Both the position numbers and the translations under genes were made by a program. The notes under the pieces were generated by a model. The model was not told the DNA's origin. It was given only the letters and a program-made list of their open reading frames with translations, and ran no database searches. From Candidatus Komeilibacteria bacterium CG11_big_fil_rev_8_21_14_0_20_36_20 (GTDB taxonomy: Bacteria; Patescibacteriota; Patescibacteriia; UBA1558; GWA2-36-10), in the NCBI GenBank assembly GCA_002787405.1, contig PCWQ01000006.1, forward strand, positions 1 through 52,139: a stretch of DNA of 52,139 bases, given 5' to 3'. Positions 1-52,139 of the stretch are shown one piece after another. Numbering within the stretch: position 1 is the first letter of the stretch; every line of letters starts with the position of its first letter.

Positions 1-61
1 CATTTGTCTCATTTTCGTAAGATCCTGAGCAAAGCCGAAGGGTGGAGCATGTGTCGTGCAA

Positions 62-130
62 GCAACCTTTACTAGACAGGAGTATGACGAAGAGTCTAGT
101 CTTCAGTATTATGGAGCAGGTGAAGTGTAA
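62..130 (+). pseudogene. RHS core-domain remnant
   Basis: Read in the frame ending at 130, this stretch encodes FTRQEYDEESSLQYYGAGEV and then stops. FTGQEYDEE..LQYYG is the signature of the RHS repeat-associated core, and the same motif recurs at about 14,670 in this window. A stop at 26-28 in the same frame means no intact gene runs in from the left. The following gene starts 44 bases later. It is best read as a scar of a polymorphic-toxin gene. Bases 1-61 are relatively GC-rich and show no gene. Confidence 0.6.
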
Positions 131-174
131 GCAATAAATTAATTTTATAAATTTTAACATTAATAAAAAACCTT

Positions 175-1239
175 ATGAGAAAAATAATTTTTTTTGCGAC
201 AATTTTAATTTTATTGCCGTTATATAAATTGTCAGCCCAAGAAGACGCTTATCCGGCGGGTTCACTGTTGGCTTTAAATGAAAAAGGAGCTGCTGTTTAT
301 TACATAGGTGAAGACGGTGCAAAGTATATCTTTCCCGATGATAAGACTTACTTTACCTGGCATGATGATTTTTCCAATGTAGAGAAAGTGGATATTGGCG
401 AGTTAGATGAATATCCTGATGGCGGGGTGATGCCTTATAAACCGAGCACTAAATTAATTACCCATGCTAATACGGTCAATGTGTATGCGGTTGAGCCAAA
501 TGGAGTTTTAAGAAGAATACCGTCGGCAGAGATAGCCGAAGAATTATATGGAGATAATTGGGGTTCTATGGTTCAGGATATTATACCCGGATATTTTTCT
601 TCATCTTATACATTGGGCGTTGACTTGTCAGATAAATTACCTACCGGCACATTGGTAAAAGAGGAGGATGAGGATGACATATATTATATAGATTCTGGGA
701 TTAAGAAAAAATTTTTGGACAATACAGTATTTGAAAGTAATAATTTAAAGGCGAAGGATATTATGACTATTGCAGATGCATCACAATACCCAGATGGCAT
801 TAGCATAAAAGATAAGGAAGAATTGTCGTTAAATTTTAATAAGGATCAAATGTTTAAGTACTCAGATTATGAATTATCATATTCTGTGACTTATCAACCA
901 AATATGACTACAGTAGTATTTAAAGGTGCTATTAGCACCAATTTAGAAATTAGAAAAGCCGTGGTTTATGGTATAGGGCCAATGAAATTCAACTATAATG
1001 GCAATCATTATTTTACTCAGACCGAAGGAAACTATTTTGAGTATTTAGGAGATCCTATAGTTATAAATAATTTTAATCAAGGATTAATGATAACGGGTGG
1101 TAATACTAACAGTTGGTTAGGTTCAGGTATGAGTAATATAACTACTGACCTGAAAGATTGGATTATATGGGATAAGGATCAGGACAAAAGAGTAGTAAAC
1201 ATACATAGTCAAACTACTTTAATCAGGCCACAATTTTAA
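175..1239 (+). CDS. Secreted repeat protein of CPR type, function unknown
   Basis: The 354-residue protein starts with a signal peptide: basic MRK, a hydrophobic run, then LSAQ at about residue 21. Residues 25-210 contain three degenerate units of about 60 residues, each with a hydrophobic 'aVYYIgedG.KYiFpd' strand pattern. The first and third units end in a YPDG motif. The C-terminal 140 residues look beta-rich (ELSYSVTYQPNMTTVVFKG) and have no family I recognise. Such repeat proteins are common as exported, wall-associated proteins in Parcubacteria. No catalytic residues are evident. It stands alone, with a terminator downstream. A structural or adhesive surface role is only inference. Confidence 0.7.
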   Translation: MRKIIFFATILILLPLYKLSAQEDAYPAGSLLALNEKGAAVYYIGEDGAKYIFPDDKTYFTWHDDFSNVEKVDIGELDEYPDGGVMPYKPSTKLITHANTVNVYAVEPNGVLRRIPSAEIAEELYGDNWGSMVQDIIPGYFSSSYTLGVDLSDKLPTGTLVKEEDEDDIYYIDSGIKKKFLDNTVFESNNLKAKDIMTIADASQYPDGISIKDKEELSLNFNKDQMFKYSDYELSYSVTYQPNMTTVVFKGAISTNLEIRKAVVYGIGPMKFNYNGNHYFTQTEGNYFEYLGDPIVINNFNQGLMITGGNTNSWLGSGMSNITTDLKDWIIWDKDQDKRVVNIHSQTTLIRPQF

Positions 1240-1318
1240 ATATATATTTAAAAGGGAAGTTAGGTTATTTTATTATTTTTTAACATATAAAATAATTGTA
1301 TAAAATATAACATTTTAC

Positions 1319-1347
1319 AAAAAGACAGTTATTTCAGCTGTCTTTTT
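1319..1347 (+). terminator. Rho-independent terminator
   Basis: A perfect 10-bp stem AAAAAGACAG / CTGTCTTTTT encloses a 9-base loop, and the 3' arm ends in a T run. It closes the transcript of the secreted repeat protein. The A/T-flanked symmetry could work in both directions. Confidence 0.85.
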
Positions 1348-1371
1348 GATTAGTAATTTTTAGACAGACTA

Positions 1372-1400
1372 TTTACAATTTAGCTGATGTTCGGTAAAAT
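1372..1400 (+). promoter_or_regulatory. Sigma70-type promoter for the DUF4173 gene
   Basis: TTTACA and TAAAAT are separated by 17 bases. They lie 22 bases before the start codon at 1422 and just after a terminator. Confidence 0.55.
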
Positions 1401-1421
1401 TTTGGTAGGTATATAAATATT

Positions 1422-2882
1422 ATGGTCATAAAACTAACAGACAAACTTAAACAACAACCGCGGCGGCTGATTTTCTCTCTAATACTCTCTTTGTTTTGGG
1501 TAATTTTCTTATGGAATTTTTGGGACAAGGATGTCTATGTTTTGGGTCTTAACGCTTTTGTTTTTCTGGGCTTGCTCTTGGTATTTTTCAATACTATTCT
1601 GGCTGAAAAAAAGCTACTGACCAAAAGCAATTTGACTTGGCTGATACCCTTGGTTTTGATTATCAGCAGTTTTGCCGTTTATGACAACCTCTTTATCAAA
1701 CCATTTAACATCCTGGTTCTGCCAGTATTAGCCACTATTTTCATTAATTATTCTTTTTTAAAAGATCATCAAAAAAAATACTGGGATCTCAGTTTTTTCT
1801 TTACTTTATTGTTTAGAATCTTTGCTCCCTTTACCCGGTTAAAAAAATCGGCCCAAGCTCATAATCAAATAATCAAACTGCACCAGGGTCCGGCCAGTGT
1901 TTTGAAAAAAGTAATTTTAGGCCTGGCTATTTTTATTTTACTGGCCATGCTGGTTATCATTCCTTTGTTGTCTTCGGCTGATCCGGAGTTTGCCCAGAAA
2001 CTGGGCGAGGCTTATCAGTGGCTGGCCGAGATTTTATCAACCACTTTACTGGTCAAGATATTGTTTTTTTATGTCTTGTCAGTATTTTTATACGCCATAT
2101 TTTTGGCCTGGCAAAAGCCGATTGACATTAAAGACAAAGAGAGGACTGACAAAAAAATGGATTCCATTATTTCCGGCATAGTGGTCGGCGGCATTTTATT
2201 GCTTTATCTGTTGTTTTTGTGGTTGCAGCTGGAAAGATTATGGGTCAGCGGCTTGCCAACCGACTTTAAAGGAGTAGAGGTCTTGGTTAAAAGCGGATTC
2301 TGGCAGCTGATTTTCTTGTCAATGATTAATATTATTATTTTATTTTTTACTTATAAAAAAACCAACAAATTTGTTCAGGGGATTTTAATCTTTTTCACTC
2401 TTGCTTCGCTGCTGCTGCTTTTTTCCGCCGGATATCGCATGCTTCTTTATGTCATATTTTATGGTTTGAGTTATGAAAAGTTTTTTGCTTCTTATACTGT
2501 TTTGTATTGTGCGATACTTTTTGTTTATTTAATAATAAAAATAGCCGCGCAGAGCAGATTAAATATTATCAAATTTATTTTATTTCTATTTTTATGGATG
2601 TATGGAGTAATCAATATTATGCCGGTGGAGCAGATTATTTTAAGAAGCAATATAGAATTAGCCAAAAATGAATATTCGCGCATTAATCTCTATGAATCTA
2701 GAATATTGTCACCGGATGTTTTAAGCTATATAGAAAAAAATAATAGCCATGACTTCATGAAAGTCAATCATCGTGATGATCAGGCAGTGGATTGGAGTCA
2801 GTGGATTGAGCAAAATAAAAATATTATTAGAAATAAAAAGTGGTATGAGTTAAATTTGAATAATATTTTTTATAAATTATAA
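1422..2882 (+). CDS. DUF4173/DUF4153-type polytopic membrane protein
   Basis: The 486-residue protein has about 10-11 hydrophobic helices from residue 16 to 405. It then ends in a soluble tail of about 80 residues that is rich in Asn, Lys and Asp. The pattern of paired N-terminal helices, a loop with FAPFTRLKKS, then long helices ending in an 'INPE-like' segment (INIMPVEQIILRSNIE) resembles the DUF4173 family, whose function is unknown. Helix-bundle sensors or transporters are alternatives. It has its own promoter, and a NUDIX gene follows after 15 bases, so the two are probably co-transcribed. Confidence 0.65.
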   Translation: MVIKLTDKLKQQPRRLIFSLILSLFWVIFLWNFWDKDVYVLGLNAFVFLGLLLVFFNTILAEKKLLTKSNLTWLIPLVLIISSFAVYDNLFIKPFNILVLPVLATIFINYSFLKDHQKKYWDLSFFFTLLFRIFAPFTRLKKSAQAHNQIIKLHQGPASVLKKVILGLAIFILLAMLVIIPLLSSADPEFAQKLGEAYQWLAEILSTTLLVKILFFYVLSVFLYAIFLAWQKPIDIKDKERTDKKMDSIISGIVVGGILLLYLLFLWLQLERLWVSGLPTDFKGVEVLVKSGFWQLIFLSMINIIILFFTYKKTNKFVQGILIFFTLASLLLLFSAGYRMLLYVIFYGLSYEKFFASYTVLYCAILFVYLIIKIAAQSRLNIIKFILFLFLWMYGVINIMPVEQIILRSNIELAKNEYSRINLYESRILSPDVLSYIEKNNSHDFMKVNHRDDQAVDWSQWIEQNKNIIRNKKWYELNLNNIFYKL

Positions 2883-2897
2883 AATTTTTGTAAAGTC

Positions 2898-3356
2898 ATG
2901 AACAACTATAACTTTCAATATTGCCAAAAAATAGTAGTTTTTTCTAAAAATAAAGACTCTATTTTACTTTGCCAGAGAAAAAGCGAAGATGATTATGACG
3001 GCATTTTTTCATTTATTGGTGGCAAAATGGAGATAAGCGATAAAAGTATTATTGAGGGATTAAAAAGAGAAAAAAATGAAGAAGTAGGGGAGAGTTTTAA
3101 AATAGGGATTTATCCTGTTTTTACTACTAATGTATTATTTCATAAAAAAGACGGCAGTGACATGATTTTGCCGCATTACTATGCCGTCCATATTGAGGGA
3201 TCAGTCAAATTAAATCAGGAATATTCAGAATACCAATGGGTGAAGATAGATGAGTTAAATTCTTTTGAACCCAAGATTCCTAATATACCAGAAGTAGTTC
3301 AAATTTTAATAAAATTAAAGAATATTATTTCTGATAAAGATTTAATAATTATTTAG
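2898..3356 (+). CDS. NUDIX hydrolase
   Basis: The 152-residue protein carries a Nudix box at about residues 41-64, GGKMEISD...LKREKNEEVGE. The REx2EExG helix that binds the metal is intact. The loop before it is one residue longer than the usual GX5EX7REUXEEXGU spacing, and the Glu normally in that loop is Asp. Members hydrolyse nucleoside diphosphates linked to another moiety; the substrate cannot be told here. N-terminal strands (KIVVFSKNKDSILLCQRK) fit the fold. It is probably translated from the upstream membrane-protein message. Confidence 0.85.
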   Translation: MNNYNFQYCQKIVVFSKNKDSILLCQRKSEDDYDGIFSFIGGKMEISDKSIIEGLKREKNEEVGESFKIGIYPVFTTNVLFHKKDGSDMILPHYYAVHIEGSVKLNQEYSEYQWVKIDELNSFEPKIPNIPEVVQILIKLKNIISDKDLIII

Positions 3357-3380
3357 TTTACTAGTTTAAACTATTAACAC

Positions 3381-3409
3381 TTGACAGTATTATCGCTATA
3401 CGTTAATAT
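3381..3409 (+). promoter_or_regulatory. Promoter of the higBA operon
   Basis: TTGACA and TAATAT are 17 bases apart. Initiation would fall about 6-8 bases before the ATG at 3423, giving an almost leaderless toxin message. The surrounding TATATATAATATAC is partly symmetric and could be the HigA operator (inference). Confidence 0.6.
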
Positions 3410-3422
3410 ATATAATATACTT

Positions 3423-3704
3423 ATGATTAAAAGTTTTAAGTCAAAAGAAGCGAAAAAAATATTTAATAGAGAATATGTACGCAATTTGTCTTCTGCTATT
3501 CAAAGAACAGCTATGCGCAAACTCTGGATGATAAACGCTGTTGTTTCTATAAGTGATTTGCGTGTACCGCCTTCTAATAATTTGGAGAGATTACGAGGCA
3601 GAAGAAAAGGACAATATAGTGTTCGCATCAATAGTCAATGGAGGATTTGTTTTAAATGGCAGCAAAGTGACGCTCATGATGTTGAGATAATAGATTATCA
3701 TTAA
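3423..3704 (+). CDS. higB: HigB-like mRNA interferase toxin (RelE/ParE fold)
   Basis: This 93-residue protein matches the HigB pattern end to end: MIKSF at the start, KxLxRLRGRRKGQYSVRINSQWRICF in the core, and a DVEIIDYH ending. The family cleaves mRNA on translating ribosomes. The ORF track begins at a TTG at 3381, but that TTG is the -35 box, so I chose the ATG at 3423, where the family normally begins. The antitoxin follows after 12 bases. Toxin-first order is typical for higBA. Confidence 0.92.
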   Translation: MIKSFKSKEAKKIFNREYVRNLSSAIQRTAMRKLWMINAVVSISDLRVPPSNNLERLRGRRKGQYSVRINSQWRICFKWQQSDAHDVEIIDYH

Positions 3705-3716
3705 CAATATAAATAT

Positions 3717-4019
3717 ATGACTAAAAAAATAAAACCAATACATCCTGGAGAAATATTAAGGGAAGAATTTTTAAATCCATTTGGTATTAGTCAATATCGT
3801 GTGGCTAAAGATATTGGAGTTGCTCCAAGGAGGATCAATGAAATTGTTCATGGTTTAAGAGCTATTACCGCCGACACTGCTCTTCGTTTGGGAAAATATT
3901 TTAATATCTCTCCGCAATTTTGGCTTAATCTGCAGTCGCATTATGATTTGGAAATAGAAGAGGATGGCTTGGCTGATATTTTGAAAAAAGATGTCAAAGT
4001 ATTAGAGTTGACGATCTAA
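3717..4019 (+). CDS. higA: HigA-like XRE-family antitoxin
   Basis: The 100-residue protein opens with the HigA hallmark IHPGEILREEFLNP and has a helix-turn-helix at about residues 22-60 (ISQYRVAKDIGVAPRRINEIVHG). It then has the ITADTALRLGKYFNISPQFWLNLQ segment shared by VapI/HigA proteins. It should neutralise HigB by direct binding and repress the operon. The gene lies 12 bases after higB and 4 bases before the next gene. Confidence 0.92.
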   Translation: MTKKIKPIHPGEILREEFLNPFGISQYRVAKDIGVAPRRINEIVHGLRAITADTALRLGKYFNISPQFWLNLQSHYDLEIEEDGLADILKKDVKVLELTI

Positions 4020-4023
4020 AAAA

Positions 4024-4545
4024 ATGCCTGAATTAACTCTCACCTTCATTCTTTCACAAATTGCAATGCTGATTGCAATGGGCTTTGATTTTTTAAGCAT
4101 GCAGTATAAAAAGAGAGAATATACTTTTTTGTGTTTGATTGTTTCTGCTAGCTTAATTAGCACCCATTATTTTTTATTAAACAAAACTGCGGCCGGAGTG
4201 ATTGTATTTATTTCCGTTTTAAGATTTATCACCTGCTATTTTACCACCAACAAAAAGTATTTATTTGTTTTTATCGGCTTAAATACTATTGCTTTATTGT
4301 TTACCTATAAAGAAATATATGATCTGATATTTTATATTGGGTTGGTGGTTTTTATCACCGGAAATTTTCAGGCCAACAACAAATTAATGAGAAAACTAAT
4401 GATGGCTGGCACCTCCATTATTATTTTATATAACGCCATTATTTTTTCACCAATGGGCGTGATAGGCGAGGGGGCATTTTTAATTAGTAATTTTATCGGT
4501 TATTATCGGCATTATTTGAGGAAAACAAAAAAAGATAATGAATAA
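4024..4545 (+). CDS. YgjV-family inner membrane protein
   Basis: The 173-residue protein has about six membrane helices. Conserved features fit the Imp-YgjV family: a first helix with ISQIAMLIAMGFDFLSMQYKKRE, a second with HYFLLNKTAAG and a late GNFQANNKLMRKLMMAG segment. The function of the family is unknown. It starts 4 bases after higA and is likely in the same operon. Membrane genes next to toxin-antitoxin modules are often passengers, so a functional link is not established. Confidence 0.75.
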   Translation: MPELTLTFILSQIAMLIAMGFDFLSMQYKKREYTFLCLIVSASLISTHYFLLNKTAAGVIVFISVLRFITCYFTTNKKYLFVFIGLNTIALLFTYKEIYDLIFYIGLVVFITGNFQANNKLMRKLMMAGTSIIILYNAIIFSPMGVIGEGAFLISNFIGYYRHYLRKTKKDNE

Positions 4546-4582
4546 TAAGATTTAAAAAATAGCTTTTTAGGCTCTTTTTTCA

Positions 4583-4610
4583 TTGTCAAAACTTTTGTTT
4601 ATGTTAAAAT
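4583..4610 (+). promoter_or_regulatory. Possible promoter for the split glycosyltransferase
   Basis: TTGTCA and TAAAAT are separated by 16 bases, 64 bases before the ATG at 4674. A weak T-rich hairpin at about 4557-4580 precedes it and may end the higBA transcript. Confidence 0.4.
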
Positions 4611-4673
4611 ACAGCTAATAGAAAAGATCAATTTTTTAGTAAAACAATATCTTAAACTACTCTGAAATTATAA

Positions 4674-6155
4674 ATGATTTATTCAGTTATAAACAAAAAA
4701 ATATTTTATAATCCCAGAACATGGGTATTTTTACTTTTTGTTTTAATTTTATTTTCCAGGATATTATTTTTAGGATCAAGTCCATGGCATGACGATGCTT
4801 TTAATTTTATTAATAAAGCTCTGACTTTGGCTGTAACAGGAGAGTATAATAATGCGCACAGCACTGGCTATCCACTATGGGTATTTTTATTGGCTGGAGC
4901 TATGAAAATGGGTCATATAATAACTGGTCATTGGCCAATTATATTTATACCAAATTTATTGTCGGCTATATTAGGATCATTATTAGTATTTTCCATATAT
5001 AATATTGCCAAAAAAATATTGGATAATAGCAAGCTATCTTTACTGGCTGTAGTTGTAGTTTTGTCTAACCCAGTTATTTGGCGATGGAGCACTGTAGCAA
5101 TGAGTGATGTGTTTGCCCTGTTGCTTGCTTTATTTTCATTGAATTTTTTCTTAGATTATTATTCACATAATAAAATTAAATCATTATTATTTAGCGGGCT
5201 ATTTCTTTATTTATCTTTAATAGTTAGGATTGTCTAGGGATTATTTTTTATACCCTTTATAATTTTTTGGTTTACAAACAAAAAAAATGAACCAAGGAAT
5301 TGTTTATGGAGTTTTGGTATTTTTATGAGTGTTTTAGCTTTTATGATGTTATCATATTTTTTAATAAATAATTTTAGTATATCAATATTATTTTCTAATT
5401 ATGGATCAACATTGCCAAACATAGGTGAACTTTTTAAAACAATTTGGATAATTCTTAAATCAGTAGGTATTTTTATGTGGCTACCATCAAGTTTAGGATT
5501 TTATTATTTATATAAAAATAATAGAGAATATTTTTATTTATTTTTATCTTTAATATTAATATTTATTTTGTATATATCAAGTTGGTACAGAAATGGAATG
5601 TTTGACATTGAAAGATATTCTATATGCATAATAATAATTTTATTATTAGTATCTGTTTGTACAGTGAAGATTGGTAAGATTTGGAGTATAATTTTCACTA
5701 CTCTTTTTATTATTTCTTTAATCATAGTGATAAGGGGACTAAAAAAACCAGTAAATTTTTATCAAACATATGCTAGTGTTAATAATATATTACTTGATTA
5801 TCAATTAAAGTCATCTCAGGTAGCACAGCATAAATTGATAGACGGGGATGTTCAGACATATAACGATTTAGCTAAAATTATAAGGAATAATGAGGTAGTT
5901 TTTTATTGGAAAAATGATTGGGCAATACCAGGGCTTATTTTAGCTGGTGATCATCTAGAAACTCCAGCCAAATTAGTGGCTATTGATTCAGAAGAGACTT
6001 TAAGAAAAGAATTGGTTAAATATGCTGATCACAAAGTATATTTACTAAGAGGAGTTTATGATACTTACTTATCTATGGGGAATAAGTATAAAATATTGGA
6101 AAATATATTAGTAAAAGAAAGATCTTTGGTATATTTTATTTCGCCGGATAGTTGA
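4674..6155 (+). pseudogene. GT-C membrane glycosyltransferase split by an in-frame TAG
   Basis: Two ORFs of the track (4674-5237 and 5325-6155) are one reading frame interrupted by a single TAG at 5235-5237. Ignoring the stop gives a 493-residue protein. The codons after the stop continue a hydrophobic helix (GLFFIPFIIFWF), so the frame is kept. The N-terminal part has the first-loop acidic motif of ArnT/PMT-like GT-C enzymes (SSPWHDDAFNFINKA) and many helices; the soluble C-terminal part is about 140 residues. These enzymes use lipid-linked sugars. The site probably held Tyr, Gln or Trp. A recent nonsense mutation, an assembly error or readthrough are all possible. The gene is otherwise intact. 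Confidence 0.8.
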
Positions 6156-6272
6156 TAAAATGAGGGGGCAATAGCTAATATTAATTATTATTTATGTTTT
6201 TAACTTACTATCCATACTGAATATAGGTTATAGTGGTAGCATGTTTTTATCATTTTATGCTAAAATAAACCT

Positions 6273-7655
6273 ATGAAAATATTATTATATAACAGCTTAA
6301 CTAAGCAGAAAGAAGAATTTAAGCCGATTGAGAAAAACAAGGTCGGTCTTTATACTTGCGGCCCGACAGTTTATGATTATCCGCATATTGGCAATTTGCT
6401 GGCTTATATTTTTTGGGATGTTTTAAAGCGGTTTTTTCTTTCTCAGGGCTATAAAGTCAAGCATGTGATGAATCTGACGGATGTCGGTCATTTGGTCAGC
6501 GACGCTGACGAAGGCGAGGACAAACTGGCCAAGGCCGGTCGCGAGTCCGGTCGCACTGCTTGGCAGGTGGCTGATTTTTTTATTAAAGTTTTCAAAAGAA
6601 ATATTAAAGATTTAAATATTTTAAAGCCCACTCATTTTTTGCGGGCCACCGAAACTATCCAGGAGCAGATTGATTTTGTCAGTGTTTTGGAGGAAAAAGG
6701 ATTTTTATATCAGACCAGCGATGGATTATATTTTGATACTTCTAAACTGCCGGATTATGGAAAGCTAGCCAACTTGAGCCAGATTAAGTTGCAGGAAGGC
6801 GCTCGAGTAGCTAAAAATCCGGAGAAGAAGAACCCAACTGATTTTGCAGTTTGGAAATTTTCACCTAAAGACGGCCGAAAAAGGGACATGGAATGGGATT
6901 CACCATGGGGGGTTGGTTTTCCGGGCTGGCATTTAGAATGTTCGGTTATGAGCCAGATGATGCTTGGTGATACTTTTGATATCCATACCGGCGGCATTGA
7001 TCATTTAACTGTTCATCATCCCAATGAAATGGCTCAGAGCGAAGCAGCAACGGGGAAATTACAAGCCAATTATTGGCTGCATAATGCTTTTAATAAAGTG
7101 GACGGACATAAGATGGCCAAGTCAGCCGGCAATTTTATTATTTTAGAAGATATAAAAAAGAAAGGTTATTGGCCTTTGGCTTATCGTTTGTTAGTTTTGC
7201 AAAATCATTATCGTCAGCCCTTGAATTTTACTTGGCTGGCTTTGGAAGCGGCTCAACAGAGTTTGAAAAATATTATTAGAGAAATCGCTTTTTATGATGA
7301 GCCAAAAAAAGTCATAGCTGAATTTGCAGAAAAATTTGATGCGGCTCTAGCTGATGATTTAAATACAGCCAAGGGTCTGGCAGTTTTGCAGGCAGTGATT
7401 GATTCTGATAAGCCAACAGCCGACAAGCTGGCTACTATTTTAAAAATTGATGAAGTGCTAGGATTAAATTTAAAAGAGTTCAGAAAAAATTTTTTGTCTT
7501 TATCTAGTCAAGCTAAGAAATTATTAAAACAGAGAAGCGCAGCCAGAGAAAAAAAAGACTGGGATTTATCGGATGATTTACGGGAACAATTGAATAAGAT
7601 AGGAGTTGAAGTGCAGGATACAACTCAAGGGCAGAAAGCTGTACAAATGAAATAA
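6273..7655 (+). CDS. cysS: Cysteinyl-tRNA synthetase
   Basis: The 460-residue class I enzyme charges tRNA-Cys. The HIGH motif appears as PHIGN inside CGPTVYDYPHIGN (about residues 29-41), where the Cys is the first zinc ligand. HLECS (about residue 220) and HHPNEMAQSEA (about 245-255) supply the others. The KMSKS loop is KMAKSAGN near residue 277. The C-terminal helical domain and a short tail (KIGVEVQDTTQG) are present. Length is normal. A hairpin terminator follows at 7739. Confidence 0.97.
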   Translation: MKILLYNSLTKQKEEFKPIEKNKVGLYTCGPTVYDYPHIGNLLAYIFWDVLKRFFLSQGYKVKHVMNLTDVGHLVSDADEGEDKLAKAGRESGRTAWQVADFFIKVFKRNIKDLNILKPTHFLRATETIQEQIDFVSVLEEKGFLYQTSDGLYFDTSKLPDYGKLANLSQIKLQEGARVAKNPEKKNPTDFAVWKFSPKDGRKRDMEWDSPWGVGFPGWHLECSVMSQMMLGDTFDIHTGGIDHLTVHHPNEMAQSEAATGKLQANYWLHNAFNKVDGHKMAKSAGNFIILEDIKKKGYWPLAYRLLVLQNHYRQPLNFTWLALEAAQQSLKNIIREIAFYDEPKKVIAEFAEKFDAALADDLNTAKGLAVLQAVIDSDKPTADKLATILKIDEVLGLNLKEFRKNFLSLSSQAKKLLKQRSAAREKKDWDLSDDLREQLNKIGVEVQDTTQGQKAVQMK

Positions 7656-7738
7656 AATATTGTAATTTAGATAAATAGCTCAAACTAAATATGTTAATTT
7701 CGGTTGGCCGCCGGATAATATATAAATCATGAGCTAGC

Positions 7739-7765
7739 CCGGCATAGGCAATATGCCTGGTTTTT
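7739..7765 (+). terminator. Terminator after cysS
   Basis: CCGGCATA and TATGCCTGG pair around a GGCAA-containing loop, with one bulged T, and are followed by TTTTT. The hairpin is 84 bases after the cysS stop. Confidence 0.6.
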
Positions 7766-7773
7766 CATATTTC

Positions 7774-7802
7774 TTGACATCAGGATTAAGATATGCTATT
7801 TT
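7774..7802 (+). promoter_or_regulatory. Promoter of the micro-lipoprotein unit
   Basis: A consensus TTGACA is followed after 17 bases by TATTTT; TATGCT lies slightly upstream as an alternative -10. It starts about 10 bases after the cysS terminator and 64 bases before the small ORF. Confidence 0.55.
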
Positions 7803-7865
7803 CAAGGCGTGTTCATTTTTCAATAAGTTGTCTCAAAAAAATATATTATGAATGAGAGGTGTTGT

Positions 7866-7940
7866 ATGAAACGCATTAAATTTGGGCTATTACTGGCTAT
7901 GCCAGTCATAATAGCGATTATTGTAAACGGTTGCGGTTAA
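7866..7940 (+). CDS. 24-residue lipoprotein-like peptide
   Basis: Missing from the ORF track. The peptide reads MKRIKFGLLLAMPVIIAIIV followed by NGCG. It has a basic N-terminus, a hydrophobic core and a near-lipobox VNGC that leaves only Cys-Gly after cleavage. A good ribosome site GAGAGGTG sits 4-6 bases before the ATG; a second in-frame ATG at 7848 lacks one. The unit has its own promoter and a strong terminator, which argues for real expression. It resembles entericidin-like micro-lipoproteins, or lipoprotein signal peptides that release pheromones. The role is unknown. Confidence 0.55.
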   Translation: MKRIKFGLLLAMPVIIAIIVNGCG

Positions 7941-7992
7941 TTCGGTTCCGATAGGGGGGCGACAAACAAAAAGGGGGTCAGTAAAGTAGTAT

Positions 7993-8024
7993 CCGGTGTT
8001 CCAAATGGGGCACCGGTTTTTTTT
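7993..8024 (+). terminator. Strong terminator of the micro-lipoprotein unit
   Basis: A 10-bp stem (CCGGTGTTCC with GGGGCACCGG, two G-U pairs) and an AAAT loop are followed by eight Ts. The 52 bases between the peptide stop and this hairpin are G-rich and encode nothing I recognise. Confidence 0.9.
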
Positions 8025-8050
8025 GACCTCGAAGGTCGATTTTATAATTC

Positions 8051-8079
8051 TTGACAAAATCTGATTATTTGGCTATATT
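8051..8079 (+). promoter_or_regulatory. Promoter of the 7TM-GAF sensor gene
   Basis: TTGACA and TATATT are exactly 17 bases apart, 62 bases before the ATG. ATTAGACG occurs three times between 8084 and 8117 in the presumed leader; this could be an operator or simple repetition. Confidence 0.75.
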
Positions 8080-8141
8080 AATATTAGACGATTAGACGGC
8101 GTTTTATATTAGACGGCTTAATTTATCATTAAAATTATATC

Positions 8142-9521
8142 ATGACCTTAGCTACTTTAATTTTGTTGTTGGTTTTTACCATCAATACCTGCCTTTTGAT
8201 TTTTATTATTGTCCATCCTCATAAGCAATTACGCTGGCAGATATTTTTGATGGTTTTTTTAATTTCTTTGTGGCAAGGTGCCAGATTAATCAATAGTACT
8301 ATAGTCGGTAATGACCTTCATTTGCTAGCCGGAATGAGACTTGGTTTAATGCCGGCTTTATTTTTACCCGCCGCTTTTACTTGGTTGGCTTTTTCTTTGC
8401 TCAATAAATGGTCTGGTTTTAGCTGGTGGAAAAAATTTGCTTTTTGGCTGGCGCCGATTGTTATGTCTCTTTTTATTTTTACCGATTATAATTTACAAAG
8501 AGTACTTGTTCAGGATGGACAGATTTGGTATATACCAGGCGCTTTGTACTGGTGGTTTGCTATTTATTTTCTTTTGTCAATTTTTTATGATTTATATATT
8601 CTGGTAGTTTATCGTAAAAATTATAATACTATTATTAGGCGGCAGATTGATTATATTTTTGTGGGTGCAGCCTTAGCCGGGCTGTTTGGTCTGCTCTTTA
8701 GCGCTATTTTACCGATTTTTGGTGTTCATAATTATTATTTTTTAGGTTTAAACGGCGCTCTTTTATTTACTATTATTTTAACTTACTCTTTATTTAGGTA
8801 CAGATTTTTTGATCTAAAAATATCATTTTATACCATTATTATTGATAGCTTAAGGTTGTTTATCTTAGGTATTATTTATTATATTTTATGTTTGGCGCTA
8901 CATAACATAGCGCGGATTGATTTTTCTGTTACTGGAAATTTAGTGGTCTTACTAGTCTTTATGGGTTTGAGCATCCCTTTTGTTTTTAAATTGATAAATT
9001 TTGTTATCAGATCGTTATTAATTGATCCAACTAACGATTTAAAGACCGCTGAAGATAATATTGCCAGCGTTCTGCGCTCCAGTCAGGATTTTCAATTTTT
9101 GTTTTCTGCTTTAGCTAAAGAGATTAGCCGCATTGTGGATTATCGGGAAATATTTGTTTATTTATCCAAGCGCAACAAGCCGGAAAATTTTTACCAGGTT
9201 TTTCCGGTGGGAGAGAGGTTGATCAGCATTAAAAATAGCCATTTACTAAAGTTTTTAAAGGAGAACAAAAAAATAGCTAATGCTGCGGAAATAGATTATT
9301 TAGGGTTTAACAAATTATTGACCAAAGAATTAAAAGATCGTCAGATTGATCTGGTCCTGCCCATTTTTTATGACCAACAGCTTTTGGGTGTGATGATTAT
9401 TAACAACAACCAGAAACTATTATCTATTCAGCAGTTGAATTTTTTGGAGCAGGTTAATAAATATTTAGATATTGCTGTCGGCAGCCTGCTATTACATCAG
9501 CAGTGTTTGGCTGGTAAGTAA
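8142..9521 (+). CDS. Orphan 7TM sensor with GAF-like domain, no kinase
   Basis: The 459-residue protein has seven N-terminal helices (about residues 1-220) that match the 7TM sensor half of CPR histidine kinases; compare the 936-residue kinase at 16617. Further helices run to about residue 290, and a GAF-like domain covers about 305-450 (FSALAKEISRIVDYREIFVYL...LVLPIFYDQQLLGVMIIN). It then stops: there is no H-box, N-box or ATP-binding G boxes. It could be a decoy or accessory sensor, or a kinase that lost its catalytic half. The stop precedes toxin debris by only about 25 bases, so truncation by rearrangement is plausible. Confidence 0.75.
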   Translation: MTLATLILLLVFTINTCLLIFIIVHPHKQLRWQIFLMVFLISLWQGARLINSTIVGNDLHLLAGMRLGLMPALFLPAAFTWLAFSLLNKWSGFSWWKKFAFWLAPIVMSLFIFTDYNLQRVLVQDGQIWYIPGALYWWFAIYFLLSIFYDLYILVVYRKNYNTIIRRQIDYIFVGAALAGLFGLLFSAILPIFGVHNYYFLGLNGALLFTIILTYSLFRYRFFDLKISFYTIIIDSLRLFILGIIYYILCLALHNIARIDFSVTGNLVVLLVFMGLSIPFVFKLINFVIRSLLIDPTNDLKTAEDNIASVLRSSQDFQFLFSALAKEISRIVDYREIFVYLSKRNKPENFYQVFPVGERLISIKNSHLLKFLKENKKIANAAEIDYLGFNKLLTKELKDRQIDLVLPIFYDQQLLGVMIINNNQKLLSIQQLNFLEQVNKYLDIAVGSLLLHQQCLAGK

Positions 9522-9546
9522 TTTTAATTTTCTTTAAATCAAAATT

Positions 9547-9983
9547 ATGAAAAGCGAAAAATTAAAAATTAGCTCTTTAATAATCTTATCATCATTACTT
9601 CCCTTCTCCACTCTTGCTTCTCCTTCTACTTCCATTCTAGAGCCATTAAGTACCCAATCAACCAAGTATGTGGATAAATATTTTGAAATTGATGAGTAAG
9701 GTAACACTAAAATGTATATTTATCTGGGAGATCAGATTATTGCGACCTTATTCGTTATGATGCTCCAGGAAATATTAATTATGGTTATGTAGCTAAATCA
9801 CTTGGCTTACCTAATTGGATGATTCAGGGAGGAGCTCGAACAGAACAAGTAGCATCGGATGTATCAAAATTAAATAGGCCATCATTTTCGGATAATAGCG
9901 GCGATTCAAGGTATATTCAAATGGGAATAAACTCTTATAGCCCAGATAGGTCTTGGTGGCAAAAAGCACTTGATTGGTTTTAG
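9547..9983 (+). pseudogene. Decayed mini-RHS toxin gene with Ntox44-like C-terminus
   Basis: An ATG at 9547 begins a signal peptide (SSLLPFSTLASPS) and then SILEPLSTQSTKYVDKYFEIDE before TAA at 9697-9699. Reading past it gives GNTKMYIYLGDQIIAT, as in the second copy at 14285. At about 9747 the sequence breaks and another frame (9750-9983) encodes IRYDAPGNINYGYVAKSLGL..., continuing to YIQMGINSYS. This resembles the bacterial toxin 44 domain (PF15607): NIHYGYVG... followed by a ...GIDLY segment. The RHS core between the two is deleted. So this is a toxin gene with a nonsense codon, an internal deletion and a frame change. The family call is from memory of the motifs. Confidence 0.7.
9608..9746 (+). 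repeat. 139-bp direct repeat, copy 1
   Basis: This segment matches 14340-14478 with six differences by eye over 139 bases and no gaps. It covers the signal-peptide end and the start of the RHS-like region. The two copies flank about 4.6 kb containing six intact genes. Confidence 0.9.
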
Positions 9984-9994
9984 ATAACAATATT

Positions 9995-10273
9995 ATGAAT
10001 AAGAAAACTAAAAAAACATTAATTATTATTAGCTTTATTATAGTAATTTTAGTTGTCGCTTGGTGGGTAGGATATTTTTATAAAAGTAGTAACACCCAGT
10101 ATGGTTTATGCCATAAAGCTGATAACACAGGTTGGGCTCCAGCTTTTGGTCATATTGGATGTGATGGGGAGAAATTAAGTAATAATTCTCCATTAATTGA
10201 AGATGGGTATGCTTGTTATTGTCATACGCCAGATACATGTTGGAATGGTGAAAAATGTGTTGAGTTAGAATAG
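9995..10273 (+). CDS. Small membrane-anchored Cys-rich protein
   Basis: The protein has 92 residues. I chose the ATG at 9995 rather than 9974 because MNKKTKK leads directly into one membrane helix (residues 8-30), and 9974 overlaps the end of the toxin fragment. The exported part has six Cys (GLCHK, IGCDG, ACYCH, DTCWNGEKC), probably disulfide-bonded. I do not recognise the family. It sits 11 bases after the Ntox44-like fragment, where an immunity protein normally lies, but the cytoplasmic target of such a toxin fits poorly with an exported Cys-rich domain. Confidence 0.6.
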   Translation: MNKKTKKTLIIISFIIVILVVAWWVGYFYKSSNTQYGLCHKADNTGWAPAFGHIGCDGEKLSNNSPLIEDGYACYCHTPDTCWNGEKCVELE

Positions 10274-10337
10274 TCAAAATCTTATAATATTACCTTTAAA
10301 TTTATTAAGTAAGATTATATTAATTTAAATCAAAATT

Positions 10338-11015
10338 ATGAGTATCCAAAATCTAGTTTTACTGATAGCTGGAGTCATTAATCTGATTATGAGTTTTATT
10401 GTGTTTAATCGAGGCGTAAAGAATAATAAAATAAATCGGTATTTTAGTTTACTTACTTTTTTCACTTTTTTGTGGGGTGTGGGGTTGATTTTATTCAACT
10501 ACGGAATTAGCATAGAATTATCAAGATTTTTTGCCAGTTTTATTTATCCAGTGGCTTTGATGATTCTAGTCAGCGTATTTTATTTGACCGTTTATTTCCC
10601 ATATAAATCATTTGAAGTCTCTACATTATATAAAATTTTAGTTATTATTTTTTCTTTATTTTTTACTATATTTTGTTTATGGGGATATAAGATTTTTGTG
10701 CCAGAGGCTGCAATATTACCAGTAGTCAGCGTGGTCTATGAACCTTGGAGCTATTTATTATACACGATTATTCTCATAACTTTAATGTTGGCATCAATTA
10801 TAATTTTGTTTTCAAAATTTTTCAAAGCGGAGAAACCATTTAAATTGTCGTTAAAATTAACTTTAATAGCTATTATTATGGGGTCAGTGGCTGGTAGTTA
10901 TTTTAATTTATTTTTGATGTATTTTAATCATAATAATTATAATCATTTAGGCCCCTTATTCACTCTTTTGATGAATGGCTCTGTTTTTTATCTTATATTT
11001 TTATCTAAAAAATAA
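10338..11015 (+). CDS. Stand-alone 7TM sensor domain, paralog 1
   Basis: The 225-residue protein has seven membrane helices. It aligns with the first ~220 residues of the kinase at 16617 and with its tandem neighbour. Shared marks are a 'NRYFSLLTFFTFLWG' helix, 'YFPYK', 'GSYFNLFL' and the ending GPLFTLLMNGSVFYLIFLSK. It stops just where complete kinases continue into the linker and GAF domains. It has no catalytic part. Base composition is very AT-rich. The next gene starts at the base after its stop. Confidence 0.75.
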   Translation: MSIQNLVLLIAGVINLIMSFIVFNRGVKNNKINRYFSLLTFFTFLWGVGLILFNYGISIELSRFFASFIYPVALMILVSVFYLTVYFPYKSFEVSTLYKILVIIFSLFFTIFCLWGYKIFVPEAAILPVVSVVYEPWSYLLYTIILITLMLASIIILFSKFFKAEKPFKLSLKLTLIAIIMGSVAGSYFNLFLMYFNHNNYNHLGPLFTLLMNGSVFYLIFLSKK

Positions 11016-11027
11016 ATGATTCATTTT

Positions 11028-11708
11028 ATGGCCATCCAGAATTTTATTTTATTAATAACTGGCATTTTGAATTTTTCAATGAGTGTTTTCATTATTTCCC
11101 GCGGCTGGAAGAATAAAATCAATTTATATTTCAGCTTATTGACTTTTTTCACTTTTTTGTGGAGTTTGACACTATTTATATCCAGAATAATACCTAGCGA
11201 TCTACTAGCTGTATTTTTCTATCGCAGCACTTATATGTCAGCAGTTGGTATTGCTGTGTTTTTATTATATTTTTCTTTATATTTTCCATATAAGATAAAA
11301 GATGTTAGTTTTTTAATTAAATTTTCGATTTGGTTACCAACCATCATTATTGTTATTTTAATATATACTCAATGGCACATTATAGATTTTAATAGAAGTA
11401 TTGATTTATTGGAATGGAATGTTAGTTATTATGTTCCTTTTCATATAGTCTATGGTTTATATTTTTTTGTGGCTGTTATCTCTGCTTTTTTGCATTTAGT
11501 TTACAAATATCGTCGTTCAGAAAATATTTTTAAAAAACAAATAAAGGTTTTTCTAAGCATGATTGCTATTAGTTTTGTCTGCGGCTCTTATTTTAATTTA
11601 ATTCTGTGTTACTTTGGCAGTTGGCATTATATTTGGCTGGGTCCCTTATTCACTCTTTTGATGAACGGTTCAGTGTTTTATTTAATTTTTTTGTCTAAAG
11701 ACAGATAA
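11028..11708 (+). CDS. Stand-alone 7TM sensor domain, paralog 2
   Basis: The protein has about 226 residues if started at the ATG at 11028, which aligns MAIQNFILL with MSIQNLVLL of its neighbour; an in-frame ATG at 11016 would add four residues. Seven membrane helices are visible. The proteins share 'YFSLLTFFTFLW' and an identical GPLFTLLMNGSVFYLIFLSK ending, while their loops differ strongly. The DNA of the last ~60 bases is much more similar than the middle. This suggests a conserved junction with divergent sensing parts. No kinase domain follows; an asparaginase-like gene does, 13 bases later. Confidence 0.72.
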   Translation: MAIQNFILLITGILNFSMSVFIISRGWKNKINLYFSLLTFFTFLWSLTLFISRIIPSDLLAVFFYRSTYMSAVGIAVFLLYFSLYFPYKIKDVSFLIKFSIWLPTIIIVILIYTQWHIIDFNRSIDLLEWNVSYYVPFHIVYGLYFFVAVISAFLHLVYKYRRSENIFKKQIKVFLSMIAISFVCGSYFNLILCYFGSWHYIWLGPLFTLLMNGSVFYLIFLSKDR

Positions 11709-11721
11709 GCCCTTGATAACT

Positions 11722-12708
11722 ATGGCTAAGAAAAAGAAGAAAATTTTTTTATTATTGGCTGGCGGCACTTGTCTGACTGACAAAGAGGGCCGGATTTTTA
11801 GCGTGCAATCAGCGCAAGATATTGGCCACTGGCTAAAACAAATGCCGGAATTGGAAATCTTGAGCAATCTGCAGCCGCTGTTTATTAGCGGTGAAGATGA
11901 ATTGGTCACGGCCGCGGTCTGGGAAAAAATGGTGCAGGCCATTACTGACAATTTTATGGAAGCCGACGGATTTGTAATAGTCAGTAAAATAGATAATTTA
12001 CTTTATACGGGCGCGGCTTTGAGTTTTCTCTTGCAGAATTTTCAGAAAACCGTTATTCTAACCAGTTCCCAGATTAGCGGCACCAGTTTTGTGGATAAGA
12101 AAGCGGTGATTGAAGAGTTGAGAAATAAGCAAGGTGGCTTGGGTTTAAGGGCTAATATTATCAATGCTTTGCAAATTGCCGATCGTCCTTTGCCTAGTCC
12201 GGCTATTATGTTTGGCCAGCGCCTGATTTCCGCCATCAAGGCCCTGCCGGATCAGCAAAATCAGTTAAATTTATTGGCCAGCGCCGACGGCAATTATTGG
12301 GGCAAAGTAGATTTTGGCGTTAATCTTAAATCCGGTCTTTATTTTTCTCCACATCAGCCCGATATTTATAAAAAAATAAAAGCCGATATTTTTATTCTAG
12401 AAGACTGGCCGGGTACGCCGTGGATGCTTACTAAAGATAATTTAGTTAAATATCATGGCTTATTTATCAAAGCCAGTCCTTATCAGCCGTTGGAAAAAAC
12501 CAAACAGGGACAGATCGCTAAGTGGAAATTACCAACAGTTATTTATAACCGTCAGTCAGTCCGACCCATCAAGGGAGCAGTAGCGATTTCCGGTTGTACT
12601 CCTTATGTCGCTCTAACCAAAACCATGTGGGCTTTAGCCAATGCCGGCGAACTGGCTGATTTTACTAGCATTATGCAAAGAAATTTGATTGGAGAATTTA
12701 ATAACTAA
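11722..12708 (+). CDS. Asparaginase-like protein, probably inactive
   Basis: The protein has 328 residues from the ATG at 11722; the 11713 start adds only MIT. The N-terminal strand and loop FLLLAGGTCL match the asparaginase TGGTIA loop, whose Thr is kept. The second catalytic motif HGTDT is replaced by a VSKIDN segment. Later landmarks are weakly kept (TSSQISGTSF, PFVxLPG absent, KGAVAISGCTPYVAL near the end). So the fold is likely but asparagine hydrolysis is doubtful. It ends 13 bases before a deoxyribosyltransferase-like gene; the two probably form a unit. Composition is more GC-rich than the 7TM genes upstream, like housekeeping genes here. Confidence 0.7.
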   Translation: MAKKKKKIFLLLAGGTCLTDKEGRIFSVQSAQDIGHWLKQMPELEILSNLQPLFISGEDELVTAAVWEKMVQAITDNFMEADGFVIVSKIDNLLYTGAALSFLLQNFQKTVILTSSQISGTSFVDKKAVIEELRNKQGGLGLRANIINALQIADRPLPSPAIMFGQRLISAIKALPDQQNQLNLLASADGNYWGKVDFGVNLKSGLYFSPHQPDIYKKIKADIFILEDWPGTPWMLTKDNLVKYHGLFIKASPYQPLEKTKQGQIAKWKLPTVIYNRQSVRPIKGAVAISGCTPYVALTKTMWALANAGELADFTSIMQRNLIGEFNN

Positions 12709-12721
12709 AATTTTAATATAT

Positions 12722-13288
12722 ATGAAAGTTTATTTCTATAGTAACAACCCGGCCGAAGCCAAAGAAAATAAAGAAATCATTCGTTATCTTAAAAGAGCGG
12801 GAGTAACCGTGGGCAGTAATTTGTCCGGTCAAACTGAAATGAAGAATAAATTGGATGCCTTGATTGTTCAGGGTAAGAAATTGGATGCCAAAGCCAGCTA
12901 TCTTATGGCTTTAACTTTATCGCAGGGCAAAGACGTTCTTTGTCTTTTACCTAAAGGCGTTAAAGCTGATGAAGCTTTGAGTGGTTTGCAAAGTGACGAT
13001 AATTTTGGTCAGAAGCTACATCTTAAATTTTATCAGCCAGATGGTTTGTTAGATCAGGTGATTAGTTTTATCAAAAGTCTGGATCAGGACAGTTTGCGTG
13101 ATCTGGCCAATATTAAATATACTCTGCGTCTTTCCAGCAAAATTTCTGATTATTTGAACTGGAAAGCTAAGATAAAAAAAATGCGAAAAGCCGACTGGCT
13201 ACGCCAGCAGATTAATCAAATTATGGATAATGATACTCAATATAAAAAGTTTTTGGAGGATAAATTTGATATTGTTGAAGATAAATAG
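12722..13288 (+). CDS. Nucleoside deoxyribosyltransferase/TIR-like Rossmann protein
   Basis: The protein has 188 residues from ATG 12722; the 12689 start overlaps the previous gene without need. Residues 1-115 look like a small Rossmannoid domain of the deoxyribosyltransferase/TIR-like type: MKVYFYSNNPAE at the start, a central LDALIVQGKKLDAKASYLMALTLSQGKDVLCLLP strand-helix-strand typical of 'GxxLD.G...E...A...GKPV'. The catalytic Glu of that helix appears as Lys/Ala/Ser. The C-terminal 70 residues are basic and helical (YLNWKAKIKKMRKADWLRQQINQIM), perhaps DNA- or RNA-binding. Function unknown. Confidence 0.5.
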   Translation: MKVYFYSNNPAEAKENKEIIRYLKRAGVTVGSNLSGQTEMKNKLDALIVQGKKLDAKASYLMALTLSQGKDVLCLLPKGVKADEALSGLQSDDNFGQKLHLKFYQPDGLLDQVISFIKSLDQDSLRDLANIKYTLRLSSKISDYLNWKAKIKKMRKADWLRQQINQIMDNDTQYKKFLEDKFDIVEDK

Positions 13289-13309
13289 AATAAATTAAAA
13301 TAGAGGAGG

Positions 13310-13338
13310 GGTTAGTTAAAATAATTAACCTAAAGGAG
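13310..13338 (+). promoter_or_regulatory. Stem-loop and strong Shine-Dalgarno before the hydrolase
   Basis: GGTTAGTT and AATTAACC form an 8-bp hairpin (one G-U) that ends 2 bases before AAAGGAG, itself 9 bases from the ATG at 13348. It could tune translation. I see no matching riboswitch. Confidence 0.4.
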
Positions 13339-13347
13339 AGCAAACTT

Positions 13348-14148
13348 ATGACCACTAATGAATGGAGGAAAAAATTTCAGGATTTGCCGTCAGTCCAGAG
13401 AAAAGCGCAACCTTTTAGTATTCGAGCCAAATCGGATAATAATACTTTAGCCATTTTAATCCATGGTTTTACCAGTTCTTCTTATGAAATGAGTTCTCTG
13501 GCGGATTTTTTAGCCGAGCAGGGCATTGATGTGGAGACCGTTTTAGTGGCCGGACACGGGAGGACTCTTGATGATTTAGCCAGCTCCACTGTGGAAGATT
13601 GGCTCTCTTCCCTTAATGATGTTATTGAGCGTAACCAGAATTATAAATATATTTTTATTGTTGGTTATTCCTTTGGCGCTAATTTGGCTATTCATACAGC
13701 CATTGATAATCCTAAAATAACAGGTGTGGTTTCTTTGGGTCTACCGGTTTTTTTAAAGAATAATCTTTTGATACGTTTGGTTTGTCCTTTTTTTAGATTG
13801 TTTAATTTGACTTATCGCAAACACTGGGTTAGTCGGGAAAAAGCTGAAATTTTAGCCGAGCAGGGTTGTCATTCTAATATTCCGATTAAAGGTTTCCTTC
13901 AATTTAATAGATTGCTGGAGCAATATACTAAAAAGAACGTTAATAGATTTAATAAACCCATTTTAATCATTCATTCCCGCGGTGACGTTATTTCTCATGT
14001 GCGCAGTTCAGAGTGGCTGTTTAGGAATATCAAATCTCAAGACAAACATTTTTTTATTTTGGATAAATACCAGCATAGCTTGATTGACAACACCCGTCGG
14101 GATTTTGTTTATGCCAAAACAGCCAGTTTTATTTTAGAGCATAGGTAA
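13348..14148 (+). CDS. Alpha/beta hydrolase, carboxylesterase/monoglyceride lipase-like
   Basis: The 266-residue protein has the oxyanion-hole motif HGFTSSS (about residue 39) and the nucleophile elbow GYSFGA (Ser about 110). The acid is in SRGDVIS (about 212) and the His in YQHSLID (about 243). These match the Est30/monoacylglycerol-lipase group that cleaves short- to medium-chain esters. There is no signal peptide, so it is cytoplasmic. It has a clear ribosome site and no close partner. The true substrate is unknown. Confidence 0.85.
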   Translation: MTTNEWRKKFQDLPSVQRKAQPFSIRAKSDNNTLAILIHGFTSSSYEMSSLADFLAEQGIDVETVLVAGHGRTLDDLASSTVEDWLSSLNDVIERNQNYKYIFIVGYSFGANLAIHTAIDNPKITGVVSLGLPVFLKNNLLIRLVCPFFRLFNLTYRKHWVSREKAEILAEQGCHSNIPIKGFLQFNRLLEQYTKKNVNRFNKPILIIHSRGDVISHVRSSEWLFRNIKSQDKHFFILDKYQHSLIDNTRRDFVYAKTASFILEHR

Positions 14149-14195
14149 ATAATTGATTATAAAGGGAGTTAATAATAGTCCATTTTTACAGAGCA

Positions 14196-14224
14196 TTGAC
14201 AGGCCCTCTTTTTTTATTTATACT
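14196..14224 (+). promoter_or_regulatory. Near-consensus promoter before the second mini-RHS gene
   Basis: TTGACA and TATACT are 17 bases apart and 61 bases before the ATG at 14285. The promoter is better than most in the window although the gene is broken, which suggests recent decay. Confidence 0.7.
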
Positions 14225-14284
14225 AAAAATATAAATGACGACGGCTATAAAAAGAAAGACGGCTTAATAAATTAATATAATTCT

Positions 14285-15435
14285 ATGAAGAAAAGTGCAA
14301 CTATAATTTCTCTTATTTTAACGCTATTTTTTCCTCTAGCCACTCTTGCTTCTCCTTCTATTTCCATTCTAGAGCCATTAAGTCCCCAATCAACCAAGTA
14401 TGTGGATAAATATTTTTAAATTGATGAGCAAGGTAACACTAAAGTGTATATTTATCTGGGAGATCAGATTATTGCAACAGTCAATACTCCCAAACCAGAT
14501 TCCTCTTCTTTAACCCCTAATAATCAAGAAACTATTAATTATATTCTTCCAGATCACTTAAGTTCTACCAGTATTATTACTGATGAATAAGGAGAAATAG
14601 TGGAAATAAATGATTATAAACCATACGGAAATCCTAATTATAGTCAAACAATCATAGATAATACATACAAATTCACTGGACAGGAGTATGACGAAGAAAA
14701 CGCACTTCAGTACTATGGAAACCATGGCAGGTATCCGAAATCTTAGACACGCTTTCTATGATATAATAAAGATTTACATAGCACATTAGTCAACCCTCAA
14801 AAATTGAATAGTTATAGTTATGTTATAAATAATCCAGTTAAATATGTTGACACGGATGGTGCAACTGAATGGTGGGCTTTATTTTTGCCAGGAACTTACT
14901 CTCAATTAAGTTTTTGGGGTGGAGTTAGTAGTGCACTAAACGCAACAGGAAATAATATTGCATCAAGTTTTTTGAGTCACTCAATTTCAGTGGAGCCAGG
15001 CAACATGATAATAAATAAAAGAAACGATAAAACGGAGTAATCGATGCAATAAAAAATTCGTCTGATTATAAAAGTTATATTGGAAATGTAATAGATAAAT
15101 TTGAGTCATTCAGGAACACATCATTTGATATAATTAGGGATAACACAGTGGACAATGTTTCATCCATAGAGTTTAGCTCAGGTGATTTAGCAAAGGCTTT
15201 CCATGGTACTTACAATACTCATATTAGTGGGCAGAAGAACGATAGTGGATCGTGGGATGTTGAAGTTAATGTTATTGATTATTATGATTTTAAATGGGGG
15301 ACAACATATCAAGATGAATATCAAAATAATCTATCAATATTAAATTTAGGGGCTAAATCAGTTACAGTAAGTCAATCACAAGGAGTGGTATCTAATTATT
15401 TTATTGATGTATCTTTTTCTGATACTATTAAATAG
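14285..15435 (+). pseudogene. Decayed mini-RHS toxin gene with unassigned C-terminal domain
   Basis: From ATG 14285 a signal peptide (LILTLFFPLATLAS) is followed by SILEPLSPQSTKYVDKYF, then TAA where copy 1 has Glu. The frame continues through IDEQGNTKVYIYLGDQIIAT, YILPDHLSSTSIITDE, another TAA, EINDYKPYGNP and the RHS core KFTGQEYDEENALQYYG. After frame changes it resumes as LVNPQKLNSYSYVINNPVKYVDTDG (ORF 14804-15040). One more frameshift near 15035 leads to a beta-rich C-terminal domain ending at 15435 (HGTYNTHISGQ..., YYDFKWGT). So a short secreted protein with one RHS core and a swapped C-terminal toxin has at least two stops and several frameshifts. The toxin type is not recognised. Confidence 0.75.
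14340..14478 (+). repeat. 139-bp direct repeat, copy 2
   Basis: It matches 9608-9746 with six substitutions by eye. Each copy has a nonsense codon that the other lacks: copy 1 has TAA where this copy has CAA, and this copy has TAA where copy 1 has GAA. Confidence 0.9.
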
Positions 15436-15481
15436 ATTATTTATAGGACAAAAAATAAATTTTTATTGGTTAGTGGAATAA

Positions 15482-15689
15482 TATGTAGACAAGATACCCC
15501 AGTATATTAAAATTAATCTAGATACAGGAAACGTTAAGTTATTTGTAGATATTGATGATGTACTTAACATCGATAAAGAAATATTTAATTCTTTAGGTTG
15601 CAAAGTATGTAATTTTCTTTAGTACTAGTTTCGATGATATTAAAGGATATTATTCTGATACAGAAAAATGGGAAGATGATTATCGTTAA
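15482..15689 (+). pseudogene. Possible immunity-gene remnant
   Basis: Two short open segments in different frames follow the toxin end: one from 15482 to 15622 (YVDKIPQYIKINLDTGNVKL, then FVDIDDVLN...), and one from 15627 to 15689 (SFDDIKGYYSDTEKWEDDYR). Together they look like one acidic protein of about 65-70 residues broken by a frameshift and lacking a start. Acidic small proteins directly after RHS toxins are commonly immunity proteins; this assignment is positional only. Confidence 0.35.
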
Positions 15690-15753
15690 TTACAGAAATA
15701 ATTATCCACCTTCTTTAATATAGGCGTAAGCCCCTGCGGATTACTTCTTATAG

Positions 15754-15805
15754 ACACCATATTATATTTCTCACTTTTATGGTGATTTTATCAAAAATAT
15801 GGTGT
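15754..15805 (+). terminator. Inverted repeat, possible terminator
   Basis: A perfect 10-bp inverted repeat ACACCATATT / AATATGGTGT with a 32-base spacer is followed by TTTTTAG. The long loop makes efficiency uncertain. The rest of 15690-15876 has no gene that I can see. Confidence 0.4.
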
Positions 15806-15876
15806 TTTTAGTCAGGTTATGATAAAATAGAAGTGTATTTTGGTTTAAAGATAAGGATTAAAAGTTATATTTTTAT

Positions 15877-16620
15877 ATGATTAGTGAAGACGATATAAAA
15901 TTTTGGGGGCCCAAATATGGATCTATATATCCATATTTGGAGACGTCTACTCCATATAATAATTTAATTGACGATATTTTTTCATTCCTAGACTTTAATA
16001 AAGAGGATGTTATTTTAGATTGTGGTGCTGGTTCAGGTTTAATTATCAAGAGAATTTTAGAGGAGTTTGATTTTATCAAGCATATAGATGCTTTAGATGT
16101 GAGTAAAGTCATGTTAAGTCATTTAAAAAACAAATTAAAGTTTTTTGATAATAAAATAACCAGTAAAGTAAATTTAGTGCAACATGATTTGTCTTATCCA
16201 CTACCTTTTAAAGATAATGTATATGATAAGATTATTTCTAATTTAGTTTTAACTTATATAATCTCATATGAAGGAAAGTTTGGCGAAGATGTTCTTGCAG
16301 GTGTTTTATCAGAGATGTATAGAGTATTAAAGAAAAATGGCGTTATAGTATGGACGACGCCTATAAATAATGTAAAATTTGTAAAAGTTTTTTTAGCTTC
16401 TTGGAGGAATATATTAAATTTAAAATATTATAAGAGGTTATATTATGGGCCATTAATTTTAGGTCACGCATTGACTATTCAAAAGAAAGGTAAAGAAGGT
16501 GTTTATCATTTTTATAATAAAGATCGAATTGAAAATATTTTATTGAGATGTGGGTTTACCGATATTCAATTTAAAAGATCTTTTGCGAAACAAGCTTGGG
16601 TTATAAATTGTAAAAAATGA
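15877..16620 (+). CDS. SAM-dependent methyltransferase (class I)
   Basis: The 247-residue protein has motif I VILDCGAGSGLII (about residues 46-58), an acidic DALDVSK strand-2 motif, a motif around NLVQHDLSYPLPFKDNVYDKIISN and a post-II VLKKNGVIVWTTP strand. This is a typical methyltransferase_11/25 core. The substrate is unknown; small molecules or lipids are usual. The N-terminal 40 residues (FWGPKYGSIYPYLETSTPYN) are probably the substrate lid. The stop overlaps the start of the histidine kinase (ATGA), so the two are translationally coupled. Codon use is strongly AT-rich, like the 5' third of the kinase. Confidence 0.85.
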   Translation: MISEDDIKFWGPKYGSIYPYLETSTPYNNLIDDIFSFLDFNKEDVILDCGAGSGLIIKRILEEFDFIKHIDALDVSKVMLSHLKNKLKFFDNKITSKVNLVQHDLSYPLPFKDNVYDKIISNLVLTYIISYEGKFGEDVLAGVLSEMYRVLKKNGVIVWTTPINNVKFVKVFLASWRNILNLKYYKRLYYGPLILGHALTIQKKGKEGVYHFYNKDRIENILLRCGFTDIQFKRSFAKQAWVINCKK

Positions 16621-19427
16621 GCACAAATATTACACACCTTTTATTAATCTTAATATCTCTTTTAAACTTATTTTTGAGTTTTTTAGTTTGGATCAAAAAT
16701 AAAAAATCTCCATCTAATATTTGGTATAGCATGGTAGTATTAGGAGGTTCTTTGTGGGCGTTTGGTCTATTTGGGTTTTTATATGTTGATAGTTTAACAG
16801 TAGCTTTAAATTGGGCTCGTTTTTATTATATTGTAGCCGCTATTATAGCTTATTGTTTTTTACATTTTGCTATATATTTTCCGTTTAAAATACATAGTGA
16901 CACTAACATATTAAAGATATTAACTCTTGCGCCAGTGATTATTATTATCTATTTTCTTTTTTTTACAGATTTACATTTAAGTAAAATATCACTAGTAGAT
17001 TGGGGTAAGGATGTAACTCTAGGAAAGGCTTATATTTTTTATGTAGCATATTTTACAGTTTATATTATCATTTCATTTGTTATATGGTCTAAAAAATATA
17101 AAATAGCTGATAAGATAGATCGTCTAAGATTGAAATATGTTTTTATAGGCACAGGAACAACTTTAATATTTGGTTCTTTTTTTAATTTATTTTTACCCAT
17201 ATTTAATTATAGGTATGTTTGGGTAGGACCATTTTTTACAATATTGATGATTGGTTTTATCTTCTACGCCATTGTTCGTTACCGCCTCATGAACATCCGT
17301 GTTATTATTGCTCGTAGTATTCTTTATGCTATTTTGGTCGGTACTGTATCTAGCGCTTTTGCTTTATCAGTCGTAGTAGTTGGTAATTTGATTGGCGGCA
17401 ATACCAGAACCAGCAAGATGATTACCTTTATTATTGACGCTATTATTGTGGTTTTGTTTTTGGATCCGGTTAAACGTACTTGGGCTAGGGTCACGGATCG
17501 TATTTTTTATAAGGATAAGATAGATTATCAGCTGGTTTTGCAGGAAGTCAGCCAGATTTTAGCCAGGGAAATTGATTTGCAAAAACTTTTGCCCAAGACG
17601 GCCGCTCTTTTGACTGAAAAAATAAAAATAAAAAGTATCTCTGTTCTGGCACCGATTGGTAATAAGTTTGTGCCCATTGTTGAAGATGATGATCATAGCA
17701 ATAAACAATATCAGCCCAGTGAAAATTTTATTAACTATGTTCAAAACCATCAAGGTATTATGATTGTGGAAGAGTTAATACGCCTGCAGGACTCGTTAGA
17801 TCATAAAAGTTTGAGATATCGGGAACTGGATGGGTTTATTAAAGAAGCCGAGTCTTGGAAAATTGAAATGGTGGTGCCGGTCAGTGAAGAAGGGGATTTA
17901 ACAGCTGTTTTTCTCTGTTCAACTAAAAGCTCAGGCGATTTATACAGCCAGGATGATATTAACTTCTTTAAGGTTTTAGCCCCTCAGGTTTCCAATGCTA
18001 TTGAAAAATCAGAATTATACGAGGAAGTAGAGGAATTTAACCGAGAATTACAGGCCAAGGTGGAAGCCCGCACCAAGAGCTTGCAGGAGGTCAACATGGC
18101 TTTGGAGGAACGAAACAAATTTTTGACTACCATGCAGGTGGTGATTAATATGGTCAGCCGCACCATGGATTTAAAGAAAATAACTCAGATGATTGCCGAC
18201 AGCATCGCTAATGAATTGGGTTATGTCGGTGGCATTTTAAGTTTTGTGGATTTTGATAAAAAAGTGTTGCTAGTTGGCGCTATTACCCAGAATAAAATGA
18301 CGATTGAGGCCCTGGGTTTGCTTCAGAAAAAAGTCTGGGAATATAATACTCCTTTACAGGAGGATTATAATTTGGCGACCCAAACTGTTCTGTCCGGCAA
18401 AATAAATTTTTCCGACAGAATGTCCGATTTTCTCTCGCCGCCAGTGGAAAAGGAGAGTATTGATAAAATTCAGAAGAAATTAGGAATTCAGACCGTCGTG
18501 GGCGTGCCGATTTTTTCGGAAAATAAAATTATCGGTATTATTCGTTTTCTGTTAGCGGTTAAGCGGGATAAAATTTTTTCTTTGGATATTGAAACTATGA
18601 CCGCTTTAACCAACGAAGTCGGCATTGTTTGGCGTAATTTGCGTTTATACGAAAATCTTCAGAAAGCCAATCGAGATATGCAGGAAGCCAATATTCACTT
18701 GCGGGCTTTGGACAAGGCCAAATCCGAGTTTTTATCCATTGCTTCCCATCAATTGCGCACGCCAATTTCAGCGATCAAGGGCTATTTGGCGATGATGCTG
18801 GATGGTGATTTCGGCAAAGTAAGTCCGAAAATTAAAAATGTGCTCAAGGATTTATTTGAAAGTTCGGCTCGTTTAGCTCGTCTGATTAATGTCTTTTTGA
18901 ATGTTTCTCGCATTGAATCAGGACGTTTCAAATTAGATAAAAAGCCGATTCAAATTAATGATTTGATTGAGAGCGTCATTATTGAGTTAAAAAATCAGGC
19001 CATCAAGAAAGAGTTGAAATTAACCTATCATCAGCCGGTTAAAAAGATTCCGTTAGTTTTTGCTGACAGCGACAAACTGCGGGAAGTCATTCTTAATTTA
19101 GTGGATAACGCCATCAAATATACTCTGAAGGGTTCTATTGATATCTATATTAAACACGACAAACATGAATTAAGTTTTATATCCAAAGATACTGGTATTG
19201 GAATTGACCCGAGTGAGGGTAGAACTTTATTTAGAAAATTTGTGCGGGGCACTGGCGTTGCCCAAATTCATACTGGTGGTTCGGGTTTAGGTTTGTTTAT
19301 TGCGCAAAAAATTATTAAAGAGCACGGCGGCCGGATTTGGGCTGAGAGTAAAGGCAAAGAAAAAGGTAGTGTTTTCCGTTTTGTCATTCCTTTGTACGAC
19401 GGCCAGGATAAACGAGTTGAAAAATAA
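16617..19427 (+). CDS. Hybrid 7TM sensor histidine kinase with two GAF domains
   Basis: The protein has 936 residues. A 7TM sensor occupies about 1-225 and more helices run to 290. GAF1 spans about 315-465 and a coiled coil about 470-510 (EEVEEFNRELQAKVEARTKS). GAF2 spans about 515-680. The HisKA H-box is FLSIASHQLRTP (His about 711), the N-box LREVILNLVDNAIKYT (Asn about 827), G1 DTGIGID (Asp about 858) and G2 GGSGLGLFIA. All catalytic boxes are intact. It phosphorylates itself at His and passes the phosphate to a response regulator, none of which is nearby. The first ~645 bases are much more AT-rich than the rest, with the change near 17,260. Confidence 0.93.
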   Translation: MSTNITHLLLILISLLNLFLSFLVWIKNKKSPSNIWYSMVVLGGSLWAFGLFGFLYVDSLTVALNWARFYYIVAAIIAYCFLHFAIYFPFKIHSDTNILKILTLAPVIIIIYFLFFTDLHLSKISLVDWGKDVTLGKAYIFYVAYFTVYIIISFVIWSKKYKIADKIDRLRLKYVFIGTGTTLIFGSFFNLFLPIFNYRYVWVGPFFTILMIGFIFYAIVRYRLMNIRVIIARSILYAILVGTVSSAFALSVVVVGNLIGGNTRTSKMITFIIDAIIVVLFLDPVKRTWARVTDRIFYKDKIDYQLVLQEVSQILAREIDLQKLLPKTAALLTEKIKIKSISVLAPIGNKFVPIVEDDDHSNKQYQPSENFINYVQNHQGIMIVEELIRLQDSLDHKSLRYRELDGFIKEAESWKIEMVVPVSEEGDLTAVFLCSTKSSGDLYSQDDINFFKVLAPQVSNAIEKSELYEEVEEFNRELQAKVEARTKSLQEVNMALEERNKFLTTMQVVINMVSRTMDLKKITQMIADSIANELGYVGGILSFVDFDKKVLLVGAITQNKMTIEALGLLQKKVWEYNTPLQEDYNLATQTVLSGKINFSDRMSDFLSPPVEKESIDKIQKKLGIQTVVGVPIFSENKIIGIIRFLLAVKRDKIFSLDIETMTALTNEVGIVWRNLRLYENLQKANRDMQEANIHLRALDKAKSEFLSIASHQLRTPISAIKGYLAMMLDGDFGKVSPKIKNVLKDLFESSARLARLINVFLNVSRIESGRFKLDKKPIQINDLIESVIIELKNQAIKKELKLTYHQPVKKIPLVFADSDKLREVILNLVDNAIKYTLKGSIDIYIKHDKHELSFISKDTGIGIDPSEGRTLFRKFVRGTGVAQIHTGGSGLGLFIAQKIIKEHGGRIWAESKGKEKGSVFRFVIPLYDGQDKRVEK

Positions 19428-19503
19428 TTATCATCTTATATTTTAATGAAGCAAATTGTGATTAAAGAGGGTGTTTTTTTGACTTTAAAAAACATGGAGA
19501 AAG

Positions 19504-19512
19504 TGGTATAAT
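19504..19512 (+). promoter_or_regulatory. Extended -10 promoter before the 120-residue gene and pgk
   Basis: TGGTATAAT is an extended -10 element with the TATAAT consensus, 29 bases before the ATG. A TTGACT lies 22 bases upstream, too far for a standard -35. Confidence 0.65.
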
Positions 19513-19540
19513 AACCCTAAGATTAATAAAGGTTTTTATT

Positions 19541-19903
19541 ATGAAAACTAGTTATTCATTTATCTTTTTTATTCTTATTTTTCTGATCGTGGCTGCTATT
19601 TTTTTAATTTTAAATAAAGAGACAGCTGGTCAGGAAAAAACTTTGCGCCAGACGTTGGGCTGTTATTTCGGTCCAATAGCTGATTCGGTTTTGGACCTAA
19701 GAGCTGATACCACTTTAGTAGGTGCTTTTATCAGTTTTAGGGAAGTGCCTTTACCTGATGAAACTAGAAAAGAGCTGGATGATTTGAATATTGTCCTTGA
19801 TGAGAGAACTTGGATCTTTGATTATGTTCTGGGGGAGATTCCTATTGATAGCTTATGCCCTTTGGCTGAAGATAAATCAGTCAAATCAATTTTCATTCCT
19901 TAA
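19541..19903 (+). CDS. Small membrane-anchored protein of unknown function
   Basis: The 120-residue protein has an N-terminal membrane anchor (residues 5-27) and an exported domain with two Cys (LGCYFGP, SLCPLAE) that may pair. I do not recognise a family. It is the first gene after a good promoter and lies 5 bases before pgk. It is therefore part of the glycolysis transcript, though a functional link is not shown. Confidence 0.7.
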   Translation: MKTSYSFIFFILIFLIVAAIFLILNKETAGQEKTLRQTLGCYFGPIADSVLDLRADTTLVGAFISFREVPLPDETRKELDDLNIVLDERTWIFDYVLGEIPIDSLCPLAEDKSVKSIFIP

Positions 19904-19908
19904 TTTTT

Positions 19909-21132
19909 ATGAAACTAAAAAGCATTAAGAAAGCCAAATTTTTACGCGGCCAAAAGGTTTTAATGCGGGTGGCTTATGATATTACTTTAGCTAAAAAAGG
20001 AAAGAGTTGGATAGCACCTGATAACCGTCGCCTAGTAGCTACCTTGCCGACAATTAAATATCTACTCAAGCAAGGGGTAGGTATAGTTTTTCTTTCTTGG
20101 CTAAAAAGACCTGACGGCAAGGTGATGGATAAATATCGGATGGATCCGGTAGCTAAAGAATTGAGCCGTTTGCTCAAGAAGCCGGTTGATAAAGTCAACG
20201 ATTGTGTAGGTTTAGCCGTCAGAAGTAGAATTAAAAAACTAAAGTCGGGAGATTTGCTGATGTTGGAAAATGTCAGGTTTCATCCCGAGGAAATGACCAG
20301 CAACAGCCGGTTTGCCAAAGAATTGACCCAAGGGTTGGATTTAATTTGTTTTGATGCCTGGGCCCAGATTCATCGAATCCATGCTTCCACGCTGGGTATT
20401 TTAAAATATCTGCCGGCCTATAGTGGGTTTTTGTTGGATAAAGAAATAAATAATTTGGAAAAAATCACTAAACATCCTAAAAAACCACTGACTATTATTT
20501 TGGGAGGAGCTAAAATTTCCGACAAAGTTAATGTCTTACAATCATTAGCTCAGCAAGCTGATCAGATTTTAATTGGTGGAGGGTTGGCTAATGTTTTTTT
20601 AAAAGCGCAAGGGGTTGAGATTGGCCGGTCGTATTTGGAGGATGTTTTTGTTGACCAGGCCAAAAGAAAAAAAATTAATCCGGTCAAAGCAGCCAAAAAT
20701 ATTCTGAAGCAGCATAAAAATATTGTTTTGCCTCTGGATTTGCTGGTCGCCAAGCAGATGAACCAGCGAGCCAAACCTCGGTTGATTAATTTAACCAAAG
20801 GAGAACAGATAGAAAAAAATGAGATGTTTTTGGATATTGGCCCTCAAACAATCAAATATTACTCGGAGATTATTAAAAAATCCAGGACAATTTTATGGAA
20901 TGGACCACTAGGAGTTTTTGAAATAAGTCAGTTTGAGTTGGGCACTAAGAAGATCGCCCGAGCTGTTGCTAGCGCTAAAGCTATAACTGTCATTGGCGGA
21001 GGAGATACTGAGGAAGTAGTTAAAAAATACAAATTAGAAGGAAAATTTGATCATGTTTCTACTGGCGGAGGAGCAATGCTGGATTTTCTGGCAGGCCAGA
21101 AATTACCGGTTTTAGATAAATTGAAAGAATAG
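19909..21132 (+). CDS. pgk: Phosphoglycerate kinase, divergent 3-PG site
   Basis: The 407-residue enzyme of lower glycolysis transfers phosphate between 1,3-bisphosphoglycerate and ADP. Kept motifs: MLENVRFHPEE, LGGAKISDKVNVL, LIGGGLANVFLKA, ILWNGPLGVFE and the nucleotide loop VIGGGDTEEV / HVSTGGGAMLDFL. The substrate side is changed: the usual RVDFNVP is RVAYDIT, SHLGRP is SWLKRP, and the DAFGxAHRAHAS loop is DAWAQIHRIHAS. The key Arg residues and one His remain. Length is normal. It is probably active, but the loss of the usual Asp, Asn and His is notable. It lies upstream of eno and gpmI. Confidence 0.92.
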   Translation: MKLKSIKKAKFLRGQKVLMRVAYDITLAKKGKSWIAPDNRRLVATLPTIKYLLKQGVGIVFLSWLKRPDGKVMDKYRMDPVAKELSRLLKKPVDKVNDCVGLAVRSRIKKLKSGDLLMLENVRFHPEEMTSNSRFAKELTQGLDLICFDAWAQIHRIHASTLGILKYLPAYSGFLLDKEINNLEKITKHPKKPLTIILGGAKISDKVNVLQSLAQQADQILIGGGLANVFLKAQGVEIGRSYLEDVFVDQAKRKKINPVKAAKNILKQHKNIVLPLDLLVAKQMNQRAKPRLINLTKGEQIEKNEMFLDIGPQTIKYYSEIIKKSRTILWNGPLGVFEISQFELGTKKIARAVASAKAITVIGGGDTEEVVKKYKLEGKFDHVSTGGGAMLDFLAGQKLPVLDKLKE

Positions 21133-21202
21133 TAATTTTTAATATTAATAAAGAAAAGCAATATGTCATTTTTAAATAAAAAGGGAATATTATAAGCCGA
21201 TT

Positions 21203-22474
21203 ATGCCAAGTAAAATAAAAAAAATAAGCGCTTTAGAAATTTTAGACTCTCGTGGCAATCCGACAATAGAGGTTACGGTTGAGTTAACTAATAAAATGAC
21301 CGCCACGGCGGCCGTGCCTTCCGGCGCTTCTACTGGTCGCTTTGAGGCCTGTGAATTACGAGATAATAATCGATTTCGTTACCAGGGTAAAGGAGTATTA
21401 AAGGCCGTAGAAAACGTTAATAAGATTTTAAATAAAGAATTAAACGGTCTACAAACCACGGAACAAAAGAAGATTGACGAATTGATGATAGAAATAGACG
21501 GCACCAAAAATAAGAGCCGTTTAGGAGCTAATGCTATTTTAGGTGTTTCTTTGGCAGTGGCCAAGGCGGCTGCTCAGATAACTGGTTTGCCTTTGTATGA
21601 ATATTTACGCAATTTGTATGAGCCAAAGTTAAAAAAATTTAATTTGCCCACCCCAGTAGTAAATGTTATTAATGGCGGCCGGCACGCTGATACTAATATC
21701 AATCTTCAGGAATTTTGGATAGCGCCCATCAGAGCCGAGACTTTTGCCGATAAATTAAGGCAAGCTAGCGAAATCTTTCACAAATTAGGAGACTTGCTTC
21801 AGGCCACCGGTCTGGATACGGATTTAGGCAATGAAGGCGGCTATGCGCCTGATTTCAAATCACATCATCAGGTTTTGGGTTTCTTGCAGCAGGCCGTGGA
21901 AAATAGTGGTTATAAGCCCGGTCAAGACATTGTTTTTGGTCTTGATGCCGGTGCTTCAGAATTATACAATGAGACCAAGGGGATTTATAAACTTGATTTA
22001 GAGCAGGAAGAATTTCAAGCCGAGGAGTTGATGGATTATTATTTGGATTTGATGGCCATTTATCCTTTGCAGTTTTTGGAAGATCCTTTTGCCGAAGATG
22101 ATTGGCCGGCTTGGCAGCAGTTTACCAAGGATCAATACGTTGTTTCCCATCAGATTAAAGTGATCGGTGATGATTTATTTGTGACTAAAGAGGAGAGATT
22201 AAAAAAGGGGATTGATTTGAGCGCAGCTAATGCTATTATTATTAAGCCGAATCAAGTGGGTACTCTAACCGAAACTTTAGCTACTGTTCGCTTGGCTCAG
22301 CAAAATAAATATAAAATTATTGTTTCACATCGCAGCGGTGAGACATCTGATACAACTATTGCCGATTTAGCGGTGGCTGTTGATGCGGAATATATTAAGA
22401 CTGGTTCTACGGCGCGAGGAGAGAGGATTGCCAAGTATAACCGTTTGTTAAACATTGAAGAAAAAATTAAATGA
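21203..22474 (+). CDS. eno: Enolase
   Basis: The 423-residue enzyme interconverts 2-phosphoglycerate and phosphoenolpyruvate. It has SGASTGRFEACELRD (lid loop), NGGRHADTNINLQEF (catalytic His), GLDAGASE (metal Asp), LEDPFAEDDW (metal Glu), IGDDLFVT (metal Asp), KPNQVGT (catalytic Lys), SHRSGETSD and YIKTGSTARGERIAKYNRLL. All expected residues are present. It starts 70 bases after pgk and overlaps the next gene by four bases (ATGA), so it is tightly coupled to gpmI. Confidence 0.97.
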   Translation: MPSKIKKISALEILDSRGNPTIEVTVELTNKMTATAAVPSGASTGRFEACELRDNNRFRYQGKGVLKAVENVNKILNKELNGLQTTEQKKIDELMIEIDGTKNKSRLGANAILGVSLAVAKAAAQITGLPLYEYLRNLYEPKLKKFNLPTPVVNVINGGRHADTNINLQEFWIAPIRAETFADKLRQASEIFHKLGDLLQATGLDTDLGNEGGYAPDFKSHHQVLGFLQQAVENSGYKPGQDIVFGLDAGASELYNETKGIYKLDLEQEEFQAEELMDYYLDLMAIYPLQFLEDPFAEDDWPAWQQFTKDQYVVSHQIKVIGDDLFVTKEERLKKGIDLSAANAIIIKPNQVGTLTETLATVRLAQQNKYKIIVSHRSGETSDTTIADLAVAVDAEYIKTGSTARGERIAKYNRLLNIEEKIK

Positions 22475-24105
22475 CAATAAAGAAAAAAACTACCCGCCCG
22501 TCACCTAAGGTCATTCAGCGAGATGTTGCGGATAAAGAAAAAGTTATAAAAAAAGGACATTTGCCTTTAGTTTTGATTATTTTGGATGGTTGGGGTTTGA
22601 GTAAAATTAAGGAAGGTAACGCCATTGCTTTGGCTAAAACGCCGATTATGGATGGCTTGTATAAGAAATATCCTAATACTCAACTGGGCGCTTTTGGGCG
22701 GCATGTTGGTCTATCGGCTGATCAGCCCGGTAATTCTGAAGCAGGGCATATGAATATTGGAGCTGGTCGGGTAGTTGAACAGGATACGATGGTAATTTCT
22801 CGGAGTATTAGTAATGGCACGTTTTTTAAAAATCCAGCTTTTTTGCAGGCAGCCCAGCATGCTATTAAAAATAATTCCGATATTCATTTGATGGGTTTAT
22901 TGTCTGATGGTCGTAGCCCTCATTCTGATAACGACCACTTGATAGCTTTAATTAACTTTTTCCTTTCCAAAACCAAACAAAATATTTTTATCCATCTTTT
23001 TACGGATGGACGCGACAGCGCCATGTTTACGGCTTTGAAAATTTTAAACAGGAATAAAATTATTTTTAATAATCAGCGGGTAAAAATTGCCAGTGTCATG
23101 GGTCGGTTTTATGCCATGGATCGTCGGCGTGCTTGGAGCCGTACCCAGAAAGCGTACGAAGCCATGGTCTTAGGTAAGGGCTTGGCTGTGCCCAACGCTA
23201 TTGAAGCAATTAATCAGGCCTATAATCGTGGAGAGAGCGATGAATTTATTCCACCTTCTATTATAGTTAACGAAAAGAAAAAACCAGTGGGAATGATTGC
23301 TTGTAATGATGCAGTTGTCTTCTTTAATTTAAGATCTGACCGTGCTAGACAACTGTGCAAATCTTTTGTACAGAAAAATTTTATTAAAGATAATCCAGGC
23401 GCTTTTAAAAGAACTAAGATGGTAGATAATCTGCTCTTTGTAGCTTTGACTGATTTTGGTCCAGATCTAGATAATATTATCACCGCTTATCCAGGTATTG
23501 ATGTACCCGACACTTTAGTTCATACTTTGCGAGATTGGCGGCAAGTTTATATTGCTGAAACAGAGAAGTATGCTCATATGACTTATTTTTTTAATGGTGG
23601 CTATGATCATCCAGTAGCTGGAGAGACTCGAATTAATATTCCGTCGGTGGAGGTTGACTCTTATGACAAGAAGCCGGCGATGAGCACCAGAGCTGTTATG
23701 CAACAGGTGTTGGATTATATTAAAGATGATCGGTTTGATTTTGTGGCTATCAATTTTGCCAGTCCGGACATGATCGGTCATACTGGTAATTTAGAAGCGG
23801 CTGTCAAAGCAGTGCAAATTGTTGATCAAGCGGTGGGGCGTATCGTCAAAGCAGTTTTATCCAGACAGGGGACGGTGCTAATTACTGCTGATCACGGCAA
23901 TGTCGAAGAAATGATTAATGTTGAGACTGGCGAAATTATCACTCGACACTCCAGTAATTTTGTTCCTTTTGTCATGGTTAGTCGTCATCATAATTTTAAA
24001 TTAAAAAAGAATGGAGAATTGGCTAATATTGCTCCGACGATTCTGGATTTGTTTCAAATCAACAAACCTTCTTCAATGAGCAGCCAGTCTTTAATTGATC
24101 AATAA
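22471..24105 (+). CDS. gpmI: 2,3-bisphosphoglycerate-independent phosphoglycerate mutase, copy 1
   Basis: The 544-residue enzyme converts 3- to 2-phosphoglycerate with two Mn ions. The phosphatase-fold metal motifs are present: LIILDGWG, the nucleophile Ser in GNSEAGHMN, FTDGRDS, GRFYAMDRR, NFASPDMIGHTG and ITADHGNVEE. It has about 30 extra basic residues at the N-terminus before the usual start (KKKTTRPSPKVIQRD). It overlaps the end of eno and is followed after 12 bases by a second full copy. Confidence 0.95.
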   Translation: MTIKKKTTRPSPKVIQRDVADKEKVIKKGHLPLVLIILDGWGLSKIKEGNAIALAKTPIMDGLYKKYPNTQLGAFGRHVGLSADQPGNSEAGHMNIGAGRVVEQDTMVISRSISNGTFFKNPAFLQAAQHAIKNNSDIHLMGLLSDGRSPHSDNDHLIALINFFLSKTKQNIFIHLFTDGRDSAMFTALKILNRNKIIFNNQRVKIASVMGRFYAMDRRRAWSRTQKAYEAMVLGKGLAVPNAIEAINQAYNRGESDEFIPPSIIVNEKKKPVGMIACNDAVVFFNLRSDRARQLCKSFVQKNFIKDNPGAFKRTKMVDNLLFVALTDFGPDLDNIITAYPGIDVPDTLVHTLRDWRQVYIAETEKYAHMTYFFNGGYDHPVAGETRINIPSVEVDSYDKKPAMSTRAVMQQVLDYIKDDRFDFVAINFASPDMIGHTGNLEAAVKAVQIVDQAVGRIVKAVLSRQGTVLITADHGNVEEMINVETGEIITRHSSNFVPFVMVSRHHNFKLKKNGELANIAPTILDLFQINKPSSMSSQSLIDQ

Positions 24106-24117
24106 AGATAAAAATCA

Positions 24118-25695
24118 ATGCGCAGACCTAAACCAGTAGTTTTAATAATTTTAGATGGCTTTGGTATTGCTCCGCCTTCGCGGGCCAATGCTATTTCCAT
24201 GGCTAGAACTCCTAATTTTGATAAATATGCTTCTAATTATCCGGTCATGCCGTTGGCCTCTTCTGGAGAAGCGGTTGGTTTGTCATGGGGCGAGATGGGA
24301 AATTCAGAGGTGGGTCATATTTCACTGGGTTCGGGGCTGATTCCTTATCAGAATTTGCCGCGAATTACTAAAGCCATTGTTGATGGGGATTTTTTTGAAA
24401 ATAAATCATTTCTCAAAGCTTGTCAGTATGCCAAAAAAAATAACAGTTCTTTGCATTTGATAGGTTTGGTTAGTTCCGGAGGAATTCACAGCTACAATGA
24501 GCATCTTTACGCTTTGGTTGAGTTGGCTCATCAACAGAAAGTTGACAAGTTGTATATTCATGCTTTTCTGGATGGTCGTGATACTCCTCACAATAGCGGT
24601 TTGAATTTTATTATTAAATTGCAGGATCATTTGAAAAAAATCGGTTTAGGTAGCATTGCCACTTTGTCTGGTCGTTTTTGGGCCATGGATCGGGATAACC
24701 GCTGGGAGCGAACGGAAAGGGCCTATCAGGCGCTTGTTAATGGTCTATCTGATGAAAAATTTGATGATCCGCTCAAAGCGATTGAGAGCTCTTACAAAAA
24801 AGAAGTTTATGACGAGGAGTTTGCGCCAATCGTTATTACCGATGATTTGGGTAATCCGCGGGGGAAAATTAGTGACGGCGATGCAGTAATTTTTTTCAAT
24901 TTTAGAGGCGATCGAGCTAGGCAATTGACTAAAGCTTTGACTTTACCTGGTTTTGAAAAATTTAAGCGGGAGTATTATCAGAATTTGTTAATGGTTATTA
25001 TGACTGAATACGAAAAAGATTTGCCGGTAGAAGTAGCTTTTCCTCCTTTATCAATTGAAGTTCCTTTAGCTAGTGTTATTTCTAAAGCTGGTTTAAAGCA
25101 ACTGCATATTGCTGAAACAGAGAAATACGCTCATGTTACTTATTTTTTTAACGGCGGACAGGAGAAGATTTTTGCAGGAGAGGAAAGAGCTTTAGTGCCT
25201 TCTCCTTCAATTTCGTCTTATGATCAAAAGCCGGCCATGTCAGCTCGTGAAATAACTAATAAATTAACACAAGCGATTAAAGAGAATTTGTATGATTTTA
25301 TTGTAGTTAATTTTGCCAATCCAGATATGGTTGGGCATACCGGCAATATGGAAGCGACTATTGAATCTGTTGAGATTATTGATCAATTAGTAGGTAATAT
25401 CGTTGATGTGGTTTTATCCTATGATGGAGCAGTTTTAATCACAGCTGATCATGGCAATGCGGAAAATTTGTATGATTTGCAAACCGGCGTGTTAAATAAA
25501 GAGCATACCAATAATTCTGTTCCTTTATTTATTATTGGGCAGGATTTTGCCGGTAAGAGCGTTTTAAGTGGGGCTTCCGATCAAGATTTAAGTCATGTCA
25601 CGCCGGTCGGCGTATTAGCTGATGTCGCTCCCACTATTTTGAAAATAATGGGGCTTAAAAAACCGCCAGAGATGACAGGCAGTTCTTTAATTTAG
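24118..25695 (+). CDS. gpmI: 2,3-bisphosphoglycerate-independent phosphoglycerate mutase, copy 2
   Basis: The 525-residue protein has the same motifs as copy 1: VLIILDGFG, Ser in GNSEVGHIS, FLDGRDTP, GRFWAMDRDNRW, NFANPDMVGHTG, ITADHGNAEN and EHTNNSVP. There is no N-terminal extension. The two differ widely in sequence although both look active, so this is not a very recent duplication. Copy 2 is closer to the bacterial norm (GLSWGEMGNSEVGH). Possible reasons are dosage, different metal use, or a different phosphate ester for one copy. Confidence 0.95.
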   Translation: MRRPKPVVLIILDGFGIAPPSRANAISMARTPNFDKYASNYPVMPLASSGEAVGLSWGEMGNSEVGHISLGSGLIPYQNLPRITKAIVDGDFFENKSFLKACQYAKKNNSSLHLIGLVSSGGIHSYNEHLYALVELAHQQKVDKLYIHAFLDGRDTPHNSGLNFIIKLQDHLKKIGLGSIATLSGRFWAMDRDNRWERTERAYQALVNGLSDEKFDDPLKAIESSYKKEVYDEEFAPIVITDDLGNPRGKISDGDAVIFFNFRGDRARQLTKALTLPGFEKFKREYYQNLLMVIMTEYEKDLPVEVAFPPLSIEVPLASVISKAGLKQLHIAETEKYAHVTYFFNGGQEKIFAGEERALVPSPSISSYDQKPAMSAREITNKLTQAIKENLYDFIVVNFANPDMVGHTGNMEATIESVEIIDQLVGNIVDVVLSYDGAVLITADHGNAENLYDLQTGVLNKEHTNNSVPLFIIGQDFAGKSVLSGASDQDLSHVTPVGVLADVAPTILKIMGLKKPPEMTGSSLI

Positions 25696-25709
25696 ATATT
25701 TTGTTTTAA

Positions 25710-26159
25710 CTAAGGCAACAACCAGATAATCACAGAAGTCAGAATAATACTTAAGATAATGCCTATTATCACTTCAATATTTTTATGGCCGAATTTTTCG
25801 CCCAGCACGGGGAATTTATATTCTTGCTCATCTGGTAATTCTTTGATAAGTTTGTTGATAGTTTTACTCTGGCTGGTGATTTGTAGGCGGATACCAGAAG
25901 CGTCTCTGATGATTAGTCCTGCCATAATTAAGGCAATGCCAAATTCCGCCGAAGCTAATCCTTTATAGTAGCCAATCACGATGGCTAAAGAGGTGACTAG
26001 TGAAGAATGGCTGGAAGGCATACCGCCATAGCCAGAGATAGCCGCCCAACTAAAACCGTTGTGCTTGATTTCCAGCACGATTTTAATCACTTGATTAATC
26101 AGCATGACTAAGATAGGGATGGCAAAGAATTTGTAGTCGATAATATAGTTTAGTAACAT
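25710..26159 (-). CDS. DUF212/YuiD-type membrane protein (PAP2-related)
   Basis: The 149-residue protein has about four membrane helices and the family mark GGMPSSHSSLVTSLA (about residues 45-60), which resembles the phosphate-binding loop of PAP2 and haloperoxidase phosphatases. IRDASGIRLQ in the middle is also conserved. The biochemical role is unproven. It is divergent from uppP with a 58-bp gap that must hold both promoters, and a link with lipid phosphate recycling is plausible. Confidence 0.85.
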   Translation of the reverse strand: MLLNYIIDYKFFAIPILVMLINQVIKIVLEIKHNGFSWAAISGYGGMPSSHSSLVTSLAIVIGYYKGLASAEFGIALIMAGLIIRDASGIRLQITSQSKTINKLIKELPDEQEYKFPVLGEKFGHKNIEVIIGIILSIILTSVIIWLLP

Positions 26160-26217
26160 TTAAGATTGAGGATTATTAGTTAATATTATAATTATAGCAA
26201 AAATTAGATAAAATTCA

Positions 26218-26979
26218 ATGAATATTTTTGAGGTTATTTTTTTAAGTGTGGTGCAGGGAATAACTGAATGGTTGCCAATTTCAAGTTCAGGCCATTTAGT
26301 TATCTTTGAAAAATGGCTGAATATCCGGTCCGCTTCTTTGGAATTTGATATTTTTCTTCATTTAGCTAGTTTAGCGGTTTTGTTGATATTTTTTCATAAG
26401 GAGATAAAGCAGATTTTAAGAACATTTTGGGCGGATCTTTCCGGCCAGCCCAAAGAAGATGAACGGAAAAATTGGTGGTGGTATATTATTATTAGTAGTG
26501 TTATAACGGCCATTATTGGTCTGATTTTATACAAACAAATAGATACATTTCGGAACATTTCTTCAGTAGCCAGCTGGCTGTTGGTTACTTCTATTTTATT
26601 GCTAGCCACTAAATTTAGCAAAAGCAAAAGAGAGCTTACTTGGGTTGATGCTATTGTTTTAGGCGTAGTGCAGGGCTTGGCTGTCTTACCGGGGTTATCT
26701 AGAAGTGGGGCGGTAATTGCTGTGGCTCTGATAATGAAGATAAGGAAAAGACAAGCTTTTGATTATGCTTTTCTCCTGGCTATTCCGGCTATTTTGGGTT
26801 CATTCATTTTAACAGTGAAAAGTTTTAATTTTGACTGGTTTTATATTGCTGGTTTTATTACGACTGCCTTTATTAGTTTTTTAGCTCTGGATTGGTTGAA
26901 ACAGATTGTCAGGCATAATCATTTGTATTTATTTTGTATTTATACTTTGATATTAAGTTTAATTATTAAAATATTTTAA
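26218..26979 (+). CDS. uppP: Undecaprenyl-diphosphatase
   Basis: The 253-residue membrane enzyme recycles the lipid carrier of cell-wall synthesis. Both family motifs are present: GITEWLPISSSGH (about residues 14-26) and VLPGLSRSGAVIA (about 157-169). There are seven to eight helices. It overlaps manC by one base (TAATG), so uppP-manC-mltG form a coupled envelope operon. Confidence 0.97.
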   Translation: MNIFEVIFLSVVQGITEWLPISSSGHLVIFEKWLNIRSASLEFDIFLHLASLAVLLIFFHKEIKQILRTFWADLSGQPKEDERKNWWWYIIISSVITAIIGLILYKQIDTFRNISSVASWLLVTSILLLATKFSKSKRELTWVDAIVLGVVQGLAVLPGLSRSGAVIAVALIMKIRKRQAFDYAFLLAIPAILGSFILTVKSFNFDWFYIAGFITTAFISFLALDWLKQIVRHNHLYLFCIYTLILSLIIKIF

Positions 26980-28055
26980 TGTTATATTCTGTTATTTTAG
27001 CCGGCGGTAGCGGCACGCGACTCTGGCCAATTTCCACAACAAAATTGCCTAAGCAGATAAAGAATATTTTAAGTGATCGGACATTGTTAGAGGACACTTA
27101 TCAACGTTTACTAAAGGGATTTTCTGCTGAAGATATATTTGTGGTGAGCAGTAAGCATTTAAAAAAGGAAGTCAAAAAACAACTTTCTCTCAGCAAGCAA
27201 CATATTTTTGTCGAGCCAGAGCCAAAGGGTACGGCTATGGCAATCGGTTTAGCGGCTATTAGATTATTTCATCTTGATCCAGAGGCGACCATAGCTATTA
27301 TCAATAGTGACGCTTATGTTAAAGAAACCGAAAAATATTTAGAAGTTATTAAGCAAGCTGGTCAAATTGCAGAAAAATATCCTAATCAGATGGTCTTAAT
27401 TGGTATTAAGCCAAATTATCCTGAAACGGGCTACGGTTATATTGAGATAGAAGGATCGATTAAAGAAGCAGGTGTTTATCAAGTTAAATCTTTTAAAGAA
27501 AAACCAAATTTGGCTACTGCCAAAAAATATCTTCAAGCCGATCGGTATTTTTGGAATCCGGCAATTTTTGTTTTTAAGGCCAAGCAAATCTTACTTTGGT
27601 ATCAGAAAAATTTGCCGGATTTATATGAGTCCTTAACACAACTACAGCAGAGTTTAAAAAAGTCAGAAGAGGCATATGAACAAGTTTTAAGACAGGAATA
27701 TGCCAGAGTGAAGAATGTTTCCATTGATTATGGTCTGTTGGAGAAGATGAAAGAGATGCTACTTCTCCCGGCTGACTTGACTTGGCTGGATATTGGTAAC
27801 TGGCGCAGTTTGCGTGATGTTCGGTTATTGGAGAGTCAAGATGATAATGTTACGAACGGTAAATTGATTTCTCTTGATAGTCACCGTAATCTATTGTATA
27901 GTTGTGATGGTAAATTGATAGCCACCATTGGTGTTGAGGATATGATTTTAGTGGAAACAGACAAGGTAATATTTTTATGTCCAGCTGAACAAGCTCAGCA
28001 AATTAAGGAGTTATTAAAAAAAGTGAAGGATAATAATTTGGAAGATTATTTATGA
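26979..28055 (+). CDS. manC: Mannose-1-phosphate guanylyltransferase
   Basis: The 358-residue enzyme makes GDP-mannose for glycans. It has the nucleotide loop LAGGSGTRLWPIS, KQ (in LPKQIKN), the EPEPKGTA loop, GYGYIE, KEKPNLATA and the FWNPAIFVF motif. It lacks the C-terminal phosphomannose isomerase domain of the bifunctional forms. It overlaps uppP by one base and mltG by four (ATGA). It implies that the cell makes or modifies mannosylated envelope polymers. Confidence 0.92.
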   Translation: MLYSVILAGGSGTRLWPISTTKLPKQIKNILSDRTLLEDTYQRLLKGFSAEDIFVVSSKHLKKEVKKQLSLSKQHIFVEPEPKGTAMAIGLAAIRLFHLDPEATIAIINSDAYVKETEKYLEVIKQAGQIAEKYPNQMVLIGIKPNYPETGYGYIEIEGSIKEAGVYQVKSFKEKPNLATAKKYLQADRYFWNPAIFVFKAKQILLWYQKNLPDLYESLTQLQQSLKKSEEAYEQVLRQEYARVKNVSIDYGLLEKMKEMLLLPADLTWLDIGNWRSLRDVRLLESQDDNVTNGKLISLDSHRNLLYSCDGKLIATIGVEDMILVETDKVIFLCPAEQAQQIKELLKKVKDNNLEDYL

Positions 28056-29050
28056 AGATTATTATAAAATTATTTTTTATTATTTTAGTAATTTTTGGGG
28101 TATGGTTTTTTATTACTATTTTTTCCGGCAACGATAGAGAGGAGAGCCAAACTTTTGTGGTCAAAAACGGAGAGATTTTAGATGAGATTAGTCAGAATTT
28201 ATATGGAGACGGCTTGATTAAAAATAAATTTGTGTTTAGAACTTGGCTTTGGTTGAAGAAAGCGGAAGAAAAAGTAAAAGCCGGTAGTTATATTATTCCC
28301 GCCGATGCTTCTATTCGTGAAATAGCTAAGATGTTGATCAATTTGCCGACCAATCAGCAGTCAACTGTGCAGATAATCGGCGGTTGGAATCGTCAATGGG
28401 ATAAACTGGAAAAAGAGTTGACTGAAAATAATCTATCGTATCAGGAATTTTTGCAATTAACAGCCAGTAAACAGGATTGGCAACAGCAATATTCTTTTTT
28501 AGAAGACGCGCCAGCTAAAGCTAGCTTAGAAGGGTATCTTTTTCCTGATACTTATTTTGTTGATGCTAATACTACAGTGAGTGATTTAGTTATCAAAACT
28601 TTGAATAATTTTGATCAAAAATTGGATTCTGAATTGCGTCAGGAGATTGAGCGTCAAGGCAAGACAATCTTTGAAGTGGTCACTTTGGCTTCTATTGTGG
28701 AAAGAGAGGTGCCTAATGAAGAAGATAAAAAAATAGTGGCTGATATATTTTTAAAACGGCTGGATATTAACTTGGCCTTGCAGTCTGATGCCACTGTTAA
28801 TTTTGTAACCGGTAAAGGGTTAGCTCAGCCGACCCTAGAAGATTTACAAGTAGATTCTTTATATAATACTTATAAATATGCCGGATTGCCACCCGGACCG
28901 ATTTCCAATCCAACTTTGAGTAGTATTGAAGCTGTTATTTATCCCGTCAGTAATTCGTATTATTTTTTCTTGACTACTAAAGAAGGAGAAGTTATTTATA
29001 GCCAGACCTATGATGAGCATTTAGCTAATAAAGCTAAATATTTGGATTAA
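28052..29050 (+). CDS. mltG: Endolytic murein transglycosylase MltG
   Basis: The 332-residue protein has an N-terminal membrane anchor (residues 5-23), a LysM-like subdomain (about 30-100) and the YceG fold. The catalytic Glu is in TLASIVEREVP (about residue 217). The ending LPPGPISNPTLSSIEAVIYPV and YSQTYDEH match the family closely. It cuts nascent glycan strands near the inner membrane. It is the last gene of the envelope operon. Confidence 0.96.
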   Translation: MKIIIKLFFIILVIFGVWFFITIFSGNDREESQTFVVKNGEILDEISQNLYGDGLIKNKFVFRTWLWLKKAEEKVKAGSYIIPADASIREIAKMLINLPTNQQSTVQIIGGWNRQWDKLEKELTENNLSYQEFLQLTASKQDWQQQYSFLEDAPAKASLEGYLFPDTYFVDANTTVSDLVIKTLNNFDQKLDSELRQEIERQGKTIFEVVTLASIVEREVPNEEDKKIVADIFLKRLDINLALQSDATVNFVTGKGLAQPTLEDLQVDSLYNTYKYAGLPPGPISNPTLSSIEAVIYPVSNSYYFFLTTKEGEVIYSQTYDEHLANKAKYLD

Positions 29051-29062
29051 TAAATTGAAGAG

Positions 29063-29091
29063 TTGACAGAATAATCTAAATAATATATACT
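29063..29091 (+). promoter_or_regulatory. Promoter of the rplJ-rplL operon
   Basis: TTGACA and TATACT with a 17-base spacer lie about 20 bases before the L10 leader. Confidence 0.85.
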
Positions 29092-29112
29092 ATTTCTACA
29101 ATTTAATTTAAA

Positions 29113-29204
29113 GCCGCAGATAGTAGGTCGCCCTATAGGCGATAAATCCTACCGAGGTCACAGAAGACTATTTTTAATGTCTGCGGAATTATACGCAGAT
29201 TTTT
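29113..29204 (+). promoter_or_regulatory. Ribosomal protein L10 leader with attenuator
   Basis: The leader folds with an outer stem CCGCAGA (29114-29120) / TCTGCGG (29180-29186) around an inner helix region (AGTAGG...CCTAC) and a GGTCACAGAAGACT kink typical of L10-binding RNA. TCTGCG at 29180 can instead pair with CGCAGA (29195-29200), which is followed by TTTTTT, a terminator. So the two structures exclude each other. L10(L12)4 binding would decide which forms. Confidence 0.8.
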
Positions 29205-29218
29205 TAATCTAAAAATTT

Positions 29219-29740
29219 ATGCCTAAAACTAAAGAACAAAAAAAAGAAACTATTGCTCAACTTAAAGATAAACTTAGCCAAAGTAAGTCCGTTGTTTTTA
29301 CTGGTGACACTGGTTTGAATGTTAAGACAGCCGAGGCCTTAAGAAAAGAGCTGAGAGAAAATAAAGCGGAGTATTTAGTGGCTAAGAAGACTTTAATTAA
29401 ATTAGCTGACGAAAATTTAAAAAATGAAAAAGAAATTGATCAGATGAGCGGTTCAATTGGTTTAACTTTTTCTTATGATGATGAAATTTCCGGTGTCAAG
29501 ATTGTTAGCAAATTTGCTAAAGAAAATGAAACTTTTAAAATCAGCGGAGGCCTATTAGAAAATAAATTTATTTTGCCGGAGATGGTTGAACGTTTAGCTT
29601 CTTTGCTTTCTCGAGAACAATTGCTGGCTAAATTAGTAGGTACTTTGCAGGCGCCAATTAGCGGTTTCGCCAGAGTCTTGAGTGGCAACACCAGAAATTT
29701 AGTCGGTGTTTTAAGTGCGATTAGAGATAAGAAAAATTAA
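29219..29740 (+). CDS. rplJ: 50S ribosomal protein L10
   Basis: The 173-residue protein starts KTKEQKKETIAQLKDKL as in L10, contains VVFTGDTGLNVKTAEALRKELRE and AEYLVAKKTLIKLA, and has the C-terminal helix that holds L7/L12 dimers. It forms the stalk base of the large subunit and should control its own operon through the leader. Normal length. Confidence 0.96.
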   Translation: MPKTKEQKKETIAQLKDKLSQSKSVVFTGDTGLNVKTAEALRKELRENKAEYLVAKKTLIKLADENLKNEKEIDQMSGSIGLTFSYDDEISGVKIVSKFAKENETFKISGGLLENKFILPEMVERLASLLSREQLLAKLVGTLQAPISGFARVLSGNTRNLVGVLSAIRDKKN

Positions 29741-29771
29741 ATATATTTAATAAATAATTAATATAAAATTT

Positions 29772-30191
29772 ATGTCCGAAGATAAAAAGGAAGAGCAAAA
29801 AAAAGTAGAAGTGCCTGCAAAATTCAAAGGCATTGTTGAAGAAGTTGAAAAAATGTCAGTGCTGGATTTATCAGAGTTAGTTTCAATTTTGGAAGATAAA
29901 TTCGGTGTTAGCGCTGCTGCTCCGGTAGCTGCTATGGCTGCTGCTCCAGCTGGTGATGGTAATGGTGCAGCTGAAGAAAAGACTTCTTTCAACGTAGAAT
30001 TGACTGCTACTGGTAGTAACAAAATTGGCGTAATTAAAGCTTTAAGAGAAATTACCCAATTGGGATTAAAAGAAGCTAAGGATATGGCTGACGGAGCTCC
30101 CGCTATGGTTAAAGAAGCCGCTTCTAAAGAAGAAGCAGAGGAGATGAAAGCCAAACTTACAGAAGCTGGCGCTACCGTTACTTTAAAATAA
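29772..30191 (+). CDS. rplL: 50S ribosomal protein L7/L12
   Basis: The 139-residue protein has an N-terminal dimerisation helix ([19 protein letters not shown]), an Ala-rich hinge ([16 protein letters not shown]) and a complete C-terminal domain ([26 protein letters not shown]...[11 protein letters not shown]). It recruits translation factors. It is about 10-15 residues longer than usual, from a charged N-terminal extension. It lies 31 bases after rplJ. Confidence 0.97.
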
Positions 30192-30264
30192 AAAATACCC
30201 CCTCTTATTCTGTCCCTTGACTTTACTCGGGATAGGATTCCCCCCTAAATGGGGGTATTTTTTT
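30192..30264. terminator. Terminator of rplJ-rplL, possibly bidirectional
   Basis: AAAATACCCCC at 30192 can pair with GGGGGTATTTT at 30251 across a loop that itself contains CCCCCC. The 3' arm runs into seven Ts on the plus strand, and on the minus strand the reverse arm also ends in Ts. It sits between convergent genes. Confidence 0.75.
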
Positions 30265-32374
30265 ATTCATTTATAGCTAGTAAATAAAGGTGATTATTAT
30301 TGAGTAGATAAATTGCTTTTTCTTCAGGATCAATCGCTAAATCATTTAAGTTATCAAATTTGATGGAAGTGTATTGATCTTTAATCTGGCCATCTTTATC
30401 CAGAATGATAATTCTTTTATATTGTGGATCGATAATGTAAAGATAATTAGAATCTTTGAAGGTTTTAATTGTAGCATCGGAACCAATAATTGGATGGGGT
30501 TCATGATAATTAAAAGCATCTTTTTCTCCTTTAAGGAATTTAGTAATGGCGCCATTATTATTAATAATATAAATACTGCCGTCTATGGCTAAACTATTGG
30601 CCTGACTTAAATCAACGGTTTCATTGAGCCAGGCAGAGCCATTGGCGAAACTTTCTCCCCGTTCAGGATATTTAAATATTTGATTATTTTGGGGGTCCAA
30701 AACATAGAGGTTGTTGCTGTAGATAGCTAAATCCTGTACGGAAGTATTGCCGGCTGTTTGGGAAAAATTGAATGTTTCAATTTGCCGGCTGTCAATATTA
30801 AAGATAAAGTATTGATTGTTGTTACCAAGAATTAATTTGTTTGTGTTGGGCCAATCAGCTAAAAATTTTCCATCAGCAAAGTCAATTAACGCTTTAAGCT
30901 GATCATTTTCTAAAACATAAAGTTGATTATTACCTAAAATGTAAAACTTATTATCCTTTTGGACAATTTGCTTGGCATTTTCCAAAACAGAACTTAAGTC
31001 AAATATTTCCACTGGTGAGGGCACGACATAGATATGACGCACTTTGTTTAATTGTTGCCAGACTTGGTCTTTAATCACATCAACCTCCTTTTGCTGTTCA
31101 GCTGAGTGGATAATTAATTTTTCAATAATTTGATTAATCTCTAAGAGTAGATTTTCAGCCGCTTGTTCGTCATTGTAAATTAGTTTTGATTCGGCTTCCG
31201 TAAATTTTATGTTGATCTCCTGAATAGAGTTATAATAATCAACATCTTTTTGTTTTTCACTCCTTTTTTGCGTTAAAAAGACCAAAGTTTGCATAAAAAC
31301 CAAGAATATTATCAATAGTCCAATTAGGGCGATTTTCTTTTTTAAATTTAGACGGCTGAACCAATTATATTTACGGCTGGCCGTGGTGGTAATGCGGTCT
31401 ATGGTTTTTACCTCTTTTTTATGGCGATATTGATTGGAGGCCAGAAATAGGAAACCATCTTTGACTCTCTGCCAGATAAAGACCACTACTTTTTTAATGA
31501 TCACAAAAAATAGTTTAGTAGAGCTGACTAAACCTTGAAATTTTTTAAGGAAGTTTACATTTTTAAAGGCCTTTAGATCAATAACCCATTTAGTACGCGG
31601 CACATTTGTGCCTCGTTTTGTTTGTTTATTGGAAGTTTGTTTTTGTGAATCACTAATATCCTGGACTGAAGTTTCCGTTTCACTGTTTATTTTTTCTTCT
31701 TTTAATTCAGCATCTAGGCCGTTTGATTTTTTAATGATTAAAGAATTTAAAGTGACAAAGTCTGGTACAGTTTCCAGTAGCTGTTTGATTTTTATAACCG
31801 CCGAAGGAGGAGAGTAGCGTTTAACTAGCTGTTTGATTTTTTCTTTAGAAATATAATCAAAAAGAGAATTGGTAGAAATAATCAAAACATCACCCTGATC
31901 CAATTGACCGCTGATAATATCTGAAAATAGTTTAGTAAGGTTGATTTCGTTATTTTTGGAAATAATAGTAGTGAATTGGTTGCTGTGTAACAAGAGGGCG
32001 TTGATATTGCCAATACTGGAAATATAAATATTATCTTCATAAATCATGCCGATAGCTAAATCAATGTTGGCTAGCCAGTTTTTTATTTTAGGGGAGGTGT
32101 TTAATTCTGGTAAAAGCTGATTAATTTTTTGCAGCACCTCTTCTAAAATTAATTCCGGATCGTTGGTCTGGCTGTTTTGTGCTTCATAGAAGTAGGTGGT
32201 AGCTTCATCAATAATTTGGTCAATTAGCGGCTGTTGGTCAATCTTTGTTTTAAGAGACTCAAAAATAATGAATAACTGGCCTTTTTCAGAGGCATCACTA
32301 GTATAAGACTCTGAAAATACGCGTGAGTTAAGATGATCATGTATGAATAATTTGTGGTATTTAAGATCCATCAA
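30263..32374 (-). CDS. Membrane protein: degenerate PP2C-like domain plus beta-propeller
   Basis: The protein has 703 residues. Residues 1-215 resemble a PPM/PP2C phosphatase: NIDLAIGMIYEDNIYISSIGNINALLL and GDVLIISTNSLFDYIS match its central strands, but the metal-binding Asp motifs are absent. A basic linker follows, then one membrane helix at about 347-370 (KKIALIGLLIIFLVFMQTLVFL). A coiled segment (about 380-440) comes next, then about six propeller-like repeats of the 'NLYVLDPQNNQIFKYP' type to the end. So a cytoplasmic pseudophosphatase may be coupled to an outside propeller. The start could be either of two adjacent ATGs. Confidence 0.65.
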   Translation of the reverse strand: MMDLKYHKLFIHDHLNSRVFSESYTSDASEKGQLFIIFESLKTKIDQQPLIDQIIDEATTYFYEAQNSQTNDPELILEEVLQKINQLLPELNTSPKIKNWLANIDLAIGMIYEDNIYISSIGNINALLLHSNQFTTIISKNNEINLTKLFSDIISGQLDQGDVLIISTNSLFDYISKEKIKQLVKRYSPPSAVIKIKQLLETVPDFVTLNSLIIKKSNGLDAELKEEKINSETETSVQDISDSQKQTSNKQTKRGTNVPRTKWVIDLKAFKNVNFLKKFQGLVSSTKLFFVIIKKVVVFIWQRVKDGFLFLASNQYRHKKEVKTIDRITTTASRKYNWFSRLNLKKKIALIGLLIIFLVFMQTLVFLTQKRSEKQKDVDYYNSIQEINIKFTEAESKLIYNDEQAAENLLLEINQIIEKLIIHSAEQQKEVDVIKDQVWQQLNKVRHIYVVPSPVEIFDLSSVLENAKQIVQKDNKFYILGNNQLYVLENDQLKALIDFADGKFLADWPNTNKLILGNNNQYFIFNIDSRQIETFNFSQTAGNTSVQDLAIYSNNLYVLDPQNNQIFKYPERGESFANGSAWLNETVDLSQANSLAIDGSIYIINNNGAITKFLKGEKDAFNYHEPHPIIGSDATIKTFKDSNYLYIIDPQYKRIIILDKDGQIKDQYTSIKFDNLNDLAIDPEEKAIYLLNNNHLYLLAINE

Positions 32375-32436
32375 TTTACTTTTATTTCAAATAATATTAT
32401 ACTATATTTAGTATCTTTAGTAAATTAAAGATAGTT

Positions 32437-33045
32437 ATGCTTGAGCAAATTTTTGGCTCAACAGCCAGAACGAAAATTTTAAAGTTTTTTTGTCTTCATC
32501 TGCAAGATAAATTTTTTATCAGAGAATTATCACGTGATTTAAACTTGCAGTTAAATTCTATTCGTCGGGAATTGGATAATCTAGAGAATTTTGGTTTTTT
32601 GTATTCAGAAGAGCAACCAGGAAAAAAATTTTATTTTGTCAATCAAAATTTTTCTTTGTTTACAGAAATAAAAAATTTAGTACTGAAATCTTTGGCGGTT
32701 GAAGAAATGCATATTGCCGGCCAGATGTCTAAAATTCCCGGTTTATCATTATTAATTTTTACCGGAGTGTTAACTAACGCTCCGACTTCAACGGATGTGC
32801 TTATTGTCGGGAAAGTTAAGAAAAAAGAGTTTGGTAGATATTTAAAGAAAATTGCTGAAGGTACGCCGGAGGAGCTGCGTTACACTTTTCTTAGCAAGCA
32901 AGATTATTTGTATCGGCTGGAGATAACTGATAAGTTTATTTATGATATTTGGGCCCATGAAAACATTGTCGTTGTTGACAAACTTTCCAAAGAAATAAAG
33001 AAAAAGAAGTTAGATGATTATAATTTTAAACATTTTAGAGAATAA
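32437..33045 (+). CDS. Winged-helix regulator with nucleotidyltransferase-like C-terminus
   Basis: The 202-residue protein has an N-terminal winged helix (about 8-75): FIRELSRDLNLQLNSIRRELDNLENFGFL is a clear recognition region of the ArsR/MarR type. The C-terminal part (LSLLIFTGVL, TSTDVLIVGKVKKKEF) has the strand pattern of MNT-type nucleotidyltransferases, but the catalytic GSxxxGxxxxxSDxD is missing; only a TDVLIVG strand remains. Such fusions recur in CPR. The target is unknown. It overlaps the next gene by 32 bases. Confidence 0.65.
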   Translation: MLEQIFGSTARTKILKFFCLHLQDKFFIRELSRDLNLQLNSIRRELDNLENFGFLYSEEQPGKKFYFVNQNFSLFTEIKNLVLKSLAVEEMHIAGQMSKIPGLSLLIFTGVLTNAPTSTDVLIVGKVKKKEFGRYLKKIAEGTPEELRYTFLSKQDYLYRLEITDKFIYDIWAHENIVVVDKLSKEIKKKKLDDYNFKHFRE

Positions 33046-33439
33046 TCAAGCACAGTGGCTGTTGATTGATCGAAATAAAATTAAGAACAGTTATAATTTC
33101 ACAATTACTAAAGAAAAAGGAGTTCTTTTTCATTTAGATCAGTTTTTAAAGAAAAATAAATTAGATTTAAAAAATACTACAGCCATTGCTTTGGCGGTGA
33201 GGCAGATCAGTTTAACTCAGATTAAAATTATAACAGCCGTGATTAATACTTTGGGCTGGCAATTAAATATTCCGGTTGTTGGTGAATTTGAATGTTTACA
33301 GCCAATAGAAAAAATATTGCCAGGTTTGCTTAAAAATTTAGAAAAACAAAAAAAATTCCAGCCAATTAAAGTTGTTTATAAAAATCAGCCCGAGATTACT
33401 ATTAGCTCTAAAAAAAGAAAGTTTGTGATAAAGAAGTAG
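33014..33439 (+). CDS. TsaB-like degenerate ASKHA protein (tentative)
   Basis: The 141-residue protein is similar in layout to the N-terminal half of TsaB, the scaffold for making t6A in tRNA: LIDRNKIKNSYNF, a helix, then TTAIALAVRQISLTQIKIITAVINTLGWQLNIPVVG, which parallels the 'GPGSFTGxRxGxxxAxxxAxxxxIPxxG' segment but has lost its glycines. The start overlaps the preceding gene; no better one is visible. It could equally be an unrelated small protein. Confidence 0.4.
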   Translation: MIIILNILENNQAQWLLIDRNKIKNSYNFTITKEKGVLFHLDQFLKKNKLDLKNTTAIALAVRQISLTQIKIITAVINTLGWQLNIPVVGEFECLQPIEKILPGLLKNLEKQKKFQPIKVVYKNQPEITISSKKRKFVIKK

Positions 33440-33493
33440 ATTATTAATTTTTAAGCCGCAGTATAAAACGGCGGTATTTTATTTTCTTTTGTT

Positions 33494-33612
33494 ATTCTGG
33501 AGCGGAGCGATAGAATCTGGCTATTAATTTTCTAAATTCTATCACCCCTCGACTTTCCGTGGACCGATCGCTAGCGCTCTGGTTCACGGCTCGTTCGGGG
33601 TTCCGGAATGAT
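33494..33612. repeat. GC-rich palindromic repeat, copy A
   Basis: It contains CACCCCTCG ... GACCGATCGCTAGCGCTC ... TTCGGGG at 33543-33600, shared with 35258-35313. A 9-bp inner stem CCGTGGACC / GGTTCACGG (one G-U) encloses GATCGCTAGCGCTCT. An outer pair ATTCTGGA / TCCGGAAT makes about 120 bases foldable, like a REP or MITE unit. The rest of 33440-33740 shows no gene. Confidence 0.75.
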
Positions 33613-33740
33613 TTTATATTTATTATTTATGACCTGATTAAACATCAGTTGTTTGCACCGTAAGTCGTGAAATAGTGCTTATATTGCCATAAAGTGCTGT
33701 GCAACGTTCTATATTGTGGATAACTTCGAAGGTATTTTTA

Positions 33741-33770
33741 TTGACAGTGGATAAAATAGTGGAGTATAAT
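33741..33770 (+). promoter_or_regulatory. Promoter of the dcw cluster
   Basis: TTGACA and a consensus TATAAT have an 18-base spacer, 74 bases before mraZ. Confidence 0.85.
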
Positions 33771-33789
33771 GTATATACATCCCATAAAT

Positions 33790-33826
33790 GTGGAAAAAAG
33801 TGGGGGAATACTAATTAAAGTTGTGG
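33790..33826 (+). promoter_or_regulatory. Probable MraZ-binding boxes
   Basis: GTGGA at 33790 and GTGGG at 33800 repeat with a 10-base period, and GTGG occurs again at 33823. MraZ is known to bind TGGG-type repeats spaced 10 bases apart upstream of its own gene. They lie just downstream of the -10, so binding would repress. Confidence 0.6.
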
Positions 33827-33843
33827 ATAACTTTTTGTAAATT

Positions 33844-34275
33844 ATGTTCATCGGTGAATATAAGTATAATTTAGATGACAAAAATCGTCTAGCTATACCG
33901 AGTAAATTTAGAAAATTATTTGCTGGCGGAGCCGTAATTACCAAAGGTTTGGATAATTGTTTGTTTATTTATACAGCCAAAGAATGGGATAAGTTGGTTG
34001 ATAAGTTAGCCAACTTGCCGATCAGTCAGGCAAAGTCGCGCGCTTTTTCGCGCATGATGTTAGCCGGAGCAATGGACGTGAGATTAGATGGACAAGGCCG
34101 GATGGTTTTGCCGGATTATTTAAAAGATTTTGCCAGTTTAGATAAAAAAATAATTGTAGCCGGACTTTATAACCGTTTGGAAATCTGGGACGAAAAACTC
34201 TGGGCTAAATATCAGAGAGTTTCTGAAAAAGATAGTAATCAAATTGCGGAGGGGTTAGTAGATCTAGGTATTTAA
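33844..34275 (+). CDS. mraZ: Transcriptional regulator MraZ
   Basis: The 143-residue protein has two AbrB-like repeats: MFIGEYKYNLDDKNRLAIPSKFR at the start and MDVRLDGQGRMVLPDYLKDFA at about 78. Both DxxGR/DxxxR loops are present. It binds DNA as a ring and controls the dcw cluster. It precedes rsmH by one base, the usual order. Confidence 0.97.
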   Translation: MFIGEYKYNLDDKNRLAIPSKFRKLFAGGAVITKGLDNCLFIYTAKEWDKLVDKLANLPISQAKSRAFSRMMLAGAMDVRLDGQGRMVLPDYLKDFASLDKKIIVAGLYNRLEIWDEKLWAKYQRVSEKDSNQIAEGLVDLGI

Positions 34276-34276
34276 T

Positions 34277-35275
34277 ATGTCACTTGATTATCAGCATATC
34301 AGCGTATTGGGTAAAGAAATTATTGAGTATTTAAAGCCGCAGCCAAATCAGAATTTTGTAGACTGCACCTTAGGTGGTGGGGGACACACAGAGAAAATTT
34401 TGCAAAGAACTGGCCCGCAGGGAAAAGTATTAGCTTTTGAGAGAGACCAACGGGCTATTGAAGCGGCCAGTAGGCGTTTAAAGAAATATCAAAATAGATT
34501 AATTATTATTAATCAGAATTACGTTCATTTAGAAGAAGAGATTATCAGGCACAGGCAGGAAATAGCGGAGATTTCGGGAATTATTCTTGATTTAGGTCTG
34601 TCATCAGACCAATTAGATCAGGCAGGTAGAGGTTTTTCTTTTAAAGATCAGGGTCATCTGGATATGCGTTTTGATCCTAATAGTCAGAAAGTCACCGCTA
34701 GTGATATTGTGTTAACTTGGCCTGAGGATAAATTAGTCAAAATCTTCCGGGAGTATGGCGAAATCCGCCAAGCTAAAAAGATTGCTCAAGGCATAGTTGC
34801 CTGGCAAAAAGCCCCAACAGTAGAAAAACAAAAATCAAATATTTTACAAACTTCCGTGTTTGTTTCGACCATACTCCGGATTTTGAATATTAAGCCGGAT
34901 AATTTAAAAAGATATAGGATTCATCCGGCGACGCAAATTTTTCAAAGTTTGCGGATTGCGGTTAATGATGAATTAAATAATCTGAAGCAAGTTTTGCCGC
35001 AAGCGCTTGAAGTCTTAGCTTATCGTGGGCGTCTAGCGGTAATAAGTTTTCATTCTTTGGAAGACAGGATAGTGAAGGATTATTTTAAGGCAATAGCCAA
35101 AACTTGTGTTTGTCCGCCAGCCGCGCCGATTTGTACCTGTCATCATCAAGCTGAAATCAACATTATTAATAAAAAGCCACTCCGGCCTACGGCTGAAGAA
35201 ATTTCAGTCAATCCTAGAAGTCGCAGCGCTCTTTTGAGGGTTGCGGAAAAAATTAAACACCCCTCGATCCCATGA
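34277..35275 (+). CDS. rsmH: 16S rRNA (cytosine-1402-N4)-methyltransferase
   Basis: The 332-residue protein has HISVLGKEIIEYL, the SAM motif FVDCTLGGGGHTEKIL, GIILDLGLSSDQLDQAGRGFSF, HPATQIFQSLRIAVNDEL and ISFHSLEDRIVKDYF. It is complete. The last residues (KHPSIP) and the TGA are supplied by the GC-rich repeat beginning at 35258, so the original C-terminus has been altered. It follows mraZ by one base. Confidence 0.97.
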   Translation: MSLDYQHISVLGKEIIEYLKPQPNQNFVDCTLGGGGHTEKILQRTGPQGKVLAFERDQRAIEAASRRLKKYQNRLIIINQNYVHLEEEIIRHRQEIAEISGIILDLGLSSDQLDQAGRGFSFKDQGHLDMRFDPNSQKVTASDIVLTWPEDKLVKIFREYGEIRQAKKIAQGIVAWQKAPTVEKQKSNILQTSVFVSTILRILNIKPDNLKRYRIHPATQIFQSLRIAVNDELNNLKQVLPQALEVLAYRGRLAVISFHSLEDRIVKDYFKAIAKTCVCPPAAPICTCHHQAEINIINKKPLRPTAEEISVNPRSRSALLRVAEKIKHPSIP

Positions 35276-35313
35276 ACCGATCGCTAGCGCTCTGGTTCAC
35301 GGTTCGCTCGGGG
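35258..35313. repeat. GC-rich palindromic repeat, copy B
   Basis: It shares CACCCCTCGA, ACCGATCGCTAGCGCTCTGG, TTCACGG and CTCGGGG with copy A at 33543-33600. The inner stem is CCATGAACC / GGTTCACGG with one mismatch. It lies over the end of rsmH and before the ftsL-like gene; the stem could also end or slow transcription. Confidence 0.85.
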
Positions 35314-35329
35314 CAGAAAAACAAAAACA

Positions 35330-35647
35330 ATGAAATTATCCCAGCTGTCTAAAATTTTGTCTAAAGTAAAAAAATACAGAACAATTATGATAACCATGGT
35401 TGTTTTATTATGGATGGTTACCTTAGTTTCCAGCAATTATGCTAATCATCAGAATTTAGAGAGAAATGATTTAAGCCAAAATGTTAGAGTTGCTGAAGAT
35501 GAATGGAGGTTATTACATGCCGCTGTTAGTGAATTACAGACTACAGAGAGGATTGAAAATGAAAGTAAAAGATTAAATTTAGTCCAGGTGCAACGACAAG
35601 ATATAATTTATTTAGATAATTCAGAAGGAAAAGTCGCTTTAAAATAA
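35330..35647 (+). CDS. ftsL: FtsL-like cell-division protein
   Basis: The 105-residue protein has a basic N-terminus, one membrane helix (residues 17-33) and a coiled-coil region (AEDEWRLLHAAVSELQTTERIENESKRLNL), as in FtsL/DivIC. Sequence conservation in this family is poor; the call relies on topology and its place between rsmH and ftsI. It acts in the divisome that activates FtsI. Confidence 0.8.
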   Translation: MKLSQLSKILSKVKKYRTIMITMVVLLWMVTLVSSNYANHQNLERNDLSQNVRVAEDEWRLLHAAVSELQTTERIENESKRLNLVQVQRQDIIYLDNSEGKVALK

Positions 35648-35653
35648 TTTGTA

Positions 35654-37471
35654 GTGATGCGCATTTTTGGTCTTAACAATTATCAACCAATATCAAGTTT
35701 TAGAATAAATGCCCTTCAGGGGGGTATTTTTTTCTTGATTATTTTGATTGTCGGTCAGTTGTTTTATATCCAAATTATTCAGCATAATTATTATTTGCAA
35801 AAAGGATTAGAACAACGCGCTGTCAGCCAGGAAGTAGAGCCGGAAAGAGGCAGAATTTTTGCTTTGGCTAGTGAAAACGGTCAGGAGCTTTATCCTTTGG
35901 CAATTAATAAAGTTTATTACGAAGTGAGTGTTAATCCTTCTAAAATAACTCGACCGCAGAATGTTACAGATATTCTGGTGGAAATTTTAGAATTAGATGA
36001 AGCAGAGGTTTTGAGTAAGATTAAAAAAGAAAACAGATATTACGAATTAATTGCTAAAGATGTTTCCAGAGAAAAAGTGGAGGAGCTTAAGTCGGCTTTT
36101 GAATTGTTGAAATTAGATATTAATAAAGATACATCAGACGATGAGCAACTTAAGACTACGGAGGAGGTGGGCGTTAATTTTATTAAAAATGTGTTACGTT
36201 TTTATCCGGATAAAGAAATAGGTGCGCATATTTTGGGTTTTTTGGGTTACGGAGAAGACGGTTATTCCCGAGTTGGTAAATATGGGCTGGAAGGATATTT
36301 TGAAAAAGAGTTGGCTGGTTTTAGTGGTCAGATCATTGGCGAGACTGATGTGCAAGGAGGCCTTTTAGCTGATAATGCTGGCCAGCCGGTTGAAGACGGA
36401 GCAGATTTAATTTTAACTATTGATCGGACTGTACAGTATACGGCCTGTAAAGCTTTAGAAAAAGCTGTGGTTCGTTATGATGCTCAATCAGGTAGTGTTA
36501 TTATCATGGAGAGTAAAACTGGAGCGATTAGAGCTATGTGTAATTACCCAAGTTTTGATCCCAATGAATATAGCCAAGTGGAGAGCCCTGATATTTATAA
36601 CAATAACGCCGTTTATTATAGTTATGAGCCGGGTTCGGTGATGAAAGCTGTGGCTATGGCTATTGCTATTGATGACGGCAAGGTTACGCCCGATACCACC
36701 TATAATGACGAAGGAGAAATCAAGTTTGCTAATAGCAAATCAATTAAAAATGCTGGCAACCAAGTTTACGGTCTGGTTGACATGAAAGATGTGTTGGCTT
36801 TGTCAATTAACACCGGCATTGTTGAAGCAACTTCTCAAGTTAATAATAAAATTTTTGAGGATTATATGAAAAAATTCGGTTTTGGCCGATCGATTGATAT
36901 TTCTATCAGCCAAGAAAGCAATGGTGATATAATATCTCTATCACATGATAAAGCTGATATTTACAAAGCCACCGCTTCCTACGGGCAGGGTATTACAGTT
37001 ACGCCTTTACAAATGCTTAATGCGGTTAATGTGATTGCCAATCGCGGTAATTTAGTCCAACCATATATTGTTCAGGAAGTGGATTATCCTAATGGAGAAG
37101 TGGAAAAATTTGAACCTATTACTTTGCGTCAGGTTATTTCCAAAAGTACGGCGGCTCAATTATCAGCGATGATGGTTAATGTGTTGGACAGCGATGAAAG
37201 TCATGTTGACAAAGCTAGAGTAGATGGATATTATGTAGCAGGAAAGACCGGCACCGCTCAAGTTTATAATCCTCAGACCAGTCGTTATTATAGTGATAAG
37301 TTTATTCATAATTTTGTCGGTTTTGCTCCCAATGATAATCCTAAGTTTACGATGATTGTTAAATTGGATTATCCTACGGCCGCTTTATATTCAGCTGATA
37401 CTGCGGCGCCTGTATTTGGCGAGATTGCCCAATTTCTGTTAGAATATTATCAAGTGCCACCTAATCGATAA
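35654..37471 (+). CDS. ftsI: Penicillin-binding protein 2 / FtsI transpeptidase
   Basis: The 605-residue class B PBP has an N-terminal membrane helix (about 20-42), a pedestal domain (ERGRIFA at about 64) and a transpeptidase domain with all three motifs: SVMK (PGSVMKAVA, about residue 327), SIN (LSINTG, about 387) and KTG (AGKTGTAQ, about 530). It cross-links septal wall. It starts 6 bases after the ftsL-like stop. Confidence 0.96.
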   Translation: MMRIFGLNNYQPISSFRINALQGGIFFLIILIVGQLFYIQIIQHNYYLQKGLEQRAVSQEVEPERGRIFALASENGQELYPLAINKVYYEVSVNPSKITRPQNVTDILVEILELDEAEVLSKIKKENRYYELIAKDVSREKVEELKSAFELLKLDINKDTSDDEQLKTTEEVGVNFIKNVLRFYPDKEIGAHILGFLGYGEDGYSRVGKYGLEGYFEKELAGFSGQIIGETDVQGGLLADNAGQPVEDGADLILTIDRTVQYTACKALEKAVVRYDAQSGSVIIMESKTGAIRAMCNYPSFDPNEYSQVESPDIYNNNAVYYSYEPGSVMKAVAMAIAIDDGKVTPDTTYNDEGEIKFANSKSIKNAGNQVYGLVDMKDVLALSINTGIVEATSQVNNKIFEDYMKKFGFGRSIDISISQESNGDIISLSHDKADIYKATASYGQGITVTPLQMLNAVNVIANRGNLVQPYIVQEVDYPNGEVEKFEPITLRQVISKSTAAQLSAMMVNVLDSDESHVDKARVDGYYVAGKTGTAQVYNPQTSRYYSDKFIHNFVGFAPNDNPKFTMIVKLDYPTAALYSADTAAPVFGEIAQFLLEYYQVPPNR

Positions 37472-37473
37472 CT

Positions 37474-38739
37474 ATGAAAAAAATTCTTTATTTCATTTTA
37501 AAAATATTGGCTCAAACTGTTGTTAATAAATACCAACCTAAAGTGATTGGTATTACTGGTAGTGTTGGCAAGACTTCGGCTAAAAAAGCCATTTTTTGTG
37601 TCTTAAAAAATAAATTTAGAGTGAAACAAAGTACTAAAAACTATAATAATGAGATCGGGTTGCCTTTAACAGTTTTGCTATGGGAACATTCACCGGGGAA
37701 GAATATTTTTAAATGGTTTGGTCTGTTCATTCACGCTTTAACTTTAATTTTTGCCAGAGAAGAAAAATATCCGGAGATTTTAATTTTAGAGATGGGGGCT
37801 GATCGTCCGGGGGATATTAAATATCTAACTTCCATTGCTAAACCGTCTATCGCGGTTATTACCGCCATCGGTCAAAGTCATTTAGAATTTTTTGGCACTA
37901 TAGAGAATGTGCTTAAAGAAAAAATTAGTATTTTAGATTCTTTAAATAAAGACGGTTTAGGCATTATCAACAGTGATGATCCTTTATTGCGTCGGACTAT
38001 CGGTCAAATTAAGACCAGATTAAAAACATTTGGCCAAAATGAAGATAGTGATGTAAGAGTCTTAAATGTCCATCTAGCAACTAGAGAAAATCAATATGGC
38101 ACTAGTTTTAAATTAAGCTATCGTGGAGCAGAGGTTCCAATGTTTATTCCAGAGGCCTTAGGATGGCAGCATGCTCAAGCTGCTGCCGCTGGCTGCGCAG
38201 TTGGGCTGTCATTAGGTTTGAATTTAATAGAGATAGGTGAGCAGTTAAAAGAATATGTTGCTGAGCATGGACGAAGTAAACTAATAGTGGGAATTAAAAA
38301 CAGCTGGATTATTGACGATACTTACAATGCTTCGCCTCAATCTGCAGCGGCCGTTTTAAATATTTTACACGATATGCCGATTAACGGAAGAAAAATTGCT
38401 GTCTTCGGCGATATGTTAGAATTGGGCAGTTTGAGTGAGGAAGGGCATCGGAAAGTTGGTCAGCAGATAGTAGAATTGAATATTGATTATTTATTTGTTA
38501 TCGGCGAAAGATCAAGAGATATTGCCCGTGGTGCTAAAGAAGCCGGTATGATTGAAGACAAAATTTATCATTTTGCTTTTACCAAAGAAGCAGGGTTGTT
38601 TTTGCAGGATCGGATTAAGGAAGATGATGTTATTTTGGTCAAAGGTTCGCGAGGATCTAAAATGGAGCAGGTAGTTTATGAGATTATGGCTAATCCCTGG
38701 GAATCAAAAGAAGTTTTGGTTGGTCCGGTGGATAAATAA
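37474..38739 (+). CDS. murF: UDP-N-acetylmuramoyl-tripeptide--D-Ala-D-Ala ligase MurF
   Basis: The 421-residue Mur ligase has the ATP loop GITGSVGKTSAKK (about residues 25-37), the NNEIGLPLTVL segment typical of MurF, a metal-binding LEMGADRPGDIKYL, ITAIGQSHLEFFG and the C-terminal DDTYNASPQSAAAVL. The N-terminal domain is shorter than usual, so the UDP-substrate domain is reduced. MurE, MraY, MurD, FtsW and MurG do not follow; a tRNA gene does. Confidence 0.92.
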   Translation: MKKILYFILKILAQTVVNKYQPKVIGITGSVGKTSAKKAIFCVLKNKFRVKQSTKNYNNEIGLPLTVLLWEHSPGKNIFKWFGLFIHALTLIFAREEKYPEILILEMGADRPGDIKYLTSIAKPSIAVITAIGQSHLEFFGTIENVLKEKISILDSLNKDGLGIINSDDPLLRRTIGQIKTRLKTFGQNEDSDVRVLNVHLATRENQYGTSFKLSYRGAEVPMFIPEALGWQHAQAAAAGCAVGLSLGLNLIEIGEQLKEYVAEHGRSKLIVGIKNSWIIDDTYNASPQSAAAVLNILHDMPINGRKIAVFGDMLELGSLSEEGHRKVGQQIVELNIDYLFVIGERSRDIARGAKEAGMIEDKIYHFAFTKEAGLFLQDRIKEDDVILVKGSRGSKMEQVVYEIMANPWESKEVLVGPVDK

Positions 38740-38767
38740 AAAAATCATTGGAAAAATTATCGAACAA

Positions 38768-38842
38768 GGCCCTATCGTCTAGTGGTTAGGACGCATGGTT
38801 CTCAACCATGTAACACGGGTTCGATTCCCGTTAGGGCTGCCA
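38768..38842 (+). tRNA. tRNA-Glu (CTC)
   Basis: The 75-nt cloverleaf has acceptor GGCCCTA / TAGGGCT (one G-U), anticodon stem CATGG / CCATG around TTCTCAA (anticodon CTC), T loop TTCGATT, and an encoded CCA end. Confidence 0.95.
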
Positions 38843-38869
38843 ATCATCAATTGTGATGATTTTTGTTTT
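38843..38869 (+). terminator. Terminator after tRNA-Glu
   Basis: ATCATCA / TGATGAT with an ATTG loop follows the tRNA CCA directly and is trailed by TTTTGTTTT. It overlaps the very end of the convergent nitroreductase gene. Confidence 0.8.
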
Positions 38870-39497
38870 ATCTAAAACTAAACAGGTCATCGCTAGCAAA
38901 CCGTATTTTTTGTCTAGGCAAATCAGCTTCCCTGTAACCAATAGCTAGATAAACCGTTGATTTGAGTCCTTTTGGCAATTGCAGGATTTTATCAATTTCT
39001 TCTTTGGCAAAACCCTCCATAGGGCAGGAATCTATTTGCATTTCAGCGCAGGCGGCCAGACCAAAGCCCAGCGCAATATAAACTTGTTTGGTTGCCCAAT
39101 TAATTATTTCCTCGTCAGATTTTTTATCAAGAAAGGATTTTAACATAGTTTTCAATGATGTTACTTTTTCTGGTAGAGCGGCAGGATCTTGATTGGCTAA
39201 TTGAGCATAATCATTAATTCTTTTTTCTAAATCTTGACGGTCAGTCCGAGCGCAGAAAATCAATAGATAAGCGCAGGAATCAATCTGTTCTTGCCCAAAT
39301 GATTTTTCTTTTAATTTTTTCTTTAGTTCCTGATCCTTAATTACATAGATATGATAAGATTGTAATCCATAAGAGCTAGGCGTATAGCGGATAGCTTTTA
39401 AAATTTTATTTAAATCTATTTCGGAGATATCTTTACGGATATCAAATTTTTTGGTGGCTTGGCGCCATTTTAAATTATCTAAAAATGTTTTTGCCAT
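38868..39497 (-). CDS. Nitroreductase-family flavoprotein (NfsB-like)
   Basis: The 209-residue protein has KWRQATKKFD near the start (FMN phosphate-binding Arg), RYTPSSYGLQSYHIYVIKD, NWATKQVYIALGFGLAACAEMQIDSCPMEGF and a YLAIGYR ending. It matches the NfsB/NAD(P)H nitroreductase group that uses FMN. The physiological substrate, perhaps quinones or flavin itself, is unknown. Alone on the minus strand. Confidence 0.92.
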   Translation of the reverse strand: MAKTFLDNLKWRQATKKFDIRKDISEIDLNKILKAIRYTPSSYGLQSYHIYVIKDQELKKKLKEKSFGQEQIDSCAYLLIFCARTDRQDLEKRINDYAQLANQDPAALPEKVTSLKTMLKSFLDKKSDEEIINWATKQVYIALGFGLAACAEMQIDSCPMEGFAKEEIDKILQLPKGLKSTVYLAIGYREADLPRQKIRFASDDLFSFR

Positions 39498-39597
39498 ATT
39501 TTTGATTAATTTGATTAGATAATTTGATTATAGCAATCTTCAAATTAAATTGCTAATTTTATGATTTTTGTTATAATTAGAGTAATAACTTAGAAAT

Positions 39598-40014
39598 ATG
39601 GTCAAAAAATCACATTATCAGAAATTAGCTCTAATCTTAATTGTTGTTTTCTTTGTCAGTGTTTGGCTGGAGCCGAGGTTTTTAAAAGATATTCCTTTGA
39701 TGTTTTCCGGCAATGATCCCTATGGCTTGGTCATTTCTTTCGGTCTGCTTAGTCTATTGGTGTTAGCTATTTTGTATTTGTTTTTTGGGGCTGGAACATT
39801 TTCCATCAATCGGGCTAGTAATTTATCGGTTAAATTTTGCTATGTGGCTTTAGCTTCCGGTGCTCTAATACCTTTGTTAGTCTTATTACTTTTTGTCTTA
39901 AGTCAAACTGGAGACTCGATGGGGTTGTTGTTAATTCTACCGTTTATTTATTTGGCTGGTATTTTTGCAGTTGTTTCGTTAATTTTATCCATTATTTCTA
40001 TTTTAAAAAAATAA
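39598..40014 (+). CDS. Small polytopic membrane protein, unknown
   Basis: The 138-residue protein has about four hydrophobic helices (residues 8-26, 44-64, 78-103, 110-136) and a short loop with NRASNLSVK. No family recognised. A -10-like TATAAT sits in front (ttTTATAATtag at about 39571). No partner is evident. Confidence 0.65.
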   Translation: MVKKSHYQKLALILIVVFFVSVWLEPRFLKDIPLMFSGNDPYGLVISFGLLSLLVLAILYLFFGAGTFSINRASNLSVKFCYVALASGALIPLLVLLLFVLSQTGDSMGLLLILPFIYLAGIFAVVSLILSIISILKK

Positions 40015-40044
40015 AACCCCCTGCCTAAATTAATAGAACAGGGG
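40015..40044 (-). terminator. Terminator of the porin-like gene
   Basis: On the minus strand CCCCTG / CAGGGG pairs around a 15-base loop and is followed by GTTTTATTTTTTT. It overlaps the end of the convergent membrane-protein gene. Confidence 0.7.
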
Positions 40045-40065
40045 ATCAACCAAGGAGGTTTGAGT

Positions 40066-40863
40066 TTAGTTGAAGGCGAAGTTTACTTCGCCGATTATTT
40101 TTTCATCTCGTGTTTCGTAGAAACACTTGATAAAACAATCCGTGGAAAATTCGTGGTTAATACCGAATAACCAAGAATCTTTTGTGTCGCCAAAATCATA
40201 TTGGCCATACAGCCGATTGTTGTAGGGTAATTGTACGTAGTTCTGGATGAAGAATAGATTGCCCAGTGCATCGTCACAACTCATTCCGCCCATATAGGGG
40301 TGGAGTAATCTGGTGGTCCAAGGACTTTCAAACATACCACCCAGACAGGTATTTTTTTCCCAAAATCCGGATAGACCGTAAAAGGTGAGAGCAAATGAAG
40401 AAGAATTATGGTTAAAATGAGTGGCTCGACCCGTAAAGTTTCCTTTTTTATACCAGATAGAAGTCCCGGTAGAATAAAGAGTATGGTGGTCTAACATATC
40501 TGGCCATCGAGTCAACCTCAGATTTTTTGGTCCTGGGTACAGGCAAGCGACGCTGTTGGGATGGATACCCACCACTAATGACACGGTGCCTTGCCATAAT
40601 GATTTATCAAACTGTCCGTAGGCCCATTTCACTATTGCAGAATTGATGTCAAACTCAAATTTAGTTTTGACGGTGCCGTTTTCTAAGAGTTGTGCAGTGG
40701 TTACTCCTACGCGAGCTCGTTGTATCTGATATTCATCACCGTCTTCGGTCGGTATATTTATTGAAATATAACCATACGGTGAAAGATTGAGATCTTGAGC
40801 TATGATCGGCGAAGCCGCAACGAGAATCATGAGAATTATAAAGAAAGTAATAGATTTGTGCAT
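40066..40863 (-). CDS. Porin-like outer-membrane beta-barrel protein
   Basis: The protein has 265 residues from the second of two adjacent ATGs, which is 6 bases after GGAGG; the first is only 3 bases away. A signal peptide (MHKSITFFIILMILVAASPIIAQ) precedes alternating aromatic strands. YGYISINIP, EYQIQRARVGVTTAQLLENGTVKTKFEFD and WAYGQFDKSLWQGTVSLVVGIHP match the start of phosphate-selective porin O/P proteins. The C-terminal strand ends in Phe-Asn (VNFAFN) rather than terminal Phe. It is shorter than typical OprP-like porins. CPR are thought to lack an outer membrane, so its presence is unexpected. Promoter, ribosome site and terminator are all strong. Confidence 0.65.
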   Translation of the reverse strand: MHKSITFFIILMILVAASPIIAQDLNLSPYGYISINIPTEDGDEYQIQRARVGVTTAQLLENGTVKTKFEFDINSAIVKWAYGQFDKSLWQGTVSLVVGIHPNSVACLYPGPKNLRLTRWPDMLDHHTLYSTGTSIWYKKGNFTGRATHFNHNSSSFALTFYGLSGFWEKNTCLGGMFESPWTTRLLHPYMGGMSCDDALGNLFFIQNYVQLPYNNRLYGQYDFGDTKDSWLFGINHEFSTDCFIKCFYETRDEKIIGEVNFAFN

Positions 40864-40911
40864 CATGCACCTCCTAATTGAGTTTAGTTTTAATTTACAA
40901 AGTAATGGGTA

Positions 40912-40940
40912 AATTTAGCATATTTTTTAAATTTTGTCAA
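40912..40940 (-). promoter_or_regulatory. Promoter of the porin-like gene
   Basis: On the minus strand, TTGACA and TAAATT are 17 bases apart, with a leader of about 40 bases to an AGGAGGTG ribosome site. Confidence 0.8.
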
Positions 40941-40989
40941 GGAGATTAGATATAGAAATTTTTAAAGAATTTGGCCTTAAAAAAGACGC

Positions 40990-41018
40990 TTGACGTTTAT
41001 TGTTATTTTTGCTAATAT
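40990..41018 (+). promoter_or_regulatory. Promoter of rplU
   Basis: TTGACG and TAATAT with a 17-base spacer, 38 bases before the start. Confidence 0.7.
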
Positions 41019-41056
41019 TCTATTGTTTTTTAGTAATAATCAATCATCAAAATTAT

Positions 41057-41377
41057 ATGTTTGCAGTCATTAAAACCGGTGGAAAGCAATATCAAGTCGC
41101 CAAAGGCGATGTTTTAAAAATTGAAAAATTACCCCAAGCTAAAGATGGTGGTAAAGTTATTTTTGATCAAATTTTGCTATTGGCCGATGATAAAGATAAA
41201 GTTACCTTAGGTAAACCATATCTGGATAAAGTCAAAGTAGAAGCCACCTTAGTGCGTAATTTTAAAGACAAAAAGATAGATGTCTTAAAGTATAAAAACA
41301 AGACAAGATACAGAAGGAAATACGGTCATCGTCAGCAATTAGCGGAAGTTAAGATTGATCAGATTGTTGTAAAATAA
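41057..41377 (+). CDS. rplU: 50S ribosomal protein L21
   Basis: The protein has 106 residues from ATG 41057, where L21 proteins begin (MFAVIKTGGKQYQV); the 41000 start runs through the promoter. KYKNKTRYRRKYGHRQ is the C-terminal rRNA-binding signature. The usual partner rpmA (L27) does not follow. Confidence 0.96.
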   Translation: MFAVIKTGGKQYQVAKGDVLKIEKLPQAKDGGKVIFDQILLLADDKDKVTLGKPYLDKVKVEATLVRNFKDKKIDVLKYKNKTRYRRKYGHRQQLAEVKIDQIVVK

Positions 41378-41387
41378 TTATTACCAT

Positions 41388-41458
41388 CTTTGCGAGAACC
41401 AGGCGAATGCTTCGCTTATTTCGACGTTAAGTCAGAATTCACTCGCCATGACGCAGAA
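41388..41458. repeat. GC-rich intergenic repeat-like stretch
   Basis: Contains GCGAATGCTTCGC (a hairpin) and CTCGCCATGACGCAG. Its complement CGTCATGGCGAG, with GAAGC and CGTCG blocks, recalls the CGTCATTGCGAGGAGC-type repeat found scattered in many bacterial genomes. Related blocks occur at 44480-44505. Similarity is by eye only. Confidence 0.45.
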
Positions 41459-41460
41459 AA

Positions 41461-41494
41461 ATAAAAAAACAGCCCAGATTTGGGGTGTTTTTAA
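41461..41494. terminator. Bidirectional terminator between rplU and recR
   Basis: ACAGCCCA / TGGGGTGT pair with one mismatch; T runs follow on both strands, longer on the minus strand. Confidence 0.7.
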
Positions 41495-41496
41495 AA

Positions 41497-42093
41497 TTAT
41501 AATTTTTTTCTATTTTCCAAAGCAGAGGAAAGCGTGGCTTCATCAGTATATTCGATATTGGCTCCCATTGGAATTCCTCTAGCTAGTTGGCTGATTTCTA
41601 CAGGGTAATTTCTTAGTAGTTTTTTAAGATATAAAACCGTAGCTTCACCTTCCATGCTCTGATCCAGCGCTAAAATAATTTCCTTGATGCCGTTTTCCTC
41701 AATACGTTGGACTAGTTCTTTAATTTTTAATTTATCCGGTGTGGTTCCTTCCAAGGGGTTGAGTAGGCCGTTAAGCAGATGATAATAGCCATTAAACTGA
41801 TTAGTTTTTTCAATTGCTTCTACATCTTGATTTTGTGAAACTACGCAAATAATTTTTTTATTTCGGTTTGGATCGCTACAGATACGGCAAAGTCCTTTGT
41901 CGGTTAGGTTAAAACATTGGGGACAGGAATGAACATGGTTATAAGCTTCATTGAGATGATTAGCTAATATCTTTAAATCTTCTTTACGGTGCAACAAATT
42001 AAAAACAAGCTTGGCGGCGCTTTTTGGTCCGACGCTAGGCAGTTTATCAAATTCAGCTATTAGTTTTTGAATAAAATCAGGTAATTGTTTCAC
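41497..42093 (-). CDS. recR: Recombination mediator RecR
   Basis: The 198-residue protein has the helix-hairpin-helix DKLPSVGPKSAAKL, a zinc finger CPQCFNLTDKGLCRIC (four Cys) and the Toprim domain ICVVSQNQDVEAIE...YYHLLNGLLNPLEG. It loads RecA at gaps together with RecO. It is the third gene of dnaB-ybaB-recR on the minus strand; the ybaB-recR pair is conserved widely. Confidence 0.97.
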   Translation of the reverse strand: MKQLPDFIQKLIAEFDKLPSVGPKSAAKLVFNLLHRKEDLKILANHLNEAYNHVHSCPQCFNLTDKGLCRICSDPNRNKKIICVVSQNQDVEAIEKTNQFNGYYHLLNGLLNPLEGTTPDKLKIKELVQRIEENGIKEIILALDQSMEGEATVLYLKKLLRNYPVEISQLARGIPMGANIEYTDEATLSSALENRKKL

Positions 42094-42167
42094 CCTGTTA
42101 GAAATTAATAATAAATTGTTTTTTTATCCTATTAGTGAAAAAGTGTTAAGATTTCTAGCAAGGTAAA

Positions 42168-42461
42168 TTATTTCATCCCAGGCATATTAAAGCCGCCCAT
42201 TTGTTGCATCTTAGCAGCCATTTTACGCTGCACTTTTTTAATGGCTTCAGCAATTCCTTCGATGATCTGTTTTTCTAAGTCAATTTTTTTATTAGGTGAA
42301 AGATATTCAGATTTTATATCAAGTGATTTGATGTTTTGGTTGCCGTCCATAACAACTTTAACCGCTTTATTATCAACTTCAATAATCTCATCAGCTAGAG
42401 CGCTTTTAAGGGTGTTAGCTTGCTTTCTTAGATCATTGTATTGTTTTAGTTTGTTGAACAT
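42168..42461 (-). CDS. YbaB/EbfC nucleoid-associated protein
   Basis: The 97-residue protein has the helix-strand-helix of YbaB: MFNKLKQYNDLRKQANTLKSALAD, then VKVVMDGNQNIKSLDIKSEYL, and an AIKKVQRKMAAKMQQMGG tail with Met-rich end. It binds DNA as a dimer and is usually paired with recR, as here. Confidence 0.93.
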   Translation of the reverse strand: MFNKLKQYNDLRKQANTLKSALADEIIEVDNKAVKVVMDGNQNIKSLDIKSEYLSPNKKIDLEKQIIEGIAEAIKKVQRKMAAKMQQMGGFNMPGMK

Positions 42462-42488
42462 TTTTTGTTTGTTATTTTTTTAAATTAT

Positions 42489-43940
42489 TTATAAACTAGT
42501 CCATCCTTCAGCTGTGGCTTCTTTGGATGCTGGTGGTTTTTCATCTAAAGTCGGTATAGGCATCTCGGTTGTTTCTTCTATTATTTCTTTTTCTGACTGG
42601 TAACTGGTTTCTAGGTTTTTAAAGCTTACTTTATTTTCATCAAAGAACAAACGGACTATTCCGGTGGGGCCGTTGCGGTGTTTATCAATGTGAATCTCAG
42701 CCAGGCCTTTTTCGTCTTCTGAACATTCTCGGCTCTTGTCTTTAGCTTTGCGGTAAATAAACATAACAATATCTGCATCTTGTTCAATTGCTCCTGATTC
42801 TCTAAGATCAGCCAGTTTAGGAATAGCTGGCGATCTGTTTTCCACAGCTCGAGATAATTGAGATAGAGCCAAGACCGGCACATCAAGTTCTTTGGCGATT
42901 TGTTTTAAAGCGCGGGAAATTTCTGATATTTCCTGCACTCTGTTTTCCTGCCGTCCGCCACTGTCCATTAATTGGAGATAATCTACTACCAGTAAGCCAA
43001 GATTATGTTCCATCTTTAAACGTCGGGCCTTGGTGCGGATTTCCATAATATTAACATTAGGGGAGTCATCAATAAATATTGGTGCCTCAGATAAAATACC
43101 CATAGCTCGGCCAATGCGTGGAAAATCGTCGTCTTCTTCTTTGTCCGACAAGCGGCCGGTGCGCATTTTCCATAGATCAACTCCGGCCTCAGATGCCAAT
43201 AATCTATCTACTAGTTGTTCTTTGGACATCTCCAAAGAAAAGATACCGACGGGTGTTTTGGATCGAATAGCTATATTGCGAACTAGATCCAGAGCTAAAC
43301 TGGTTTTACCAAGGGAAGGACGAGCTGCTAGCACTACTAAGTCTGATTTTTGCAGACCAGACAGTAGCTTATCCAAATCATTGTAACCAGTTGGTATGCC
43401 ACGAGTTGCTTGTCCACCGGATTTATGAAGTTCGTCAATACGGTTAAAAGTATCATTTAAAATATTTTTAATAGGGATAAACTGTTTTTTGATGGAGGCC
43501 TGGGAAATTGCAAAAAGTTTTTGTTCGGCCCTATCTAATAATTTTTCCACATCTTGATCTTCTGAAAAACTAAATTCGCTGATCTCGGCTGCCGCTCTTT
43601 CTAAATTTCTAAGGGTTGATTTTTTGCGAATAATGTTGGCGTAAGAAATAACGTGAGAGGAACTGGGCACAGAAGCGGTTAATTCGGCTAAGTATGATTT
43701 ACCACCTACTATTTCCAGTTGTTTTTTTTCGCTTAAGCGATTGCCGACCGATAAAATGTCAACTGGCTCATGCTGTTCAAATAAATCAAGAATGGCCTGA
43801 TAAATCAGCCCGTGAGAGTCTTTATAAAAATCATTAGGCCGAAGAGTGTCGCTGATTTTGATAATATTTTCTTTATCAAGAAGTAAAGCACCTAGAAGAC
43901 TAGCTTCGGCTTCTAAATTTTGCTGGGGTATTTTTGGCAT
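42489..43940 (-). CDS. dnaB: Replicative DNA helicase DnaB
   Basis: The 483-residue protein has an N-terminal domain (QNLEAEASLLGALLLDKENI), a linker helix and a RecA-like core with Walker A ARPSLGKTSLAL (about residue 206), Walker B LLVVDYLQLM, and the PVLALSQLSRAVENR and ADLRESGAIEQDADIVMFIYR segments. No intein is present. It leads the dnaB-ybaB-recR unit. Confidence 0.97.
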   Translation of the reverse strand: MPKIPQQNLEAEASLLGALLLDKENIIKISDTLRPNDFYKDSHGLIYQAILDLFEQHEPVDILSVGNRLSEKKQLEIVGGKSYLAELTASVPSSSHVISYANIIRKKSTLRNLERAAAEISEFSFSEDQDVEKLLDRAEQKLFAISQASIKKQFIPIKNILNDTFNRIDELHKSGGQATRGIPTGYNDLDKLLSGLQKSDLVVLAARPSLGKTSLALDLVRNIAIRSKTPVGIFSLEMSKEQLVDRLLASEAGVDLWKMRTGRLSDKEEDDDFPRIGRAMGILSEAPIFIDDSPNVNIMEIRTKARRLKMEHNLGLLVVDYLQLMDSGGRQENRVQEISEISRALKQIAKELDVPVLALSQLSRAVENRSPAIPKLADLRESGAIEQDADIVMFIYRKAKDKSRECSEDEKGLAEIHIDKHRNGPTGIVRLFFDENKVSFKNLETSYQSEKEIIEETTEMPIPTLDEKPPASKEATAEGWTSL

Positions 43941-43958
43941 AGGTTTGTCTGTAAAAAT

Positions 43959-43987
43959 AGCTTAACGTATTTCCCGTCTTTTTTCAA
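43959..43987 (-). promoter_or_regulatory. Possible promoter of dnaB
   Basis: Minus-strand TTGAAA and TAAGCT with a 17-base spacer, about 19 bases before the start codon. Confidence 0.5.
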
Positions 43988-44049
43988 GTTTATTTATAGA
44001 CAGTTTATACACTTTTTTAAATAGCAGCTCTCGTCTTTTAAGGTATAAA

Positions 44050-44080
44050 AAACCCCTTTTGCATTTTTCAGGGGGTTTTA
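44050..44080. terminator. Bidirectional terminator upstream of dnaB
   Basis: AACCCCTTTTGC...CAGGGGGTTTT forms a CCCC/GGGG stem with T runs on both sides. On the minus strand it ends the small membrane-protein transcript. Confidence 0.75.
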
Positions 44081-44134
44081 GTGAATTGAAGCCATGTTTA
44101 TTTTCTGTAATTTTTAGTGTTGGTTGTTTTCTGA

Positions 44135-44284
44135 TTAACTCCAGCGTTGAGCCAGACGTAACAATAAATAACATATTGATGGCGGAATGACCAACCATAA
44201 TGCTGTTAATGGATAATACTTAACTAACATGCAAAAACCGATGAACGCTGTTGTGCCTAATATAATATATATATTTTTATTCAT
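44135..44284 (-). CDS. 49-residue two-helix membrane protein
   Basis: The ATG at 44284 is 6 bases after AAAGGAGG, the best ribosome site in this part. The longer track ORF starting at 44413 reads through the promoter and is rejected. The peptide has two membrane helices (NIYIILGTTAFIGFCMLV and PLTALWLVIPPSICYLLLRL) and a short basic end. It has its own promoter and terminator. Function unknown; small hydrophobic peptides of this size include toxins and membrane-complex subunits. Confidence 0.6.
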   Translation of the reverse strand: MNKNIYIILGTTAFIGFCMLVKYYPLTALWLVIPPSICYLLLRLAQRWS

Positions 44285-44335
44285 GGTATCCTCCTTTGAG
44301 TGAGGGTGGTCTTTAAAAAACAAAAGTCTACTTAT

Positions 44336-44365
44336 TTTATATAATATAATTTGTTTTTTTGTCAA
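44336..44365 (-). promoter_or_regulatory. Promoter of the 49-residue protein
   Basis: On the minus strand, TTGACA is followed after 18 bases by TATAAA. Confidence 0.7.
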
Positions 44366-44410
44366 ATAAAAAAACAGCGTTTTGCTGATTTCAGAATGTT
44401 CGAAGGCCAT

Positions 44411-44508
44411 CATTCGACTACGCTCACGATCTGCGATGAGCTAGTAAGGCAGGACTGAGCGGCCAACGGCCATGAGCGAGGAGGAGCAAAGCGACGACGA
44501 GTCGAATG
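44411..44508. repeat. GC-rich inverted-repeat element beside tRNA-Lys
   Basis: A perfect 9-bp inverted repeat CATTCGACT / AGTCGAATG bounds about 98 bases. Inside are GGCCAACGGCC, able to form a hairpin, and GCGAGGAGGAGCAAAGCGACG, close to the GCGAGGAGCGAAGCGACG dispersed repeat. The end coincides with the CCA end of the tRNA. No coding is seen. Confidence 0.65.
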
Positions 44509-44583
44509 GTGCGCCCAGCAGGATTCGAACCTGCGACCGTCTGCTTAAAAGGCAGCTGCTCTACCAGGCTGAGCTATAGGCGC
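44507..44583 (-). tRNA. tRNA-Lys (TTT)
   Basis: The 77-nt cloverleaf on the minus strand has acceptor GCGCCTA / TGGGCGC, D arm GCTC...GAGC, anticodon loop CTTTTAA (anticodon TTT), T loop TTCGAAT and an encoded CCA. Confidence 0.95.
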
Positions 44584-44612
44584 ATGTATTAAATGAATAT
44601 TTAAAAGCTGAG

Positions 44613-44634
44613 CTGCCTGCCTGCCGGCAGGCAG
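44613..44634. repeat. CTGCCTGCCGGCAGGCAG palindrome
   Basis: An 18-bp perfect palindrome (44617-44634) preceded by one more CTGC unit. Such CCTGCCGGCAGG runs are frequent in Patescibacteria genomes as I recall them. It lies between the tRNA-Lys promoter and the tRNA, so it would form a hairpin in the tRNA precursor. Confidence 0.75.
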
Positions 44635-44668
44635 ATAGGTGCATAAAATAATTACAAATACGGGCTTT

Positions 44669-44697
44669 ATTATAAATTAATTGAGGCCAGATGTCAA
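44669..44697 (-). promoter_or_regulatory. Consensus promoter of tRNA-Lys
   Basis: On the minus strand TTGACA-17-TATAAT is a perfect sigma70 consensus, the strongest promoter seen in the window. Confidence 0.9.
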
Positions 44698-44720
44698 GAA
44701 ATTTAGTGTCTTTAGGGGTT

Positions 44721-45101
44721 CTAATTTTGACTAAGTGTGCCTACGCAATAATCCTGTAGAATATTTAGGGAGCCTTGGTTGTGTTTTCTGACACTATTGA
44801 AAAGTTGGGTGGCGTCTTGGCCGCAGACCGGCAAAATCGTTCCTGCTCCGGCCGGATGCATGTTTAAAAAATTAGTAACATTATATATCTGATTATCGAC
44901 AATTACCCAACAATCAGCGGGATTATTGTGCGGAGCCACTTCGGCAGTAGTAATAGTTAAGTTACAGTTAGCTGATGGGCTAATTTTATTGTTGGGGTTG
45001 ATTTGGGATTGATTGTTTTGATAAAATACCAGACCGGCTACTAATATAGCCACAGTTACAGCAAAGAAAATAAATAAAGCGACATTGATTATTTTTTTCA
45101 T
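44721..45101 (-). CDS. Membrane-anchored cytochrome b5-like heme protein
   Basis: The 126-residue protein has an N-terminal membrane anchor (5-27), a short linker and a cytochrome b5 domain (about 50-125): CWVIVDNQIYNVTNFLNMHPAGAGTILPVCGQDATQLF...HNQG. The HPAG His and a later His are the likely heme ligands. It is exported. The start overlaps the end of the ferric-reductase-like gene (4 bases), so they are co-translated and probably pass electrons between them. Confidence 0.88.
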   Translation of the reverse strand: MKKIINVALFIFFAVTVAILVAGLVFYQNNQSQINPNNKISPSANCNLTITTAEVAPHNNPADCWVIVDNQIYNVTNFLNMHPAGAGTILPVCGQDATQLFNSVRKHNQGSLNILQDYCVGTLSQN

Positions 45102-46342
45102 AGGAGTGTGAATTCTTCGGAATGAATAAGTTTCTTAGGAATTTTTAATTTTATAAATTGTTTTTTTAGACTTTTCAGCATAGCCGGCGGTCCGCAGATG
45201 AAAATATCTTTATTGTTTAATCCTTGGCTCATTTCAGCAATAACTTCAGCTTTAAGGCGTCCCTTTTTATTTGAAGGCCATGAGATAATTCGGAGTTGAT
45301 TATTTTGAGTAGCTATTTTTTGTAGTTTATTCAAAAGAAAATTTTCGGCTGATGTTTTGAAACAGCAGTAGAGATCAATTTTATACTGATCATTGATAGT
45401 TGGAGCCATGGATAAAAAAGGCGTAATCCCGATTCCTCCGGCTATCCAAATTTGATTTTTGTTGTGGCAGTTTTTATAAGAGAATCGTCCAAAAGGTCCT
45501 TCAATTTTTACCTTAGTGCCGATTTTTAAAATCGCAAGTTTACTGGTGTAATCTCCTAGGGCCTTGATGGTAAGTTTTAGGTTAGTTTGATCTGTAGAAG
45601 AGGAAGAGATAGAAAAAGGATGGGATTCAGTAAATCCTTTTTGTAAGAATTCTACAAAAATAAATTGTCCGGCTTCAAATTGTATGGTTTTCCCCTGAGG
45701 TTTCAAGGTAATTTCAACTACTTTTTCGCCAAGAGGAATAACTTGCTCCAGTTGATAGTTGAATTTTTTAACCAGAATTTTGTGAAAAACTGAACGATAA
45801 ATAAAAGTGACTAATCCCAGAATGGTTAAAATAACCATATAAATTTTAAGCGGTAGATTACTGGCGATATCACTGCCAATGAAGAAGGCGTGTAAACCGC
45901 CAAAAAAGAAAGCTAATCCTAAAAAACGATGGGACGTTTTCCAGACAGGATAATGAAGATTAGTGTAAAAAGTCAGAATAAGTAAAATTATCATGATTGC
46001 CAAAGCAGCGATGCCAAAATTTATTGGCCAATGACCAGAAGGTAGCAGAAAAAGAGCGGCTTGCCTCAAGGAAAATAGAATATAATGTCCGGCCAAAAAA
46101 AGAGGATGGAATAAAAGAAAAACAAAAGCAGTTGCTCCGGTAAGATGATGCAAGACATACATTTTATTTAGGCCACCAAAATAATCTTCCATAAATTTGA
46201 ACCGGCCGCTTAAGATAAGATTTAAAGCGAATAGAGCCATGCCCACCAGTCCGGCGAGTTGGCCCAGGCTGGTCAGAGTAGAGGAGAGATTGCTGAATTT
46301 GATATTGAAATTACCGAAAATTGCCCATAAGATTATTGGCAA
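45098..46342 (-). CDS. Ferric-reductase-like transmembrane flavoprotein
   Basis: The 414-residue protein has a ferric-reductase-like membrane domain (about 20-185) whose His residues can bind heme (HHLTGATAFVFLLFHP, KTSHRFLGLAFFFGGLHAF). An FAD domain (about 190-290; HPFSISSSS) and an NAD(P) domain (WIAGGIGITPFLSM, FICGPPAMLKSL) follow. It should carry electrons from NAD(P)H across the membrane. The listed start is TTG, with no clear ribosome site. The same frame is open further upstream and adds hydrophobic residues, so the true start may be a rare codon. It follows tRNA-Ser. Confidence 0.88.
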   Translation of the reverse strand: MPIILWAIFGNFNIKFSNLSSTLTSLGQLAGLVGMALFALNLILSGRFKFMEDYFGGLNKMYVLHHLTGATAFVFLLFHPLFLAGHYILFSLRQAALFLLPSGHWPINFGIAALAIMIILLILTFYTNLHYPVWKTSHRFLGLAFFFGGLHAFFIGSDIASNLPLKIYMVILTILGLVTFIYRSVFHKILVKKFNYQLEQVIPLGEKVVEITLKPQGKTIQFEAGQFIFVEFLQKGFTESHPFSISSSSTDQTNLKLTIKALGDYTSKLAILKIGTKVKIEGPFGRFSYKNCHNKNQIWIAGGIGITPFLSMAPTINDQYKIDLYCCFKTSAENFLLNKLQKIATQNNQLRIISWPSNKKGRLKAEVIAEMSQGLNNKDIFICGPPAMLKSLKKQFIKLKIPKKLIHSEEFTLL

Positions 46343-46451
46343 TAAAGAAAGGGCAATAATAGAAATGATGCCTAATTTGTTTTTATATTTTAAAAGTATA
46401 TTTTAAAATTAGAATGATCGGTAGACCGTGAGTGAGCAAAGGCGAATCGAG

Positions 46452-46541
46452 TGGCGGTGGGGCAGAGATTTGAACTCTGGAGACCATTGCTGGCCTACTG
46501 CTTTTCGAGAGCAGCGCCTTCAACCACTCGGCCACCCCACC
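46452..46541 (-). tRNA. tRNA-Ser (CGA)
   Basis: The 90-nt class II tRNA has acceptor GGTGGGG / CCCCACC, anticodon stem CTGCT / AGCAG around CTCGAAA (anticodon CGA), a long variable arm, T loop TTCAAAT and an encoded CCA. Confidence 0.95.
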
Positions 46542-46542
46542 A

Positions 46543-46619
46543 TGGTGGGTGTGCCCAGACTTGAACTGGGGACTTCTACGATGTGAACGTAGCACTCTAA
46601 CCAACTGAGCTACACACCC
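46543..46619 (-). tRNA. tRNA-Val (CAC)
   Basis: The 77-nt cloverleaf has acceptor GGGTGTG / CACACCC, anticodon stem CTACG / CGTAG around TTCACAT (anticodon CAC), T loop TTCAAGT and an encoded CCA. It is one base from tRNA-Ser and 7 from argS, so all are probably one transcript. Confidence 0.95.
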
Positions 46620-46626
46620 CTTATAA

Positions 46627-48450
46627 TTACATCACTTCCGGTGATTCAATACTCATTAATTTTAGTCCCTTCGCTAGTATTTTTTTAGTTTGCTGGCAGA
46701 GGTGAAGACGTATTTGTTTGAGGTTTTCCGTGTCTGCCTTTAAAACAGAATGATGTTGATAAAAATTATTAAAAGCTTTGGCTAATTCAAATAAATATTG
46801 AGTGAGAACAGAAGGGTTATAATTTTGAGCGGTTTTCTGGATTGTTTCTGGAAAATCCAATAATAACTTAGTTAATTTTAACTCTTCATTATTGAATTCT
46901 AGATTAAAATCAAGGGTTTTAATTTTTTTTATTTTTGGAGATTTTTTCAAAATATTTGAAATTCGGGCATGAGTGTATTGAATAAACGGTCCGGTATAAC
47001 CGTCAAAAGAAATGGATTCTTTAGGATTAAAAGTTATTGTTTTTTGTGGATTGGCGCCCAGTAGAAAAAATTTTAAAGCTCCCAGACCGACAATTTCAGC
47101 TATCTGATTTTTTTGTTTTTGGTCAACTTTAAATTGTTTGGTGGCCTGAGACATTGTCTCTAGCGCTTTATTTTCCATTTCCTTGATTAAATCGTCAGCG
47201 TCAATCACCGTGCCTTCGCGGGATTTAATTTTGCCTTCAGGCAGATTGACCATGCCGTAAGACAGGTGATAAAGATGATCAGCCCACTTAAATCCCAGTT
47301 TTTTCAAGATGAGGAATAAAACTTTAAAATGATAGTCCTGCTCGGAAGCGACTACATAAATCATTTGATCAAATTTAAATTGATCATAACGGTCTTTGGC
47401 CGTGCCTAAATCTTGGGTAATGTAAACCGAGGTGCCGTCGCTGCGCAGGATAATCTTTTGATCTAAACCATCTTTGGTCAAATCAATCCAGATTGAGCCG
47501 TCTTTTTTCTGATAAAACACTTTCTTTTTAAGCCCAAGTTTGACTAGACCTTTGCCTAACAAATAAGTCTGACTTTCGTAGTAAACTTTATCAAATTCTA
47601 TTCCCAATTTTTTATAAGTTTCATCATATCCCTGATAAACCCAGTTATTCATTGTTTTCCAAAGTTTTTTGACTTCAGGGTCATTATTTTCCCAGGCCTG
47701 TAGCATGGCTTGGGCTTTTTGCATCCATTGAGATTTTTTCAAAAATTTTTCTTCGCTCTTCTTTTTTTCCAAGTTATTTAATTTTGTTAAGTCAATTTTA
47801 TTTTTAGCCAAGTATTCTTTTTTTTCTTGAGCTAAAAGCTGGCCGAATTTGACATAGTATTTACCGACTAGATGATCTCCTTTCAGGCCGGAAGATTGGG
47901 GAGTTTCTCCCTGACCAAATTTTTGCCAGGCCAGCATACTTTTCATAATATGAATACCACGATCGTTAATAATATTTATTGGCACCACTTTAAAATCGCA
48001 TATTTTCAAAATATTACTCAGTGTTTGACCTAGGACATTATTTCTTAGATGACCAATATGCTGCGGTTTGTTGGTATTGGGGCCGGAAAACTCAAGCAAC
48101 AGTTTTTTGTTTTTACCAATCATATTTTGGCCGAAATTTTTAGCTTGATCAATTTCCAGAAGAGTTTTCGGGATAAAATTATCAGCTTGGATAAATAAAT
48201 TTAAATAAGGCCCTAGGGGGGCGACCCTACTTACTAAGGGGCTAGTTTTAAAACCGGCGGCTAGTTTTTTGGCCACTGCAGCTGGATTTTGCCCTAATTC
48301 TTTAGCTAAATCAAAACAGGCAAGAGCGTAATCTCCCATTTTTTCGTCCGGCGGTTGGTCTAGGGCTATTTTTTCCGTCGGAAAATCTAACTTCAAGACT
48401 GATCGAATATTATCGCCAAGATTAGTTTTTAAACTATCTATTATTCTCAT
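46627..48450 (-). CDS. argS: Arginyl-tRNA synthetase
   Basis: The 607-residue class I enzyme has an N-terminal Add1 domain, LLEFSGPNTNKPQHIGHLRNN (HIGH motif, about residues 124-140), a KMSKS-equivalent GKIKSREGTVIDADDL (about 400) and a C-terminal anticodon-binding domain with FDGYTGPFIQYTHARI before it. A long Lys-rich insertion lies at about 205-245. tRNA-Val and tRNA-Ser follow it. Confidence 0.97.
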   Translation of the reverse strand: MRIIDSLKTNLGDNIRSVLKLDFPTEKIALDQPPDEKMGDYALACFDLAKELGQNPAAVAKKLAAGFKTSPLVSRVAPLGPYLNLFIQADNFIPKTLLEIDQAKNFGQNMIGKNKKLLLEFSGPNTNKPQHIGHLRNNVLGQTLSNILKICDFKVVPINIINDRGIHIMKSMLAWQKFGQGETPQSSGLKGDHLVGKYYVKFGQLLAQEKKEYLAKNKIDLTKLNNLEKKKSEEKFLKKSQWMQKAQAMLQAWENNDPEVKKLWKTMNNWVYQGYDETYKKLGIEFDKVYYESQTYLLGKGLVKLGLKKKVFYQKKDGSIWIDLTKDGLDQKIILRSDGTSVYITQDLGTAKDRYDQFKFDQMIYVVASEQDYHFKVLFLILKKLGFKWADHLYHLSYGMVNLPEGKIKSREGTVIDADDLIKEMENKALETMSQATKQFKVDQKQKNQIAEIVGLGALKFFLLGANPQKTITFNPKESISFDGYTGPFIQYTHARISNILKKSPKIKKIKTLDFNLEFNNEELKLTKLLLDFPETIQKTAQNYNPSVLTQYLFELAKAFNNFYQHHSVLKADTENLKQIRLHLCQQTKKILAKGLKLMSIESPEVM

Positions 48451-48459
48451 ACGCTATTA

Positions 48460-48488
48460 ATCTTACTTGAAAAAAGGCATAGTTTCAA
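48460..48488 (-). promoter_or_regulatory. Promoter of argS
   Basis: Minus-strand TTGAAA and TAAGAT with a 17-base spacer, about 10 bases before the start codon. Confidence 0.55.
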
Positions 48489-48526
48489 GTCCAATCAACT
48501 TCAGATTTTAGGAAAAACTGATTTTT

Positions 48527-48535
48527 TGGTATAAT
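48527..48535 (+). promoter_or_regulatory. Extended -10 promoter of the P-type ATPase
   Basis: TGGTATAAT, with an extended TG motif and full TATAAT consensus, 62 bases before the ATG at 48597. Confidence 0.7.
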
Positions 48536-48596
48536 ATAACTGTATTTTCTTATTAATTGAATATAGAGAATAAAGCAAGGATTGGAAAGGACAAAA

Positions 48597-51272
48597 ATGT
48601 TAAGCAAGAAAATTAATTGGCACAGTCTGAATTTGGCAGATATTTATAAAAAACTGGACAGTTCTAAAAATGGGCTGATTGTTCAGGAAGCCAAGAAACG
48701 TTTATCCAAATATAAACCAAATGTTTTAGCTGAAGACAGTAAGTTTTCACCGGGGCGTCTTTTTTTATCACAGTTTAAGAGCGCTTTAGTTTATGTTCTA
48801 TTGGTGGCCGGCTTGGTAAGCATTTTTTTCGGGGAAATTATTGATGTCTATGTTATTTTTGCAGCAGTGCTTTTAAATGTGGTGGTTGGGTTTATTCAGG
48901 AATATAAAGCCAATAAATCTTTAGACAAACTAAATAAGGTTGTAAAACATGAAACCGTAGTTATCAGAAATGGGCATGAACAGAAAGTTGAATCAAGAGA
49001 TTTAGCGCCGGGTGATGTAATTATTTTGAAGGCAGGCGATAGAGTTTCGGCTGACGCTCGTTTAATTCAAGTTAATGATGTTGAGGTCAACGAGGCCTCT
49101 TTAACCGGTGAATCATGGCCAGTCAAAAAACAACTAAAACCATTGGAGGTTGGTACGGTTTTAGCTGAGCGCAGCAATATGGTTTTTATGGGTACTTTAG
49201 TGGTGGATGGGAAAGGTCAAGCAATCATTACTGATACTGGTCTTAATACAGAGATGGGTCGGATCACAGCTTTACTTAAAGAAACCAAAGAGGAAAAGAC
49301 GCCACTACAGAACAAGCTAGACTCTTTTGCTCAGAATATTACTAAGATTGTGGTAGCTATTGCTTTCCTTATTTTTATTTTAGGGCTTTTGCAGGGTTAT
49401 GAATGGTCATATATTTTTACAGTTTCTGTGGCAGTCGCTGTTTCCGCCATTCCGGAGGGCTTAGTGATTAGCATGACGATGATTTTAACCGTTGGTATGC
49501 AGCGTATTTTGAAAAATAACGGTTTAGTGCGTAAGTTAATTTCTGCTGAAACCTTGGGCTCAACTACTATTATTTGTACTGATAAAACTGGCACTTTAAC
49601 TGAAGGAGAGATGAAGGTGACTAATATTATTACCCATAGTTATCAGTTGGATCTAGCGACGGATTCCTTAAAAGATATAAAGATAGATAAAGAGTTACAG
49701 ATTTTTTTGCAAATTGCGGTTCTCTGTAATGATTCAATCATTCAGAATGAAAAAGATGCTCGTGAGGATTGGATGGTGATTGGCACACCGACAGAAAAGG
49801 CCTTATTGTTATTTGGAGCGCAAGGTAAAGATGTTACAGAGTTACGCCAGCATTTTATTCGTTTGGAGGAAATTACTTTTGACTCACAGCGAAAATACAT
49901 GGTTACTAGGCATAATTTTGATAAACAGCAAGACATAGTTTTTTTAAAAGGAGCGCCGGAAAAGATATTATCTTTTTCCGAGAATTATTTGCAGGTATCA
50001 AAAACAATTCATTTAACTACTGTTAGCCGCAAATATTTTCAGGATCGCTGGGAAACTTTAAGTAAGAGAGGTTTAAGAGTTTTGGCTGGAGCTTATAAAA
50101 TAATTCCCAAAAACTTTAAGGGTCTAGAGACATGTAAAGAGCAGCCCTTTGGCTTAACTTTTGTCGGTATTTGGGGATTGTCTGATCCTCTTCGTCCGGA
50201 AGCCAAAGAAACCCTAAAGAAAACATTATCAGCCGGTATTAATACAATTATCATTACGGGGGATAATAAATTTACAGCTCATAAAATTGCTCAAGACCTT
50301 GGTTTAAATGTTGATAGCGATAATATTATTACTGGCGACGAATTGCTTAAGATAGATGATAAAGAGCTGGATTCAAAAATTAGAACTATTAAAGTTTACG
50401 CTCGGGTTACGCCAGCTGATAAATTGAGAATTGTGAAGGCCTGGCAAAAAAAAGGAGAGGTAGTCTCTATGACCGGCGATGGTATTAATGACGCGCCGGC
50501 CTTAAAGGCGGCAGATATTGGAGTAGTTGTTAGCAGTGGTTCAGATGTCGCTAAAGAAACGGCGGATTTGGTTTTATTGGATAATAATTTTAATACGATT
50601 GTTATGGCGATTAAGCAGGGGCGGGTTATTTTTGCTAATATCCGCAAAGTGATACTCTATTTATTGGCGGACAGTTTTTCGGAAATAATTATTGTAGTCG
50701 GTAGTTTATTTTTTCGAGTGCCTTTACCTTTGGTGGCAGCGCAGATTTTATGGGTCAATCTGGTCGGCGATGGATTTCCGGCCTTGGCTTTGACCATGGA
50801 ACCGGAAGATAAGGAAATCATGGATCAGGGATACAAACAGAGTAAATCTCTCTTGAATTTTGAAAATAAATTTTTAATTGCCACTATCAGCGTGGTAACT
50901 GGCGTGACTAGTTTATGGTTATTTCATTATTTTTGGCATAAAACAGGCGATATAGATTTAGCTCGCACTGTTACTTTCACTGCTTTGGGTATTGATACCT
51001 TATTTTTTGTCTTTAGTATTAAAAATTTAAGACATAGCATATTTAGCTCTAAGCCATTTCTTAATAAATATCTTAATGCGGCTGTTCTAATGGGTTTTAT
51101 TATTCAATTGGCGGCTGTTTATCTGCCGGTTTTTAATAAATTTTTAAGAACAGAGCCGTTGGGTTGGACTGAATGGGAGATTATTCTAGTGGTGATTATA
51201 TCGACTTTGGTTATAATTGAGATTATTAAAGCTGTCTTTATTTATTATCAGCGGAAAATAATTAATAAATAA
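48597..51272 (+). CDS. Type II cation-transporting P-type ATPase
   Basis: The protein has 891 residues from ATG 48597, which follows GGAAAGGA by 5 bases; the track's TTG at 48582 overlaps that site. Order: N-terminal cation ATPase domain, helices M1-M2, actuator (LTGES), M3-M4 with SAIPEGL, the phosphorylation site CTDKTGTLTEG (Asp about 331), nucleotide domain, MTGDGINDAPALKAADIG hinge, then M5-M10. It matches Ca2+- or Na+-type pumps; the PEGL in M4 is shared by both. The ion cannot be fixed by eye. A NUDIX gene follows after 3 bases. Confidence 0.93.
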   Translation: MLSKKINWHSLNLADIYKKLDSSKNGLIVQEAKKRLSKYKPNVLAEDSKFSPGRLFLSQFKSALVYVLLVAGLVSIFFGEIIDVYVIFAAVLLNVVVGFIQEYKANKSLDKLNKVVKHETVVIRNGHEQKVESRDLAPGDVIILKAGDRVSADARLIQVNDVEVNEASLTGESWPVKKQLKPLEVGTVLAERSNMVFMGTLVVDGKGQAIITDTGLNTEMGRITALLKETKEEKTPLQNKLDSFAQNITKIVVAIAFLIFILGLLQGYEWSYIFTVSVAVAVSAIPEGLVISMTMILTVGMQRILKNNGLVRKLISAETLGSTTIICTDKTGTLTEGEMKVTNIITHSYQLDLATDSLKDIKIDKELQIFLQIAVLCNDSIIQNEKDAREDWMVIGTPTEKALLLFGAQGKDVTELRQHFIRLEEITFDSQRKYMVTRHNFDKQQDIVFLKGAPEKILSFSENYLQVSKTIHLTTVSRKYFQDRWETLSKRGLRVLAGAYKIIPKNFKGLETCKEQPFGLTFVGIWGLSDPLRPEAKETLKKTLSAGINTIIITGDNKFTAHKIAQDLGLNVDSDNIITGDELLKIDDKELDSKIRTIKVYARVTPADKLRIVKAWQKKGEVVSMTGDGINDAPALKAADIGVVVSSGSDVAKETADLVLLDNNFNTIVMAIKQGRVIFANIRKVILYLLADSFSEIIIVVGSLFFRVPLPLVAAQILWVNLVGDGFPALALTMEPEDKEIMDQGYKQSKSLLNFENKFLIATISVVTGVTSLWLFHYFWHKTGDIDLARTVTFTALGIDTLFFVFSIKNLRHSIFSSKPFLNKYLNAAVLMGFIIQLAAVYLPVFNKFLRTEPLGWTEWEIILVVIISTLVIIEIIKAVFIYYQRKIINK

Positions 51273-51275
51273 ATT

Positions 51276-51767
51276 ATGGATAGAATAATTTGTCGCGATC
51301 TAGACAATAATAAATGGGAGACTGATTCAGATAAATTAATCTTCAGACCTTCAATTTACGGAGTCTTAATTAAAGATAATAAGGTGTTATTGTCAAAACA
51401 ATGGGACGGCTACGATCTGCCAGGCGGGGGAATAAAAATTAGTGAGACTATTGAGCAGGCATTAAAGAGGGAATTTTTTGAAGAGGCTGGCTTAAAGATA
51501 GAACCGATTAAACCTATTCATTGTCAGACATCTTTTTTTAAACCAACTCGTTCTAAAAATCGAAGCAAAGAATATTGGCATTCTATTTTGATTTATTTTC
51601 TGGTTAAGAAAATTGGCGGCCAGCTTTCCAAAGACTATTTCGATGGAGAAGAACAAGATTATGCTGATTTGCCAGAGTGGGTGAAAATTAAAAAAATAGA
51701 CCAGATCAAGTTTTACAATTCAATTGATAGTGTGAAAATCATCAAAAAAGCAGCAGATAGTATTTAA
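51276..51767 (+). CDS. NUDIX hydrolase
   Basis: The 163-residue protein has a complete Nudix box at about residues 49-71: GGGIKISETIEQALKREFFEEAG, matching GX5EX7REUXEEXGU. The loop following (TSFFKPTRSKNRSKEYWHSIL) is basic. It is likely a housecleaning enzyme for damaged nucleotides or sugars, but the substrate is unknown. It is co-transcribed with the ATPase. It is not closely similar to the NUDIX protein at 2898. Confidence 0.88.
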   Translation: MDRIICRDLDNNKWETDSDKLIFRPSIYGVLIKDNKVLLSKQWDGYDLPGGGIKISETIEQALKREFFEEAGLKIEPIKPIHCQTSFFKPTRSKNRSKEYWHSILIYFLVKKIGGQLSKDYFDGEEQDYADLPEWVKIKKIDQIKFYNSIDSVKIIKKAADSI

Positions 51768-51779
51768 TTTTTAATTTTC

Positions 51780-51809
51780 TTTACATCTTATTTTTTCTTG
51801 TGCTATGAT
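51780..51809 (+). promoter_or_regulatory. Possible promoter of the terminal Cys-motif ORF
   Basis: TTTACA and TATGAT are 18 bases apart. An AGAGGAGG ribosome-like site appears at 51850, but no good start codon follows it before the TTG at 51930. Confidence 0.45.
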
Positions 51810-51929
51810 TATTATATAGACCTATAGTCAAAGTTCTTTATATCAAATTTAGAGGAGGTTGGATAATAAGACATCTAGTCATTCATAATCTAACATCAAA
51901 TGCTTACCTATTAAAGGCTCGGAGGCATT

Positions 51930-52019
51930 TTGGAAAAAACACAATCTAAAAAAAAGAATGGAGAAACTGATGGTATTTGTCCTTTTTGTCAGCAGAATGA
52001 TCTGTACCCCAAAAAGTAG
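51930..52019 (+). pseudogene. Truncated zinc-ribbon-like ORF
   Basis: A TTG start 6 bases after GGAGG gives EKTQSKKKNGETDGICPFCQ, then QNDLYPKK and TAG. The CPFC pair is half of a zinc ribbon. The last residues fall inside an IS-like inverted repeat (about 51991 onward), so the gene was probably cut by an insertion. No start with ATG exists. Confidence 0.4.
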
Positions 52020-52139
52020 ACACAATGTGTCTCTTTTTGTAACCTTAACTAAGATATGGTGGGTACCCATTTCTTTAGACAATCTGTCTATACTCTAATT
52101 GGCACATAATTAGTTAATAATCTTTGCTTCCTAGCATAT
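51991..52139. mobile_element. Putative IS3-type insertion-sequence end, continues past the window
   Basis: TGTACCCCAAAAAGTAGACA resembles the terminal inverted repeats of IS3/IS150-group elements, which commonly carry CCCAAAAAGT(T/A)GACA. AAAAAGTAGACA and TGTCTCTTTTT pair around CAATG, and the hairpin could also stop transcription into the element. No transposase is readable in the ~120 bases left. Orientation and family are uncertain. Confidence 0.4.

Follow-up and report, generated by a model that had tools for sequence, protein, structure and literature searches.

The methyltransferase gene and roughly the first 220 codons of the adjoining histidine kinase gene in the window (the whole 52,139-nucleotide stretch that was analysed, contig 8 of a 0.98 Mb genome) probably represent one allele of an exchangeable cassette, in which signal-making enzyme and receptor half are carried together on a constant kinase output half. 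We put the probability of this reading at about 0.62. The parts of the arrangement are as follows.

15877..16620, forward strand: SAM-dependent methyltransferase, candidate signal-making enzyme (Pfam Methyltransf_11/25)
16617-19427, forward strand: kinase, 936 aa (Pfam HisKA_7TM at residues 9-227, GAF domains, HisKA at 701-769, HATPase at 817-926)
16617..17276, forward strand: exchangeable sensor half, residues 1-220 (HisKA_7TM, PF16927), whose history differs from that of the remaining gene
17220..17300, forward strand: junction GPFFTILM...YAIVRYRLMNIR, with the change point at 17,244, the rise in conservation and the restart of DNA homology to relatives
17277..19427, forward strand: constant half, with two more hydrophobic segments, GAF domains, HisKA (residues 701-769) and HATPase (817-926), by Pfam; identity within the family 56-69%

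With its N-terminal 7TM, HisKA and HATPase domains all above Pfam cutoffs, the protein is a HisKA_7TM histidine kinase. AlphaFold2 modelled the sensor as seven helices, the fourth and fifth separated by a beta-hairpin (pLDDT 92.7, 39 sequences), and no solved structure related to it was found by sequence. Foldseek returned a weak match to GPCR-like topology (best E 2.1e-3, TM about 0.5-0.67), which we do not take as homology. Three receiver proteins exceeded the Pfam cutoff in the window's genome, none of them adjoining the kinase, and receiver-like ORFs lie directly downstream of some related kinases. The end of the methyltransferase gene overlaps the kinase start by 4 bp (ATGA), leaving no ORF, and thus no small peptide precursor gene, between the two.

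The earlier note described the kinase start and the overlapping methyltransferase as AT-rich and placed a shift in codon use inside the gene near GPFFTILM, and both descriptions were borne out. GC at four-fold sites (GC4) was 0.12 (n=74) over residues 1-220 and 0.22 in the methyltransferase versus 0.53 (n=258) in the remainder of the kinase, and, once the amino-acid effect had been removed, a change-point test on synonymous GC set the break at residue 209/210, window position 17,244 (permutation p=0.0002). Because hydrophobicity and GC4 are unrelated across the ORFs of the window (r=-0.02), the break is not simply a membrane-protein effect, and a codon artefact of transmembrane segments as its sole cause is ruled out, although sensors are generally AT-rich: in 29 of 33 related kinases the sensor half has the lower GC4 of the two halves. 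The GC of standalone 7TM genes falls in between, and the sensor of G059, a match to that of the window, is GC-rich (GC4 0.84). Given that low-GC sensor halves occur nearly family-wide, composition alone gives no date for the swap, and the label "recent" that the earlier note attached to it finds no support; the window's genome is also the sole genome of its genus.

The AT-rich sensors and the intermediate GC of the standalone genes would fit a reading without any exchange, in which the sensor half evolves very rapidly without being replaced and the break reflects a codon habit of membrane domains. We hold this to be very improbable, and for the family it is refuted by discordant sensor matches, topology tests and DNA borders. 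A long kinase match was found in 18 of the 21 family genomes, with one kinase per genome. After residue 221 these kinases are about 50-80% identical, whereas before it most pairs reach only 16-39%, and family conservation climbs from about 27% (residues 196-210) through 54% (211-225) to 72% (226-240); the 3' kinase half is therefore conserved while the 5' half differs. Within one genus, kinases can reach 76-93% identity with sensors at only 18-24%, G046 and G087 being the extreme case (kinases 93%, sensors 18%). Similar disparities separate G013 from G002 (kinases 79%, sensors 24%), G019 from G020 (78% and 22%) and G014 from G018 (80% and 38%). By contrast, sensors of genomes from different genera or families can be more alike than their kinases, as in G019/G013 (sensors 63%, kinases about 56%), G005/G012 (68% and 61%), G026/G033 (63% and 47%), G002/G030 (54% and 44%) and G015/G076 (46% and 33%). 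Separate trees of sensor and kinase contain conflicting branches that are well supported. For clades chosen after the trees had been viewed, AU tests with sensor data rejected the kinase clades (p 2e-95, 2e-72, 9e-14 and 0.002), and kinase data rejected three of four sensor clades (p 2e-10, 1e-54 and 2e-7); the test of {G005,G012} on kinase data, one of the eight, was not significant (p=0.15). Tree discordance and the restart of DNA homology near codon 221 thus uphold the earlier proposal that the sensor half is a module exchanged at a conserved junction.

The exchange has borders that can be located in DNA, with unrelated genes between them. To the left of the window's methyltransferase lie the following features.

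13348..14148, forward strand: alpha/beta hydrolase (Pfam Hydrolase_4), a conserved left-flank gene found at the same place in several relatives
14149..15876, no strand assigned: eroded stretch without an intact gene, at the slot held in most relatives by a FadD-like acyl-CoA ligase (the left border of the cassette)

The ligase is present in 17 of the 21 family genomes and absent from the window's genome, where a Pfam search of the remnants at 14.8-15.4 kb gave no match. In the same-genus trio G019, G007 and G020, DNA homology runs through the ligase to its end, is lost there, and restarts at +633 to +687 of the kinase gene, the site of residue 221. For the clearest pair, G019/G020, identity is 79-81% as far as the stop codon of the ligase and 77% from +663 onwards, and the sequence between these points does not align; for both pairs with G007, it is about 73% in the ligase region. 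G046 and G087 restart at +741/+633 with 88% DNA identity, the upstream side of G046 being compared over about 1 kb only. The left-hand ligase tracks the right-hand kinase, at 86% and 78% identity in G019/G020 and 52% and about 57% in G019/G013. The interval from the ligase stop codon to kinase codon ~221, as delimited most clearly in G019/G020, is a replaceable cassette. Sampling was one genome per species, mostly metagenome assemblies, and any single case could be a chimeric assembly, but the same junction and the same pairs recur in many independent genomes.

The enzymes encoded in this slot are of many kinds. By Pfam and NCBIfam, one set comprises a PlsC acyltransferase with an HAD-IB phosphatase and another PlsC with DUF362; further sets are a BioF/Kbl/CqsA-like PLP synthase with or without an ADC-like protein, a FeeM/LuxI-like acyltransferase with ThiF, and a flavoprotein with transglutaminase-like and DFP proteins. 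Several kinds of methyltransferase, KAS III, acyl-ACP-reductase-like proteins and a FabA-like protein with a methyltransferase also occur. Among these, the LuxI/FeeM-like (Autoind_synth, FeeM, TIGR03694), BioF/CqsA-like and KAS III enzymes belong to signal-synthase families. Autoind_synth (PF00765) was above cutoff in four of the five FeeM and ThiF cassettes tested, all of them related cassettes and not that of the window; the proteins of L023, L134, L142 and L144 score above 24 bits with Autoind_synth, yet higher with FeeM/Acetyltransf_5. The closest solved structure to the FeeM/LuxI-like enzyme is a coumaroyl-homoserine-lactone synthase (E=0.003). We know of no quorum-sensing precedent for the flavoprotein/DFP/transglutaminase, DUF362, HAD or ThiF enzymes.

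Enzyme and sensor are associated. In G019/G013 the flavoprotein (60%), transglutaminase-like protein (61%) and DFP (62%) track the sensor (63%). Across 34 cases, the enzyme family was shared with the nearest-sensor neighbour in 28 and with the nearest-kinase neighbour in eight, which is chance level, and a partial Mantel test related sensor to enzyme given kinase (r=0.40, p=0.0002) but not significantly kinase to enzyme given sensor (0.05). In a wider set of 65 sensors from several Patescibacteria groups, 49 shared their enzyme with the nearest sensor (permutation mean 7, maximum 21). These enzyme labels were given by the analyst from searches and not blind. Several kinases of the wider set are about 520-760 aa long with quite different architectures, indicating that the pairing is not confined to one kinase family.

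Linkage by itself can yield such association within one transferred block. Enzymes and sensor might thus travel together merely by adjacency, in recombination tracts that span both and with no functional link, and their contiguity and the occurrence of some enzyme sets, such as the flavoprotein, transglutaminase-like and DFP enzymes, with two sensor lineages would agree with this. We think it improbable. The exchanged tract is bounded on the right by the sensor-domain end and on the left by a gene end, and the same enzyme-sensor pairs recur in different families with 30-50% identity, on kinases of 550-940 aa.

The window's own cassette also bears on this question. Among 381 genomes of the class, the nearest sensors are those of G059 and G098, which belong to another family, are 40-41% identical and sit on kinases about 725 aa long. 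Both are immediately preceded by a gene of the same methyltransferase family (44-48% identical to the window's, versus 22-29% for other cassette methyltransferases), and the stretch FWGPKYGSIYP is common to all three. The 381 genomes contain five homologues of the window's methyltransferase, the window's own included, and each of the five genes is followed immediately by a 7TM kinase, which argues against mere adjacency; in G022 a contig end cuts the 7TM kinase that follows. Methyltransferase and sensor do not match one to one in every case, given that in G379 and G022 the homologue precedes a sensor of another lineage. Recurrence of the methyltransferase and sensor pair in another family supports the reading that the AT-rich methyltransferase moves with the swapped sensor half. 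The earlier note, centred on the sensor half, overlooked the main point, which is that the exchanged unit consists of enzyme(s) together with receptor half.

Three further genes of the 7TM type lie upstream in the locus.

8142..9521, forward strand: 459-aa protein with a 7TM domain (PF16927) followed by a longer C-terminal region; a conserved member of the locus, its 7TM domain 46% identical to that of the G016 copy
10338..11015, forward strand: standalone 7TM protein (PF16927), a conserved neighbour, 61% identical to the G011 standalone gene and ~30% to the own sensor
11016..11708, forward strand: second standalone 7TM protein (PF16927), a conserved neighbour, 53% identical to the G016 standalone gene and 30% to the own sensor

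The two kinase-less genes at 10338-11708 do stop at the equivalent GPLFTLLM position, as had been pointed out, and it is this shared end, 5-6 kb upstream of the kinase, that would commend them as silent donors for gene conversion into the kinase, in the manner of pilS or vls. Their relationships speak against this role, proposed earlier as stored donor cassettes, and we reject it. For 33 of 35 standalone 7TM genes the closest relatives are standalone genes of other genomes, to which they are orthologous, and identity to sensors of their own genome is mostly 21-31%. No long DNA tract is common to the window's standalone genes and its sensor, the longest match being about 40 bp, whereas silent-cassette gene conversion systems keep near-identical donor copies in the genome. 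Judged by sequence relationship, the standalone genes are inherited vertically.

Returning to the cassette of enzyme and receptor half, we propose that its enzyme or enzymes would make a small signal, probably acyl-derived or methylated, that the 7TM half would bind this product, and that the constant half would relay the resulting state to a response regulator. Recombination would join a cassette to the constant output half, and joint replacement of enzyme and receptor half would change the signal while leaving output wiring untouched. The cassette enzymes are the likely source of the sensor's ligand, and the system may serve cell-cell signalling. The window's genome carries the competence gene ComEC, which is compatible with DNA uptake and with recombination as a plausible route of exchange. 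A point against is that the ligase found in most relatives is missing from the window's genome, which leaves an acyl group there without an obvious source. On balance we also lean, somewhat less firmly, towards the wider proposal that one kinase locus across Patescibacteria acts as a common socket for unrelated signal chemistries, each a synthase and receptor-half cassette, so that lineages could change language in one recombination step with the same output.

It is also conceivable, though we consider it unlikely, that the swap is real while the enzymes serve to modify lipids or the envelope, or to scavenge lipids from a host, and that the 7TM half monitors their product for homeostasis, with no cell-cell signal involved. 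In its favour, a FadD-like ligase, a PlsC acyltransferase and an HAD phosphatase are common types of lipid enzyme, the cassettes showed no exporter, and Patescibacteria are held to rely on outside lipids. However, the LuxI/FeeM-like, BioF/CqsA-like and KAS III enzymes that occupy the same slot come from families known for diffusible signals, and homeostasis does not easily account for repeated replacement of a whole chemistry. CPR kinases adjoining CqsA, LuxI and PpyS homologues have, moreover, already been read as complete quorum-sensing systems (PMC7567580).

If the cassette reading is true, the enzyme next to each sensor nominates a ligand class and supplies ready-made matched pairs. Ligand discovery, receptor-half swapping and the evolution of specificity would become testable in laboratory strains, and modular biosensors could be modelled on such natural pairs. 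Patescibacteria, a group of ultra-small bacteria, are for the most part uncultured.

In staphylococcal agr groups, maker genes and receptor kinase co-vary between relatives. The same is known of the ComQXPA pherotype locus of Bacillus, where maker genes and receptor kinase co-vary and maker-gene trees conflict with core-gene trees (PMC4408185). Likewise already known are CPR pairs of synthase and kinase as predicted quorum-sensing systems: CqsA-, LuxI- and PpyS-like genes adjoin membrane sensory kinases in CPR genomes, according to the available portion of Bernard et al. 2020 (PMC7567580). The present locus resembles those pairs in that a signal-synthase-type gene adjoins the kinase, the window's enzyme being a methyltransferase. 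That portion gives adjacency family by family, with neither alternative chemistries at one orthologous kinase nor exchange inside the kinase gene, and its coverage does not extend to the methyltransferase, PlsC with HAD, flavoprotein and ThiF types. A literature search, mostly without subscription papers, returned no report of whole signal chemistries interchanging at one orthologous kinase with an in-gene break. In Ralstonia, the methyltransferase PhcB makes 3-OH PAME/MAME, a hydroxy-fatty-acid methyl ester that is sensed by the histidine kinase PhcS (PMC8578825); the window's cassette resembles this system in layout, with methyltransferase and sensor kinase genes in one operon. A likeness to PEP-CTERM/exosortase-associated acyltransferase (TIGR03694) systems is seen in one cassette, whose FeeM-like enzyme is above the TIGR03694 cutoff; the window's own cassette is without such an enzyme. 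As in agr and ComQXP, receptor N-half and maker genes are polymorphic here and co-vary while the kinase C-half is conserved; the small peptide precursor gene that those loci have between maker and receptor has no counterpart here. In agr and ComQXP, however, the signals are peptides and one chemistry varies, whereas the present cassettes exchange unrelated enzyme families and remote 7TM lineages for one another, over genera and families. If the cassette reading holds, it would extend pherotype-like switching beyond peptides within a species, to probable small-molecule signals that differ between genera and between families.

Upstream of the 936-residue 7TM histidine kinase (16617-19427), one gene set is kept across several families, both in the window and in its relatives:

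8142-13288: a 7TM-GAF-like protein, standalone 7TM proteins numbering from one to several, an asparaginase-like protein and a protein of about 190 residues

To the left of the methyltransferase gene, at the place where most relatives have a FadD-like acyl-CoA ligase gene, the window contains several short broken reading frames and no intact gene (14149-15876). One of these frames carries the motif NSYSYVINNPVKYVDTDG, which by eye resembles the end of an Rhs core, and a Pfam search with the two longest pieces gave no match.

Further observations concern the cassettes (enzyme gene or genes plus 7TM sensor half) of other genomes. A BioF-like gene in genome G017 is split between two frames (L044:3861-5017), the pieces giving 47% and 44% against intact homologues, and this split may reflect a frameshift, decay or an assembly error. 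In genome G068 the acyltransferase is joined to a HAD phosphatase in a single 437-residue protein, and another HAD gene comes next (L130:9633-11630). The sole occupant of the cassette in G020 is a 532-residue protein (L038:5061-6656), a candidate cassette enzyme for which Pfam and NCBIfam searches returned no match. On three Patescibacteria contigs (L069:5592-9117, L074 and L086), nitroreductase-like and ThiF-like genes, accompanied by further large ORFs, lie with a 7TM kinase directly downstream, and their sensors share 29-42% pairwise identity. A Patescibacteria-type 7TM kinase with a methyltransferase and FeeM cassette was also found on L060, a contig labelled Lysobacteraceae that is probably misbinned.

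Homology between the sensor half and GPCRs is not claimed, as the Foldseek match to the structure model (16617-17306) is too weak (best E 2.1e-3); in this search the model shows GPCR-like seven-helix topology, with S1P and LPA receptors among the matches.

Follow-up and report, generated by a model that had tools for sequence, protein, structure and literature searches.

Why would a bacterium that is presumed to have a single membrane encode a porin? Transmembrane porins are the usual sign of an outer membrane, and they normally require the Omp85 assembly machine. Within the window (the whole stretch of DNA that was analyzed, 52,139 nucleotides), a 266-aa open reading frame (ORF) at 40066..40866 on the minus strand, defined by the window translation and by its homologs, had been described as an outer membrane porin-like gene in a presumed monoderm. 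The answer that we favor, with a probability of roughly 40%, is that a monoderm makes a 16-stranded barrel which acts in the outer membrane of a Gram-negative host as a leaky pore. Conserved porin-type barrels in Parcubacteria without Omp85 would either lead to a revised view of the envelope or reveal a nutrient route from Gram-negative hosts.

The signal peptide, consensus promoter, and intrinsic terminator that the initial annotation had assigned to this gene could all be located, and like the ORF they lie on the minus strand. The putative sigma-70-like promoter (40912..40940), identified by consensus match, is TTGACA-17-TAAATT with a TG extension and agrees with the consensus at 10 of 12 positions. 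The spacing of the ribosome-binding site, AGGAGGTG (40868..40875), fits the second ATG (M2, at 40863) better than the first ATG, and M2 is a possible start instead of it. Residues 1 to 23 (40798..40866) constitute a predicted Sec signal peptide, MMHKSITFFIILMILVAASPIIA followed by QD, with a hydrophobic leader and a signal-peptidase-type site that places cleavage before Q-D; most family members have a similar leader. The terminator, a 13-pair stem with a U-tract at ~40005..40047 (z = -3.7), was overlooked by a simple scan, probably because its loop is long.

As judged by sequence comparison, the window protein is a member of a new protein family. It has no convincing match in Pfam, NCBIfam, PHROGs, or the PDB sequences, its relatives have none in Pfam, PHROGs, or the PDB sequences, and plasmid and phage records contained no relative of the family. 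The window protein alone, used as the query, retrieved no relative from sets of genome contigs and viral contigs, presumably because the family is divergent; a whole-genome search did find relatives. In the family-level clade of the window, 9 of 21 genomes contain such a homolog (one of the 9 is the window's own), and most homologs align over nearly their full length with 23 to 31% identity. A profile search at the order level gave homologs in 11 of 36 genomes, and an improved profile at the class level gave homologs in 15 of 381, of which 11 belong to the window's family-level clade, 1 to another family of the order, and 3 to other families of the class. One member from another family of the class is 29% identical to the window protein across 257 residues. 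A sample of 380 genomes from the phylum held just two members, both already known, and the family was otherwise absent from it. About half of the close relatives lack the gene, which is therefore not universally essential. The family tree is mostly unresolved except for two subgroups. One genome (G012) encodes both a second, short family member and a member (L010:1465-2982) whose N terminus is extended by approximately 200 residues; the extension, which may be a stalk, includes a repeated TDQQSLRDAVS segment. A search of open-access papers brought up no account of porins in Parcubacteria.

The claim that the gene is richer in GC than its neighbors was confirmed (0.413 versus 0.349 +/- 0.042), and its codon usage is the most atypical among 37 genes. 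Atypical composition is the point in favor of an assembly chimera or contamination, an explanation that is almost certainly wrong. Eleven genomes of the window's family-level clade carry homologs, and rplU, recR, and dnaB lie close to the family gene in three genomes (the window's, G011, and G012), which refutes a chimera as far as the data go. The surroundings in the window are ordinary bacterial genes, encoding a nitroreductase, a small membrane protein, L21, RecR, DnaB, ArgS, and a P-type ATPase. In a second group the family gene stands beside a CAP/SCP-type gene and in a third group near uvrC; no secretion genes were seen co-located with it. The chimeric contig raised as a concern earlier is rejected because these neighborhoods are shared among genomes. 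The adjoining CAP/SCP-type protein in one subgroup (L029, L030, L032, and L085) has a conserved N-terminal 'NDYHPHSLQFRR' region. Elsewhere in the window are two adjoining genes for BPG-independent phosphoglycerate mutase (22471-25695; 544 and 525 aa) and, on the minus strand at 30263-32374, a 703-aa ORF with no Pfam match.

Raised GC is not peculiar to the family member in the window. In nearly every family member both GC and GC3 exceed those of the neighboring genes (window, 40066-40866; L027-L037 and L081-L085), with a GC3 excess of up to 0.5, and the raised stretch has its borders near the ends of the ORF and is mostly limited to the family gene. In genus g2, for example, the GC3 of the family gene is 0.86 to 0.90 versus 0.33 to 0.44 in neighboring genes. 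This confinement of high GC to the gene, together with the patchy spread of the family, could be taken to mean that a diderm host recently donated the porin gene, which then persisted as a relic or was put to opportunistic use. We consider such a history improbable, however, as no similar sequence was found in plasmids, phages, Pfam, or PDB, the family has diverged to ~20 to 30% identity within Parcubacteria, and the reading frames are open in every member. The single foreign transfer suggested in the initial annotation likewise lacks support, as the family is widespread in the clade and has neighborhoods common within subgroups. That translational selection alone raised the GC was also considered and rejected. 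The codon pattern in the window's own genome is compatible with it by comparison with EF-Tu, but in most member genomes EF-Tu does not show raised G-ending and C-ending codons. The high GC may derive from inter-epibiont transfer, expression selection, or another cause, and the data fit each.

Prediction of the fold depended on the family. AlphaFold gave an uninformative model for the window protein as a single sequence (pLDDT 38). The fold was read from an AlphaFold2 model of a mature homolog (L022, 25% identical to the window protein), made with an alignment of five relatives that included the window protein. The best of five models (pLDDT 47.5 to 71.8) has 16 beta strands at moderate confidence (pLDDT 71.8, pTM 0.66), and by alignment the mature domain of the window protein (40069..40797) is predicted to form the same barrel. 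Even-to-odd connections are mostly two residues and odd-to-even connections mostly longer, which is the turn/loop rhythm of porins. The longest loop, of 27 residues, joins strands 5 and 6 (residues 104 to 130, 40477..40557), the position at which classical porins carry the L3 constriction loop. Most of it has low pLDDT; its conservation exceeds that of every other loop except the 3-residue L8, and it contains a P-G-P...R-W motif in which P is invariant and R nearly so. Conserved charged residues are R52, E71, R120, D224, and D227. In a Foldseek search of the model against the PDB, 16-stranded porins ranked first (R. blastica porin at E 5e-7, OmpF/OmpC, and Veillonella OmpM1; top TM-score, 0.71), and the best match among viral models carries the annotation "Phosphate-selective porin O and P" (E 1e-8, TMq 0.69).

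The alternating beta strands claimed for the window protein are weak when it is taken as a single sequence (z about 1.5) but strong in the family profile, where lag-2 alternation on the Kyte-Doolittle scale reached a z of 4.8 and other window proteins scored about 0 or below; this test is register-free and independent of the structure model. Alternation per strand on the model strands was not significant (p 0.05 to 0.10), and the register of the model is therefore uncertain. In many outer membrane proteins the last residue, following a beta strand, is F or Y, and several homologs likewise have F or Y as the exact terminal residue (TFSF, TFAF, TWSF, SYSF, and NFAY). On inspection of the alignment, the window protein has a beta-signal-like strand, G-E-V-N-F-A-F (40072..40092), followed by one extra N, and one subgroup has several additional residues beyond the F-x-F of the last strand. 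The structure prediction, the alternation, the signal peptide, and the C-terminal aromatic strand together support the porin-like barrel, and on the strength of the family model the window protein is very probably a porin-type barrel of 16 strands. The weak single-sequence and per-strand alternation, the terminal N, and the residues past F-x-F would also suit a secreted protein of porin fold that never crosses a bilayer, such as an S-layer or adhesin component or a protein that carries hydrophobic molecules, for example, host lipids. CPR cells do have surface layers (PMC7906910), yet the family profile alternates strongly and the nearest structures are membrane porins, so that this alternative appears rather unlikely to us.

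A membrane barrel requires a membrane, and the outer membrane markers argue that these cells have no second one. The search for BamA and LptD proposed in the initial annotation found neither in the clade: Omp85 (PF01103), POTRA (PF07244), and LptD profiles, which detect their targets in diderm controls, gave no hit in any of its 21 genomes. The result supports the presumption of a monoderm, in agreement with the named relatives, which are "Candidatus Parcubacteria" and include the MAGs SI039_bin36, SI075_bin20, SURF_51, and BM519, and the marker genes offer nothing in favor of an unusual envelope in this lineage. One of the 380 phylum genomes passed the Omp85 cutoff. At locus L068 of genome G306, an Omp85/BamA gene of Bacteroidetes type by eye is followed by an OmpH/Skp-like gene; the locus is probably Bacteroidetes contamination of the MAG. 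Published data point the same way as the profile searches: ultrasmall groundwater cells show no outer membrane by cryo-transmission electron microscopy and are attached to hosts that look Gram negative (PMC7906910), TonB/ExbBD and PilQ are missing in CPR (PMC6744442), and the type IV secretion system of Patescibacteria belongs to the monoderm type (PMC12102498).

These observations bear on the possibility that the barrel is an ordinary porin in the Parcubacterium's own envelope, placed without BAM either in an unusual outer lipid layer or by spontaneous insertion into the cytoplasmic membrane. The signal peptide and the C-terminal aromatic strand resemble those of self-inserted outer membrane proteins, the atypical GC and codons could signal an abundant surface protein, and mycobacterial pores suggest that BAM-independent insertion is possible. 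Nevertheless, the missing markers and the images of such cells count against an own-envelope porin, and an open 16-strand pore in the only membrane would destroy gradients; we judge it unlikely. The barrel probably acts outside the cell.

Where outside is a more tentative matter. Because a porin-type barrel needs a noncytoplasmic membrane, which these cells seem to lack, the outer membrane of the host is the most economical site, although we give it somewhat less than an even chance. We propose that Sec would export the barrel from a Parcubacterium without Omp85 machinery, that the barrel would work beyond the single membrane of the cell, and that it would be delivered to the Gram-negative host at the contact site and inserted into the host outer membrane. 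There it could serve as an open pore for diffusion, narrowed by an L3-like constriction, and leak nutrients to the epibiont, whose gain would be passive solute uptake. Barrels of diderm pathogens do reach and insert into foreign membranes, for example, PorB in mitochondria (PMC5877877, PMC12757748). Candidate routes are direct insertion, vesicles, or a path through a pilus or secretion system into the host periplasm. Host BAM accepts its substrates from the periplasm, and entry from outside would therefore require another route. The fuller version, in which a monoderm epibiont exports its own porins into the host outer membrane for a nutrient leak, possibly with folding by host BAM, is doubtful.

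Compared with known systems, the family most closely recalls the general 16-stranded porins (R. blastica porin and OmpF/OmpC). It is like them in having a Sec signal and an aromatic C-terminal strand and, in the L022 prediction, 16 strands whose short turns alternate with longer loops, the longest of them between strands 5 and 6, as in the general porin fold. In contrast to these porins, the mature proteins are ~240 to 250 aa with very short loops, sequence similarity is undetectable, and the genomes that encode them lack BAM and other outer membrane markers. Of the attributes of BAM-assembled proteins, the Sec signal and the C-terminal aromatic beta-signal are seen on alignment inspection but Omp85/BamA is not, and LptD, the mark of a lipopolysaccharide-diderm envelope, is absent from all 21 genomes. 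The beginning described as Porin O/P-like is not matched by sequence: hmmscan of 10 members at E values up to 10 gave no match to Porin_O_P (PF07396; OprP/OprO) or any Pfam porin family, and sequence comparison thus gives no support for membership in Porin_O_P. Three megaplasmids examined for Porin_O_P sequences yielded none. By eye, the window protein begins with R-A-R and E-F-D in a manner resembling Porin_O_P. A 16-stranded barrel is predicted for L022, and its best viral structure match bears the annotation of this family.

OmpM of Veillonella (8byt), which appears among the Foldseek matches, is a porin barrel whose phylum consists mostly of monoderms. The outer membrane of the Negativicutes is a true one that includes an Omp85 protein, and OmpM carries a wall-attachment region in addition to its barrel, of which no counterpart was seen in the window protein. 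Neisseria PorB and other mitochondria-targeted barrels share with our proposal the concept of a bacterial barrel in the membrane of another organism. They come from diderms, unlike the window family, and are delivered by vesicles (PMC5877877); the likeness drawn here is one of concept.
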